Source of the DNA: Labilithrix sp.
Lineage (GTDB): Bacteria > Myxococcota_A > Polyangia > Polyangiales > Polyangiaceae
Direction of reading: 5' to 3'
Assembly: GCA_019637225.1 (NCBI GenBank)
Contig: JAHBWC010000017.1
Span: forward strand, 1 to 64,000
Length of the DNA stretch: 64,000 nt
Both the position numbers and the translations under genes were made by a program. Below are positions 1-64,000 of the stretch, piece by piece. The stretch's first letter is position 1, and each line of letters begins with the position of its first letter. The notes beneath the pieces were generated by a model. That model searched no databases. It saw only the letters and a list, made by a program, of their open reading frames with translations, and was not told the origin of the DNA.

Positions 1-360
1 GCGAACGAGTTCGAGGGGCAGGAGCCGGGCACCGACTCCGAGATCGCGTCGTTCTGCTCGAGCAAGTACGACGTGACGTTCCCGCTCTTCTCGAAGATCG
101 TCGTGAAGGGCGAAGGGCAGCACCCGCTCTACGCGGCGCTCACGTCGGCGAAGCCCGAGGCGCGCGCGGTGCCGGGCACCGACTTCCGCGCGAAGCTCGC
201 CGGCTACGGCATCCAGACCGGCGCGCCGCACGAGGTGCTCTGGAACTTCGAGAAGTTCCTCGTCAACCGCCGGGGTGAGGTCGTCGATCGGTTCGCGCCC
301 GATGTCGCGCCCGACGCCGAGCTCCTCGTCGCGGCGCTCGAGCGTGAGCTCGAGACCTGA
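1..360 (+). CDS. glutathione peroxidase, C-terminal part
   Basis: Thiol-dependent reduction of hydrogen peroxide and organic hydroperoxides. The reading frame is open from the left edge and ends in TGA; 119 codons are visible and the catalytic Cys/Sec lies outside the window. EFEGQEPG at visible residues 3-10 carries the Gln of the catalytic tetrad, and WNFEKFLV starting at residue 81 carries the conserved Trp and Asn. The segment between them has the spacing of the family. Only the N-terminal third is missing. Upstream context is not visible; the next gene starts 80 bp downstream on the same strand. Confidence 0.9.
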   Translation, partial: ANEFEGQEPGTDSEIASFCSSKYDVTFPLFSKIVVKGEGQHPLYAALTSAKPEARAVPGTDFRAKLAGYGIQTGAPHEVLWNFEKFLVNRRGEVVDRFAPDVAPDAELLVAALERELET

Positions 361-440
361 CCGAGCGCGAGCTCGAGAGCTGACCGTCGCGCGCGGAGGC
401 CGCACCGCCGCCGAGGTACGCGCGTTGCTCCCTCCCGGGC

Positions 441-1859
441 ATGCGTCGCGGAGTCGTGCGTTCCGCTGCGATCCTCGGCTCTGTCGCGTGGTCGGTGCGG
501 GCGCTCGGCTGCGACACCTCCGCGACGAACGGCGCGTTCGTCGACACGGACGGTGACGGGCTCAGCGACGTCGACGAGATCAAGATCCACGGAACGTCGC
601 CGCTCCTCGCCGACACCGACGGCGACGGCATGTCGGACTACGACGAGATCGTCCTCCACGCCTACGATCCGACGAACGCGCCGCTGCGCTTCAACCCGCG
701 CGTGGCCGACGTGCCGCTGATGAACGTCCGGATCACCGGTCCGCCGCTCATCTCGCTCCGCTTGACGGCGACGAGCGGCGAGACCTGGACCTACGAGACC
801 TCGCAGACGCTCGAGGAGGGGGTCATCCTGCGCACGAGCGTCACCGAGCAGGACTCGTTCTCGTCGACCTTCGGCGCCTCCGACACCCTGAGCAAGGAGG
901 TCACGCTGGAGTTCGGGCCGAGCTCGCTCGTGCTCCAGGAGGACGTCACCGAGGAGGAGGTGGTCGACGATCCGGGGGCGGTCGTGCCGCCGCCGATCGG
1001 CGTGGGGGGACCGACCACCGTGATCCTCACGAGCGGCATCTCCTCGACGATCGACTGGTCGAACACGGCGGGCGTGACGCTCTCCTTCACCGCCGAGCAG
1101 GCGCGCGAGCTTCGTCAGGCGCTGACGTTCGCGCAGAGCTACGCCCAGAGCCACGAGCTGTCGGCGAGCGGCGCGATCATGGAGGTGCTCGTCGAGTTCG
1201 AGAACCGGGGCATCATTCCGTTTCAGGTCACGAACATGGTCCTCGCCGCGACGCTCGTCGGGCCCGACGGCGTGGAGATGCCGGTCGGAAACCTCGACCT
1301 CAACACTCTGTTCAATCACTTCATCCCGTACTCGATCGCGCCGGGGGCCGCGCAGGGGCCGGTCAACTTCTCCCGTGACTTCTTGACCCTCGATCAGGTC
1401 AGCGAGCTCACCGCCGCCATGGACGCGCTGAACGTGCGCGTGGGCGTCTACGAGATCGTCGACAGCGCGGGGAGGCCCTTCGTCTTCGACACGTCCACGA
1501 TCATGTCGCGCACGGCGACGGTCGTCATCGACTACGGCGAGAGGCGTCCACCCGAGCGCTTCCTCGTGGCGACGAACTCCGATCCGGCTCGTCCCGGCGT
1601 CACCGTCGATGGGGCCCTCTCGGAGATCCTTCGCATCCCGTACGAGGCCGACGCGGAGCGCGGCCTCATCTCGGTGCGCGCCGTCTCCGCGCCGGAGGAC
1701 GGCGAGGGCCGCTGGACCGTCGAGCAGCGCCACAACGTGGACGGCGAGCCAGTGACGACGGCATTCGAGCCGCCGTACGAGCTCACCGACATCCTGCTGC
1801 GGGCGGGTGACGTCATCGTCCTCACGCTGGCCGATCCCGTGACCTCCAAGGCGCGTTAG
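441..1859 (+). CDS. calcium-binding (thrombospondin type 3-like) secreted protein
   Basis: A 472-residue protein, function unknown. The N-terminus has a hydrophobic segment ending in ALGC, compatible with a lipoprotein signal or a signal peptide. Residues about 34-72 hold two Asp-rich loops of the form DTDGDGLSDVDE and DTDGDGMSDYDE, the thrombospondin type 3 / EF-hand-like calcium-binding pattern. The rest is Ser/Thr-rich and beta-type, with a Val/Pro stretch near residue 180 that looks like a linker. No catalytic motif was seen. The start is the first ATG after the previous gene; no clear Shine-Dalgarno sequence precedes it. Probably cell-surface or periplasmic. Confidence 0.7.
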   Translation: MRRGVVRSAAILGSVAWSVRALGCDTSATNGAFVDTDGDGLSDVDEIKIHGTSPLLADTDGDGMSDYDEIVLHAYDPTNAPLRFNPRVADVPLMNVRITGPPLISLRLTATSGETWTYETSQTLEEGVILRTSVTEQDSFSSTFGASDTLSKEVTLEFGPSSLVLQEDVTEEEVVDDPGAVVPPPIGVGGPTTVILTSGISSTIDWSNTAGVTLSFTAEQARELRQALTFAQSYAQSHELSASGAIMEVLVEFENRGIIPFQVTNMVLAATLVGPDGVEMPVGNLDLNTLFNHFIPYSIAPGAAQGPVNFSRDFLTLDQVSELTAAMDALNVRVGVYEIVDSAGRPFVFDTSTIMSRTATVVIDYGERRPPERFLVATNSDPARPGVTVDGALSEILRIPYEADAERGLISVRAVSAPEDGEGRWTVEQRHNVDGEPVTTAFEPPYELTDILLRAGDVIVLTLADPVTSKAR

Positions 1860-1912
1860 GTGTCGCACGGTCGAGGTGCATCGATTGCTTGTCGAGGTGC
1901 CCACGGAGGCGG

Positions 1913-2899
1913 ATGTCTGCGGGATCGTCGTTCGTGCGCGGGCCGGCCGTGGCCTTCGGCCTCATCCTCGCCGGCGACCTCGCGCTCTCGCCACGGGCGG
2001 TCGCCGCCGAGCGAGAGGCGGGCGACGCGGTCCGCCTGCGCGACGGGCGCGTCGTGGAGGGGCGCGTCGTGGAGCAGGCGCCGGGCCGCTGGCTCGTCGT
2101 CGAGACCGAGGACGGGCGGCGTCGCACGTTCGCGTGGGACACCGTGGACGAAGTCGACGTCGGCGCTGCTCCGCGCCCCGCGGCGATGCACGCGGCGACG
2201 GAGGATGCGTGGCGCCGGCGCAGCGGCGTGGGCGTCACGTACGAGCTTCGCCTGAGCCTGTCGGCGATCGCGCTGCCGGACCAGACGTTCGGCGTGAGCG
2301 GCACGTGCTCGACGGGCACCGGAACCGCGCCGGCGTCGATGTACGGTCAGACCGCGAGTGACGGCGCGGTCGGCTTTGGCGGGGGCCTCGGAGGGCGGCT
2401 CGGGTTCATGCACCGCTCGCGGCTCGACCCCGACGGCGCGTCGTCGTGGTGGGGATTCCGCGCCGTGGCGGGCCTCGATCTCCACGCCCACCACGTGCGC
2501 GGTCCGGTCGGGATCCCGCCGCTCGACGGCGCGATCTGCTCGAAGGTCGCGAAGGACAGCCACCAGGTCGCCTACGAGAGCTCCACTCAGCTCGTCGCGA
2601 GCGTGCCGCTCGTCGTCGGCGGGCTCGTCGCGCTCGGCAAGCTCGACGCTGCGCGTTGGAAGGGGGTCGTGCTCGGTGCCGGTTGGAGCCCCTCCTTCAC
2701 GCACTTCGGCCTCGCGAGCAGCGCGGCGACCTCGTACCTGAACCCGCTCGGCCTCGAGCTGACGTTCGACGTGACCGTGATCCACGCCGTCCCCGTGCGT
2801 CCGGAGCCTCACCTCCGCGTGGCGTTCTTCTTCGCGCCGCCGACCGACGCGCAAAAGCCCGCGATCGGGACCCTGAGCGTGGGCGCCGTCTGGTACTGA
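1913..2899 (+). CDS. secreted beta-rich protein of unknown function
   Basis: A 328-residue protein that I do not recognise as a named family. The ATG at 1913 follows a GGAGG 3 bp upstream and is preferred over an in-frame TTG at 1889. A signal peptide is visible (hydrophobic FGLILAGDLAL then AVAAE). Residues about 30-70 read like a small SH3-like sheet (LRDGRVVEGRVVEQAPG...). The remainder has alternating hydrophobic strands rich in Gly and aromatic residues and ends in VGAVWY, a terminal aromatic residue typical of outer-membrane beta-barrels. An outer-membrane location is inferred. Confidence 0.6.
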   Translation: MSAGSSFVRGPAVAFGLILAGDLALSPRAVAAEREAGDAVRLRDGRVVEGRVVEQAPGRWLVVETEDGRRRTFAWDTVDEVDVGAAPRPAAMHAATEDAWRRRSGVGVTYELRLSLSAIALPDQTFGVSGTCSTGTGTAPASMYGQTASDGAVGFGGGLGGRLGFMHRSRLDPDGASSWWGFRAVAGLDLHAHHVRGPVGIPPLDGAICSKVAKDSHQVAYESSTQLVASVPLVVGGLVALGKLDAARWKGVVLGAGWSPSFTHFGLASSAATSYLNPLGLELTFDVTVIHAVPVRPEPHLRVAFFFAPPTDAQKPAIGTLSVGAVWY

Positions 2900-2936
2900 G
2901 CGAGGGCGCCGTTTGGTACCGAGCGCGCGATCGCGA

Positions 2937-4909
<1,973 letters not shown>

Positions 4910-4913
<4 letters not shown>

Positions 4914-6628
4914 GGCACGCGCGACCGGAGCTTCAAGGCGATGCGGTACATCTCGTCGGTGCCCGCGGCGTTGCCGGCGGCGCGCTCGGTCTCGACGAGC
5001 TTCTCGAGCTTGTCGGCGATCGCCGCGTCGCCCTTGGGCGAGAGCGTGTCGATGCCTTCGAGGATCGCGAGGCGGACGGAGCCGTCCTTCACCTTCTCCA
5101 CGCGCTCGAGGAGCTTCGTGCGCGTGTCGTCGGGGTGGAGCTCGACGGCCATCCAGACGGCCTTGACGTGGCCCATCTTCGCCGCCGGCGGCGCCGACGG
5201 GACCGGGGTGTCGAGGACGCCGAGGTAGCAGGCCGCGTCCTTCTTGCACTTGTCGAGCACCGCGCTGGCGCTCTTGAACATGTCCTTCTCGATCGCCTGG
5301 CCGGGGATCTTGTTGACGGCGTCGCCGACGGCCTTCGCCTGCTCGACGGTCATGAGCTTGATCGCCGCGGGGAGGCCCGAGGCCGGCATCGCGTCGGCCG
5401 CCTCGCCCTTCGCGCTGGCGACCTCCTTGAGGATCCACTCGGTGAGGCTCGGATCGAAGAAGTTCGCCGCGGTGCCCGCGAGGATGGCGTGGCCGTTCGC
5501 GCCGCCCATGAGCGGGATCGCCGCGTTCGGAGCGATCTTCGCGTACGCGTCGGTGTACGCCTTGACGTTCTTCGGATCGGTCGGGAAGTACGTGAGGTAC
5601 GTCGCGAGGATCGTGCGGTTCTGATCGGTGTCGGCGGTCGTGAGCGCTTCCTGGATCGCGGTCAGGCCGGAGGGGCGCGAGATGTACGCGAGCGGCTCGG
5701 CGATGAGCGGAAGGTAGGCCTTCTCCGGGTACGCCTCGGCGAGCTTCTGGTAGTCGCCCTCGCCCTTGAGCGCCTTGATGAGCTCGGGCTCGGCCTCCTT
5801 GGGCATCTTGTGGAGCGCGAGGCGGACCGGGAAGGTGAGGTCACGCTTCGTGGGCGTCATGAGGACCTTCACCAGCGGACCGACGCCGGCGGTGAACTTC
5901 GTGTCGCCGATGAGCTGGACCGCGGTGAGCTGCCAGAACTGGAGCTGGTCCATGCCCTGGTCGGGGTTCTTCGGGTCCGTGACCGGCGCGTTCAGCAGCG
6001 CGACCGCCTTCGGTCCCCACGACGGGTGCTTGACCGTCTTGACGGCGCTCTGGAGGTCCTTGACGAGGTTGATCGACTTCGCCTTCGACGGCTGGAACTT
6101 GGCGAAGCAGTCCCAGAGCGCGTCGATGAGCGGCTGATCGGTGAGCTTGCCGCTGTTGGAGAGGCGCGACGAGCCTTGCGCGGCGAACTTCACGTCGTCG
6201 TCGTTCTTGCCGGGCTCGTAGTCCTTGAACGCCTTCGCGAAGGCCGGCGCCGCGCGCGGATCGCCCATGTCGGCGATCAGCTTGATGAGGTCCTTGCGCG
6301 TCTTCTCGTCGAGGCCGCCGGCCGTGTACGTCTTCGCGAGCGCCTCGATCGAGTCGTCGACGACCGCCTTGACCTTCGGGGCTTCGCGGTTGTTGCTCTC
6401 GCTGCCCATCGCCGCGTTGAACATCTCGTCGAGACGCTTGATCGCCGGCGCGCGCTGCGCCGGATCGTCGAGGCGCTTCACCCACGTCTTCGGGTCGTTC
6501 TCGTCGGCGCAAGCGACCATGGCCGTCGACGCGAGGACGATCGGCGCCGCGACGAGGCACGTGCGCGACAGGACCCCGAGCAGGCCAGAGGACAGCGACC
6601 GGGCGAACGTGGTGCGAGGCATCTTCAT
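4910..6628 (-). CDS. HEAT-repeat-like lipoprotein
   Basis: A 572-residue predicted lipoprotein. From the ATG at 6628, preceded by GGAGAG, a basic region and long hydrophobic stretch end in the lipobox-like STAMVAC. The mature protein is alpha-helical with repeated units of the kind VRLALHKMPKEAEPELIKAL, and DPRAAPAFAKAFKDY, resembling HEAT/Armadillo repeats, so a protein-binding scaffold is likely. It is the first gene of a two-gene unit with the sigma-54 activator (4-bp overlap), suggesting it senses or reports something to that regulator, although one is at the envelope and the other in the cytoplasm. Function is otherwise unknown. Confidence 0.7.
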
Positions 6629-6949
6629 GACGAGCTCTCCGTCGAAGGTGCCGCTCGGCGCACGAGCGGCCAGCAGATATGCGGGGACCGAGAAAAGAAC
6701 GGAAAAGCCCGTTTTTTCCGAGGGCCACGGTAGTCCTCGGGCTCGCGGGGTGTCAACGATTGTTCTCACCCTGGCCGGTGGGCGCTCACTAGATGTAAAA
6801 GTGCATAATGTCGTATGGATATAGCGCTGTAGCGCTCGGTGCCCTCGAGCGCGTCCGGGCCGCCGGTGCGTCCCGCGCGCACGCGCCCCGCAGCCACGTG
6901 CCGCACTCGGGGAGCGGGCGGCTCGTCGAGTCGCCGCTGCAGCCCTCGC

Positions 6950-8128
6950 TCAGCCGATGATCATCGACTCGCTGAGGAGCTTGCCTTCTTTGAAGCGGCG
7001 GAGGTTCCAGCGCTCGAACATCGGCAGCTCGGGGGCCTCGTCGCCCTTGGCGATGTGCTCGGCGATGAGCTTGCCGACGACGGGGGCCATCATGAAGCCG
7101 TGGCCCATGAAGCCGGAGGCTTGGTAGAAGTGGCCGATCTCGTCGACCCCGCCGACGATCGGGTTCGCGTCGGGGGTGAGGTCGTAGCAGCCCGACCACT
7201 GGCGAAGGACCTTCACCTCGCCGAGCACGGGGCAGGTCGCGACGAGGGCGCGGGCGTAGAGGCCGAGGAAGGCGAACGAGCTGTCGTGGTTCACGCCCGG
7301 CGGCACGTGCTCCTGGCCGATGCCGCCGACGATCTCGCCGCGCGTCGACTGGCTGAAGTAGAGGCCGTTCGTCAGATCGGCGACGAGCGGCTTCAGCCAG
7401 GGCTTCAGCGGCTCGGTCGAGCAGATCTCGTGGCGGTGCGGCTTGTTCGGGAGCTCCACGCCGAGCAGGCGCGCGATCTCCGGAGACCAGGCCCCGCACG
7501 CGTTCACGACCTTGTGGGTCTCGATGCGGTGGACGGGCGCGTCGGGCGAGCCGGCCTTTCGCACGCGCACGCCTTCGATCCGAGCGCCGCGCGTGTCGAA
7601 GCCGACGACCTCGGTGAACGTCGCGATCTCGACGCCGAGCTTGGTCGCGGCCTGCGCGAAGCCCCAGACGAAGGGCCAGGGGAACACGACGCCGTCGTCG
7701 GGGTTGTAGCTCGCCGCGACGACGCCGTCGGTCGAGAGCTCCGGCACGATCTTCTGCGCCTCGCGCGGCGAGAGCATTCGCGTCGACAGACCACACTCGC
7801 GCTGCAGCTTGCAGCTGTCTTCGAGCGCCTTCTTGCGTGCCTCGGTGCGCGCGAGAAACAGGTAGCCGCCCTGACGGAGCCACACGTTGATCTTGAACTC
7901 GCTCGCGAAGTGCTGGCACATCCTGATGCTCTCTTGCATCAAGCGGACGTTCGCTTCGCTCGACCACTGCGCTCGGATCCCGCCGCCGTTGCGGCCGCTC
8001 GCGCCGCCGCACAGGTAGCTCTTGTCGACGACGACGACGTCGCGGACGCCGAGGCGTGCGAGGTGATACGCGATCGACAGGCCCATGATGCCTGCGCCGA
8101 TCACGACGACTTCGGCGCGGTTCTTCAT
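6950..8128 (-). CDS. FAD-dependent oxidoreductase (D-amino-acid/sarcosine oxidase-like)
   Basis: A 392-residue DAO-family flavoprotein. The N-terminus VVVIGAGIMGLSIAYHLA has the GxGxxG dinucleotide-binding motif (residues 11-16), followed by the acidic VVVDKS end of strand 2 and the GGASGRNGGGIR segment typical of glycine/sarcosine oxidase relatives. The C-terminal GHFYQASGFMGHGFMMAP matches the conserved FAD-binding region. It probably oxidises a secondary or primary amine; the substrate cannot be told. The ATG overlaps the TGA of the upstream phosphatase-like gene by 4 bp (ATGA), so it is the third gene of an operon with that gene and an aldo/keto reductase. Confidence 0.88.
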   Translation of the reverse strand: MKNRAEVVVIGAGIMGLSIAYHLARLGVRDVVVVDKSYLCGGASGRNGGGIRAQWSSEANVRLMQESIRMCQHFASEFKINVWLRQGGYLFLARTEARKKALEDSCKLQRECGLSTRMLSPREAQKIVPELSTDGVVAASYNPDDGVVFPWPFVWGFAQAATKLGVEIATFTEVVGFDTRGARIEGVRVRKAGSPDAPVHRIETHKVVNACGAWSPEIARLLGVELPNKPHRHEICSTEPLKPWLKPLVADLTNGLYFSQSTRGEIVGGIGQEHVPPGVNHDSSFAFLGLYARALVATCPVLGEVKVLRQWSGCYDLTPDANPIVGGVDEIGHFYQASGFMGHGFMMAPVVGKLIAEHIAKGDEAPELPMFERWNLRRFKEGKLLSESMIIG

Positions 8129-8952
8129 GACGCCGCCGGGGCCGTCGCGAAGCGGCGCAGCGCTTCGGCGTGGAGGGTCGGGTTCGCGGCGAGCGTGCCC
8201 TCGTTCTGCGCGACCGGGCCGCGGTAGTCGAACGCGCGTCCGCTCGCGTCGGTGTAGACGCCGCCGGCCGCGCGGACGATCGCCTCCGGCGCGCACGTGT
8301 CCCAGAGCTTCACGAGGCCCTTCGACGGGTGGGCGTAGACCTCGAGCGCGCCCGAGGCGACGCGGACGCCCTTGATCCCGGCGCTGCCCGTCGGCACGAG
8401 CTCCTTCACGCCGAGCGCGGCGAGCTTCGCGTTGACCGACGCGCTGCGATGGAAGCGCGAGACGGCGCACCGGCACGAGGCGAGGTCGGTCGCGTCCGCG
8501 ACGCGGATCGGGGCGCGTCCGTCCTTCGTGATCCGGAACGCGCCGCTGCCGACCGCGGCGCCGTACACCTCGCCGAGCGCCGGGCAGTCGACGACGCCCA
8601 CCGTCGCGACGCCCGCCTCGGCGAAGCCGAGCATCACCGCGAACTCGCCGTTCTTCGCGATGAAGTCGCGCGTCCCGTCGACCGGGTCGACGAAGAGCGC
8701 CGCGGGCGCGGCGCCGAAGCCCGCGAACGTCGACGGATCGCTCTCCTCGGCGACGATCGGCACGCCGGGGAAGTCCTTTCCGAGGAGCTCGAGGAGCAGC
8801 GCGTTGGCCTGCTTGTCGGCGCGGGTGACCGGATCGTTCGGGCCCTTCTGCTCGACGCCGAAGTCGGACTCGGCGTAGACGCGCATCACGACCTCCGCGG
8901 CGGCGGCGGCGGCGGCGAGGAGCTTGGCGAGGACGTCTTGGCGGTCGATCAT
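8125..8952 (-). CDS. inositol monophosphatase / CysQ-like phosphatase
   Basis: A 275-residue member of the lithium-sensitive, magnesium-dependent phosphatase superfamily (inositol monophosphatase, CysQ 3'-phosphoadenosine-5'-phosphate phosphatase). Metal ligands are seen in VAEESD (residues 68-72), in DPVDGTRDF (89-97) and in the C-terminal WDTCAPEAIV motif. Length fits the family. The exact substrate cannot be separated between inositol phosphate and PAP by eye. It lies 14 bp after the aldo/keto reductase gene and overlaps the FAD oxidoreductase by 4 bp, so the three are probably cotranscribed. Confidence 0.87.
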   Translation of the reverse strand: MIDRQDVLAKLLAAAAAAAEVVMRVYAESDFGVEQKGPNDPVTRADKQANALLLELLGKDFPGVPIVAEESDPSTFAGFGAAPAALFVDPVDGTRDFIAKNGEFAVMLGFAEAGVATVGVVDCPALGEVYGAAVGSGAFRITKDGRAPIRVADATDLASCRCAVSRFHRSASVNAKLAALGVKELVPTGSAGIKGVRVASGALEVYAHPSKGLVKLWDTCAPEAIVRAAGGVYTDASGRAFDYRGPVAQNEGTLAANPTLHAEALRRFATAPAAS

Positions 8953-8966
8953 CGCGGGGCCCTTCC

Positions 8967-9911
8967 TCAGCTCTGGATGCCGACCTTGTCGAGGGCGCGC
9001 GGGAGCTGGCGGAGATCGTCGTCGGGGAGGTAGCGCGGCCCGCCGCCGGTCTCGCGGACGAGCTGCTCGAGCTGCTCCTTCGTGCGCGGGCCGAGGACCG
9101 CGGCCGACACGAGGTGGTTCGCGAGCGCGAAGCGCACCGCCGCGCCGCGCAGCGTGTGGACGTCGCCCTTGACGAGGAAGCGGACGGCGTCGAGCTGATC
9201 GATGCGGAGCTCGAGCTCCATCTTGGTCCAGCGCTCACTCCGGTGATCGCCTTCGTCGAAGCTCCGGTCCTTCGCCCACATGCCGGCGAGCAGGCCGTGG
9301 CCGAGGACGCTCCGCGCGAGGATGCCGCAGCCCCCGACCATCGCGTCGCCCGAGATGCGGTGGAGGTCGATCGGGTGCGTCAGGTTGTACGCGAGCGAGA
9401 CGACCTCGGCGCCCTTGTCGATCGCGGCGCGCGCGACGTCCTCGTCGCCGGCTGCGACGCCCCAGTGCTCGATCTTGCCCTCCTTGACGAGCGTCTGCAT
9501 CGCGTCGACCGCCTCGCCGCTGTGGAGCGTCTCCGGCGTGGGGCTGTGAAGGAGGTAGACCTGGAGGGCGTCTCGGCCGATGCGCTTGAGCGAGCGCTCG
9601 ACGGCGCCGCGCAGGTAGTCGAGCGCGAAACACTTTCGCGGCGGGTCGGTCGTGCGATCGATCCCGCCCTTCGTCACGAGGACGAGCTCGGGATGGTCCT
9701 TGGCGAGCCTCCCGCAGAGCCGCTCCATGCGACCTACGCCGTACGCGTCCGCCGTCTCGACGAGCGAGAAGCCGATGTCGATCGCGCGCCGCAGCACGGC
9801 CTCCGCGTCGGCTTCCTCTACCTTGCCGTAGGCGTCACCCGAGAGGCCCCACGTGCCGATGGCGAGCTCCGAGACGACGAGCCCGGTCTTTCCGAGGGGG
9901 CGCTTTCGCAT
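8967..9911 (-). CDS. aldo/keto reductase
   Basis: A 314-residue NAD(P)H-dependent oxidoreductase of the aldo/keto reductase family with a TIM-barrel fold. The catalytic tetrad is visible: Asp and Tyr in ETADAYGVG, Lys in LVTKGG, and His in YLLHSPTP. The C-terminal AAVLGPRTKEQLEQL contributes to cofactor binding in the family. The start MRKRPLGKTGLVVSEL is the canonical family N-terminus. First gene of the minus-strand operon with the phosphatase and FAD oxidoreductase genes. The region upstream (9912-10067) is shared with the divergent lipoprotein gene and should hold both promoters. Confidence 0.92.
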   Translation of the reverse strand: MRKRPLGKTGLVVSELAIGTWGLSGDAYGKVEEADAEAVLRRAIDIGFSLVETADAYGVGRMERLCGRLAKDHPELVLVTKGGIDRTTDPPRKCFALDYLRGAVERSLKRIGRDALQVYLLHSPTPETLHSGEAVDAMQTLVKEGKIEHWGVAAGDEDVARAAIDKGAEVVSLAYNLTHPIDLHRISGDAMVGGCGILARSVLGHGLLAGMWAKDRSFDEGDHRSERWTKMELELRIDQLDAVRFLVKGDVHTLRGAAVRFALANHLVSAAVLGPRTKEQLEQLVRETGGGPRYLPDDDLRQLPRALDKVGIQS

Positions 9912-10067
9912 GGCACGACTGCTTCTAGCACGGTCCCCTGGCTTGACGTGGGGCCGGAAAGGGGCGTACGGAAGGCCCCCTCGGCATGAGGTCGAGCTAG
10001 CAGGCCCTACGTCCTCGAAGGCAGAACTGCCGGTACCAGGCGGGGGCTCTCTCTCAGGAGGAGTCAC

Positions 10068-11237
10068 ATGCGAAAGGTCTCGTTTGCTGTTGCCGTCGGG
10101 TTCGTTCTTGCAGCGTGCGGAGGGGAGGAGACCCCGGCGCCGAAGACCCCCGAGGCGCCTGCCGTGACCGCGACGCCGCCGACGGCGCCGACCGCCGAGG
10201 CTCCGAAGGAGGAAGCCCCGAAAGAGTCTCTCGCCGAGCTCCAGCAGAAGACGATCAAGGGGATGATCGCGGCGATCAACGCGCACGACGCGAAGAAGCT
10301 CGCCGGCTTCTACGCCGAGGGCGGCGTGGTGAAGATCGCCGGCGCGCCGGCGGACGCGAGCGGCCGCGAGGCGATCGCGCAGAGCTACACGAAGCTCTTC
10401 GAGGCGTTCAAGGACTACACGACCGCGCCGAACCGCCTCTTCGTGAAGGGCGACGTCGTCGTCGTCGAGTGGGCCTTCAACGGCACGCACACGGGCGACC
10501 TCTGGGGCATCAAGGCCAGCGAGAAGAAGGTCGGCGCGCAGGGCGTCGATGTCCTCTGGTTCACGCCCGAAGGCCAGGTCAAGGAGCACCACGTCTACTA
10601 CGACGGCGGCACGATCCTCTCGCAGATCGGCCTCTCCAAGCAGAAGGCGCGCGCGATCCCCGCGTTCGGCTCGAACCCCGAGGTCGTGACCGCGAGCGGC
10701 TCCGAGGCCGAGACGAAGAACGTCGAGGCGCTGACGGCCATGGGCGCCGCGATGGAGGCCAAGAAGGAGGCCGACTGGCTCGGCGCGATGACGGACACGG
10801 TGGAGTGGGACGACATGACCCAGCCGCAGACGTCGAAGGGCAAGGCCGAGGCGAAGAAGTTCTTCAAGGCCATGACGACCGGGTTCCCGGACGCGAAGAC
10901 GACCGTCGTCAACGCGTGGGGCATCGGCGACTTCGTCATCCACGAGACCTCGTGGACCGGCACCCACAAGGGCGCGTTCTTCGGCATCCCGGCGACGAAG
11001 AAGTCCGTCACCGTGAAGAGCATCGACATCATCCAGTACAAGGACGGCAAGCTGGCGAAGGGCGCGAGCTACTCGAACGGCGCCGACTTCATGATGCAGC
11101 TCGGCCTGATGCCGAAGCCGGGCGACGCGAAGCCCGCCGCCGACAAGAAGCCCGCGGACGCGAAGGCCCCGGCCGCCGACGCGAAGCCCGCCGCGGACAA
11201 GAAGCCCGCGGACACGAAGACCGCTCCGAAGAAGTGA
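10068..11237 (+). CDS. lipoprotein with two SnoaL/NTF2-like domains
   Basis: A 389-residue predicted lipoprotein. The start is preceded by AGGAGGAG. The signal peptide ends in the lipobox LAACGG, followed by a Pro/Glu-rich linker. Two successive NTF2-like (SnoaL-type) domains are visible, about residues 60-185 and 215-345, each with the pattern of an amphipathic helix, a DAKKLAGFYAEGG- or EADWLGAMTD-like motif and beta strands ending in a WFTPEGQV- or IQYKDGKL-like strand. Such domains bind small hydrophobic molecules or catalyse isomerase or aldol chemistry; no specific activity can be named. The C-terminus is a Lys/Ala/Pro/Asp repeat (AKPAADKKPADAK units), probably disordered. Confidence 0.78.
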   Translation: MRKVSFAVAVGFVLAACGGEETPAPKTPEAPAVTATPPTAPTAEAPKEEAPKESLAELQQKTIKGMIAAINAHDAKKLAGFYAEGGVVKIAGAPADASGREAIAQSYTKLFEAFKDYTTAPNRLFVKGDVVVVEWAFNGTHTGDLWGIKASEKKVGAQGVDVLWFTPEGQVKEHHVYYDGGTILSQIGLSKQKARAIPAFGSNPEVVTASGSEAETKNVEALTAMGAAMEAKKEADWLGAMTDTVEWDDMTQPQTSKGKAEAKKFFKAMTTGFPDAKTTVVNAWGIGDFVIHETSWTGTHKGAFFGIPATKKSVTVKSIDIIQYKDGKLAKGASYSNGADFMMQLGLMPKPGDAKPAADKKPADAKAPAADAKPAADKKPADTKTAPKK

Positions 11238-11247
11238 GCGAGCGGGC

Positions 11248-13323
11248 TCAGCGCGAGCCGAACCAGTAGTGGAACGAGGTGAACGCCGCGCCGTCGGCGA
11301 TCACCTCGACCACGCTGTGCTCGCCGCGGGCGTCCTCGGGGACCCCGAACGACACCTCGTTCCACGGGCCCTCGGGGACCTCGACCCGCGCGATCTCCTT
11401 GCCCGCGACGCTCACGCGGAGCGCGGTCGGAGCCGCGCTCTCGACGCGCGCGATCCCGACGAGATCGGCGCCGCGCGGGAGGTTCGCGACGAACGTGTCG
11501 CGGCTCCGGTGGGTGCGACCGCCGTCGAGGACCACCGCGCCGTCCGGCGCGTTGCCCTCGTGCGCGACTTGCTCGCCCTCGCGGGCGCCCGCGAGCTCGT
11601 AGCGGTGCGCCGCCTCGCTCTCGAGGTCCGCGACGTCGATCGTGTCGTGAAGGGCGGAGAGCTTCGTCCACGGTCGCTCTCCTGTGCCGAGGTGGTCCCA
11701 TCGCGCTTCGCTCGCGCGCATCGTCTGGCCGCCGAGGATCGTCGCGTCGGTGACGGTGGCCTCGTGGAGCGCTCGGCCCAGCACCGGCTCGAGGGCCATC
11801 CACTCGGGGTAGACGATGAAGTGGGTAGGGAGGGCGTCGGGGCGGGTCGCGTGGAGGCGCTCGTAGTGCTCGAGCCGTGAGGCGGCGCCGGCGACCCAGT
11901 GGCGTCCCTCGGTCGGCGTGGTGAGGCCGACGACGTCGAACGTCTTGCGGTCGCCGAAGTAGGCGATCGCGCCGGTGTCGTTGACGCCGATGCGCGCGTC
12001 GTGCGGCAGGTTCTCCTTCGCCCAGTGCCCGAGCGCCACCTGCTGGCGCGCGATCCCGCTCGACGACTGCGCCACGTCCTCGAGCACCCAGTCGAGCCGG
12101 ACGGCGAGCATCCCCGCGAAGGCGCCCGCGACGAGCGCCGCGGTCGGGCCTCGCGCGCGTCGATCGACGAGCGACGCGAGGAAGGCCGCGCGGTCGGCGA
12201 GGCACGCGAGCCCGACGAGCCAGCCCGTCGCGAACGGCCAGAGGTAGCGTAGGCGGTTCCAAAGGAACGTGACGTAGAGGCAGGGCACGAACATCGAGAG
12301 CGCGAGGAGGACGACGAGCGCCGCGCGGACGCCGCGCTTCGCGCGGACGCCGCACCACGCCATCGCTCCGAGGCCGAGGAAGGCGAGCGGCGCGCCGCCC
12401 TTCGGAAGGAACTCGGCGCTCCAGACCTGGCCGTCGAGGATCGTCCCGGTGAGCAGCCTCGCGTTCGCGAGCGCCGCGTCGGGCAGCACGTAGTACGGGT
12501 TTCCGGGGAGGAGCTTCACCTGCGCGGTGCTCGACGTCGCGTGCCCGGTGAGCGCGACGAGGAAGAGCTGAGGCAAGAGCGCGGCGGCGACGAACGCGAG
12601 CGCCTCCGCGCGCGACACGTCTCGGCCCTTCATCACGTGGGCGCCGCGGCGAGGGAACGCGAAGACGACGGCGCCGAGCGCGAGCGAGGTGATCGCGCCC
12701 TCGGGGCGCATGAGCGGACAGAGCGCGGCGAGCCCGACGAGCAAGAAGAGCCGCGCGCGCGTCCTCGACTCGGCGCCCTCGGCCCACTCGCACGCGCGGC
12801 GCGTCGCGGAGGCGATCAGCCACGCGAAGGGGACCACCTCCATGCCGCTCGCCGCGCCCCACGCGAAGCCGCCGAAGGCGAGGACCATCGCGCCTGCGCC
12901 GATCGCCGCGGCGCGACCGGCGAGAGGCTTGGCGAGCGCGAAGGCCTCGTGGGCGAGCCCGCCGAGGGCGACGAACGACAGGATCCACGCGGGCCAGAGG
13001 ATCGCCTCTCCGCGGAAGCCGAGCGCGTAGAACGGCGCGAGGAGAATCGGCCAGAGGAAGCTCGTCGCGCCGGTCGAGATCGGCTCCCCCGCCTGGAAGC
13101 GGAAGGGGTGACCCTCGGCGAACGCGCGCGCGTACTGGAAATGGATGTACGCGTCGTCGAGCGCGGCGCCCGGGTGGCCGAGCCTGGCGAGGACGCCGCC
13201 GACGGCGCGTCCGGCGAGGAGCCCGGTGGCGAGCACGAGCGGCGCCCAGCGCGCGGCGCTCCGGAGGCGGGCGCCGGTGAGCAGGCGACCTCCGGTGGCA
13301 GACGCGGTCGGCGCGGCGCTCAT
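11248..13323 (-). CDS. polytopic membrane protein, GT-C glycosyltransferase-like
   Basis: A 691-residue integral membrane protein. About ten hydrophobic segments cover residues 25-410, followed by a large non-membrane C-terminal domain (about 420-691) ending in a beta-rich region. The first external loop contains LDDAYIHFQYARAFAEGHPF with an Asp-Asp pair (56-57), then SPTSTGATSFL-like residues (actual ISTGATSFLWP), as in lipid-linked-sugar GT-C glycosyltransferases of the mannosyl/arabinosyl type. It may transfer a sugar from a polyprenyl carrier to an envelope acceptor. The family is inferred from topology and the DD motif, not from a full signature. It converges with the SnoaL-type lipoprotein gene, 10 bp apart. 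Confidence 0.65.
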   Translation of the reverse strand: MSAAPTASATGGRLLTGARLRSAARWAPLVLATGLLAGRAVGGVLARLGHPGAALDDAYIHFQYARAFAEGHPFRFQAGEPISTGATSFLWPILLAPFYALGFRGEAILWPAWILSFVALGGLAHEAFALAKPLAGRAAAIGAGAMVLAFGGFAWGAASGMEVVPFAWLIASATRRACEWAEGAESRTRARLFLLVGLAALCPLMRPEGAITSLALGAVVFAFPRRGAHVMKGRDVSRAEALAFVAAALLPQLFLVALTGHATSSTAQVKLLPGNPYYVLPDAALANARLLTGTILDGQVWSAEFLPKGGAPLAFLGLGAMAWCGVRAKRGVRAALVVLLALSMFVPCLYVTFLWNRLRYLWPFATGWLVGLACLADRAAFLASLVDRRARGPTAALVAGAFAGMLAVRLDWVLEDVAQSSSGIARQQVALGHWAKENLPHDARIGVNDTGAIAYFGDRKTFDVVGLTTPTEGRHWVAGAASRLEHYERLHATRPDALPTHFIVYPEWMALEPVLGRALHEATVTDATILGGQTMRASEARWDHLGTGERPWTKLSALHDTIDVADLESEAAHRYELAGAREGEQVAHEGNAPDGAVVLDGGRTHRSRDTFVANLPRGADLVGIARVESAAPTALRVSVAGKEIARVEVPEGPWNEVSFGVPEDARGEHSVVEVIADGAAFTSFHYWFGSR

Positions 13324-13406
13324 GCGGGAGGGGACGCTAACAGACCTCGAGAGCCCGGCCGAGCAGTCGCCTTGACCGTGCTCGAGGCTGCGTCTAATCC
13401 GCGGGC

Positions 13407-14054
13407 GTGGAAACCGAGCCCTCGACCGAGCAGAAGCGCCGTCTCGGACCGTACGCGCACGCGCCGCGACTCCCCGAGGGCGACGAGGTCGACCTCCGCG
13501 CGCTCGGCGCGGGCGCCTTCATCGAGCTCGAGATCGGTCCGGGGCCGAAGGCGGGCTTCCTCCTCGAGCGCGCCGCGGCGGCGCCCGAGGCGTTGCTCGT
13601 CGGTCTCGAGATTCGCCGCAAGTGGGCCACCGTCGGCGACGAGCGTCTCGCGAAGCACGGCTTCGGCGCGCACGCCCGCGTCTTTTGCGAAGACGCGCGC
13701 CTCGCGCTGCCGCGGCTTCGCCCGAGCGGCGGCGTGCGGCGCGTGTTCCTCCACTTCCCGGATCCGTGGTGGAAGAAGCGGCACCAGAAGCGCCTCGTCA
13801 TGGGCGACGTCTTCTTGACCGAGGTCGCGCGCCTGCTCGAGCCGGGGGGAGAGCTGTTCATCCAGACCGACGTCGAGGAGCGCGCGGAGCTCTACGCGGA
13901 CGCCGTCGGCGCGTGCGACTCGTTCGTGCCCGCGGGCGACGCGCCCGGCTCGCCGGTCGTCGCCGAGAACGTGTTCGGAGCGCGGAGCCCCCGCGAGCAT
14001 CGCGCGATCGCCGACGGCCTCCCGGTCCATCGGATGTCCTGGCGACGCCGCTGA
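13407..14054 (+). CDS. trmB: tRNA (guanine-N7-)-methyltransferase
   Basis: Methylates N7 of G46 in the variable loop of tRNAs using S-adenosylmethionine. The 215-residue protein has the SAM-binding EIGPG (42-46, with Pro in place of the more usual Cys/Ser-Gly), the acidic end of strand 2 in VGLEIRRKW, and the family signature FPDPWWKKRH (117-126). The C-terminal part carries the family ERAEL and TDVEE motifs. GTG is used as start. It is preceded by 83 bp separating it from the divergent membrane protein gene. Confidence 0.93.
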   Translation: METEPSTEQKRRLGPYAHAPRLPEGDEVDLRALGAGAFIELEIGPGPKAGFLLERAAAAPEALLVGLEIRRKWATVGDERLAKHGFGAHARVFCEDARLALPRLRPSGGVRRVFLHFPDPWWKKRHQKRLVMGDVFLTEVARLLEPGGELFIQTDVEERAELYADAVGACDSFVPAGDAPGSPVVAENVFGARSPREHRAIADGLPVHRMSWRRR

Positions 14055-14073
14055 GTCGAGCGCGCGCCGTTCG

Positions 14074-14343
14074 TCAGCGAAGGGGCGCGTCGCCGGGGCC
14101 TGACGGATCGAGCGATCTCCGGTCCGCGGCCGCTCCCTCGTCCGCGAGCACGAGCTCGATCACGCCTTCGGTCGGTTGAGAGGGCGGCGCCACGGCGTCG
14201 GGGCGGAACATGCGCTCCTCGAGCGACCTGCGGAGCGACTCGACGGCCTCCGTCGCGGTCTTGCCTTCGCCGGCGGCCTCCGACTCGACGCACTCGGCGA
14301 CGAAGCCGCTGCTGATCCGGACGAGGCGGTACGAGAACTTCAT
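14074..14343 (-). CDS. HicB-like small protein
   Basis: An 89-residue protein whose first 45 residues have the HicB/DUF1902-type fold pattern: a strand YRLVRISSGFVAECVES, then GEGKTATEAVESLRRSLEERM with the Thr-Glu-Ala helix motif. HicB proteins are antitoxins of HicA or free-standing regulators; no HicA-like double-stranded-RNA-binding toxin gene is adjacent, and the acidic C-terminal tail lacks an obvious helix-turn-helix. The ATG overlaps the stop of the small Pro-rich gene upstream (ATGA), so the two are probably translated together. Could be a solitary HicB-fold protein. Confidence 0.6.
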   Translation of the reverse strand: MKFSYRLVRISSGFVAECVESEAAGEGKTATEAVESLRRSLEERMFRPDAVAPPSQPTEGVIELVLADEGAAADRRSLDPSGPGDAPLR

Positions 14344-14546
14344 GGTCGTCGCGCGCCGTCGCCGGCGACGTCGCTCTCTTGCGTCACCGGAGTCTTGGGA
14401 TCGGTGCCCTCGTGGATGGGCTGCACCGGGACGGCGGGGTGGATGGGGTGCGCCTTGGGATCGGGGTTCACCGGCGACGCTGGCTGTCTCTCCGGCGGCG
14501 TCTTCTGGGGATCGCGTCGGTCGGGCGCTGTCGGATCGATGGGCAT
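14340..14546 (-). CDS. small proline-rich protein coupled to the HicB-like gene
   Basis: A 68-residue Pro-rich reading frame (MPIDPTAPDRRDPQKTPPER..., then repeated HPIHP and PVQPIHEG). No domain is recognised and it is likely disordered. Support for it being real is its codon bias and the 4-bp ATGA overlap with the downstream HicB-like gene. The reading frame is open for 70 more codons upstream, but the ATG at 14546 begins the coherent Pro-rich composition. It has no resemblance to HicA. Confidence 0.45.
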   Translation of the reverse strand: MPIDPTAPDRRDPQKTPPERQPASPVNPDPKAHPIHPAVPVQPIHEGTDPKTPVTQESDVAGDGARRP

Positions 14547-14761
14547 GCCGCGGCCCCTGCAGGACGGATGCCGCGCACGGAAGCCGCAGCATGGATCGCG
14601 ACCCGTGAAGATCGCGTTGCGGTGGCGTGCCCATCTGCCCCGGATGGGCCATCTCGCCCCGGAGACGCGGCGCGCACGCGCGTCGGGCCGCCCGATCGCG
14701 CAAAGGACCGCAGGCACGCTCCTCGCTACGTGGTGGTCCAACTCTGGAAGGGACATCCATC

Positions 14762-14926
14762 ATGCTCTACTGGGCCGCTGTCTTTTTCGTCATCGCGCTC
14801 GTCGCGGCCGTGCTCGGCTTCGGCGGGATGGCCGCAGGCGCCGCGGGAATCGCGAAGATCCTCTTCTTCGTCTTCCTCGTCCTCGGCGCGCTCTCGCTCA
14901 TCTTCGGCCGCCGCGTCCCGGCGTAA
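14762..14926 (+). CDS. DUF1328 (YtjA-type) small membrane protein
   Basis: A 54-residue protein made of two transmembrane helices: [20 protein letters not shown], then a Gly/Ala turn, then [20 protein letters not shown] and a basic end. Length, the starting MLYWA and the [10 protein letters not shown] motif match the DUF1328/YtjA family of inner-membrane proteins of unknown role. A GGAAGG lies about 10 bp upstream of the ATG. It is divergent from the HicB-like pair, sharing a 215-bp intergenic region. Confidence 0.88.
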
Positions 14927-14953
14927 CCGCGGCCTCGCCCGCCCCGCCGCGCT

Positions 14954-15955
14954 TCACGCCGGCGCGTCGTCGGGGGTCGGCTCCGCGCAGCCGGTGCGGA
15001 ACTGGAGGTCGCAGCGCTCGACCGCGCCGAGCTTCTCGGCGTGGACGCGCGTCAGCTGAGCGCCGAACAGGATGATCATGCTCGAGACGTAGATCCACGT
15101 CGTCAGCGCGAGCACGCCGCCCGCGACCCCGTAGGCGGAGTAGCTCGTGAGGTGCGCGAGGTAGGACGCGAAGAGCTCCTTCAGTCCGCTCAACAGGATG
15201 GTCGTGAGGAGGGCGCCTCGCGCGACGATGCGCACCGGGGGACGCGAGCGCGGGATCAGGTGGAAGGCCGCCGTGAACACCGCCGAAAGGAGCGCCATCG
15301 AGAGCGCGAGCTCCGCGGCGCGAGCCAGGGCCGGCCACATCGGGGTCGAGACCTCCTCCGCCGCGCGCCCGACGAGAAACGAGAGCAGCGAGCTCGAGAC
15401 GAGCGACACGAGCAGCGTGAGCCCGAGGCCGAGGACGATCGCGAACCCCGAGAGCCGCTCGAGGGCGAACACGCGAATCGAGCCGATGATGCCCTTGGAC
15501 TGGCGCCTCGGCACGCACCAGATCCGGTTCAACGCCGCGTCGAGCTCCACGAACGCGCCGCTTGCCGCGAAGAAGAGCGTGCCGATGCCGACCGCGGTCG
15601 AGAGGCCGCGCGAGCCGCGGTTCTCCTGCATCGCGGTGATCGTTCGATCGAGGACGTCCCGCACGGGAGAGCCGGGCGTGGCGATCGCCTCGAGCAGCCG
15701 CTCGCGGGTGTAGGCGCTGTCGCCGACCACGAAGCCGACGATCGTGATCGAGAGGAGCAAGAGCGGGAAGATCGAGAACGTCGCGTAGTACGAGAACGCC
15801 GCGCCCAGGCGGAAACCCTCGTTGTCCGTGAACCGCGCGGCGGTGTCCGAGAAGAGCTCGACGAGGAAGCGGACCCGGTTGCGAACGCCGGGCGCGTTCG
15901 GGTCGGCGCGGTTCGCCGGCGTGGTCGTCGACGTGCTCGGCGAGGTGGCGCTCAC
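14954..15955 (-). CDS. YihY/BrkB family inner-membrane protein
   Basis: A 333-residue protein with six hydrophobic segments. RLGAAFSYYATFSIFPLLLLSI is the family N-terminal signature, followed by GIGTLFFAASGAFVELDAALNRIW and the C-terminal YGVAGGVLALTTWIYVSSMIILFGAQL. The family was once misnamed ribonuclease BN; its function is unclear, with suggested roles in serum resistance or as an exporter. The N-terminal 30 residues are Thr/Ser-rich and cytoplasmic. It converges with the DUF1328 gene. Confidence 0.9.
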   Translation of the reverse strand: MSATSPSTSTTTPANRADPNAPGVRNRVRFLVELFSDTAARFTDNEGFRLGAAFSYYATFSIFPLLLLSITIVGFVVGDSAYTRERLLEAIATPGSPVRDVLDRTITAMQENRGSRGLSTAVGIGTLFFAASGAFVELDAALNRIWCVPRRQSKGIIGSIRVFALERLSGFAIVLGLGLTLLVSLVSSSLLSFLVGRAAEEVSTPMWPALARAAELALSMALLSAVFTAAFHLIPRSRPPVRIVARGALLTTILLSGLKELFASYLAHLTSYSAYGVAGGVLALTTWIYVSSMIILFGAQLTRVHAEKLGAVERCDLQFRTGCAEPTPDDAPA

Positions 15956-16023
15956 GTCCGGGGTCGCCCTGCAACGTGCGTTCCGCCCTCGACGTGCTCG
16001 GCGCGAGCGCTTAGGGTCCTCGA

Positions 16024-16758
16024 GTGCCGCGGCTGCGCGTCATGACGTACAACGTCCACCGCTGCGTCGGTCGCGGCGGGTACGACTCGATCGACGACAT
16101 TACGAGCGTCTGCGCCGAGGCTCGCCCCGATCTCGTCGCGCTCCAGGAGCTCGATGCCCCGGAGACGGACGACGCCGAGGGCGCGCACCACGCGCGCGAT
16201 CTGGCGAGCGGCCTTGGAATGACGCTGCTCTTCTGTCGCACCTTCCGGCGCGGCGTCGGCTTCTACGGACACGCGCTCCTCAGCCGCTCTCCGCTCGAGC
16301 TGATCCGCGTCACCACGTTTCCGTCGATCGGCAAGGGCGCCGAGCCGCGCGGTGCGATCTGGGCGCGCACCCGCGTCGCGGAGCAGACCGTCGAGATCGT
16401 GAGCACACACCTCGGTGTCGGCCGGCGCGAGCGGCAGCTGCAATCGAGCGAGCTCGTCGGCCCCGATTGGCTCGGGAGCGCGAACATGGGGCCGGTGCGC
16501 CTCTTCTGCGGCGACCTCAACGCCGTCCCGAACGCGACCACCTACCGGCGTTTCGCGCGCCGGATGCGCGACTCGCAGCGTTTGCTCCGCGGGCATCGCC
16601 CGAAGCCGACCTTCCCGAGCGTGCTGCCGTTCTTGCGGCTCGACCATGTCTTCGTCTCGGACGCCGTTCGCGTGCTCGGCGTCGCCGTCCCGCACGACGC
16701 GCGCGCACGGCGCGCCTCCGATCACCTCCCGCTCATCGTCGATCTCGACCTCGGTTGA
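16024..16758 (+). CDS. endonuclease/exonuclease/phosphatase family protein
   Basis: A 244-residue enzyme of the DNase I-like metal-dependent phosphodiesterase/phosphatase fold. Motifs in order: MTYNVHR with the metal-binding Asn, LVALQELD with the metal-binding Glu, STHLG, CGDLNAVP with catalytic Asp and Asn, and RASDHLPLIVDL with the catalytic Asp-His pair. There is no signal peptide, so it is cytoplasmic. Substrate (nucleic acid, inositol phosphate or lipid) cannot be told. GTG start. Divergent from the YihY gene, 68 bp apart. Confidence 0.85.
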   Translation: MPRLRVMTYNVHRCVGRGGYDSIDDITSVCAEARPDLVALQELDAPETDDAEGAHHARDLASGLGMTLLFCRTFRRGVGFYGHALLSRSPLELIRVTTFPSIGKGAEPRGAIWARTRVAEQTVEIVSTHLGVGRRERQLQSSELVGPDWLGSANMGPVRLFCGDLNAVPNATTYRRFARRMRDSQRLLRGHRPKPTFPSVLPFLRLDHVFVSDAVRVLGVAVPHDARARRASDHLPLIVDLDLG

Positions 16759-16791
16759 GAGGTCGCGCTCGGTTCGCCGGCGGCCGGGCGT

Positions 16792-17175
16792 TCAGGTGGC
16801 CGACGCCTCACCCGCGTCGAGGTCGTCCTCGGCGTCGAGGTCGTCGCCGAGGTCTCTGATGAGGTCGCGCGAGATCTTCGCCACCTGGCCGCGCACGGAC
16901 TCGCTGAGCAGCGCGCCGGCGGCCGTGAAGAAGAGGATCCGCGACAGCTTCGATCCGATCAAGACGCCCACGCCGAGGCCGAGGACCCCGGTCGCGACCG
17001 GGAGCAGATACGGTCGCTCGTGGAACGCCACCTCGGCGCGGTCACGCAGATCCTCGACGAGGTCGCGCGCGTGCTCGAAGCGCTCGCGGAGCGCGACCTC
17101 GGTGTTCTCGACGCGCTCCTCGACGGCCTGCGCCTTCGCCCGCGGGATCCCGTTCTTCGCCTGGGTCGGTTGCAT
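16792..17175 (-). CDS. DUF883/ElaB-like membrane-anchored helical protein
   Basis: A 127-residue protein: a soluble helical segment rich in Glu and Arg (AVEERVENTEVALRERFEHARDL), one transmembrane helix (YLLPVATGVLGLGVGVLIGSKL), a second hydrophobic stretch and an acidic C-terminus (DDLDAEDDLDAGE). The layout resembles YqjD/ElaB-type ribosome-associated inner-membrane proteins and the related DUF883 group, but the match is by composition only. It converges with the phosphodiesterase-fold gene. Confidence 0.5.
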   Translation of the reverse strand: MQPTQAKNGIPRAKAQAVEERVENTEVALRERFEHARDLVEDLRDRAEVAFHERPYLLPVATGVLGLGVGVLIGSKLSRILFFTAAGALLSESVRGQVAKISRDLIRDLGDDLDAEDDLDAGEASAT

Positions 17176-17460
17176 CTCGTGAGCTCCTCTCGCGCGGCAA
17201 GGAAGCGCTCGGACCAGAACGGTCGGCGGAGGCCGCGCCGCGCATGTCGTGCAATCGCCGCGCCGACGAGCGCGAGCGTGGCGAGGCCGGGCGCTTCGGG
17301 CGGCGCCCGCGGAGATGTGGCCCACGAGACGCTGCCTTCTGCCTCACGCGTGCACGGATTGCCCGAGCGCCGTCCGCGTCTCTCGCCTTTCACGGCCGTC
17401 GCCGCCGACGCCGCTTCGTCGCGCCGCACCGCCGCAGGACGAGCTAGAGTCGCGCTCGTG

Positions 17461-19872
17461 ATGGTTCGGCCGGCTTGGGGGCGCGGGCTCGTGGTCGCGC
17501 TCACGCTCGCGCTCGCTGCGACGCCGCGGAGCGCGCTCGCTCGCGCCGACGAGCCGGAGGCCCCGTCGACGTCGCAGCTCGTCGCCCCCCAGCTGCTGAC
17601 GCCCATCGCCGCACCCTATCCGCCGGGTGCCGAGGGCGACGCCGTCGTGATGCTCGCCGTGAGCGTGAACGCGGCGGGTGCCGTGGAGGACGTGCGCGTC
17701 CTCGAGGGCTTCGAGCCCTTCGCCTCCGTCGCGGTCGAGAGCGTGCGCGGAGCGCGGTTCGTTCCGGCGTCGCGCGACGGCAAGGCGATCGCCGCGACGG
17801 TGCGCTTCCGCGTCGACTTCACCAAGCCCCCGCCCGCGCCGGCTCCTCCGCCGGAGCCGGACCCCACCCCCGATCCCGACCCCGAGGTGCCCGCCGACGC
17901 GCCGGCCGAGGGCGCGCCGCCGCCCGCGCCGCGTCCGCCGCCCGACGTCGTCGTGCGGGGCGGACGCGCCGCGGTCGGCGCCGGCGTCGCCGAGTCGCTC
18001 GCGCGCGCGGAGGTGCGCCAGCTCCCGGGCGCCTTCGGCGATCCGTTCCGCGCGATCGAGGCGATGCCCGGCATGACGCCCGTGCTCACCGGCCTGCCGT
18101 ACTTCTACGTGCGCGGCGCTCCGCCGGGCAACGTTGGCTACTTCTTCGAGGGCGTCCGGGTCCCGTACCTCTTTCACTTCGGGCTCGGGCCGGCGGTCAT
18201 CCACCCCGCGCTCATCGCGAAGACCGAGCTCCACCGCGGCGGCTATCCGGCGGCGCTCGGTCGCTACGCGGGCGGGATCGTCGACTCGCAGGCGATGCCT
18301 CCTGCGGATCGGCTCCACGGCGAAGGCCAGCTCCGCCTGATCGACGCGGGCGCGCTCATCGAGACGCCGTTCGCCGACGGCAAGGGCTCGGCGCTCGCGG
18401 CCGCGCGCTACTCGTACACCGCGGCGCTCTTCAGCCTCCTCTCGTCCGACACCACCCTCGACTACCGCGACTATCAGGCCCGCGTGTCCTACGCGCTGAG
18501 CGATCGCGACACGCTCTCCGTCCTCGGGTTCGGCGCGTACGACTTCGCCGCGCAACGCCAGACCATCGATCCGAACCAGCGTCCGATCTTCGTCGATCCC
18601 GGCGCGAGCAGGGAGCCGCGCGACGTCACGCGCGTGCTCTTCGCGTCCGAGTTCCACCGCGCCGACGTCCGCTGGGACAGGACGCTGGCTCGCGGCGGAC
18701 GGCTCCGCGCCGCGGCGACGCTCGGCTTCGACCGCACCCGCGTCGAGTCTCACCGCGCGGCGACGGACACGATGACGGGGGCGCGCGTCGAGCTCACGCA
18801 GCCGCTCGCGCCCTCGGTGCTGCTCCGGACGGGCGCGGACCTCGTCGTCGATCGCTACACGGCGGACTCGCTCCCGACGTTCTCCGATGACGACGACGTC
18901 GTCGTTCGCCAGCGGAACATCTTCGTCGAGCGCGTCGACTTCGCGACCGGCGCCCGCGTCGACACCGTGCTGACGATGATCCCGAACACCGAGATCGTCC
19001 CCGGCGTCCGCTTCGACGTCTACGGGTCGGGCCCCGCGCGCGCGGTCGCCGTGGACCCGCGCTTGACGACGCGCTTCTTCGTCAGCGATCGCCTGCGGAT
19101 CATCCACGCCTACGGGCTCGCGAGCCAGGCGCCCTCGACGCCGGTGACGCTGCCGGGCATCACGATCGCGCGGCTCCGCGGCGGTCTGCAGCGCGCGGTC
19201 CAGACGAGCGCCGCGGTGGAGATGGACCTCCCGAGCGATTTTACCGCCACCGGCGCGGTCTTCCACAACGCGTTCTACGCGCTGAACGACGCGCTCGGCA
19301 CCGCGCAGGTGGAGCTCATCGACATCGAGCGGAGCGACGCTCTCCTCGCGAAGAGCCGCGGCTCGGCCTACGGGCTCGAGCTCGGCGTCCGGCGCAAGCT
19401 CTCGCAGCGCGTCGCCGGGCTCGCCTCGTACACGCTCTCGCGCTCGATGCGCACGGTCGACGGACGAGCGGTCATCTCGGCGTACGATCGGCCGCACGTG
19501 TTCACCGCGGCGCTCTCCTTCGATCTCGGCCGAGCGTGGCGAGCCGGCACGCGCTTCGTGACGTACAGCGGCATCCCGATGAGCCCGGCGGCGCCGGCGT
19601 TCCCCGAGCAGCTCGTCGGCGTGCCGCCCGCGCGGACGCCGGCGTTCGTGCGGCTCGACTTGCGCATCGAGAAGCGCTGGAAGGTCGGCAAGACCGGCTG
19701 GATCTCCGGCGTGCTCGAGGCGCTCAACGCCACACTCTCGCGCGAGGTCACCGGCTACTCCTGCCAGACGGCGCTCGCGCTGCCCGGCGCCGCAGCGGGC
19801 CAGCCGCGCTGCTTCGAGCGCGTGATCGGGCCCGTCAGCGTGCCGAGCCTCGGCGTCGAGGGAGGCTTCTGA
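17461..19872 (+). CDS. TonB-dependent outer-membrane receptor with N-terminal TonB-type domain
   Basis: An 803-residue outer-membrane receptor. After a signal peptide (LTLALAATPRSALARA), residues about 40-125 form a TonB C-terminal-like domain (PYPPGAEGDAVVMLAVSVNAAG..., then ARFVPASRDGKAIAATVRFRVDF), followed by a Pro/Glu/Asp linker (about 127-162), a plug domain (EAMPGMTPVLTGLPYFYVRG, then YFFEGVRVPYLFHFG) and a 22-strand-type barrel ending in GGF. Fusions of a TonB-like domain to a receptor occur in deltaproteobacteria. The ligand is unknown. A GTG 3 bp earlier could also serve as start. The stop overlaps the start of the following lipoprotein gene (TGATG). Confidence 0.87.
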   Translation: MVRPAWGRGLVVALTLALAATPRSALARADEPEAPSTSQLVAPQLLTPIAAPYPPGAEGDAVVMLAVSVNAAGAVEDVRVLEGFEPFASVAVESVRGARFVPASRDGKAIAATVRFRVDFTKPPPAPAPPPEPDPTPDPDPEVPADAPAEGAPPPAPRPPPDVVVRGGRAAVGAGVAESLARAEVRQLPGAFGDPFRAIEAMPGMTPVLTGLPYFYVRGAPPGNVGYFFEGVRVPYLFHFGLGPAVIHPALIAKTELHRGGYPAALGRYAGGIVDSQAMPPADRLHGEGQLRLIDAGALIETPFADGKGSALAAARYSYTAALFSLLSSDTTLDYRDYQARVSYALSDRDTLSVLGFGAYDFAAQRQTIDPNQRPIFVDPGASREPRDVTRVLFASEFHRADVRWDRTLARGGRLRAAATLGFDRTRVESHRAATDTMTGARVELTQPLAPSVLLRTGADLVVDRYTADSLPTFSDDDDVVVRQRNIFVERVDFATGARVDTVLTMIPNTEIVPGVRFDVYGSGPARAVAVDPRLTTRFFVSDRLRIIHAYGLASQAPSTPVTLPGITIARLRGGLQRAVQTSAAVEMDLPSDFTATGAVFHNAFYALNDALGTAQVELIDIERSDALLAKSRGSAYGLELGVRRKLSQRVAGLASYTLSRSMRTVDGRAVISAYDRPHVFTAALSFDLGRAWRAGTRFVTYSGIPMSPAAPAFPEQLVGVPPARTPAFVRLDLRIEKRWKVGKTGWISGVLEALNATLSREVTGYSCQTALALPGAAAGQPRCFERVIGPVSVPSLGVEGGF

Positions 19873-20798
19873 TGCGCCTCTCTCTCGTCGGCGCGCTCGG
19901 CGCCTCGGTCGGTCTCTGTGCCCTCGCGGCGTGCGTGCCGGCGGACGAGGCGCTCCGCCTGGGATCGGTGCAGTTCTCGTTCAGGGTGAGCGAGCGGACG
20001 CAGGAGGGGGTCGACGCCACGGAGACCCTCGACGGTTGGTCGATCCGCTTCGAGCGCACGGTGCTCGGCTTCAAGACGATGACGATCGGGCAGATCGGCG
20101 TGCCCGACGTCTGTTCGTATCGCGGCCGCGGCGCGGAGAGCGACATCGTCTTCGACCCTCGCTTCGGCGCCGTGCAGACGTTCAACGGCATCCAGCCCGT
20201 CGAGTGTCCGGACGTCGGCATCATCTTCGGGCCGCCGGGCGCCGAGACGACGCTGGGAGCGGGCGTGACCTCGAAGGATCTCGTCGACCTCGCGTCGGGT
20301 GTCCCTGCGCACGCGATCATCGAGGCGGTCGCGTCACGCGAGGCCCTCGGCTCCCGCGAGCCGGAGACGCTTCGCATCGTCCTCCGCTTCGACTCGACGC
20401 GCACCTCGACCCGCTTCGGTGGCTGTCGCGCGGCGGCGCGCGGCGTTCGTGTCCTCGAGGGGGAGCGCGATCAGGTCTCGGTCCGCCTCGCGGCCGAGCA
20501 CCTGTTCCGCGACGCGATCGCGCCGGGTTCGGGGCTCCGCGTCGAGCCGTTCGCGCTGGCCGGCCGGAACGGCGACGGCGACGACGTCGTCACGATGGCC
20601 GAGCTCGACGGCCTCCGTCTCAACCGGATCCCCTTCGGCGGGGACTACCAGATCCCCAACGGCATCAGCACCGACACGTTCGGCGACTACGTTCGCGTGC
20701 TCTTCCGCTTCGCCTTCATGTTCCGGAACGAGGATGGCCTCTGCGTCGGCAACGAGCCGGGCAGCGAGGAAGGCGGTCAGGCCCCGCCCGAGCCGTAA
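19872..20798 (+). CDS. lipoprotein coupled to the TonB-dependent receptor
   Basis: A 308-residue predicted lipoprotein with signal GALGASVGLCALAAC (lipobox LAAC). The mature part is mainly beta and carries six Cys; residues near 234-245 contain NGDGDDVVTMAEL, an EF-hand-like loop. No named family is recognised. Because the ATG overlaps the receptor's stop, it is probably a surface partner of that receptor, for example a substrate-capturing lipoprotein, but that is inference from position only. Confidence 0.7.
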   Translation: MRLSLVGALGASVGLCALAACVPADEALRLGSVQFSFRVSERTQEGVDATETLDGWSIRFERTVLGFKTMTIGQIGVPDVCSYRGRGAESDIVFDPRFGAVQTFNGIQPVECPDVGIIFGPPGAETTLGAGVTSKDLVDLASGVPAHAIIEAVASREALGSREPETLRIVLRFDSTRTSTRFGGCRAAARGVRVLEGERDQVSVRLAAEHLFRDAIAPGSGLRVEPFALAGRNGDGDDVVTMAELDGLRLNRIPFGGDYQIPNGISTDTFGDYVRVLFRFAFMFRNEDGLCVGNEPGSEEGGQAPPEP

Positions 20799-20806
20799 AG
20801 CGGCGC

Positions 20807-22612
<1,806 letters not shown>

Positions 22613-22695
22613 CGGCCACACCAGCGTAACTGGCTCGCCGGCGCCTGGCCCAAGAGCGCGCGAAAACGCGCACTACTTCGATAACCGCCGGCTCC

Positions 22696-24741
<2,046 letters not shown>

Positions 24742-24923
24742 CCTGGAAAAACCCTAGTCTGCTCGAGGTGACCGGTCAACGCGACGGGAGCAAAGAGCGC
24801 GGGTTCGATCGCCGATCGGTCGGCCGGCTCGGTCGAGGCTCCGCGGAGCGCGGGGCGCCATCGTCGCGCTCGGCGATCCCGCGCGACGCCGAGGGTAAGA
24901 CAGTGTATTCCTTCAGCCTCGCG

Positions 24924-26300
24924 ATGGTCACAGCCCGGATGAGGAGGCCTCGGCTCGGGGTGGGAGTCGGGCTCGTCGGCGCCCTCGTCGGGTTGGAGGC
25001 GGACGCCGTTGCCGCAGGGCCCATCACGAAGGGCCCGTGGGTCCAGCGCGTGACGTCGAGCTCGGCGGTCGTCCGTGTCGAGGTCGACCCGCCCGCGGCC
25101 GCGGCCGTCGAGATCGGCCTCGGTCCCACCGAAGGCGACAGCGGCCAGCGCGTCTTCACGAGCGACGCTCCGCGCGCGCTCCACACGATCGTGCTCGACG
25201 GCTTGCAGCCCGGCACGCGTTACCCGTACTCCGTCCGCGTCGGGGCGACGTCGAAGTACGCGGCGTTCGTGACCGCTCCGCCCGACGAGGGGGACGCGCC
25301 GTTCCGCTTCCTCGTGTACGGCGACAATCGCACCGACGACGCCGCCCACGCCGCCGTCGTCCGCGCGATGGTCCCGGCGGCCACGGATTTTCTCGTCCAC
25401 ACGGGCGACTTCGTGGCGGACGGCGGTTCGGCGGCAGAGTGGCAGACGTTCTTCGACATCGAGGCGCCGCTGCTCGGCGCGCGCTGCCTCTTCTCGTGCG
25501 TCGGCAACCACGAGCTCACCGACGGATCCGGCATCGCCTACGCGCGCTTCTTCGGGCCCACCGATCTGCCGGCGGTCGTCGACGCGGGCCGCGCCCCGAC
25601 GGGGCGTGCGCCGGCGGCCCTGCGCCCAGAGCACCTCAACGGTACGTACCGCTGGGGCAACACCCGCTTCTTCTTCATCAACGGTCTCGTGAGCTACCGA
25701 GGCACCGTCGATCGCACGTGGCTCGAGACGGCGCTCACCGAAGCGGACGCCGAGGCGAGCTTGAAGTGGCGTGTCGTCGTCGTTCACCACGGTCCGTGGT
25801 CGAGCGGCCCTCACGGCAAGAACGCGCGCCTCCACGACGCCGGCATCATCCCGCTCCTGAAGGAGCACAAGGTCGACCTCATCCTCTCGGGACACGATCA
25901 CATCTACGAGCGCGGCTTCGCCGACGGGCTCGCGTACGTCGTCTCCGGCGGAGGCGGAGCGCCCGTCTATCCGATCAAGGCGCCGCTGCCCGAGGCGAGG
26001 AAGCTCGAGTCCGTGCGCCACTTCGTCGATGTCAGCGTGAGCGGCGCGGCGATGCAGTTCGTCGCGACCCGCGCGGACGGATCGACGATCGAGCGCTGCG
26101 CGCTCAGCAAGGCCCTCGGCGGTTGGGACTGTGACGGGACCGGCGCGGTCGCGCCGTCGCCTCCGCCGGCTCCGACCTCACGCTGCGCGTGCGACGTCGT
26201 CGGCGCGACGCCGTGGGTCGGCGCCGCGCCGCTCGGCGGCGTCGCGCTCGGGGCCGTCGTCCTCGCGTTCGTCCGGCGGCGTCGCCGGACGACGCCCTGA
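24924..26300 (+). CDS. secreted metallophosphoesterase, purple acid phosphatase-like, MYXO-CTERM tail
   Basis: About 458 residues. After a signal peptide, an N-terminal fibronectin-like domain (PWVQRVTSSSAVVRVEVD..., about 25-110) precedes the metallophosphoesterase domain: YGDNRTD, HTGDFVADG, CVGNHEL, VVVHHGPW and SGHDHIYERG carry the metal ligands. The C-terminal RCACDVVG, a hydrophobic segment and FVRRRRRTTP form a MYXO-CTERM-like sorting signal (Cys, transmembrane helix, basic end). The enzyme should hydrolyse phosphate esters outside the inner membrane and be processed to the cell surface. The start is uncertain between 24924 and 24939; the frame is open farther upstream. Confidence 0.87.
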   Translation: MVTARMRRPRLGVGVGLVGALVGLEADAVAAGPITKGPWVQRVTSSSAVVRVEVDPPAAAAVEIGLGPTEGDSGQRVFTSDAPRALHTIVLDGLQPGTRYPYSVRVGATSKYAAFVTAPPDEGDAPFRFLVYGDNRTDDAAHAAVVRAMVPAATDFLVHTGDFVADGGSAAEWQTFFDIEAPLLGARCLFSCVGNHELTDGSGIAYARFFGPTDLPAVVDAGRAPTGRAPAALRPEHLNGTYRWGNTRFFFINGLVSYRGTVDRTWLETALTEADAEASLKWRVVVVHHGPWSSGPHGKNARLHDAGIIPLLKEHKVDLILSGHDHIYERGFADGLAYVVSGGGGAPVYPIKAPLPEARKLESVRHFVDVSVSGAAMQFVATRADGSTIERCALSKALGGWDCDGTGAVAPSPPPAPTSRCACDVVGATPWVGAAPLGGVALGAVVLAFVRRRRRTTP

Positions 26301-26388
26301 CGCACGCGCCGCGGCCAAGACCGTGAACACGTGGCGGCGATGACGTTCTCCCGTCACCGTGCCGTACAGAGGTCTCGTCAGGAGCGCG

Positions 26389-27945
26389 TCACGGCGACGG
26401 AGTTGGAAGTTGCGGCGCGCGCTTTCGCACGGTGATCGCCTTCGTGGACGGCTTCGTATCGTAGAGCTCCTCGTGGCCTCCTTGCACGAAGAGGTCGCCC
26501 GCGGCGAGCATGCCCGACACTGAACCGGTGCGGCCACCGACGATGCGCCGAACACCGTCCACGAGTGAATAGGCGAAGACGAGCCCGCAGACGGGGGGCT
26601 CGTTCACGCGTGCCTCCCGCTCGGCTGTGCTCTCGTCTTGGGGCACCACGTCGTCGATGGGCTCGGCGTAGTAGAGCAAGTCCGTTCCGACGAACGCCGC
26701 TTCGCGTTCCACCATGCCGGTCGGCCACGTGACGGCGAAGGCGCTGGTAGGAAGTGAACCAGGTTGGCTCGTGTCGAGCCGATTCACGATCCGACTCGGA
26801 TTTCGTTCATCGTATGCGAGATAGTAGATGAACGTGCCCAGGGCGCCGGGCGACCGAAAGAAACGACTGTTCGGCGTCGAGACGCCCCCGTCCGCCGGCT
26901 CGAGGTCCGTCGGCGAGACAGCGTACGACCCGTCGATGAGCATCAGCGCCTCTTGGGGAACGGCGACGTTCGACCAGCTCGGGGCACCCGCCGGGAAATC
27001 GAGGTAGCGAAACTCCCAGGTCGTGGCGTCCGGCGTGCGCCGGCTCATCCACGTCAGGCGTTGTTCCGACGCGACAGGAGCGAGCACCTCCGTCTCGAGG
27101 AAGGCGGGGTCGAGCTCCCATGTGTCCAGGTGGCGACGCCGCCACGCCGCTTCCCCCAGCGGAACGTAGAGAAGGTCGCCTCCGACGAAATAGGCCTTGG
27201 GATGGATCGGCGTGTTCGCGGCTGCGGTCAGCGGGTTCGGGACGAACATCGCGATCTCACCGAGCTCCTGCTGCGTCCGATCGGAGAGCGCGACACGGGT
27301 GAGATAGAAATGCGGATCGGCGCTGTAAGAGCCCGTTCGATGAACGAGAAAGAGGTGTGTGCCCGTGCTGTAGAGCGCGTAAGGCTGCCACGAAGAGTCC
27401 ACGGAAGCTGTGGCCGGAGTCGTGATGCGCACGATCGCCTCGCCCGCCTCGGGCCCCTCGAACGCCTCGCCCTGCAGTGGATCTCGCCAGAGCGTCAGCG
27501 TTGGCACCTGCGGTGGGATCTTGTCGAAGGTATCGTCGGCCTCCGCGCTGATCTCCGGGCTCGCGACCCAGTAGAGATGAGCTGCGTCGACGGCCACGAT
27601 GCCGTTGACGGCGTCGACCCCGAGCTGCCTGTCGATATTGTGGAAGTCCCCACACTTGTCGAGACAGATGCCGCTCGAGCAAATCATCCGCTCGGCCTCT
27701 GGGCACGGCGAATCGGACGAGCTTCGCTCGCATCGAAGCGCTCTCGAGTACGGACAGCGCACGGCTTCGTCGCAGCGAATGCGGCAGATGCCATTCGCGC
27801 ACGCGGCGTAGGCTGGGCACTCAGCCGAGCTCGCGCATGACGTGTACTCTGCAAGCTGGAGAGGAGCCGAGTCGCAGGCGGGAGCGATGAACGCAAGCCC
27901 GCCAAGGCTGGCGAGCAGCCCAGCCCAGATCAACCGCATCTTCAC
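26389..27945 (-). CDS. Cys-rich lipoprotein, last gene of the caspase operon
   Basis: A 518-residue protein with a lipoprotein-like start (LLASLGGLAFIAPAC). Residues about 25-95 hold some 14 Cys in patterns such as CASSAECPAYAACANGICRIRC and MICSSGICLDKC, typical of the Cys-rich N-termini of myxobacterial surface proteins. The rest is a beta-strand-rich domain with repeated units (VNGIVAVDAAHLYWVAS, SGTHLFLVHRT, FVGGDLLYVPLG, FVGTDLLYYAE) that look like blades of a beta-propeller. The GTG at 27945 has AAGGAG 5 bp upstream and overlaps the caspase gene's TGA (GTGA), so it is preferred to the ATG two codons later. Confidence 0.68.
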   Translation of the reverse strand: MKMRLIWAGLLASLGGLAFIAPACDSAPLQLAEYTSCASSAECPAYAACANGICRIRCDEAVRCPYSRALRCERSSSDSPCPEAERMICSSGICLDKCGDFHNIDRQLGVDAVNGIVAVDAAHLYWVASPEISAEADDTFDKIPPQVPTLTLWRDPLQGEAFEGPEAGEAIVRITTPATASVDSSWQPYALYSTGTHLFLVHRTGSYSADPHFYLTRVALSDRTQQELGEIAMFVPNPLTAAANTPIHPKAYFVGGDLLYVPLGEAAWRRRHLDTWELDPAFLETEVLAPVASEQRLTWMSRRTPDATTWEFRYLDFPAGAPSWSNVAVPQEALMLIDGSYAVSPTDLEPADGGVSTPNSRFFRSPGALGTFIYYLAYDERNPSRIVNRLDTSQPGSLPTSAFAVTWPTGMVEREAAFVGTDLLYYAEPIDDVVPQDESTAEREARVNEPPVCGLVFAYSLVDGVRRIVGGRTGSVSGMLAAGDLFVQGGHEELYDTKPSTKAITVRKRAPQLPTPSP

Positions 27946-29915
27946 GGCGTCTCCTTGGATTCGTTGGTGGCGAGGCCGTAGCGCGTACGCTGGTCTCTCC
28001 GACAGGCCTGATTGGGTTGGTAGGCGATGCCGAACGTCGCGCTGGCAGCCAAGTCCGTGAACGAACCGCTGAGCGGGCTGTCCAAGCTGATGCCGGCGAA
28101 CACCGGAAAATCGCAGGTGATGTGCACGTCCACGAGGGCCCCGCCGGTGAGGAACCCGTCGACGCCACCCGCGACGCGCAAGCCGGCAGGCTGATTGCCG
28201 ACCTGGAGGCCATCGACACCTGCGCCGATGTTCAACACGACGGCGGCCCTTCCGAGCGGCAGTCGAGGGCCCACGCGCCCAGCTGCGCGCAGCCAGGTCA
28301 GGCTGATGTCATCGACCGACGCGCGTACGCCCGGGAGTGTCGACCTGGGCGGAGTGCGAACGTCGGCGCTCAGCGCGGCGAGCCCGACCTCGCCCAAGGC
28401 CACGAACCAGCGGCTGACGAAGCCTCCATGCATGGCTCCGCCGACACCGCTGAAGCGAAGGTCGAGGCCTTCGTAGGTCGGTCGCGCCTCTTCGGCGACC
28501 TCGGGTCGAATCCCATAGCCGTCCGAGAAGCGTGTCGTCGGGATCCACACCGCGAGTCCAAGCCGAAACCCGTTCGGATTGCCGGACGGTCCGCGAAGCA
28601 GCGCCCCGTCGGCGCTCTCGAGCGCGCCACGAAGATCGACATCGACGCCGGCCTTCGCGACGAAGGACGTCTTCAGATCCCGACACCCCGGGACGCGGAC
28701 GACGACGCTGTGAGGCCCAGGCGCGATCGGGAAGGAGACGTGCTCGAGCCTGTCGAGGCCCGTCGTCGAGTCCCTCGTCTGCTTGCCTCCGTGCGCCGCG
28801 AGGGCCGTCGGGGAGCCATCGACGTACAAAGCGAGCCCGTGCTCGATGCTCCTCGGAGCGTCGCCTTCGCAGGTCACCGCGACCCTGAGCTGCGGTAGCT
28901 TCGGACCTTCTTCGACGGGGGGCTTCCACGTGTCGAGCTGACTACGGATCGTCGCGAGGCTCGGCGCCTTCTCGGTCGCTCCGCGCTCGAGGATCTCGTC
29001 ATCTGCGTCGGTGATAATCTGAGGATGTTGCTCGTGGTTGTTCGGGAGACTCCGGAGTACCAGGCTCGCGTACGCCTGCGCCTCGGCGACGGTGACGACC
29101 TGATCGCCGTTGGTGTCCGCCCATCCGCGGAGCGCTCCGAGGAGCAAGTAGCTCAACGCCGGTCGCATCGAGCCCGGCAGCGCGCCCGCGTACTCCGCCG
29201 CACTCCCTGCAGTGAAGACCGTCGTTGCCGATTCGGAGATGAGGTTCGTCGCCACCACCGGCTGCACTTGCGGGAGCAAGGTCTTGCCCTCGTTCGAGAC
29301 GCCGGAGAAGCACGCGTCGAGGACCAACACGGATCGGCTCTGCTTGCCCGTCTTCACGAGCTTCTGCAGATCGTCGTAGGGAACGCCGCGCGCGGTGAAG
29401 CTCGCGTCCGACGGCCGGACGTCGGCTCCCAGCAGGATGCCCTTCTTGCCCGCATCCGCCGGGGCACCATGCCCGATGAAGATGACGAACATCGTGCCGG
29501 ACTCGTCCATCCGCTCCGCGACGTCCTTGATACTCGCGACGATCGCGTCGGAGGTGGCGTTCTGATCGGTCAGCAACTTCACGCGATCGGGCGAGAGGTT
29601 GCGTCGAAGAAGAAAGTACTTCTCCCAGTCGCGAGCGTTGTCGGCGGCGCCCGGCACTCGCGGCAGCGCGTCGTAGCGATCGATGCCGATGATGACGGCG
29701 CCGTCCTTCGACGGCTCCGTGGCTGCTCCCTGGATGGGCGTGCCGAGGTCGGGCCAGAGGCCCGTCGTCGCCTGCGCGTTGGCCTCACGTGGGGCGAGCG
29801 TCGCAGCGAGCGCCAGCAGCGCTGCCGCCCAGGTACGGCCACGCTGCCAAGGCGCCCAGCTCACGGCTCGTCCGGCGCGCGCGAGGAGCGTCGGCCTCGA
29901 ATGACTCTTTTGCAC
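27942..29915 (-). CDS. secreted caspase-like (C14) protein with PEGA-like and beta-rich C-terminal domains
   Basis: A 657-residue protein. Signal peptide ends about residue 48 (AAALLALAATLAPREANAQ). The C14 domain (about 70-310) has the catalytic His149 in FVIFIGHGAP and Cys202 in LVLDACFSG, and the beginning AVIIGIDRYDALPRVPGAADNARDW is typical. DTNGDQVVTVAE (267-278) is an EF-hand-like loop. Residues about 345-430 look like a PEGA-type sheet (ALYVDGSP, APGPHSVVVRVPGC). The remaining 220 residues have alternating strands with Gly and aromatics, as in outer-membrane barrels. Caspase-like peptidases cut after Arg/Lys or Asp; specificity cannot be told. GTG start, 8 bp after the upstream lipoprotein gene. 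Confidence 0.85.
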   Translation of the reverse strand: MQKSHSRPTLLARAGRAVSWAPWQRGRTWAAALLALAATLAPREANAQATTGLWPDLGTPIQGAATEPSKDGAVIIGIDRYDALPRVPGAADNARDWEKYFLLRRNLSPDRVKLLTDQNATSDAIVASIKDVAERMDESGTMFVIFIGHGAPADAGKKGILLGADVRPSDASFTARGVPYDDLQKLVKTGKQSRSVLVLDACFSGVSNEGKTLLPQVQPVVATNLISESATTVFTAGSAAEYAGALPGSMRPALSYLLLGALRGWADTNGDQVVTVAEAQAYASLVLRSLPNNHEQHPQIITDADDEILERGATEKAPSLATIRSQLDTWKPPVEEGPKLPQLRVAVTCEGDAPRSIEHGLALYVDGSPTALAAHGGKQTRDSTTGLDRLEHVSFPIAPGPHSVVVRVPGCRDLKTSFVAKAGVDVDLRGALESADGALLRGPSGNPNGFRLGLAVWIPTTRFSDGYGIRPEVAEEARPTYEGLDLRFSGVGGAMHGGFVSRWFVALGEVGLAALSADVRTPPRSTLPGVRASVDDISLTWLRAAGRVGPRLPLGRAAVVLNIGAGVDGLQVGNQPAGLRVAGGVDGFLTGGALVDVHITCDFPVFAGISLDSPLSGSFTDLAASATFGIAYQPNQACRRDQRTRYGLATNESKETP

Positions 29916-29923
29916 GGTGTCGC

Positions 29924-31117
29924 CTAGCGCTTCGTCGCCTGCGTTACGGCTTCGCTCGCAGCGGTCTTGTCCTTCGGCGATACCGCGGCGCCCTTCGCCG
30001 CGGCGACCTCCTCGAGCGCCGCTGCGGCGGCATCCGCGAGCGCTGCGTTCGGCACGAAGGTGAGGATCTTGTAGACCGAGAGCCGCTCCGGGCTGTTCTC
30101 ACGCTCGACGCAGACCTTCTGCTGCTCGACCCGACTCGCAACACCCTTGGCGACGGAGCTCGTGAAGCGCTCGTCCTTGATGAGGCCCTTGGTCGTCGAC
30201 GAGAGCGCGCTGCTGCTCGTCTGGATATGCTCGCCGAGGTAACGCACCATCTGGGTGCGGGCGTCGTCCATGGCGCTCGATCGGCCCGAGCTCTCCTGGG
30301 GCGACGGCGCGGATACTCCGCAGAAGTAGATGCCGCTGTCGCTCTTCGGAATGTCGTTGCAGAACGCGCACGACTTCTCGAGCTGCTCCGCCTTTGCGTC
30401 CGCTTCCTTCTTCGCCGCGAGGTTCACGACGCCGGTGGTGACGGGCAAGAACGCGAAGTAGGTGTCGTTGAAGGAGTGGAGCTTCTTCCACTTGCTCGTA
30501 TCGCTGTACGCCGCGTTCGCGACGACCGGCGGGATCGCGACATCGGCCGAGCCGCTTCGGGCCGACTCGACCGCCGCGTAGATTTCGCCTGAGCCGCGGA
30601 GGAACTCGCCGACGACGAGGTTGGTGCACGCGCCGGGCGTCTTCGCGCAGCACGCCGAGAGCCCCTCCGCGTCCGTTTGCACCTGTACTTTCTTCGTGAT
30701 CTTGTAGCGGACGCGCAGGACACTGCCGCTCGAGGTGGCCCCTTGGCCCGTCGCGGCGGCTCCCGGTGCGGCCACGCCCATCGCCGCGCTCGCCTGATTC
30801 GACGCGTAGACGAGCTCGTCGAGCTCCTGGTTCACGCCGACTTCCTTCATCGTGAAGTACTTGCTGCAGACCGTCTGCGCCGCGCGGTTCTCGTCGAGCT
30901 CGGCGCCCACGACCTCCGCGGGCACGAAGCGGCCGACGTAGGTCGAGGGGTCGTCGTCGAATGCGGCACGAAGATGGAGATTTCGTGAAGGCGTCACGCC
31001 CTGGACCGACGTGGAGGACGGCGCGCTCGCCGGATCCGGGTTGGTCGCATTGGATCCTCCGCAGGCGACGGCGCCGAGCGAGACAATGACGAACGAGACA
31101 GCGGACGCAGTGCGCAT
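29924..31117 (-). CDS. lipoprotein in the caspase operon
   Basis: A 397-residue predicted lipoprotein (VSFVIVSLGAVACGGS, lipobox VAC). Mature part mixed alpha/beta with a SACCAKTPGACTNLVVGEFLRG segment and an FCNDIP motif, seven Cys in total, and an Ala-rich coiled-coil-like C-terminus (ADAAAAALEEVAAAKGAAV). A segment SGRSSAMDDARTQMVRYLGEHIQTSSSAL resembles the helical region of LPP20/flagellar-assembly-type lipoproteins, but the match is weak and no name is offered. It is 41 bp after the DUF4384 gene and 8 bp before the caspase gene, so almost certainly in the same operon. Confidence 0.65.
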   Translation of the reverse strand: MRTASAVSFVIVSLGAVACGGSNATNPDPASAPSSTSVQGVTPSRNLHLRAAFDDDPSTYVGRFVPAEVVGAELDENRAAQTVCSKYFTMKEVGVNQELDELVYASNQASAAMGVAAPGAAATGQGATSSGSVLRVRYKITKKVQVQTDAEGLSACCAKTPGACTNLVVGEFLRGSGEIYAAVESARSGSADVAIPPVVANAAYSDTSKWKKLHSFNDTYFAFLPVTTGVVNLAAKKEADAKAEQLEKSCAFCNDIPKSDSGIYFCGVSAPSPQESSGRSSAMDDARTQMVRYLGEHIQTSSSALSSTTKGLIKDERFTSSVAKGVASRVEQQKVCVERENSPERLSVYKILTFVPNAALADAAAAALEEVAAAKGAAVSPKDKTAASEAVTQATKR

Positions 31118-31158
31118 GGGTGGCTTCCTCGAGATGGCGCGACGGTGGTTGTGACGTG

Positions 31159-32586
31159 TCAGCGTGGACAGATCGGGACCCGAGCGAGGGCGGAGAGCGC
31201 CGCTTTCTGGCGCTCGGCCGACGGAGGCCGCGGGCAGCTTCCGCCGGTGAGGACGCGGTAGCCGGTGACCGCGGTCCGGGCTCCAGGCGGGAGGTTCGCG
31301 CCGCGGTGGAGAGCGTCGCCCTCTGCGGGTGCGAGTCGGCAGGTCTCCTTGACCGCCGCGAAGCGCCCGAGCCCGGCGGGCGTGGGCGAGGCGATGACGA
31401 GATAGCGTTCGTCTTCCATTCCCGGCAGCGGGAACGCCTCGAAGCCGCTCTCATCGCCGAGAGGGATCGTCTTTCCAGCGGAAACGACGTCGCTCCGACC
31501 TTGCGTTGGAAACAGCAGGATCGCGCCGTCGGTACCGTAGAGATCGAAGACGCGCACGTGGAGCGTCTCCGTCGTCTTGAGCCACAGCTGCGTCGTCTCA
31601 CCCGCGCAGATGCTCCCGTGATGGTCGCTATCCATGCTCAGGAATAGCCCCTCCGACGTGGGGAGCGCAGGCGGTGGCGTGGGAGGCGGACGCGGCGCGG
31701 CCGCTTCGGGGAAGGAGCCGCTCGAGATCTCGAGCTGGCGTCCGTCCGGCGCGTAGCCCGTCCAGGAGACGTCGACGCGCGGCATCTGCACGCCGCCACG
31801 CTTGAAGAGGCGCCCCACGACGACGAGATCGAAGCCATCGGGTGCCGGCTCCGGGGCCGCCCAAGCCTTGGGTCGAGGGAGGACTCCGCCGATGCTCGTG
31901 AATCCCGTCTTGAAGCGTGATGCGAGCCAGTCGGCTCGCCGTCCACCTGCGAGCTGGTTGCGAGATGGCCCGACGTCGTGGTCGTCGTAGACGGCGGCGA
32001 GAGCGATGCGCGCCGGGCCGGCGATCGGCCGCCGTCCGGCGCGCGAAGCGCTCGCTTGGATGAACTGCGCCGCATCGGCCACGAGCTTGCTGTCGAACGC
32101 CGCGAGGTCGCTCGCGAGGCGGGTCCACTCCTCGATGTGCTGTCGTTTCACGACGGCGGAAGCGCACGTGTCACGTCCGTTCGAGCCGGTCCTCCACGGC
32201 TCGATATGGGTCGCGAGAAACGCACACGCGTCGGCCGCAGCCGCATCGCGCTCGGCGTTGACGCAAATGCGTGCTCGGAGGCGCTGTTGGGCGGCCTGGA
32301 TGGCATTGTCGAGCGCGTGCGGTTGGTTGGCTGGAAACGCCGCGATCTCCGTCTTCCAGCCCGGTGCGATCTCGGGAGGATCGCCGAGGCATGTCCACCC
32401 GGACGACGTGGGCAGGACGGGGTCCGGCGATCCGCTCCGCGCGGGCGAGGCGCTTTTCTGCGATGCCGCGCGCGGCGTCGGCGTGGCCTCCGACGCGCGG
32501 CTGCAGCCCACGCCCAACATCACGAGCAGAGCGGCCCCAGCCGCTGCTCGGCGGGCGCGCGTGTGCACGACTTCCTTCTCCTCCAC
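31159..32586 (-). CDS. DUF4384-like lipoprotein, first gene of the caspase operon
   Basis: A 475-residue predicted lipoprotein with signal AAAGAALLVMLGVGCS. The middle is Ala-rich helical with two short Cys-containing segments. The C-terminal part (about 325-430) has the DUF4384 pattern: LWLKTTETLHVRVFDLYGTDGAILLFPTQG with the Leu-Phe-Pro core, then TIPLGDESGFEAFPLPG and YLVIASPTP. DUF4384 often accompanies secreted caspases and lipoproteins. Start choice is open: GTG at 32586 is given, but GTG at 32568, preceded by GGAGGAGAAGG, would give the same signal peptide. Confidence 0.68.
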   Translation of the reverse strand: MEEKEVVHTRARRAAAGAALLVMLGVGCSRASEATPTPRAASQKSASPARSGSPDPVLPTSSGWTCLGDPPEIAPGWKTEIAAFPANQPHALDNAIQAAQQRLRARICVNAERDAAAADACAFLATHIEPWRTGSNGRDTCASAVVKRQHIEEWTRLASDLAAFDSKLVADAAQFIQASASRAGRRPIAGPARIALAAVYDDHDVGPSRNQLAGGRRADWLASRFKTGFTSIGGVLPRPKAWAAPEPAPDGFDLVVVGRLFKRGGVQMPRVDVSWTGYAPDGRQLEISSGSFPEAAAPRPPPTPPPALPTSEGLFLSMDSDHHGSICAGETTQLWLKTTETLHVRVFDLYGTDGAILLFPTQGRSDVVSAGKTIPLGDESGFEAFPLPGMEDERYLVIASPTPAGLGRFAAVKETCRLAPAEGDALHRGANLPPGARTAVTGYRVLTGGSCPRPPSAERQKAALSALARVPICPR

Positions 32587-32811
32587 GAACGAGTCCCCTC
32601 CACCGGCGAGTCGAGGTCGGCGCCAGAGCCGGCGCGAGCGTTCCCACCACGGTATTGGCGGCCCCTTCTTCGTGCGTCCCCCAAATGGGGTAGATGCTTC
32701 GGAGCGCGCTCGTGGCTCCTCTCCGACACGGGCCGCACGCGCTCGTGCGCAGCGCCGTTCGCGGATCGCACGCGCTCGCGCGTTCCACCTTCCGTTGCGA
32801 TCCGCGAGTCT

Positions 32812-33957
32812 CTACTCGAGGCCCCGCATCGCAACGCCCGTGAGGAGGACGCGAACGAGGTCGGCCTGGCGGCTCGTGCCCGTCTTTTCGAGGATGCGCT
32901 TCAGATGCGTACGCGCGGTGTCCTCGCTGCAACCGCGCTTGGATGCGAAGTTCGCCAGCGTATGCCCCTCGGCGATGGCGCACGCCAGCAACGCCTCGGT
33001 CGCGGTGAGCCCGTAGACGCTCGCGACCGTGTTGGGCTTCAACCGGACGTGCTGCTCGGGATCATGAAAGAGGGCGATCACGCGCACCGCGCGAGATGTA
33101 TCGCGTAGCGCGCTCTGCGGGCGGAGCGCGAAGAGGACGACGGCGATAGGCTCCTTGCCTAGGCGTGCAATGGAGATCGGGGGCACGATCGGCGCGGCCC
33201 CCGACGAGGCGTTCGAGTGGATCGCGGTCTGCGCGATCGCTCCCGCGAGCGCGCGCGCATCGGACAATCGCGACGCCGTCAGCTTGCCGTGCGCGGTGTG
33301 GACGCCGTTGCGCTCGCGGAACAGCGCCTCGGCGCGCGTGTTGGCGCATACGACCTTGCCCGTCGAGTCCAGCACGGCGCTCGCTGCAGGGAGGAAGTCG
33401 AGCGCGCGTCGAAGATCGACGAGCTCCTCGCGCATCGATCGAACGAGATGACGTAGCTGCACGGCTCGACGGAGGTGCGGAATGAGCGACATCACAGCGG
33501 CGATCTCGGCTGGAGAAAAGGGCCCGAGGCGCCTGCCGCGAATGAATGCCTGCGCGAGAACGAGACCGTCGGCGAGAGGGAAGGCGCCGAAGGTCGTGTA
33601 GTAGCTGTCGCTCCTCAGCAGGTAGTCGTTGAAGATCGCCGAGCGTTCGAACGCCCTGCGGTCGATGTCGATCGTGTCGGAGAGGAGGACGCCAGGACGC
33701 TCATGGGCGGCGAAGAAGCGTGGGTCCTGGTCCCGCCAATCGAAGTACGACGCGAACTCACTCTCGTCGGCTCCCGTGAAGCCATGCTCCACCAGCTCGG
33801 TGCCGCCAGCGATGACGAGTGATTGCCCGTACGGAGCGCCGGCGTGGGCGGAGAGCTCCGCGAGGACCCCGGCGACCCCCTCCGGCTCGTCCGCGGTGTC
33901 ATAGATCCGCTGGACGAGCTGATCGCGGTCCAGTGAAGACGAAATGCGACGCGTCAT
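32812..33957 (-). CDS. LuxR-family transcriptional regulator
   Basis: A 381-residue regulator. The C-terminus (about 315-378; GLTATEALLACAIAEGHTLANFASKRGCSEDTARTHLKRILEKTG) is a LuxR-type helix-turn-helix. The N-terminal 190 residues are an unknown sensory module, and residues about 190-215 (LDFLPAASAVLDSTGKVVCANTRAEALF) look like the start of a PAS domain. It lacks a receiver domain. It is 225 bp upstream of the DUF4384 gene and on the same strand, so it may be the regulator of the caspase operon; no operator can be defined by eye. Confidence 0.85.
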   Translation of the reverse strand: MTRRISSSLDRDQLVQRIYDTADEPEGVAGVLAELSAHAGAPYGQSLVIAGGTELVEHGFTGADESEFASYFDWRDQDPRFFAAHERPGVLLSDTIDIDRRAFERSAIFNDYLLRSDSYYTTFGAFPLADGLVLAQAFIRGRRLGPFSPAEIAAVMSLIPHLRRAVQLRHLVRSMREELVDLRRALDFLPAASAVLDSTGKVVCANTRAEALFRERNGVHTAHGKLTASRLSDARALAGAIAQTAIHSNASSGAAPIVPPISIARLGKEPIAVVLFALRPQSALRDTSRAVRVIALFHDPEQHVRLKPNTVASVYGLTATEALLACAIAEGHTLANFASKRGCSEDTARTHLKRILEKTGTSRQADLVRVLLTGVAMRGLE

Positions 33958-34106
33958 GGGCCTCGAGGATCGGACGACCCGCGATCATACGACGTCACGT
34001 CGCCCGCGCGTCGCGCCGATCTCGTCGAGGGCGCTGGACGCTCTCGATGCCCGCGTTTCTTCGTCAACGCGCTCTACGTAGCGGTCACCCGCGCCGTCGA
34101 GACGTC

Positions 34107-34148
34107 GTCCGGCGGCGGCGCCGGACGATGCCCTGACGCGCGTGCCGC
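34107..34148 (+). repeat. 42-bp near copy of the end of the phosphoesterase gene
   Basis: 38 of 42 bases match 26271-26312, the end of the MYXO-CTERM-like tail. Read in the same phase it gives VRRRRRTMP and TGA, against VRRRRRTTP and TGA in the gene. Both copies contain GTCCGGC...GCCGGAC, able to form a hairpin. Nothing upstream in this spot resembles the rest of the gene. It may be a remnant of a lost gene or a shared hairpin. Confidence 0.55.
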
Positions 34149-34322
34149 TTACTTCGCGCTCTCCAGCTGGTCCTTCAGTGTCAGGCGCATCTTCTTCAGC
34201 GTGACCGCCTGCTGGCGCTCCGGAGGTGTGGGCCTCGGCCGGTGATCGAGCTTCTTGATCTGGTGCTCGACGTCGCGGGCTTGAGCTTCGAGATCACGGG
34301 CGCTGAGGCGTGACAGGTTCAT
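34149..34322 (-). CDS. YdcH/DUF465 family small protein
   Basis: A 57-residue protein found by reading the minus strand: starts MNLSRLSARDLEAQARDVEH and ends TLKKMRLTLKDQLESAK. The helical layout and the C-terminal LKK-R-LKDQL motif are those of DUF465 (YdcH), small coiled-coil proteins of unknown function. A GGAGGA lies 5 bp before the ATG. It is isolated between the LuxR gene (convergent direction not applicable; same strand, 190 bp apart) and the TPR lipoprotein gene. Confidence 0.8.
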   Translation of the reverse strand: MNLSRLSARDLEAQARDVEHQIKKLDHRPRPTPPERQQAVTLKKMRLTLKDQLESAK

Positions 34323-34640
34323 GACTCCTCCGTAACGGCACGGTCGTGTTTGACGACGTTGCTCGAAGACACCGGGATGAGGTGTGCGGCAGGCGGCTCG
34401 GGTTCAACCGAACGGGAGGCATCACTCGCTCCGCACTCGCCCCCTGCTGCATCCACCACGAAGCGCGTACGTCGTAACACCGCGGTTCATTCCCGCCAGA
34501 GTCGCAGCCGTCTCTTCGCCGTCGCGTCGCGGTCGTCGTTCGCGCCGCGCGGCGGCTATCTCCACGGGCCAAACCGCGTGCCACCGAGCGGTCGGTGAGA
34601 TCGGAACCATCGGCCTCGAGCGACGTCTATGCTTCCTGAG
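34323..34640. other. intergenic region, divergent promoters expected
   Basis: 318 bp between the DUF465 gene (minus) and the TPR lipoprotein gene (plus). It should hold both promoters. I could not pick a convincing -35/-10 pair, terminator or conserved gene in it. Confidence 0.5.
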
Positions 34641-35849
34641 ATGACGCATCGCCGTCGCACCCATCGCCTCGCCCGCGTCCTCGCAACGCTCGGGCTCGTC
34701 GTCGTCGGTGCCGCATGTGGCGGCACATCGCAGGAGGTCGCCAAGACACCGCAGGCACCCCAGCGCATCGACGCGTCGAACCAGATCATCGGCACGCGCG
34801 CGGAGGGGACCGCACGAGAGCTCCTCGCGCGCGGCGAGCGCGCGCTTCTCGCTCAGAGCTGGCAAGAGGCCGTCGACGCATTCGAGGCGTTGCTCGCCGG
34901 CGATCCGCAGGCGGCGAACGATCCGCAGGTCATCTACGATCTCGCGCTCGCTTACGAAGGGCTCGGCGATCGTGAGAAGGCGCGCGTTCGGTACCGCGAG
35001 GTCGTGAGCCGCTTCCCGACGGATCCGAACGCACGGAGCGCGCTCGCGCGCGAAGTGTCGCTCGACGCGTACCTCGAGGACTGGAAAGCGCTCGGCGAGG
35101 TCGGCGAGCAGATCCTCGCGCGCAAGGACATCGAGGTCGCCGACAAGATGCTCGGCCTCGGCGCGCGCGGCCTCGCGCGCATCACCGCGGGCGACGAGGC
35201 CGGGGCGTCACGCGACGTGAACGAGGGGCTCGATCTCGTCGAGGAGACGCGCTTCGGCGCGACCGGTCAGCTGCCCGTCGCCGCCGCGATGCTCAAGTAC
35301 GCGCAGGGCGAGATCCGCAAGGTGCGCTCGGAGAAGATCGTCCTCGTCCCGCCGCCGCCCGACTTCCTGCACAAGCTCGAGATGCGCTGCCAGCTCTTGC
35401 TCGACGCCCAGTCGTCGTACGCCGACGCGATCCGCTCGGTCGACCTCCACTGGGCCGCGATGAGCGGCTACCGCGTCGGCGAGATGTACCGGACGCTCCA
35501 CCAGCACCTGATGATGATCCCGCCGACCGACAAGGCGAAGACGGAGAGCGACAAGCAGCTCTTCTACGGGATCATGCACGTCCGCTACCGCGCGCTGCTC
35601 GAGAAGGGCATCGAGATGATGAAGCGGACGCTCGCGCTCGGCGAGCGAACCGGCGTCGCGTCGGGGTGGATGAAGCGCGCCGAGAGCGCGAAGGCCGAGA
35701 TGGACCGCGCGCTCGAGGAGGAGAAGGCGACGATCAAGCGCTTCCCCTTCACCGAGGAGACGCTCGAGAAGACGCTCGAGATCATGAAGAAGAAGGCCGC
35801 CGACGACGCCGCCAAGGCGAGCGGCGGGGCGGGGGCCGCAAAGAAGTGA
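34641..35849 (+). CDS. TPR-repeat lipoprotein
   Basis: A 402-residue predicted lipoprotein. Basic N-terminus (MTHRRRTHRLARVLATLGLV) and hydrophobic stretch ending in VGAACGG. Residues about 55-180 contain TPR-like pairs of helices, for example ELLARGERALLAQSWQEAVDAFEALLAGD and VIYDLALAYEGLGDREKARVRYREV. The C-terminal 150 residues are helical and charged, ending in a Lys/Ala-rich tail. TPR lipoproteins of this kind act in gliding or envelope machines in myxobacteria, but none can be named here. An ATG at 34629 is an equally possible start. Confidence 0.75.
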   Translation: MTHRRRTHRLARVLATLGLVVVGAACGGTSQEVAKTPQAPQRIDASNQIIGTRAEGTARELLARGERALLAQSWQEAVDAFEALLAGDPQAANDPQVIYDLALAYEGLGDREKARVRYREVVSRFPTDPNARSALAREVSLDAYLEDWKALGEVGEQILARKDIEVADKMLGLGARGLARITAGDEAGASRDVNEGLDLVEETRFGATGQLPVAAAMLKYAQGEIRKVRSEKIVLVPPPPDFLHKLEMRCQLLLDAQSSYADAIRSVDLHWAAMSGYRVGEMYRTLHQHLMMIPPTDKAKTESDKQLFYGIMHVRYRALLEKGIEMMKRTLALGERTGVASGWMKRAESAKAEMDRALEEEKATIKRFPFTEETLEKTLEIMKKKAADDAAKASGGAGAAKK

Positions 35850-36162
35850 GGCGCACCGCGATCGCGCGGCCGCGGTGCTGGCGAACGCGCTGCGGCCTTC
35901 GCACGCGCGCCGGCGCGTCGCTCCGGACGGCGGGAAGCGCAGCCGGGAGCGGCCGTCGGTCCTCGCGCGCTTGACACCCGCCGCCGTCAGTGCGAACCAC
36001 GGCGCGCTTCGCGCTCCTCTCGATCGGCGCTAGACCGCGTCGTGACGGAGGAATGCGGTGTCTTCCTTGGCTCTTGTCTTGCTTGCGCGGCTGTCGGCCA
36101 TACGCTAACGTCCGCGCCCCCGTCGCCTCGAGGTGCTGTCACCGCGAATGCGTCTGGGTCGC
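35850..36162. other. intergenic region upstream of the tRNA-tuf cluster
   Basis: 313 bp with no recognisable gene. It contains a TTGACA at 35971-35976 without a fitting -10 box, and the better promoter candidate at 36079-36106. Confidence 0.5.
36079..36106 (+). promoter_or_regulatory. candidate sigma-70-type promoter of the tRNA-tuf operon
   Basis: TTGCTT (36079-36084) and TACGCT (36101-36106) spaced by 16 bp, ending 57 bp before the first tRNA. Chosen by eye; the -10 box is weak. No other good pair is seen between the TPR lipoprotein gene and the tRNAs. Confidence 0.4.
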
Positions 36163-36235
36163 GCTGGCGTAGCTCAATCGGTAGAGCACCTGTTTTGTAA
36201 ACAGGCGGTTAGGGGTTCAAGTCCCCTCGCTAGCT
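36163..36235 (+). tRNA. tRNA-Thr (anticodon TGT)
   Basis: 73 nt. Acceptor GCTGGCG pairs with CGCTAGC (one G-T pair), D-loop AGCTCAATCGGTAGAGC, anticodon stem CCTGT/ACAGG with loop TTTGTAA (anticodon TGT, Thr), and T-arm GGGGTTCAAGTCCCC. The CCA end is not encoded. First tRNA of a four-tRNA set before tuf, like thrU in E. coli. Confidence 0.95.
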
Positions 36236-36291
36236 CGAAGATCGAGGCCTCTTCAGTACCAACGCGTTCGGTCTTTTTATCGATAGTTTCC

Positions 36292-36373
<82 letters not shown>

Positions 36374-36452
36374 CCTCATCGATACGGTTCGGCTCGCTTC
36401 CTTCGCTCTTTCTCTTCTCGCCCATCCGTCACGAGGTCCTCGAAACGCACAC

Positions 36453-36525
36453 GCGGGAGTAGCTCAGTTGGTAGAGCGTCAGCCTTCCAAGCTGAACGTC
36501 GCCGGTTCGAACCCGGTCTCCCGCT
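36453..36525 (+). tRNA. tRNA-Gly (anticodon TCC)
   Basis: 73 nt. Acceptor GCGGGAG pairs with CTCCCGC, D-arm AGCTCAGTTGGTAGAGC, anticodon loop CTTCCAA gives TCC (Gly), T-arm CCGGTTCGAACCCGG. The CCA end is not encoded. It corresponds to glyT in the E. coli order. Confidence 0.95.
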
Positions 36526-36608
36526 CGAAGACTTAGAAAGACTCGCTTATCGAGGTCCGGTTCGACCGGCCTCCCCTCAACTCCTCTAGGTTCCCCTCAC
36601 AAACCAAC

Positions 36609-36680
<72 letters not shown>

Positions 36681-36732
36681 CAGTCGTCGCCGCTACGCCC
36701 GAAGCCGTCACCGAGACGGTAGGAGACTCGAA

Positions 36733-37923
<1,191 letters not shown>

Positions 37924-37929
37924 GCGCCG

Positions 37930-38082
37930 ATGTCCGAACGGGTCGAGATCAGCCTCGCCTGTACGGAGTGCGAGAAGCGCAACTACAAGACGACCCGCAA
38001 GCCGGGGCAGGAGGGGCAGCTCACGCTGAAGAAGCACTGCCCCAGCTGCAACCGACACACGGTGCACAAAGAGACGAAGTAA
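37930..38082 (+). CDS. rpmG: 50S ribosomal protein L33
   Basis: 50 residues: MSERVEISLACTECEKRNYK, then KKHCPSCNRHTVHKETK. The two CxxC pairs (CTEC and CPSC) form the zinc ribbon of the zinc-binding L33 type. Six bp after tuf and before tRNA-Trp, the usual place of rpmG before secE in many bacteria. Confidence 0.97.
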   Translation: MSERVEISLACTECEKRNYKTTRKPGQEGQLTLKKHCPSCNRHTVHKETK

Positions 38083-38124
38083 CTCAGGCCCTCGCCGGGC
38101 GATGAAGTCCGCGGAGGGCCTGAG
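38083..38124 (+). promoter_or_regulatory. 11-bp-stem hairpin between rpmG and tRNA-Trp
   Basis: CTCAGGCCCTC (38083-38093) and GAGGGCCTGAG (38114-38124) are perfectly complementary, with a 20-nt loop. No T-run follows. It stands immediately before the tRNA, so a role in RNA processing (RNase III/RNase P access) is likelier than termination. Confidence 0.6.
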
Positions 38125-38128
38125 GAAT

Positions 38129-38201
38129 AGGGGTTTAGCTCAGTTGGTAGAGCAGCGGATTCCAAATCCGCAGGTCGTGGGTTCGAGCCCCTCAGCCCCT
38201 G
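38129..38201 (+). tRNA. tRNA-Trp (anticodon CCA)
   Basis: 73 nt. Acceptor AGGGGTT pairs with AGCCCCT, D-arm AGCTCAGTTGGTAGAGC, anticodon stem CGGAT/ATCCG with loop TCCAA-type giving CCA (Trp), T-arm GTGGGTTCGAGCCCCTC. It is between rpmG and secE, as trnW is in many bacteria. Confidence 0.95.
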
Positions 38202-38232
38202 CTCAGAGCATCTGAAGAAGCACGAGCGATCG

Positions 38233-38829
38233 ATGGCGACGGAAGAGGATCTCAAGAAAGCCGAAGCCGAGGACGAGTCTGGCGAGCCAGAGGAGTCCGA
38301 CGCGACCGACAAGCCCGCCGAGGCGGGTGAGGAGGCCGAGGTCCGCGCAGAGGCCGACTCGGAGACGGACGAGGCGAAGGACACCGAGGCGAAGGACGCC
38401 GAGGCGAAGGACGCCGAGGCCGAGGACGACGGCGGTACGCCCATCCAGCTCGGCTACCAGCGCTACGTCTACGCCGCGTACATGGCGGGCGCGCTGCTCA
38501 CGGCCTTCCTCGTGGCGAAGATCGGCCACGCCGCGTGGTACCGCGCCGGGCAGTGGAAGCCCGAGCTCGGCGAGCCGCAGGACGAGCTGCTCTTCCCGGC
38601 CGCCGGCCTCGTCGGCGTGGCCGTCGCCGTCTACTACTGGCGCAAGGTCGAGGCGCGGCAGTACGTGAACGAGGTCGCCGAAGAGCTGTCGAAGGTCACG
38701 TGGCCGAGCCGCAAGGAGGTCACGAACTCCACGACGGTCGTCGTCCTCACCACCATCTTCGCGACCGTGTTCTTTGCCCTCATGGATCGGTTCTGGGGCT
38801 TCATCACGGACAAGATCTATACGTTCTGA
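38233..38829 (+). CDS. secE: preprotein translocase subunit SecE with acidic N-terminal extension
   Basis: Component of the SecYEG protein-conducting channel. 198 residues, much longer than the 60-130 of most SecE. The first 70 residues are Glu/Asp/Ala-rich with tandem EAKDA units; two extra hydrophobic helices follow (VYAAYMAGALLTAFLVAKIG and LLFPAAGLVGVAVAVYYW). The C-terminal core is the signature: VAEELSKVTWPSRKEVTNST and the terminal helix VVVLTTIFATVFFALMDRFWGF. The position between tRNA-Trp and nusG confirms the identity. Three helices recall the E. coli type. Confidence 0.95.
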   Translation: MATEEDLKKAEAEDESGEPEESDATDKPAEAGEEAEVRAEADSETDEAKDTEAKDAEAKDAEAEDDGGTPIQLGYQRYVYAAYMAGALLTAFLVAKIGHAAWYRAGQWKPELGEPQDELLFPAAGLVGVAVAVYYWRKVEARQYVNEVAEELSKVTWPSRKEVTNSTTVVVLTTIFATVFFALMDRFWGFITDKIYTF

Positions 38830-38882
38830 TCCGGGCGTGAGTCCGGCGTCTCGGGGGAGATCCCCAACCACCCTCAGCGGAG

Positions 38883-38899
38883 ATCGACCGTCGGTCGAT
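38883..38899 (+). repeat. perfect inverted repeat before nusG
   Basis: ATCGACCG, one base, CGGTCGAT. No T-run follows. It lies between secE and nusG together with a smaller GGGGGAGATCCCC hairpin and may be an mRNA processing or pause structure. Confidence 0.45.
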
Positions 38900-38929
38900 T
38901 CACCCTATATGGTTTCGGCGGAGCGCGTC

Positions 38930-39463
38930 ATGGCGAAGAAGTGGTACGTCATCCAGACCTACTCGGGCTACGAGAACAAGGTCAAAGAGGCTCTCCTCCA
39001 GCGCATCAAAGAGCACAACAAGGAAGCCTTCTTCGGTGAGGTGCTCATTCCGACCGAGACCGTCCAGGAGACCCGCGGGGGCGGTAAGCAGCGTATCCGC
39101 CAGAAGACGAGCCTCCCCGGCTACATCTTCGTCGAGATGGACATGAGCGAGGAGGCCTGGCACCTCGTCAAGGACACCCCGAAGGTCACCGGCTTCATCG
39201 GCAACCAGCGCCCGCAGGAAGTCCGCCCGCAGGAGATCGAAGACCAGCGCCGGCGCACGGTCGAGGGCGCGGTCAAGCCGAAGCCCCGCGTGAACTTCGA
39301 GGTGGGCGACGAGATCCGCGTCATCGACGGCGCGTTCGCGAACTTCTCCGGCACGGTCGAGGAAGTGAAGCCCGACAAGCAGAAGCTCAAGGTGAAGGTC
39401 TCGATCTTCGGCCGCGCCACGCCGGTCGAGCTCGACTTCTCGCAGGTCGAGAAGCGCGCCTGA
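38930..39463 (+). CDS. nusG: transcription termination/antitermination factor NusG
   Basis: Binds RNA polymerase and Rho or S10 to modulate elongation and termination. 177 residues. NGN domain starts MAKKWYVIQTYSGYENKVKEALL; the KOW domain at the C-terminus is seen in VGDEIRVIDGAFANFSGTVEEV, ending VELDFSQVEKRA. An in-frame ATG at 38909 would add seven residues, but the family N-terminus and a GGAG at spacing 6-7 favour 38930. Fits directly after secE. Confidence 0.97.
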   Translation: MAKKWYVIQTYSGYENKVKEALLQRIKEHNKEAFFGEVLIPTETVQETRGGGKQRIRQKTSLPGYIFVEMDMSEEAWHLVKDTPKVTGFIGNQRPQEVRPQEIEDQRRRTVEGAVKPKPRVNFEVGDEIRVIDGAFANFSGTVEEVKPDKQKLKVKVSIFGRATPVELDFSQVEKRA

Positions 39464-39506
39464 GGGCGACGAGCGCGGCGCACGGACGCGCGCTACGTTT
39501 CGCGCC

Positions 39507-39770
39507 ATGGGCGACCCTGCCGTCGATGCCGCGCTGAAGCAGGCGAGCGACGAGCTCGGCCTCGAAGCGTGGTACCGCGACTGCGTCCGCCCGCTCCTCC
39601 GGAGCGGCCCGGCCGGCTACCCGAGCTGCTGCGGCGGCGGCTGCGAGCCGTGCAGCCAGATCCTCGTGCAGGTCGCCGATCGCGTCCTCGAGCTGCTCGG
39701 ACGCGATCGCGTCGAAGACCCCGCCGAGGCGCCGCCGAGCGTCGCGTCCGCGCCGCCGCGAAGTGCCTGA
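39507..39770 (+). CDS. small Cys-rich protein with CCGGGCEPC motif
   Basis: 87 residues. Core YPSCCGGGCEPCSQILVQVADRVLELLG: four Cys in CCxxxCxxC form, followed by an amphipathic helix. The motif resembles the CCGxGCxxC element of oxidoreductase-like domain proteins and could bind a metal or form disulfides; no function is assigned. The C-terminus is Pro/Ala-rich. It interrupts the otherwise universal nusG-rplK neighbourhood, 43 bp after nusG. Confidence 0.65.
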   Translation: MGDPAVDAALKQASDELGLEAWYRDCVRPLLRSGPAGYPSCCGGGCEPCSQILVQVADRVLELLGRDRVEDPAEAPPSVASAPPRSA

Positions 39771-39976
39771 ATTCCCGCACTACAGCGGCTGAGCTCGAGG
39801 CTCCGGCAAAAAACGTGCGTCCGGAGTGGCATTGTCACGAAATTTGTCCTAATAAGCCGCCCCCCGGTTCCGGCTCAGGGTTTTTCGTGCCCGCGCCGCC
39901 GGTCGAGTCCCCCAAGCGACATCACTACGGCCCGCCGAAGCGCTGGCGGCACCTGTAGGAGCGAGCGAGACGAGTC

Positions 39977-40417
39977 ATGGCAAAGAAGATCACCGGTTAC
40001 ATCAAGCTGCAGCTCCCCGCTGGCAAGGCGAACCCCGCGCCGCCGGTCGGTCCCGCGCTCGGTCAGCACGGCGTCAACATCATGGGCTTCTGCAAGGAGT
40101 TCAACGCCAAGACCCAGGGCGGCGACATGATCATCCCCGTGGTGATCACGGTCTATTCGGACCGCTCCTTCACGTTCATCCTGAAGACCCCGCCGGTCAG
40201 CGTCCTCCTGAAGAAGGCCGCCGGACTCGCCACGGGCAAGAAGCCGGGCTCGGGCTCGAAGGAGCCGAACAAGGTCAAGGTCGGTCAGGTCACGGAGAAG
40301 CAGGTTCGCGAGCTCGCGGGCCAGAAGATCCAGGACATGAACTGCACCGACATCGAGGCTGCGATCCGCATCGTCCGCGGCACCGCGCGCTCGATGGGCA
40401 TCGACATCGTCGCCTGA
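39977..40417 (+). CDS. rplK: 50S ribosomal protein L11
   Basis: 146 residues. Begins [36 protein letters not shown], the L11 N-terminal domain with the Pro-rich hinge; C-terminal RNA-binding domain ends [12 protein letters not shown]. It binds the GTPase-associated centre of 23S rRNA. 206 bp after the Cys-rich gene; that gap may hold a promoter, with an A/T-rich TTTGTCCTAATAAG near 39845. Confidence 0.98.
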
Positions 40418-40439
40418 GCGACGCGTTAGCGATCTTTTC

Positions 40440-40464
40440 GACGGGCGAAATGGTTCGCCCCGTC
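40440..40464 (+). promoter_or_regulatory. hairpin in the long rplK-rplA gap
   Basis: GACGGGCGAA, loop ATGG, TTCGCCCCGTC with one bulged C. It lies at the start of the 211-bp rplK-rplA spacer. A T-rich tract precedes rather than follows it, so it is not a standard terminator. It might be a protein-binding or processing site. Confidence 0.45.
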
Positions 40465-40628
40465 GATCGTGAACCGACCGAGACGGAGTCCACGAAACGG
40501 ACGAAGTCGAGCGAGGTCCACGGAGGTCGGCGAAGCCGGCCGGAGTGAACAACCTCTCGAACCACCGCCCGCGTCGCTGCGGTTCCCGGTGGGAGGCTCC
40601 AGAGGAAGAGAGCCGACAAGGAGGCCCA

Positions 40629-41339
40629 TTGCCGAAGCTGTCCAAGAACCGCGAGAAGGTCGACAAAGCAGTCGATCGCACTCGCAAGTACACGGTCGAA
40701 GAGGCGTGCGCGCTCGTCAAGAGCGCGAAGTTCGCCAAGTTCGACGAGACGGTGGACCTTGCCGTCCGCTTGGGAGTCAATCCCAAGCACGCAGACCAGA
40801 TGGTCCGCGGCGCGCTGGTCCTCCCTCACGGCACCGGTCAAACGGTGCGCGTGCTCGTGTTCGCCAAGGGCGACAAGGAGCGCGAGGCCCGCGAGGCCGG
40901 CGCCGATTTCGCCGGGAGCGACGACATGGTCGCGAAGGTCAACGAAGGATTCATGGACTTCGATCGCGTGATCGCGACGCCCGACATGATGGGCGCCGTC
41001 GGTAAGCTCGGTCGTGTCCTCGGTCCCCGCGGCCTCATGCCGAACCCCAAGGTCGGCACGGTCACCTTCGACATCGGCAACGCCGTTCGCGAAGCGAAGG
41101 GCGGCAAGATCGAGTACCGCGTCGAGAAGGCGGGCATCGTCCACGCCCGCATCGGCAAGGTCTCGTTCGCCGAGAACGCGCTCTCCGACAACGCGAAGGC
41201 GCTCATCGCAGCGCTCGTTCGTGCCAAGCCTTCGACCGCGAAGGGCACGTACGTTCGCAGCATCACCATCAGCTCCACGATGGGCCCCGGCGTCAAGATT
41301 GACCCGGCGCAGTTCATCGGCGGCGCAGAGGAGGGCTGA
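40629..41339 (+). CDS. rplA: 50S ribosomal protein L1
   Basis: 236 residues from a TTG start preceded by AAGGAGG at spacing 5. N-terminus [26 protein letters not shown] is the family start; [18 protein letters not shown] is the L1 signature. L1 forms the L1 stalk and usually represses its own operon. The 211-bp gap to rplK is longer than usual. The stop is 2 bp before the rplJ ATG. Confidence 0.96.
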
Positions 41340-41341
41340 TC

Positions 41342-41896
41342 ATGGCCGCAGCAGCTTCGACCCGCGAGGGTAAGAACACGCTCATCGGCGAGGTCAAAGG
41401 TCGCTTCGACAAGGCCACGTCGGCGGTGCTCCTCGACTACAAGGGGCTGAACGTCGAGAACGTGACCAAGCTCCGCGCCGAGTTCCGCAAGGCCGGCGTC
41501 GAGTACAAGGTCGTCAAGAACACGCTGGTCAAGCAGGCGCTCAAGGAGTCGGCGTACAGCGGCAAGCTGGACACCGCCCTCGTCGGCATGACCGGCATCG
41601 CCTGGAGCTACGAAGATCCCTCGGCGGCCGCCAAGGTCGTCAAGGCCTTCAAGAAGGACGCGCCGGAAGCCGGCGAGAAGCTCAAGGTCAAGGCCGGCCT
41701 CATCGACGGCTCGGTGCTCGACGCGAACGCGGTCGAGAACCAGCTGGCGACGATGCCCGGCAAGGACGAGCTTCGCGCGCAGCTGCTCGCGACGCTCCAA
41801 GCGCCGCTCTCGCAGTTCGTCATGCTCCTCAACGCTCCTGCACAGAACTTCGTCTACCTCCTCTCCGCCAAGGAGCGCGAGGGAGACAAGGGCTGA
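41342..41896 (+). CDS. rplJ: 50S ribosomal protein L10
   Basis: 184 residues. [40 protein letters not shown] is the L10 signature; the C-terminal helix ([34 protein letters not shown]) binds L7/L12 dimers. It starts 2 bp after rplA, so the usual L10 mRNA leader between rplA and rplJ is missing here. Confidence 0.97.
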
Positions 41897-41983
41897 GCAG
41901 CTTCTCGAGTCCCGCCAACAGAAACCGGCGGAGGCGCTGAAGCCTCGGCCCAACAAAACTCATTCGATAACGGAGAAACGAAA

Positions 41984-42367
41984 ATGGCAGATCTCACCAA
42001 GGACCAGGTCGTCGACTTCCTCAGCAACCTCCCGGTCATCCAGATCGCAGAGCTCATCAAGACCCTCGAGGACAAGTGGGGCGTCAAGGCCGCTCCCGTC
42101 GCCGTCGCCGCTGCCGCGGGCCCCGCCGCTGCCGCCGCTCCGGCCGCCGAGGCGCAGACCGAGTTCACGCTCGTCCTCAAGGAGGCCGGCGCGAACAAGA
42201 TCAACGTCATCAAGGTCGTCCGCGAGATCACGGGCCTCGGCCTCAAGGAGGCGAAGGACCTCGTCGAGGGCGCGCCCAAGGACCTCAAGGAAGGCGTTGC
42301 CAAGGCCGAGGCCGAGGACTTCAAGAAGAAGCTCGAAGAGGCCGGCGCGAAGGTCGAGCTCAAGTAA
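41984..42367 (+). CDS. rplL: 50S ribosomal protein L7/L12
   Basis: 127 residues. N-terminal dimerisation region ([29 protein letters not shown]), a flexible Ala/Pro hinge ([20 protein letters not shown]) and the C-terminal factor-binding domain ([46 protein letters not shown]). The ATG is preceded by AACGGAGAAACG. It forms the stalk that recruits translation GTPases. Confidence 0.98.
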
Positions 42368-42378
42368 GCACCGACCGA

Positions 42379-42411
42379 GGGAGACCTCCGATCGGGGGGT
42401 CGGGGTCTCCC
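42379..42411 (+). promoter_or_regulatory. hairpin after rplL
   Basis: GGGAGACC and GGTCTCCC form an 8-bp stem around a 17-nt loop that itself contains CCGATCGG. No T-run follows, so an mRNA processing site is more likely than termination. Confidence 0.55.
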
Positions 42412-42439
42412 GTCGCCTGCGCAAGCAGGCCCCGTCCAG

Positions 42440-42470
42440 AAGGCGGGTTGCGGGGCAACCCGCCTTTTTT
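42440..42470 (+). terminator. rho-independent terminator/attenuator between rplL and rpoB
   Basis: AAGGCGGGTTGC, loop GGG, GCAACCCGCCTT, then a run of T, eight in all (the first two also pair). A very strong intrinsic terminator by eye. Since rpoB and rpoC follow without a clear promoter of their own, partial readthrough is expected, as in E. coli. Confidence 0.85.
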
Positions 42471-42877
42471 TCCCTTTCTTGTTGCTGTGCTTGCCCCGAT
42501 GGCGTCCGCCGCCTAAACGAGCGGGCCCACGGGCACCTTGCCTCCCCATCCGCTCCGAGAGCGCCTGGGGAGCTCGAGGGGGTCGCCCCTCGAAACATGA
42601 CCAGTTTTCCGGGTCGAACCGAGAGTGACTGAATTCGCAAGGTTTTGATTGACGCCGCGGGCCGGCGAAGGGAGAGGTCCCTTCGCTCGGCCCATACGGC
42701 ATTTCTCGTACCAACTTTTCTTCCGCTTCAGCGCCGCAGTAAAAGCGCTCTTTCTCTTCTTCTTATCCCGAGCTCGGAGACGCGCACGAACCGGACCTGC
42801 CGAGAGTCCGGAAGAGGCAGCAGCACGAGGGACGTCGCGACCCTTCAAGACTGCGCCAAAGGCCCCAAGGAGCAACG

Positions 42878-47011
<4,134 letters not shown>

Positions 47012-47017
47012 GTGACG

Positions 47018-47050
47018 GGAGACCGCCGCTTCAGCAAAGCGGTGGTCTCC
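47018..47050 (+). promoter_or_regulatory. hairpin between rpoB and rpoC
   Basis: GGAGACCgCCGCTT, loop, AAGCGGtGGTCTCC, a 13-bp stem with one mismatch. Only TT follows, so it is more likely an mRNA processing or stability structure than a terminator; rpoC needs readthrough. Confidence 0.6.
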
Positions 47051-47147
47051 TTCCTCGACCCCTCTCGCCAGCCCCTTAGTCCTGTCCCCGCGAGTACGCG
47101 GGGGCCCAGAGTTCCTCTCGTAAGCAGTACTCAGAAAGGCATACCCG

Positions 47148-51413
<4,266 letters not shown>

Positions 51414-51466
51414 TCCTCGGCAGAGAGCTTGCCGCTCGGCTTGGCTGAGCGGTGAGTGACCAGAGG

Positions 51467-51502
51467 CGCCGCGGTCCTTCGGGATGCGCGGCGTTTCTGT
51501 TT
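51467..51502 (+). terminator. rho-independent terminator of the rpoBC operon
   Basis: CGCCGCG...CGCGGCG stem with an inner TCC/GGA extension closed by TTCG, followed by TTTCTGTTT. A smaller hairpin CCGCTC/GAGCGG lies just before it at 51432-51452. The same terminator recurs at 54218-54255. Confidence 0.75.
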
Positions 51503-51509
51503 AACTCCT

Positions 51510-51963
51510 ACCTGCCCTTCGGGTTGGCGCTCCGGCGCTTGCCGTTGGTCGCCCTTTGGTTGCCGCTCTGTCGTGGGGCTTCGTCTGGTGCAGCGGGTTG
51601 TGGAGCTCCCCGGCGTGCGCGGGGAGCAGCGCCCTCGCGCCTGCGTCGCGGCCTTGGCGGGTGCGGAGGTCGTGGAGCGCCCGTCGACGCGCACTGTCGT
51701 TGTGCCGATTTGCGGAGGGGGCTCCGGCGCGTCGCCGTCGCCTGCGGAGGACGATTCGACCTGTGGCGGTGTTTCGCGCTCCTTGTGCAGGCGCGAGGAC
51801 CCTGCTCCCCGCGCCCGCCTCGCGAGTTGGCGAACCCGGTCTTGGAGCCGGCGAGGCGGGGTCAGAGCCACTCCGCGGAGCGGGTGGGGGAGGCGCGCAT
51901 GCGGCGCGCGCGCTCTTCGAGTAGCTGCGCCTGATGAGGGGAGACGAGAGAACGAGCGAACAT
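51510..51963 (-). pseudogene. decayed minus-strand gene, possibly DUF559 endonuclease-like
   Basis: Begins with ATG at 51963 after GGAGGC and reads MFARSLVSPHQAQLLEERARRMRASPTRSAEWL then stops. The segment ARRMRASPTRSEEWLW (as read in the second copy) resembles the start of DUF559 restriction-fold endonucleases, which continue LRGSKLGVxFRRQ; here GSKTGF is readable only in another frame. Later parts show no intact frame. Identity is tentative; the alternative is a random open frame. A near copy is at 54260-54720. Confidence 0.35.
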
Positions 51964-52159
51964 GCCTCCGGGAGGCCGGCGCGGCCGCGCGCCGAGCGAA
52001 GTCCCCACGCGAGGTCCGTGACGCGAGCTGCGCGAAGGTGAGGCCCTCCGGTGACGCTCGCCGCCTGCGCGGCGCGGACCGGGCGCGCCACGAAGCTCGG
52101 CGCGCGGACGCACCGGCCGGGAGAGTGAAGGTGTTCGCTCGTGTGCGGCGCAGGGAAGG

Positions 52160-53104
52160 CTACCGCGCGAAAGCCGCGTTCAGACCGGCGTCGGTGAGAT
52201 CGATGTCATCTGCAAGGATCTTCGTTGCGAGGAGCTCCGTGATGGGCGCCAGTATGCTGAAATGACTTCCGCCTTGAATCGTGTAGCTCTTTACCGGAGC
52301 TCCGGCCGCTGCGCTGGCTAGCTGCTGTACGTCGCCAGCGTTCGGCGAATCCGAGCCCTCGACGATGAACGTCGGTGTTCGAATGGTCTCCATGAAGTGG
52401 ATCGGGGAGCGGACGCGAGCCTCATGTGCGTTCGCAAGCAGCGGACGATGGCCACTGTATGACGCTGCGTTTGCGACGGGCCCGAACGCAATAACGGCGC
52501 GGAACTTGTCCGTCGTCTCCGCGACAAGTAACGCGAGCGTTCCACCCGTGCTGTGGCCGCCAAGGTAGATACGGTCCGGGTCGACGTTTGGCTGTCGTAC
52601 AAGCCAGTCGCGTGCGGCTAGCACGTCATCGACCTCGCCGTAGAGCGTCTCTCGCTCGCCAGGATTGTCGTTTCCGCCTCGGAGCGACGGTAGCATGAGA
52701 ACTACGCCTGCTTCTCGGAAGGCACGCGCGGACTGATCGTCGTGGCGCGGAGCGGGCTCCCATGCGGAGGGGCCGATTGAATTGGCAAAGCCGCCGACTA
52801 GCCACACGATGGCCGGGCGTCGCGAGCCGTCGCTCGTCTGAGGACTGACGTAGGCGGCCAGGTTCCCGACCGGCGACGGATACCGCACGAGATCGAGCAC
52901 CCCGAGTGGCGGCGCTGGCGCAGGAGCTCCGCCCGTCGCGTCGGCGCTAACGGCCGTGGTGAATCCCCTTCGCGCCTCCTTCAAGTTCGTGGTCTTCGGA
53001 GCGGTCGCAGTCGCGCTTGCCGGTGGAGATCGGGGCGCCGGTTCTGGCGGCGGGAGGCACGAGGACATGGTGAGAAAGAGCATGCAGTGCAACCGAAGAG
53101 CCAC
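52160..53104 (-). CDS. alpha/beta hydrolase lipoprotein
   Basis: A 314-residue esterase/peptidase-like enzyme. From GTG at 53104 a short hydrophobic signal ends LFLTMSSC (lipobox-like), then a Pro/Ala/Thr linker. The hydrolase core has the nucleophile elbow GGHSTGG (Ser in DRIYLGGHSTGGTLALL), an Asp in VEGSDSPN and a His in GGSHFSI, the order of the dienelactone-hydrolase/prolyl-oligopeptidase branch. Substrate unknown. It lies between the decayed gene after rpoC and the R1 element. An in-frame ATG at 53083 is too close to the Cys for a signal peptide. Confidence 0.82.
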   Translation of the reverse strand: MALRLHCMLFLTMSSCLPPPEPAPRSPPASATATAPKTTNLKEARRGFTTAVSADATGGAPAPAPPLGVLDLVRYPSPVGNLAAYVSPQTSDGSRRPAIVWLVGGFANSIGPSAWEPAPRHDDQSARAFREAGVVLMLPSLRGGNDNPGERETLYGEVDDVLAARDWLVRQPNVDPDRIYLGGHSTGGTLALLVAETTDKFRAVIAFGPVANAASYSGHRPLLANAHEARVRSPIHFMETIRTPTFIVEGSDSPNAGDVQQLASAAAGAPVKSYTIQGGSHFSILAPITELLATKILADDIDLTDAGLNAAFAR

Positions 53105-53172
53105 TCGCAGAGTGTATCGGAGCGAGTTGGCGCAGACGGACGTGGAGTGGGATGAAACAGAAGCGAAGCGCC

Positions 53173-53250
53173 CCTCCCCCATCCGCGCGCAGTCCGGAGG
53201 GCCGAGCACGGATAAGGGGGAGGCGCGCGGCGAGCCGCGCGGGAGGGGGC
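53173..53250 (+). repeat. double-hairpin element R1
   Basis: 78 bp. Outer stem CCTCCCCC/GGGGGAGG plus ATCCG/CGGAT encloses an inner stem GTCC-gga-GGGC (one G-T pair), followed by hairpin CGCGCGGC-ga-GCCGCGCG and a purine tail GGGAGGGGGC. Two other copies lie at 53990-54071 and 55535-55615, on the same strand. It ends 7 bp before a rpoC 3' fragment. Confidence 0.85.
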
Positions 53251-53257
53251 TGCACCA

Positions 53258-53320
53258 ATCATGGGACGTCTCATCCTGGCCGGCGCGGGTCTGGCGGCGC
53301 TGAACCTGGTGGCCGCGGGG
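53258..53320 (+). pseudogene. rpoC fragment 1
   Basis: Matches rpoC 51252-51320 with a few substitutions and a 9-bp in-frame deletion (the codons for Tyr-Lys-Ser). It reads MGRLILAGAGLAALNLVAAG, then RRR and a stop. It starts 7 bp after R1. Too short to encode anything useful alone. Confidence 0.8.
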
Positions 53321-53413
53321 CGTCGACGGTGAGGCCGGACGCGACGCCGTCACCCTAGTTGCGCCTGTGTCGACCAGACATCAATTGCTACCTTTGCGCT
53401 CGGAGAATGCCGG

Positions 53414-53941
53414 ATGAGGTTCCGATTCGTCGTCGCCGGAGCACACGTGGTCGAAGTGGAGCTGGGGTTGCTGACTGCGCGAGAGGTCGTCTGGGTGGAC
53501 GGCACCGTTGTTCACGACGCGACCTCGATGCGCCTCTCGAACGAGATTCCGCTGCGCATCGATGGGAAGGCCGCAACCGTCAAGGTGGGGCTTGGCTGGA
53601 ACCTCCTGCCAACGGTGAGGCTCACTGTCGAGGGGCGGCCGATTGCGCTTGAGCCGAAGGGGAAGGTTGCGCCGAGCGGTTCCCGCGCAGACGCTCCTCT
53701 TGCAGTCGCTACCCCGCTGCCCCTTTGGGGGATCGCCTGCGTGGCCGCCTGCGCTCTCATCCCCATCGTCACGCTTGGGGGCGCGATTCCAGCTGGCATT
53801 GGAGCCGCAGGCGCAATCACCTGCATTCGACTTGCGAAGGCGCCGCGGTGGAGCACGTCCAGGCGGGTCGCGGGTTGCGTTGGCGTCGCGCTCGTCTGTT
53901 GGCTCCTGTTGGCGGTTCTGGTTGGGGCGGTGAGGCGGTGA
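53414..53941 (+). CDS. small membrane protein of unknown function
   Basis: 175 residues. The first 90 form a beta-rich soluble domain (MRFRFVVAGAHVVEVELGLL, then NEIPLRIDGKAATVKVGLGWNLLPTVRLTVEG). Two or three transmembrane helices follow (LPLWGIACVAACALIPIVTLGGAIPAGIGAAGAITCI and VGVALVCWLLLAVLVGAV). GGAGAATGCCGG precedes the ATG. The N-terminal sheet recalls the FAIM1-like beta-sandwich, but that is not certain. It is an isolated gene between rpoC fragment 1 and R2. Confidence 0.65.
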   Translation: MRFRFVVAGAHVVEVELGLLTAREVVWVDGTVVHDATSMRLSNEIPLRIDGKAATVKVGLGWNLLPTVRLTVEGRPIALEPKGKVAPSGSRADAPLAVATPLPLWGIACVAACALIPIVTLGGAIPAGIGAAGAITCIRLAKAPRWSTSRRVAGCVGVALVCWLLLAVLVGAVRR

Positions 53942-53989
53942 GCGATGTGGTTGGCGGGATCGTGCATGGGTCAGAGGCTGAGCCGACCT

Positions 53990-54071
53990 CCTCCCCCATC
54001 CGCGCGCAGGCCCGGAGGGCCGAGCACGGATAAGGGGGAGGCCGCGCGGCGGAGCCGCGCGGGGAGGGGGC
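53990..54071 (+). repeat. double-hairpin element R2
   Basis: 82 bp. Outer stem CCTCCCCC (53990-53997)/GGGGGAGG (54034-54041) and ATCCG/CGGAT; inner stem GGCCC (54009-54013)-gga-GGGCC (54017-54021); second hairpin CCGCGCGGC-gga-GCCGCGCGG (54042-54062), then GGAGGGGG. It ends 2 bp before rpoC fragment 2. Confidence 0.85.
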
Positions 54072-54217
54072 CATGATCGAGCAGGAGGGAGCGCGCTACG
54101 CTCCGGCCCCGCCGATCCCGCAGCCGCCCCCGTCGCTCGCGGCGGTGAACGAGGAGTGATCCTCCACAGGGAGCTCGCCGCTCATCGTGCTTGCACGTGA
54201 GCGGTGAGTGACTCCGA

Positions 54218-54255
54218 GACGCCGCGGTCCTTCGGGATGCGCGGCGTTTCTGTTT
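54218..54255 (+). terminator. second copy of the rpoBC terminator
   Basis: ACGCCGCG...GCGCGGCGT with the TCCTTCGGGA apex, followed by TTTCTGTTT. The hairpin just before it has the same CCGCTC/GAGCGG base as the original, but a longer apical stem (CGTG-cttg-CACG). No intact operon now reads into it. Confidence 0.65.
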
Positions 54256-54259
54256 AAGT

Positions 54260-54720
54260 CCTACCTGCCCTTTGGGTTGGCGCTCCGGCGGTTGCCGTTT
54301 CGCCCTTCGGTCGCCCTTCGGTTGCCGCTCTGTCGTGGGGCTTCGTCTGGTGGAGCGGCTTGTCGAGCTCCCCGGCGTGCGCGGGGAGCAGCGCCCTCGC
54401 GCCTGCGTCGCGGCCTTGGTGGGTGCGGAGGTCGTGGAGCGCCCGTCGACGCGCACTGTCGTTGTGCCGATTTGCGGAGGGGGCTCCGGCGCGTCGCCGT
54501 CGCCTGCGGAGGTCGATTCGACCTGTGGCGGTGTTTCGCGCTCCTTGTGCAGGCGCGAGGGCGCTGCTCCCCGCGCCCGCCTCGCGAGTTGGCGAACCCG
54601 GTCTTGGAGCCGGCGAAGCGGCCAGAGCCACTCCTCGGAGCGGGAGGGGGAGGCGCGCATGCGCGCGCGCTCTTCGAGTAGCTGCGCCTGATGAGGGGAG
54701 ACGAGCGAACGAGCGAACAT
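54260..54720 (-). pseudogene. second copy of the decayed, possibly DUF559-like gene
   Basis: ATG at 54720; reads MFARSLVSPHQAQLLEERAR, then MRASPSRSEEWLWPLRRL and continues as an open frame of doubtful meaning. It keeps the WLW that copy 1 loses to a stop. The two copies differ by a 2-bp indel at that point, so at least one frameshift is ancestral to neither. Function unlikely in either. Confidence 0.35.
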
Positions 54721-54879
54721 GGGCCTCCGGGAGGCCGGCGCGGCCGCGCGCCGAGCGAAGTCCCCACGCGCGAGACTGGATGAGGCGCGCAGCTGGTTGC
54801 CTCGTCTCTCGCGCGCTGAACCCGTGCACGCCAACAAGATGTCGTGGCAGACGGCGATATGGCTTCGCCGAGCCCGCTC

Positions 54880-55239
54880 CTACGGCTCGGCGATGGTTCG
54901 GACGCGAGGAGGGCGCCCAGGCTCGACGACGACGAACTTCCCGCCCATGTCGGGGTGCGCGTCGAGCGCAGACATCGCAAGCTCCGCGATCACGTCGGAG
55001 CGATGGGCACGCACGAGGATGACGCCGTGCACCGCGAGGCTTGGAGCCGTTGAAAGCGCGAGCTCGCCGAAGTCCTTGTCGCTCGTCACGATCACGCGTG
55101 CGTCGACGGCGGCGCGCCCAAGCACGTCGGTATCTGGGAGCGACGGAGCGTCTTCGGCGATCCAAGCGACGTCATGACCAGCGGCCCGCATCGCGGCGAC
55201 GGCCTCGTCCGGCATGTTTTCGTCCGCGAGGATCCGCAC
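54880..55239 (-). CDS. DUF5615 PIN-like protein, probable toxin
   Basis: 119 residues. MRILADENMPDEAVAAMRAAGHDVAWI begins the family; acidic residues in LADEN, the D-T-D-V-L segment (SLPDTDVLGRAAVDARVIVTSDKDFGEL) and the C-terminal strand fit the PIN nuclease-like active site. DUF5615 proteins pair with DUF433 proteins as toxin-antitoxin-like modules. GTG start, 3 bp after the DUF433 stop. The C-terminus is Pro/Arg-rich (EPGRPPRVRTI). Confidence 0.82.
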   Translation of the reverse strand: MRILADENMPDEAVAAMRAAGHDVAWIAEDAPSLPDTDVLGRAAVDARVIVTSDKDFGELALSTAPSLAVHGVILVRAHRSDVIAELAMSALDAHPDMGGKFVVVEPGRPPRVRTIAEP

Positions 55240-55242
55240 GAG

Positions 55243-55470
55243 CTAGGCTGCGGACGGGTGAGCCTGCTTGACGACGCCCATGGCGTACGCGACGCAGGCG
55301 CGGACGTCCTCGCGGCTCAGGCGCGGGTAGCTCTTGCAGATCGCGTCCTCCCCCATTCCCTCCGCGATCATGCCGAGCACATGCTCAACGGAGATGCGCG
55401 TTCCCCGCACCGTGGGCTTGCCGCCGAGAACGTTTGGATCGCAGACGACGCGCTCGGAATCGTTCACCAT
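55243..55470 (-). CDS. DUF433 protein, probable antitoxin
   Basis: 75 residues. The motif DPNVLGGKPTVRGTRISVEHVLGMIAEGM, then ICKSYPRLSREDVRACVAYA, is the DUF433 signature with a helix-turn-helix-like fold. It precedes the DUF5615 gene by 3 bp, the usual antitoxin-first order. Possibly autoregulating. The promoter should lie in 55471-55534, before R3. Confidence 0.88.
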   Translation of the reverse strand: MVNDSERVVCDPNVLGGKPTVRGTRISVEHVLGMIAEGMGEDAICKSYPRLSREDVRACVAYAMGVVKQAHPSAA

Positions 55471-55534
55471 GGCTCTCCAAAGTCTAGCCCACCGTAGAAA
55501 CGTGCAAGGTGCGTTCGGTGAGTTCTGTAGCGTC

Positions 55535-55615
55535 CCTCCTCCATCCGCGCGCAGGCGCGAAGCGCCGAGCACGGATTTGGGGGAGGCCGCGCGGGGGAGC
55601 CGCGCGGGGCGGGGC
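55535..55615 (+). repeat. double-hairpin element R3
   Basis: 81 bp. Outer stem CCTCCTCC/GGGGGAGG (one C-to-T giving a G-T pair) and ATCCG/CGGAT; inner stem GGCGC (55554-55558)-gaa-GCGCC (55562-55566), where both sides differ from R2 but still pair; second hairpin CCGCGCGGG-gga-GCCGCGCGG with one mismatch. Ends 4 bp before rpoC fragment 3. Confidence 0.85.
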
Positions 55616-55619
55616 ATAA

Positions 55620-55786
55620 GATCCCGAAGGGCAAGCACATCCACGTCCAGCCGGGCGACCGCGTTCGCGCGGGCGAGCCGCTGCAGGACGGGCCGGCGAA
55701 CCCGCACGACATCCTCCGCGTCAAGGGGAGAAGGAGCTCGCGGTGTACCTCGTCAACGAGATCCAGCAGGTGTACCGCCTGCAGGG
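55620..55786 (+). pseudogene. rpoC fragment 3
   Basis: Matches rpoC 50765-50932 with three substitutions and a 1-bp deletion (GGGGAGA for GGGCGAGA), which shifts the frame. It starts 4 bp after R3. It comes from an earlier part of rpoC than fragments 1 and 2. Confidence 0.9.
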
Positions 55787-55815
55787 TGAAGCGGCTCGGT
55801 GCGCGCGCCAACCCC

Positions 55816-56886
55816 TCAGCCCTTCTGGCGGTAGCATTGGTAGTCGCCGTTCTTGGCGCCGGCGCCGGGCTGCGGGTTCGTCGGATCGGCGCCGCGGAAG
55901 AGGATGAAGAAGCCCGTCGAGTTTGTCGACGTCGTGCCTCGCCAGGTGTTGTAGCTGCCGCCGGTGAAGGTGACGACCGACGACGACACGTCGACGCTCC
56001 CGCTGCCGGCGCTCGACGAGTATGACCCGCGCGCGATGGTGAAGCCGGGCAGCGCGCCGGGAACCCACTGGGTGTTGAAGGTGAAGTTTGGTCCCGGCAC
56101 CACGCGGAGCTGGAAGCACTCGTAGCGGCCGTCGACCGACGCGGTGCCGCCTCCGCGCTCGTCCGGCGCCGGGCCCTGGTTTGCGCGGCCCTCGTAGACC
56201 ATCTTCACCTGGCCGCTCTTGTCGAGGACGCTGACCGTGAGCTCCCCGGCCTCCGTCGAGCCCTCGAAGACGGGACACGTGAAGGCCGCGCCGACCTTCT
56301 TCATGAGCGTGCCGGTCAGGCAGGGCGCGCGCAGCCGTGGGTTCTTCGCTGCGACGATGCCGCGAAAGGTGGCTTCGAGCTTCACGCCGTCCAGGAAGGC
56401 CACGTCGGGGGCATCGTAGGCGAGGCCCTGCGGGCCGATGGTGACGACGAGGTCCGCGCGATCGCCCTGCGTCGTCTCGAGCGCGCACGTGAACGAGCCC
56501 TGGGCCGGTGGCGTCTTTGGGCAGAGGACCCGCCCGACGGGGACCTTGTTCGCCCGGAGCGCCTCCTCGAGCTTCTGCGCGAGTGGCGTCCGGTCGAGTC
56601 CGTCGGTCGGCGAGCCGGACGACGAACCGCCGGTCGCTTCCGTGGCGGGCCCGTTCGCCGATGCGTCGGCCTGATCCGCCAGGATGGCGGCGCTGGCGCC
56701 GAGGCCGATCAGGAGGAGACAGCCCCCTCCGCCGATCACCAGCACGCCGGCGACGATCGCGATCACGATGACGAGCGCGTTCGAGCTCTGTCGCGGCGGT
56801 CCGGCGCCCGGCGGGGCCGGATATCGGTGCGGACCCCCGTAGCCATGGCCGTAAGGCGCTCCGGGACCGGGCGGCGGATACTGCAT
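55816..56886 (-). CDS. membrane-anchored protein with two DUF4333-like domains
   Basis: 356 residues. Pro/Gly/Tyr-rich cytoplasmic N-terminus ([18 protein letters not shown]), one transmembrane helix ([27 protein letters not shown]), a Ser/Gly linker, then two repeats of the DUF4333 type, each with a pair of Cys ([19 protein letters not shown] and [22 protein letters not shown]) spaced about 14 residues. The C-terminal 110 residues are a beta domain of unknown kind with [17 protein letters not shown]. Possibly a surface or periplasmic protein. The family call is by Cys spacing. Confidence 0.6.
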
Positions 56887-57110
56887 CGATCGACGATGCT
56901 ACTGCTTCGACCCCCTTGCGCGGCCGCCCGGTCGCTCACATTGGCGCGCGGATGCCATGGTTCGGCGTGGCCGCGTCGCGCGGAGCGGCGAGCTCGCTCA
57001 GGTCGGCCTCGCTGATCGCCCGGATCCTCTCGCCGGTGGCGCTGCGGGCCGTGGGACGAGCGGATGTCGCTCCAGTGAATGGCGCTGCCTCCGAGCCGTC
57101 TGTCGGTGCG

Positions 57111-57782
57111 ATGGCTCCTCGCTCGGCGCGTCCCTCTGCACGGGCCCCCGGACGAGGATGGTCTGCGCGGTCGAGCGAGACCGCGGGAGTCGCGAGCTCG
57201 CGTGCGCGGGCGGCCTTGCTCGTTCCGGTCTTCGTCCTGTCGGCGGCGTGCGCTTCGTCTCGAGCGGCGGCGCCGCGGTCGCCTGTGCCGCGGTCGCCTT
57301 CGATGGCGCCGGCGGCCGGCGGCGCTGTCGCCGTTGTTTCCGAGCCCGATCCCGACGCGCCGACGGAGGTGATCCGCGCCTGTCAGGCGGCGCGGCTGAT
57401 CCGCGCACCACGAGGCTGGGTCTCCGCCGAGCTGACGAGGGAGGAGCCGCTCGTCGTCGTGCGCGTGCTCGTGTCCGACGAGCTCGACGTGGCGAAGGGA
57501 GAGGGAGAGGTGGGGGTGAGCGGGGCGTCCCGAGCGTTCGGCGTGCGCGTCGTCGACATGGCTTCGAAGAAGAGCGTGCAGCACGCGCAAGTCATCGGTC
57601 GATGCTTCGAGAACGTCGTCCGTCCGGGCGCGGGCGAGCGTTGCGTCGTGTTCGAGTACGACGGCGACGAGCGCGGGCGCCCGCTCCGCTTCGAGTACGA
57701 CTTCGCCTCGCGGATGCACTACCAGGCCACCGAAGCCGCGTACGAGCACGGATCGGTCGACGCGGTCTGCCCGTCGCGCTGA
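57111..57782 (+). CDS. predicted lipoprotein of unknown function
   Basis: About 223 residues from the ATG at 57111; the frame is open for 65 codons before. A basic segment is followed by ALLVPVFVLSAACASS, a good lipobox (LSAAC). Because the n-region before it would be 33 residues, the true start may be a downstream TTG that gives MLVPVFVLSAAC. The mature part has beta strands and four Cys (IRACQAARL, IGRCFENVV, ERCVVFEYD, VDAVCPSR), consistent with two disulfides. No family recognised. Confidence 0.5.
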   Translation: MAPRSARPSARAPGRGWSARSSETAGVASSRARAALLVPVFVLSAACASSRAAAPRSPVPRSPSMAPAAGGAVAVVSEPDPDAPTEVIRACQAARLIRAPRGWVSAELTREEPLVVVRVLVSDELDVAKGEGEVGVSGASRAFGVRVVDMASKKSVQHAQVIGRCFENVVRPGAGERCVVFEYDGDERGRPLRFEYDFASRMHYQATEAAYEHGSVDAVCPSR

Positions 57783-57943
57783 CGCTCCTGGCGCGTGTCG
57801 GGAGCGGCGCACACATGTGGCCGGATCATCGACAACGGGCTCCACACCTCGCGGGCCCACGCGTCGAACCCAGATCGTTTGGGGCGTCGTCGTCGCGCTG
57901 CCGCTTGCGAGCGCGGGCCGCTTCGTGCGGTACTTGGCGGTTG

Positions 57944-58858
57944 ATGGGATCCCTCAGACGTCACGCCTGGGCCGATGTCACGCGGGAGAGTGCGCGCTTG
58001 GTGAGCGGCGCCGCCTACCTCGCGTTGGTCGTGTACGCGGCGGGCGCCTGCACGCGGAACCCCGATCCGCCGGCCGCCGCGCCCGCACCCTATCCGCCGC
58101 CTGGCCCCTATGCGCCGGGGCCGTACGCACCTGGTCCGTATGCGCCCGGTCCGTACGCGCCGCCGGGACCGCAGGCGCAGGGACGGCTCGACTCGGCGCC
58201 GGGAGCACCGTCGCAGGTGGGGCCTGCGTGCGGACCCTTCGAGCTCATGCTCCCACCGGGCTTCGCGTTTCCGACGCCGGCGGCAGGGGAGCTGCCGTGG
58301 CCGTTCGATCCGAAGTACTGGCCGCCGGGCTGGGGCGGGCAGCCCGCGCCGTCACCGGGCCCTGCGCCGTCGCCCGGCCCTGCGCCGTGGCCGGGACCCG
58401 CGCCGTCGCCGGGGCCTGCGCCGTCGCCCGGTCCGGCAGGCGCGCTCGCGACGGAGGTGCGGGGCCTCGAGCTCGTGAACCAGCGCCGCGCTCGCGGCGC
58501 CCAGTGCGGCACGGCATCGTTCGGGCCTGCGCCGCCGCTGACGATGGTGGCCCAACTAGTCCAGGCTGCGCGTTCGCACAGCGCGGACATGGGACGCCGA
58601 GGGTACTTCAGTCATACGACGCCGGAGGGGCTCGGGCCGGGCGACCGCGCGCGCGGCGCTGGCTTCACGTCGCCCGGGATCGCCGAGAATATCGCGGCGG
58701 GCGGAGCCACGGCCGAGGCCACCGTCGAGCAGTGGATGACGAGCCCAGGGCACTGCGGCAACATCATGATGCCGCGCTACCGTGTCATCGGAGTGGGTCA
58801 CGCCCGCGTCGACGGCTCAACCTACACGCACTACTGGACCCAGAAGTTCGGGATGTAG
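57944..58858 (+). CDS. CAP-domain (SCP/PR-1) secreted protein with Pro-rich linkers
   Basis: 304 residues. A hydrophobic N-terminus (GAAYLALVVYAAGACTRN) suggests a lipoprotein. Residues about 50-165 are low-complexity: four YAPGP units, then PSPGPA units. The C-terminal 130 residues form a CAP domain: LVNQRRARGAQCG, HSADMGRRGYFSHTTPEG, IAENIAAGG, WMTSPGHCGNIMMP and YTHYWTQKFG carry the conserved His, Glu, Asn and His. CAP proteins bind lipids or act in the envelope. The start is the first ATG in front of the hydrophobic segment. Confidence 0.85.
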   Translation: MGSLRRHAWADVTRESARLVSGAAYLALVVYAAGACTRNPDPPAAAPAPYPPPGPYAPGPYAPGPYAPGPYAPPGPQAQGRLDSAPGAPSQVGPACGPFELMLPPGFAFPTPAAGELPWPFDPKYWPPGWGGQPAPSPGPAPSPGPAPWPGPAPSPGPAPSPGPAGALATEVRGLELVNQRRARGAQCGTASFGPAPPLTMVAQLVQAARSHSADMGRRGYFSHTTPEGLGPGDRARGAGFTSPGIAENIAAGGATAEATVEQWMTSPGHCGNIMMPRYRVIGVGHARVDGSTYTHYWTQKFGM

Positions 58859-59288
58859 TCGCGTCGTCGGCCGTCCCGAGCGTCGCGCCATGCGCGACGG
58901 GCGGAGACCGCGATGTGTGCGCGGCGCCGTCACGCTTTGGGTGGTGGCCGCGCGTCGCGCCATGCGCGACGGGCGGAGACCGCGATGCGTGCGCGGCGCC
59001 GTCACGCTTCGGGCGGTGTTACGGAGCGAACGCGTTCGTTCGTTGACAGGCACGATCCCGCGAGGCGTGCGCACTTCGACGCGGGCGGACGGTGCGCGGC
59101 TGGAGCTCGCGGTGGCCGTGCGCGCGGTGCATCCGCGGAGAAGTCGCGCATCTGCGCGGGCATCCGCGCGTGCCGAGCGCTCGGTCGCGCGCCTTCGAGC
59201 GCGTGCGCTTCCTGACGCCGAACGATGGCGGAGCTCTTGCTTTGACGAGCGTCGTCCCTGCGGTGGTGGGAGCGAAGGAGGCACGGTC
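58859..59288. other. intergenic region with tandem repeat
   Basis: 430 bp with no convincing gene. It holds the 66-bp tandem repeat annotated at 58881-59018. The remaining sequence before the AGGAGG of the next gene shows nothing recognisable. Confidence 0.55.
58881..59018 (+). repeat. tandem direct repeat, 66 bp, period 72
   Basis: 58881-58946 and 58953-59018 are the same sequence apart from three substitutions (CGTCGCGCCATGCGCGACGG start, TCACGCTT near the end). Each unit contains the palindrome GTCGCGCCATGCGCGAC. Function unknown; could be a recent tandem duplication. Confidence 0.85.
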
Positions 59289-60026
59289 ATGATGAAGAAG
59301 GCATTCGCGCTCGCGAGCGTTACGGCGCTGACGGGCTTGGTGGTCGCCGTTGCGCCTGCAGGCTGCACGCCCGACGAGGCCGCGCCGACCGACGACGGCG
59401 GCGGTGTCGCCGACGTCAAGCGGCCTCCTCCGAGCCAGATCGGTGACGACGAAGACGATCCCGGCGGAGAGAAGTGTTACGCCGAGAAGGCCCTCGACGT
59501 GAGCGGGGTGAAGTACCAGGCGCCGCGCATCCGGCCGGGTGCATGCACCGAGGGCGTCCTCAAGGTCATCGACGACCTGGTCGCCGGGAACAAGAACGCC
59601 ACCTTCCAAGATCTGAAGGCGGCGATCGTGGCCGAGGAGTCCACGTCGTGCGCCGAGTGCGTCTTCGGCGAAGACGGCGACACGTGGGCGCCCGTCGTCG
59701 AGAGCGCCGGGAAGATCGTTGCGGTGAACGGCGGCGGCTGCGTCGCGATCGTCAGCGCAAAGGACGATTGCGGCAAGGCCTACTACCAGTGGGATGAATG
59801 CCTCGGGACAGCCTGCAAGGACTGTAGCGGGAGCGATCGCTCCGTGTGCCTCGAGGCGGTGCAGTCGACGGCATGCAAGGGCGCATCCGACGCGCTCCTC
59901 GGCGCGTGCGGCAAAGACGTGAACGCGTACATCAACGCTTGCTTCAAGCCCGGCGAGATCGCCGTCAAGGGGCCGATTCGCGAGCAGTGCGTGAAGGGCT
60001 CGGAGAAGGACGCGTCGACGGACTGA
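59289..60026 (+). CDS. Cys-rich predicted lipoprotein
   Basis: 245 residues from the ATG at 59289 (a second ATG follows directly). GGAGG is about 7 bp upstream. Signal peptide LASVTALTGLVVAVAPAGC. An acidic Pro/Asp linker follows. The mature part has about 13 Cys, in patterns such as CAECVFG, DDCGKAYYQWDECLGTACKDCSG and VCLEAVQSTACKG, so it is a disulfide-rich surface protein. A family specific to myxobacteria is likely; no function is assigned. Confidence 0.72.
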   Translation: MMKKAFALASVTALTGLVVAVAPAGCTPDEAAPTDDGGGVADVKRPPPSQIGDDEDDPGGEKCYAEKALDVSGVKYQAPRIRPGACTEGVLKVIDDLVAGNKNATFQDLKAAIVAEESTSCAECVFGEDGDTWAPVVESAGKIVAVNGGGCVAIVSAKDDCGKAYYQWDECLGTACKDCSGSDRSVCLEAVQSTACKGASDALLGACGKDVNAYINACFKPGEIAVKGPIREQCVKGSEKDASTD

Positions 60027-60198
60027 CGCCGCTGCTTCGCGGGATGCGCCATCGGTCGCGGCCGCGACTCGGCGCGGGCGAGGTCGGGGCCGAGGGCGCG
60101 CGCGCGCTCGGGGGGCGCGGTCGCGGTCGGGGGCGGGGCTGGGGCCGGGGTCGGTTTCGAGCTCGTCGCTGCGTCGTGGGCGACGCCCCGCGACCGCT

Positions 60199-61059
60199 TC
60201 AGGGAGCGTGAAACGTACACTCGAGGGTGCGTCCGCGGTGCCCGCAGTCCGCCGAGGTGTACTTGACGAACTTCTCGGCGACGTAGCCGACGGTCCGCGA
60301 GAGCCTCACGGTGACCGCAGTGCCGTCGGTCACGGTCGCGTAGTAGGGCGCGACGGCGCCGGCGCGCGGCTCGTTCGCGTCGAGGGCGATGACCGCGTTC
60401 GGCGGAGGCGACGACACCACCGCGTTGTCGGGGACGTTCCCACCCAGCACCTCGAGCGTGTCTGCCGACAGCCAGAGATCGAGGCTCGACGGAGCGTCCT
60501 TGAACTTGGTCCACGGCGAGTCGTAGCAGCGGCACGACATGCCCGTCGGACACGACAGGATGCGCGGGACCTCGCGGTACGTGCACGTCCCGTTGGCCAC
60601 CACGGCGCTGCCCGTCTTGCAGATCCCTGCCTGACACGAGAGGCCCGCGCCGCACGCGGTGCCGTCTGCCACCGGCGTCGACTCTGCGCACGTCGCGACG
60701 CCGTTCACGCACGTCGTCGTCCCCGTACGACACGGGTTCGCCGGGGCGCAGGCCGCGTCGGGAACGCATGACGGCCCCGTCGCGGCGTCGCTCGCGGCGT
60801 CGCTCGCGGCGTCGCTCGCGGCGTCGCTCTTCGCGTCCTTGCTCGCGCCGTCCTGCTTCGCGCCGCCGTCGAGCCCGCCGGAGCTGGACGTTGGGGCCCC
60901 TTCGTCCGTCCCCTCGTCCGTCCCGTTGCCCGTGTCGAGATCGACATCGCCCCCGGATCCCTGGCCTTGGTCGCCGGTCTCCGGTTCGGCGCTGACCGCC
61001 GAGCCGCAAGCCGCGACCCCGAGGCAGAGCGCGACGCGCACGAGGATTCGCGAAGGCAT
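60199..61059 (-). CDS. predicted lipoprotein with Ser-Asp-Ala-Ala repeats and Cys-rich domain
   Basis: 286 residues. Signal MPSRILVRVALCLGVAACGS with lipobox VAAC. Residues about 20-95 are low-complexity Gly/Thr/Asp/Ala, including (SDAA) units encoded by four perfect 12-bp repeats. Then a Cys-rich segment (CVPDAACAPANPCRTGTTTCVNGVATC, then CGAGLSCQAGICKTG) of the kind found in myxobacterial surface proteins, and a C-terminal domain with more Cys. Gene ends 172 bp from the preceding gene's stop. Confidence 0.7.
   Translation of the reverse strand: MPSRILVRVALCLGVAACGSAVSAEPETGDQGQGSGGDVDLDTGNGTDEGTDEGAPTSSSGGLDGGAKQDGASKDAKSDAASDAASDAASDAATGPSCVPDAACAPANPCRTGTTTCVNGVATCAESTPVADGTACGAGLSCQAGICKTGSAVVANGTCTYREVPRILSCPTGMSCRCYDSPWTKFKDAPSSLDLWLSADTLEVLGGNVPDNAVVSSPPPNAVIALDANEPRAGAVAPYYATVTDGTAVTVRLSRTVGYVAEKFVKYTSADCGHRGRTLECTFHAP
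60782..60829 (-). repeat. four perfect 12-bp repeats inside the lipoprotein gene
   Basis: GCGGCGTCGCTC repeated four times on the plus strand, coding Ser-Asp-Ala-Ala units on the minus strand. Unit length is a multiple of three, so copy changes keep the frame. Confidence 0.95.
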
Positions 61060-61347
61060 GCCCCGTCGTACGCGGGAGCGCAGCACCTCTTCCCTCCCAG
61101 ACGCGCCGCATGGCCGATCGAGCCGCATGGCGCTCGGATACGCCGCCTGGCCGGGCCCGCCCTGGAGCAAGCTCGAGCGTCGCGAGCCGTCGGCGATCCG
61201 ACAAACATTTCATAGATCGAACGCGCATCGTCGCCCGTCCGTCGCGGAGCCGTTGTAAGCACGGACGTGCTGCCAGTGTTCTCCTGTCGGCGGCGATCTT
61301 CGAAACCCTTCCGCGAGCTCAACCGTTCGCGCCCCTTAAGGATGCTC

Positions 61348-62187
61348 ATGCTCCGCTCTCGTGTCTCTCGTCTCGCGCCCCAGTTCCTCGTCGCTCTCCT
61401 CATCGCCACCGGCTCGCTCGCGACCGGCTGCGGCTCGCCCGCGCCAGCGGCTTCGGCCGCCGAAGCCGACGCGCACACGAACGTCGTCATCGTGCTCGGC
61501 AAGGGTGAGGTCTCACGCAAGCCGGACATCGCGCGCGCCACGATGGGGATCGCCGTCGCCGCGCCGACGGTGGCCGAGGCGTCGCGTCTCGCCAACCAGC
61601 AGATGACGAACCTCATCGCAGCGCTCAAGAAAGAGGGCATCGCGGACAAGGACGTGCAGACCGCGAACTTCTCGATCAACTTCGAGCGCTTCGAGCCGCC
61701 GCCGATCGTCATGGCGCCGGCGCCGAGCGCGCCTTCCAAGCCCGGAGCTGGGCCGGTGCCGCCGGCAGCGCCTCCGCCTCCGCCGGCGCGCGCCGGGCAG
61801 TACCGCGTGTCGAACACGGTGCGGGTCACCGTGCGCGATCTCGACAAGGCCGGTCGGCTGCTCGACGCCGCCGTCGCGGCGGGAGCGAACGAGGTCTGGG
61901 GGATCTCCTTCGAGATCGACAAGCCCGAGGCGCTCGAGGCCGAGGCGCGCGAGAAGGCCGCGAAGGACGCGCGCGTCCGCGCAGAGGCGATCGCCAAGAC
62001 GCAGGGGCGTACGCTCGGCGACGTCGTCTCGGTGAGCGAGAACCTCGGCGGCGGCGCGCGGCCCATGCCCCAGATGATGAAGAGCGCCGAGATGGCGTCC
62101 TTCGACACGCCGGTTGCGCCCGGCGAGATCGCTGTGTCGGCGCAGCTCGAGGTCGTCTACCGACTCGCGGCGCCCACCGCGAAGTAG
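61348..62187 (+). CDS. SIMPL-domain (DUF541) lipoprotein
   Basis: 279 residues. The ATG at 61348 follows TAAGGA at spacing about 6; an in-frame ATG at 61342 is too close to it. Signal FLVALLIATGSLATGC, a lipobox. The SIMPL domain begins VVIVLGKGEVSRKPDIARATMGIAVAAPTVAEASRLANQQM and ends in QLEVVYRLA; a Pro/Ala insert (about 105-140) interrupts it. SIMPL proteins are periplasmic or membrane proteins of poorly known role, linked to oxidative stress or signalling. Confidence 0.88.
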   Translation: MLRSRVSRLAPQFLVALLIATGSLATGCGSPAPAASAAEADAHTNVVIVLGKGEVSRKPDIARATMGIAVAAPTVAEASRLANQQMTNLIAALKKEGIADKDVQTANFSINFERFEPPPIVMAPAPSAPSKPGAGPVPPAAPPPPPARAGQYRVSNTVRVTVRDLDKAGRLLDAAVAAGANEVWGISFEIDKPEALEAEAREKAAKDARVRAEAIAKTQGRTLGDVVSVSENLGGGARPMPQMMKSAEMASFDTPVAPGEIAVSAQLEVVYRLAAPTAK

Positions 62188-62211
62188 CGACGTCGTCGCG
62201 CGGCGAGGCCG

Positions 62212-63018
62212 TCAGAGCGGCGCGAGGAAGCGCTCGACGGCCTCGTGGAACGCGGACGGGTTCTCGACGTTCGCGAGGTGACCGGCGCCCGGGAGCAGCG
62301 CGAGCGTCGCTCGTGGGATCACCTTCGCCATCGCCTCGGCGATCGACGGAGGCGTCACTGTGTCCTCGGTCCCGACGACGACGAGCGTCGGGACACGGAT
62401 GGCGGGGAGGTCGGGCCGCGCGTCCGGGCGGTCGCGCAGCGCGATGAGCGCCTTCACGATCGCCTCAGCGGGGATGGACGCCATTCGATCGCGGAGGCGC
62501 GCCATCACCTCGGGACGTGAGGCGCGCGTGGTCTCGCCCGTGGCGTTCGCGAGCATGCCCTCGATGAGCTCCGCGGTGCCGTCTCGCTCGATGCGCGCGA
62601 TCGACGCGTCGCGCTTCTCGCGCGCCTCGGCGTCGTCGGGCTCCGCGCGGGTGTCGGCGAGGATGAGGGCGTGGAGACGATCGGGGTGGCGGCGCGCGAA
62701 CGCGAGCGCGACGTAGCCGCCCATCGAGAGACCGCCCATCACGACGGGCGACGTGACCTCGAGCGCGTCGAGCAGCGCGGCGACGTCGTCGGCCATGGCG
62801 TCGATCGAGGGAGGTACGGCCTCGTCGAACGGGGCCGTGTGCCCGAAGCCGCGGAGGCTCGGAGCGATGACGTGGCGCCTCGCCGAGAGCGCGTCGACCT
62901 CGCCTTCCCATACCTCTGCCGTGAACGGGAAGGGATGCAGGAGCACGAGCGGCACCCCGGAGCCCCGCTCGAGCAGCTCGGTGTGCGCGCGTGCGGTGTC
63001 GATCTCCCTCGTCGCCAT
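62212..63018 (-). CDS. alpha/beta hydrolase
   Basis: 268 residues without a signal peptide, so cytoplasmic. LLHPFPFTAEVW is the oxyanion-loop region, GGLSMGGY carries the nucleophile Ser, VGTEDTVTP the acid Asp and GAGHLANVE the His. Resembles 3-oxoadipate enol-lactonase/haloperoxidase-like hydrolases; substrate unknown. Convergent with the SIMPL gene, 24 bp apart. Confidence 0.9.
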   Translation of the reverse strand: MATREIDTARAHTELLERGSGVPLVLLHPFPFTAEVWEGEVDALSARRHVIAPSLRGFGHTAPFDEAVPPSIDAMADDVAALLDALEVTSPVVMGGLSMGGYVALAFARRHPDRLHALILADTRAEPDDAEAREKRDASIARIERDGTAELIEGMLANATGETTRASRPEVMARLRDRMASIPAEAIVKALIALRDRPDARPDLPAIRVPTLVVVGTEDTVTPPSIAEAMAKVIPRATLALLPGAGHLANVENPSAFHEAVERFLAPL

Positions 63019-63118
63019 GCCGTCAGCGTAGTCCGCGCGCGACCCGGGTGGGAGCGCTCGTGACGGTGGATCCCGGGCTTCCTGCTGGGGCTTTGCGTTA
63101 CACTTCGCCAGCTTGCAG

Positions 63119-64000
63119 GTGAGGACGCGCCGAACCCGTCGAGGGGGAGCGAGGCCCTGGGGCCTCGCTCGGGGTCTCGCTGCGCTCGTGACGCTCGTCC
63201 TCCTCGCGATCGCGCCGGGGGCGCGTGCGGCTCCGGAGAGCAACGCCGACGCCGCGCCCGCCGATGCCGCGCCGGCCGACGCGGTCGACGCCGACGCGCC
63301 TCGCGGGGACGCCGCGCGCGGTGACGTCGACGGCGAGCTCGAAGCGCTCGTCGCGGCAGGGCGCGCGGAGCTCTCCTCGCTCCTCGCGTTTCGCGAGGGT
63401 CGGCTCGGATCGCGGCGCAGCACCGAGCTCTTTCGGCTCGATCTCCGCGAAGAGGCCGCGGTGGAACGGAGCCTCGTCGAGACGACGCGAGCGCTCGAGA
63501 TCGCGCGGATCCGGTTGCCGCGCGCGCCGGGTGCGTCCCCGTCGGGCACGACCGCGCGCGACCGCGACGCCGAGGCGCCGGGCGACGGAGGCGCGGCCGA
63601 CGATCTCTTCACGGCGCCGCCCTCGGACGAGCTCTTGCGGCGCATCGCGGTACGGGCGCTCGAAGCGCGCGTCGAGATCCTCACACTCTCGACGCCGGAG
63701 CGCGTCGCGCTGATCGCCGCCGAGCAGGACGCCGTCCGCGCAGAGGCGACGCGGCGGGAGCGCGAGGACGCGTACCGAGAGGCTGCGCTGGCGGAGGAGG
63801 CCCAGCGCAAGGCGCTCCAGGCCGCGCAGGAGGCGCGAAGCAACGTCGAGCGCCAGCTGGCCGAGGTGCGAGCGCGCGTCGAGGCGGCGCGCGGGGCGCA
63901 GCTTCGCGTGCGCGCCGACATCGTCGAGAGCCGACGCGAGGCCGACGCGGCGGCGGCGACGCAGACGGCGACGCTCGAGAAGGTGCGCCGCGACGTCTCG
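63119..64000 (+). CDS. secreted coiled-coil protein, N-terminal part
   Basis: Open from a GTG at 63119 to the window's end: 294 codons, no stop. A basic N-terminus and a hydrophobic signal (LAALVTLVLLAIAPGARA) precede an Asp/Ala-rich stretch, and the last 100 residues are an Arg/Glu/Ala coiled coil (REREDAYREAALAEEAQRKAL). Such a layout is found at the N-terminus of some mechanosensitive channel proteins, but the part that would show this is not in the window. Start uncertain; a TTG at 63113 is in frame. Confidence 0.6.
   Translation, partial: MRTRRTRRGGARPWGLARGLAALVTLVLLAIAPGARAAPESNADAAPADAAPADAVDADAPRGDAARGDVDGELEALVAAGRAELSSLLAFREGRLGSRRSTELFRLDLREEAAVERSLVETTRALEIARIRLPRAPGASPSGTTARDRDAEAPGDGGAADDLFTAPPSDELLRRIAVRALEARVEILTLSTPERVALIAAEQDAVRAEATRREREDAYREAALAEEAQRKALQAAQEARSNVERQLAEVRARVEAARGAQLRVRADIVESRREADAAAATQTATLEKVRRDVS

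Follow-up and report, generated by a model that had tools for sequence, protein, structure and literature searches.

A predicted exported caspase homologue with a candidate outer-membrane barrel tail in Labilithrix

The window, our term for the whole 64,000-nucleotide stretch of Labilithrix sp. DNA analyzed here, encodes a 657-residue protein in which a signal peptide and a caspase-like domain are followed by a strand-rich tail. This gene and those around it are as follows.

27942..29915, minus strand: caspase-barrel gene, 657 aa; signal peptide, caspase (C14), beta-sandwich and predicted eight-stranded barrel (open reading frame, Pfam, structure prediction)
26389..27945, minus strand: exported Cys-rich protein; its start overlaps the caspase-barrel stop by 4 bp
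29924..31117, minus strand: partner 1, a lipoprotein of no assigned family, 8 bp upstream of the caspase-barrel gene
31159..32586, minus strand: partner 2, a DUF4384-type lipoprotein (weak Pfam match in the window; homologue in genome G015 above the cut-off)
32812..33957, minus strand: LuxR-type regulator, upstream of the operon; a homologue lies beside a caspase of clade W (see below) in genome G021

The caspase-barrel frame starts with GTG at 29915 and runs to 27942 on the minus strand, confirming the exported caspase-like protein that a preliminary description had placed there. The frame is unbroken and packed tightly between its neighbors. Its contig measures 102 kb and belongs to a metagenome-assembled genome (MAG) of 8.2 Mb (83% complete, 182 contigs). 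The N-terminal half of the protein carries the following features.

29769..29915, minus strand: signal peptide, residues 1-49 (inspection)
29001..29708, minus strand: caspase domain, residues ∼70-305 (Pfam C14, clade alignment, metacaspase structures by profile)
29637..29639, minus strand: Asn93, aligned with the S1-pocket Asp95 of metacaspase TbMCA2
29469..29471, minus strand: catalytic His149, motif FIGHGAP, invariant in 33/33 W members
29310..29312, minus strand: catalytic Cys202, motif LDACFSG, invariant in 33/33 W members
29082..29117, minus strand: EF-hand-type loop, residues 267-278 (clade alignment)

By inspection, the N-terminus reads as a signal peptide of type I, with a start rich in Arg, the core AALLALAATLA, and then ANA-QA, as had been proposed; it supplies the export signal required of an eight-stranded outer-membrane barrel. 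A signal peptide or lipobox is also found at the N-terminus of all W relatives in the order. Pfam C14 (PF00656) matches residues 73-231 (E 8.1e-9; 35.9 bits against a gathering cut-off of 21.4), and the nearest NCBIfam model, caspase_w_EACC1, scores under its cut-off. A few genomes within the order encode caspase domains 31-41% identical to that of the window protein. These domains belong to what we define here as clade W, a large clade of exported Myxococcota caspases with 100/100 support against the other caspases of the order. A W profile built from eight caspase relatives matched solved metacaspases (yeast-type Metacaspase-1, E 9e-5) and found strong relatives (E<=1e-30) in 83 of 377 phylum genomes, often several per genome. 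A search of viral contigs for caspase relatives found none.

The preliminary description had called His149 and Cys202 intact, and both stand at exactly those positions. The dyad is kept in every orthologue examined (33/33 W members), although for most of these the reading frame was chosen with the dyad as a criterion. Three W loci that failed the dyad pattern proved on direct reading to contain it too, so no member was left out of the 33. The protein shares with metacaspases and orthocaspases (PF00656) the His/Cys dyad, the GHG and DxCxSG motifs, and significant profile matches; it differs in being exported, in having Asn at the Asp95 position, and in its envelope anchor. The assignment as an exported caspase homologue, a predicted C14 peptidase, is supported by these comparisons.

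The putative S1 pocket is altered. In TbMCA2, a basic P1 residue is accommodated by Asp95 and Asp211 (PMC6426788). Asp211 corresponds to D200 of the window protein, two residues N-terminal to Cys202 and invariant in 33/33 W members. Sequence alignment consistently suggests N93 as the counterpart of Asp95: the position is Asn in 32/33 W members but acidic in the J, Q, and R caspase rows. The two acidic residues associated with metacaspase-type Arg/Lys specificity are therefore not both present, and because the change runs through 32/33 members, an Arg/Lys preference should not be assumed. Of the substrate range entertained in the preliminary description, the Arg/Lys part is now doubtful: one S1 Asp is kept, but the other is Asn across the clade. 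This same substitution would suit a pseudoenzyme, a caspase fold serving as an envelope scaffold or binding protein with little or no proteolysis, and several bacterial caspase homologues are indeed pseudo-variants (PMC6426788). Against this stands the invariance of His, Cys, and the Asp before Cys throughout the 33 sequences, and we regard a loss of catalysis as unlikely.

The EF-hand-like loop had also been noted earlier and is present as DTNGDQVVTVAE. It is largely kept across the clade (D267 in 28/33, D271 in 27/33, E278 in 29/33). Calcium is usually high outside the cytoplasm, which makes a role for it as a switch doubtful; calcium bound in this loop would probably be structural.

The remainder of the protein, residues 325-657, matched no family in Pfam or NCBIfam scans. 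Structure prediction divides it into two parts.

28623..28895, minus strand: small beta-sandwich, PEGA/transthyretin-like, residues ∼341-431, with invariant Cys349 and Cys411 (structure prediction, weak fold match)
28008..28592, minus strand: predicted eight-stranded outer-membrane barrel, residues ∼442-636, with invariant Cys601 and, just beyond it, Cys638 (structure prediction, fold comparison)

AlphaFold2 on the tail gave six short strands, forming the small sandwich, and then eight long ones (449-463, 485-500, 504-520, 534-554, 557-574, 585-598, 604-614, and 623-632). The input was a four-sequence alignment, shallow because the contig search yielded only three loci; confidence was 75-90 in most strands, with a mean pLDDT of 68 over the module. 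A full-length run returned the same eight strands, with the caspase part at low confidence. In fold comparison, the tail model matched mostly outer-membrane barrels (OmpA, OmpW, OprF, and Legionella porin III) at Z ∼14-15 (maximum 15.4) over residues ∼440-636. For the full-length model, only barrels were among the matches listed, a search uninformative on the low-confidence caspase part. A closed eight-stranded barrel is thus indicated by both predicted structure and fold match, which backs a barrel previously proposed from strand pattern; neither of the two runs lacked it. The window barrel shares the OmpA/OmpW/OprF fold but differs from these proteins in its low identity to them (6-10%), in its C-terminal place behind a caspase, and in lacking a terminal aromatic signal.

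The “PEGA-like sheet” of the preliminary description survives as a separate small domain at ∼341-431, but Pfam PEGA (PF08308) found no match in residues 325-657. The sandwich’s own fold match is weak (human carboxypeptidase N, Z 7.6, inside the noise band). True PEGA repeats precede the tail module in its relatives. Elsewhere in the window, a Ser/Thr protein kinase gene (22696-24741, minus strand) has PEGA repeats at its C-terminus, and in genome G050, a kinase-like gene adjoins the tail module gene.

In the predicted barrel, strands 2, 4, and 6 are followed by short turns and strands 1, 3, 5, and 7 by longer ones. Such alternation is the usual pattern of an outer-membrane barrel whose two ends both lie on the periplasmic side. 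On this topology, Cys601 (in turn 6-7) and Cys638 (after strand 8) would lie on the same, periplasmic side. Together with Cys349 and Cys411, they show no variation across eight sequences drawn from seven genomes, marking the tail as a coherent unit, and the four may form two disulfides, as expected in an exported protein. Hydrophobic alternation in the strands gave p = 0.01 on alignment means and p = 0.24 on the window sequence alone. The protein ends ...ATNESKETP and has no C-terminal aromatic beta-signal, since the last strand, SATFGIAY, is internal and followed by a 25-residue tail.

A passenger placed before a C-terminal barrel is also the order of autotransporters, and barrels of this kind rank low among the fold matches. 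The barrel might, accordingly, carry the caspase to the cell surface, where the protease would face outward or be shed. However, the prediction has eight strands and not the 12 of a classical (type Va) autotransporter, the best fold matches are OmpA, OmpW, and OprF, and the linker is predicted to contain disulfides. Neither a folded nor an unfolded caspase is likely to fit through so narrow a pore. We set this reading aside on strand count and consider it very unlikely.

We searched 183 genomes of the order for the tail module (residues 335-657) and found it in six others. In four (G050, G110, G005, and G153, where one copy is cut by a contig end), it lies behind tetratricopeptide (TPR) and PEGA repeats; in two (G099 and G049), it follows a signal peptide alone. 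The tails of the TPR-PEGA proteins are homologous to the window tail (30-37% identical), but the cargo before them contains no caspase. A tail profile run against 377 phylum genomes gave no full-length match outside the order.

W caspase and tail module both occur among the 183 order genomes, but a second gene joining them was not found there, and this particular fusion is known from one MAG. Other W caspases share export, motifs, and a caspase domain 31-41% identical to the window’s; they differ in ending with a transmembrane hairpin, FGE-sulfatase-type domains, other barrel-like tails, or nothing, and some carry MORN-type repeats N-terminally (domains by inspection). From these comparisons, the best interpretation of the window protein is a W caspase in which the barrel module replaced the usual tail. 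The single MAG and the shallow alignment leave some room for a different account, in which the tail forms a barrel that is soluble or lipocalin-like, leaving the protein periplasmic or secreted, or in which the fusion is an assembly error. The missing aromatic C-terminus and a match to a soluble polyisoprenoid-binding barrel (Z 8.5) point the same way. Membrane barrels score far higher, at Z 14-15, however; the open reading frame runs without a break, with its neighbors close on either side; and relatives of the tail have the same conserved Cys and strand pattern. We judge this account quite unlikely.

The preliminary description had regarded an outer-membrane-anchored caspase as unusual, but by sequence pattern, barrel-like tails recur on exported caspases in the phylum. 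The same genome encodes a second exported caspase (L001, G000:C108:11296-13167), which is of the DACQSG type and has a sandwich and a barrel-like tail of its own. It belongs to a family, R/Q, defined here by the motifs GHA and DAC[RQ]SG; 62 of 183 order genomes contain matches, some of which extend over the caspase part alone. The members whose whole sequence was read show the part order of the window protein: signal peptide, caspase, beta-sandwich, and strand-rich tail. Their caspases, however, belong to another clade, as starred branches of the caspase tree separate W from R/Q. R tails and Q tails are mutually related, but neither kind shows significant profile similarity to the window tail, a comparison that distant kinship could escape. 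Most R tails also differ from the window’s in their last residue, which is F or W in 11/18 and F, W, or L in 17/18; among 197 other proteins, the C-terminal residue is F, W, or Y in 6% and F, W, Y, or L in 13%. The R-type ends fit an outer-membrane beta-signal. Four W caspases from other Myxococcota families (L140, L141, L150, and L160) likewise have barrel-like tails unrelated to the window’s, and L141 matches the Q-tail profile at 2e-8. Taken together, the tails suggest that several distinct means of attaching an exported caspase to the cell envelope have arisen in myxobacteria.

The gene neighborhood adds candidate partners. The genes for partners 2 and 1 lie 41 bp apart and read in the same direction as the caspase-barrel gene. 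Homologues of both stand beside a W caspase in G021, in the same gene order with an RCC1-type lipoprotein gene between. In G110, they directly follow a J-type exported caspase (L133, 4412-8400), there in an order unlike the window’s: J-type caspase lipoprotein, DUF4384-type lipoprotein, partner 1 homologue. In G015, they occur as a pair. Fusions to DUF4384 are also reported for 23 cyanobacterial orthocaspases (PMC8283722). Since the partners recur beside exported caspases and DUF4384 is found fused to orthocaspases, the operon is likely a functional cassette. Compared with solved structures, partner 1 gave only chance-level cytochrome b562 matches. For the exported Cys-rich protein downstream, no homologue was found in the order, and a comparison gave no support to kinship with the propeller-like lipoproteins beside other tail modules. 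Another Cys-rich frame in the window (39507-39770, plus strand; 87 aa; PSCCGGGCEPC) shows coding-like codon use between NusG-like and L11-like genes. At 54880-55470 (minus strand), two small adjacent genes resemble, by eye, a DUF5615 PIN-like/DUF433 pair of toxin-antitoxin type.

The reading we favor, and hold to be somewhat probable as a whole, is an exported C14 cysteine protease tethered to the outer membrane on its periplasmic side. The signal peptide would take the protein across the inner membrane, and the last 200 residues, predicted to form an eight-stranded OmpA-like barrel, would insert in the outer membrane. With both barrel ends facing the periplasm, the caspase would hang into that compartment on the small disulfide-bonded beta-sandwich. 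There it would cleave a specific envelope protein, and the two co-encoded lipoproteins, one of DUF4384 type, may, from their gene association, act as partner, sensor, or inhibitor. Comparison suggests as its origin a W-clade caspase whose usual tail was swapped for a module that elsewhere may anchor TPR/PEGA proteins. That the module follows signal peptides in other proteins too counts for the model; the shallow alignment, the low-confidence caspase model, p = 0.24, the missing aromatic end, and the single MAG count against it.

The caspase relatives of bacteria are treated chiefly as enzymes that act inside the cell, in stress and programmed cell death. A 2012 survey of caspase homologues in prokaryotes reports numerous N-terminal helices, possibly signal peptides, and places M. 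xanthus caspases in sigma-factor operons (PMC3501461). A search by term of the caspase homologue surveys covered found no PEGA or barrel-anchored form, and nothing relevant to outer-membrane or periplasmic caspases appeared in the literature covered, with most subscription journals and preprints outside that coverage. If the model is right, an outer-membrane tether brings caspase chemistry to the periplasm. Its function there would have to lie in surveying the envelope, maturing surface proteins, interacting with kin or prey, or lysing from the outside inward. The recurrent fusions and the clade-wide Asp-to-Asn S1 change lend themselves to direct biochemical tests. The wider pattern of envelope-tied caspases is of more interest than the single gene. 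We give about an even chance that Myxococcota possess a class of envelope caspases not yet described. Its members would be exported C14 proteases with interchangeable inner- and outer-membrane anchors, the S1 pocket being altered in the W clade and some members having DUF4384 lipoprotein partners, and they would act as proteolytic switches in the periplasm, unlike the cytoplasmic metacaspases that have been studied to date.
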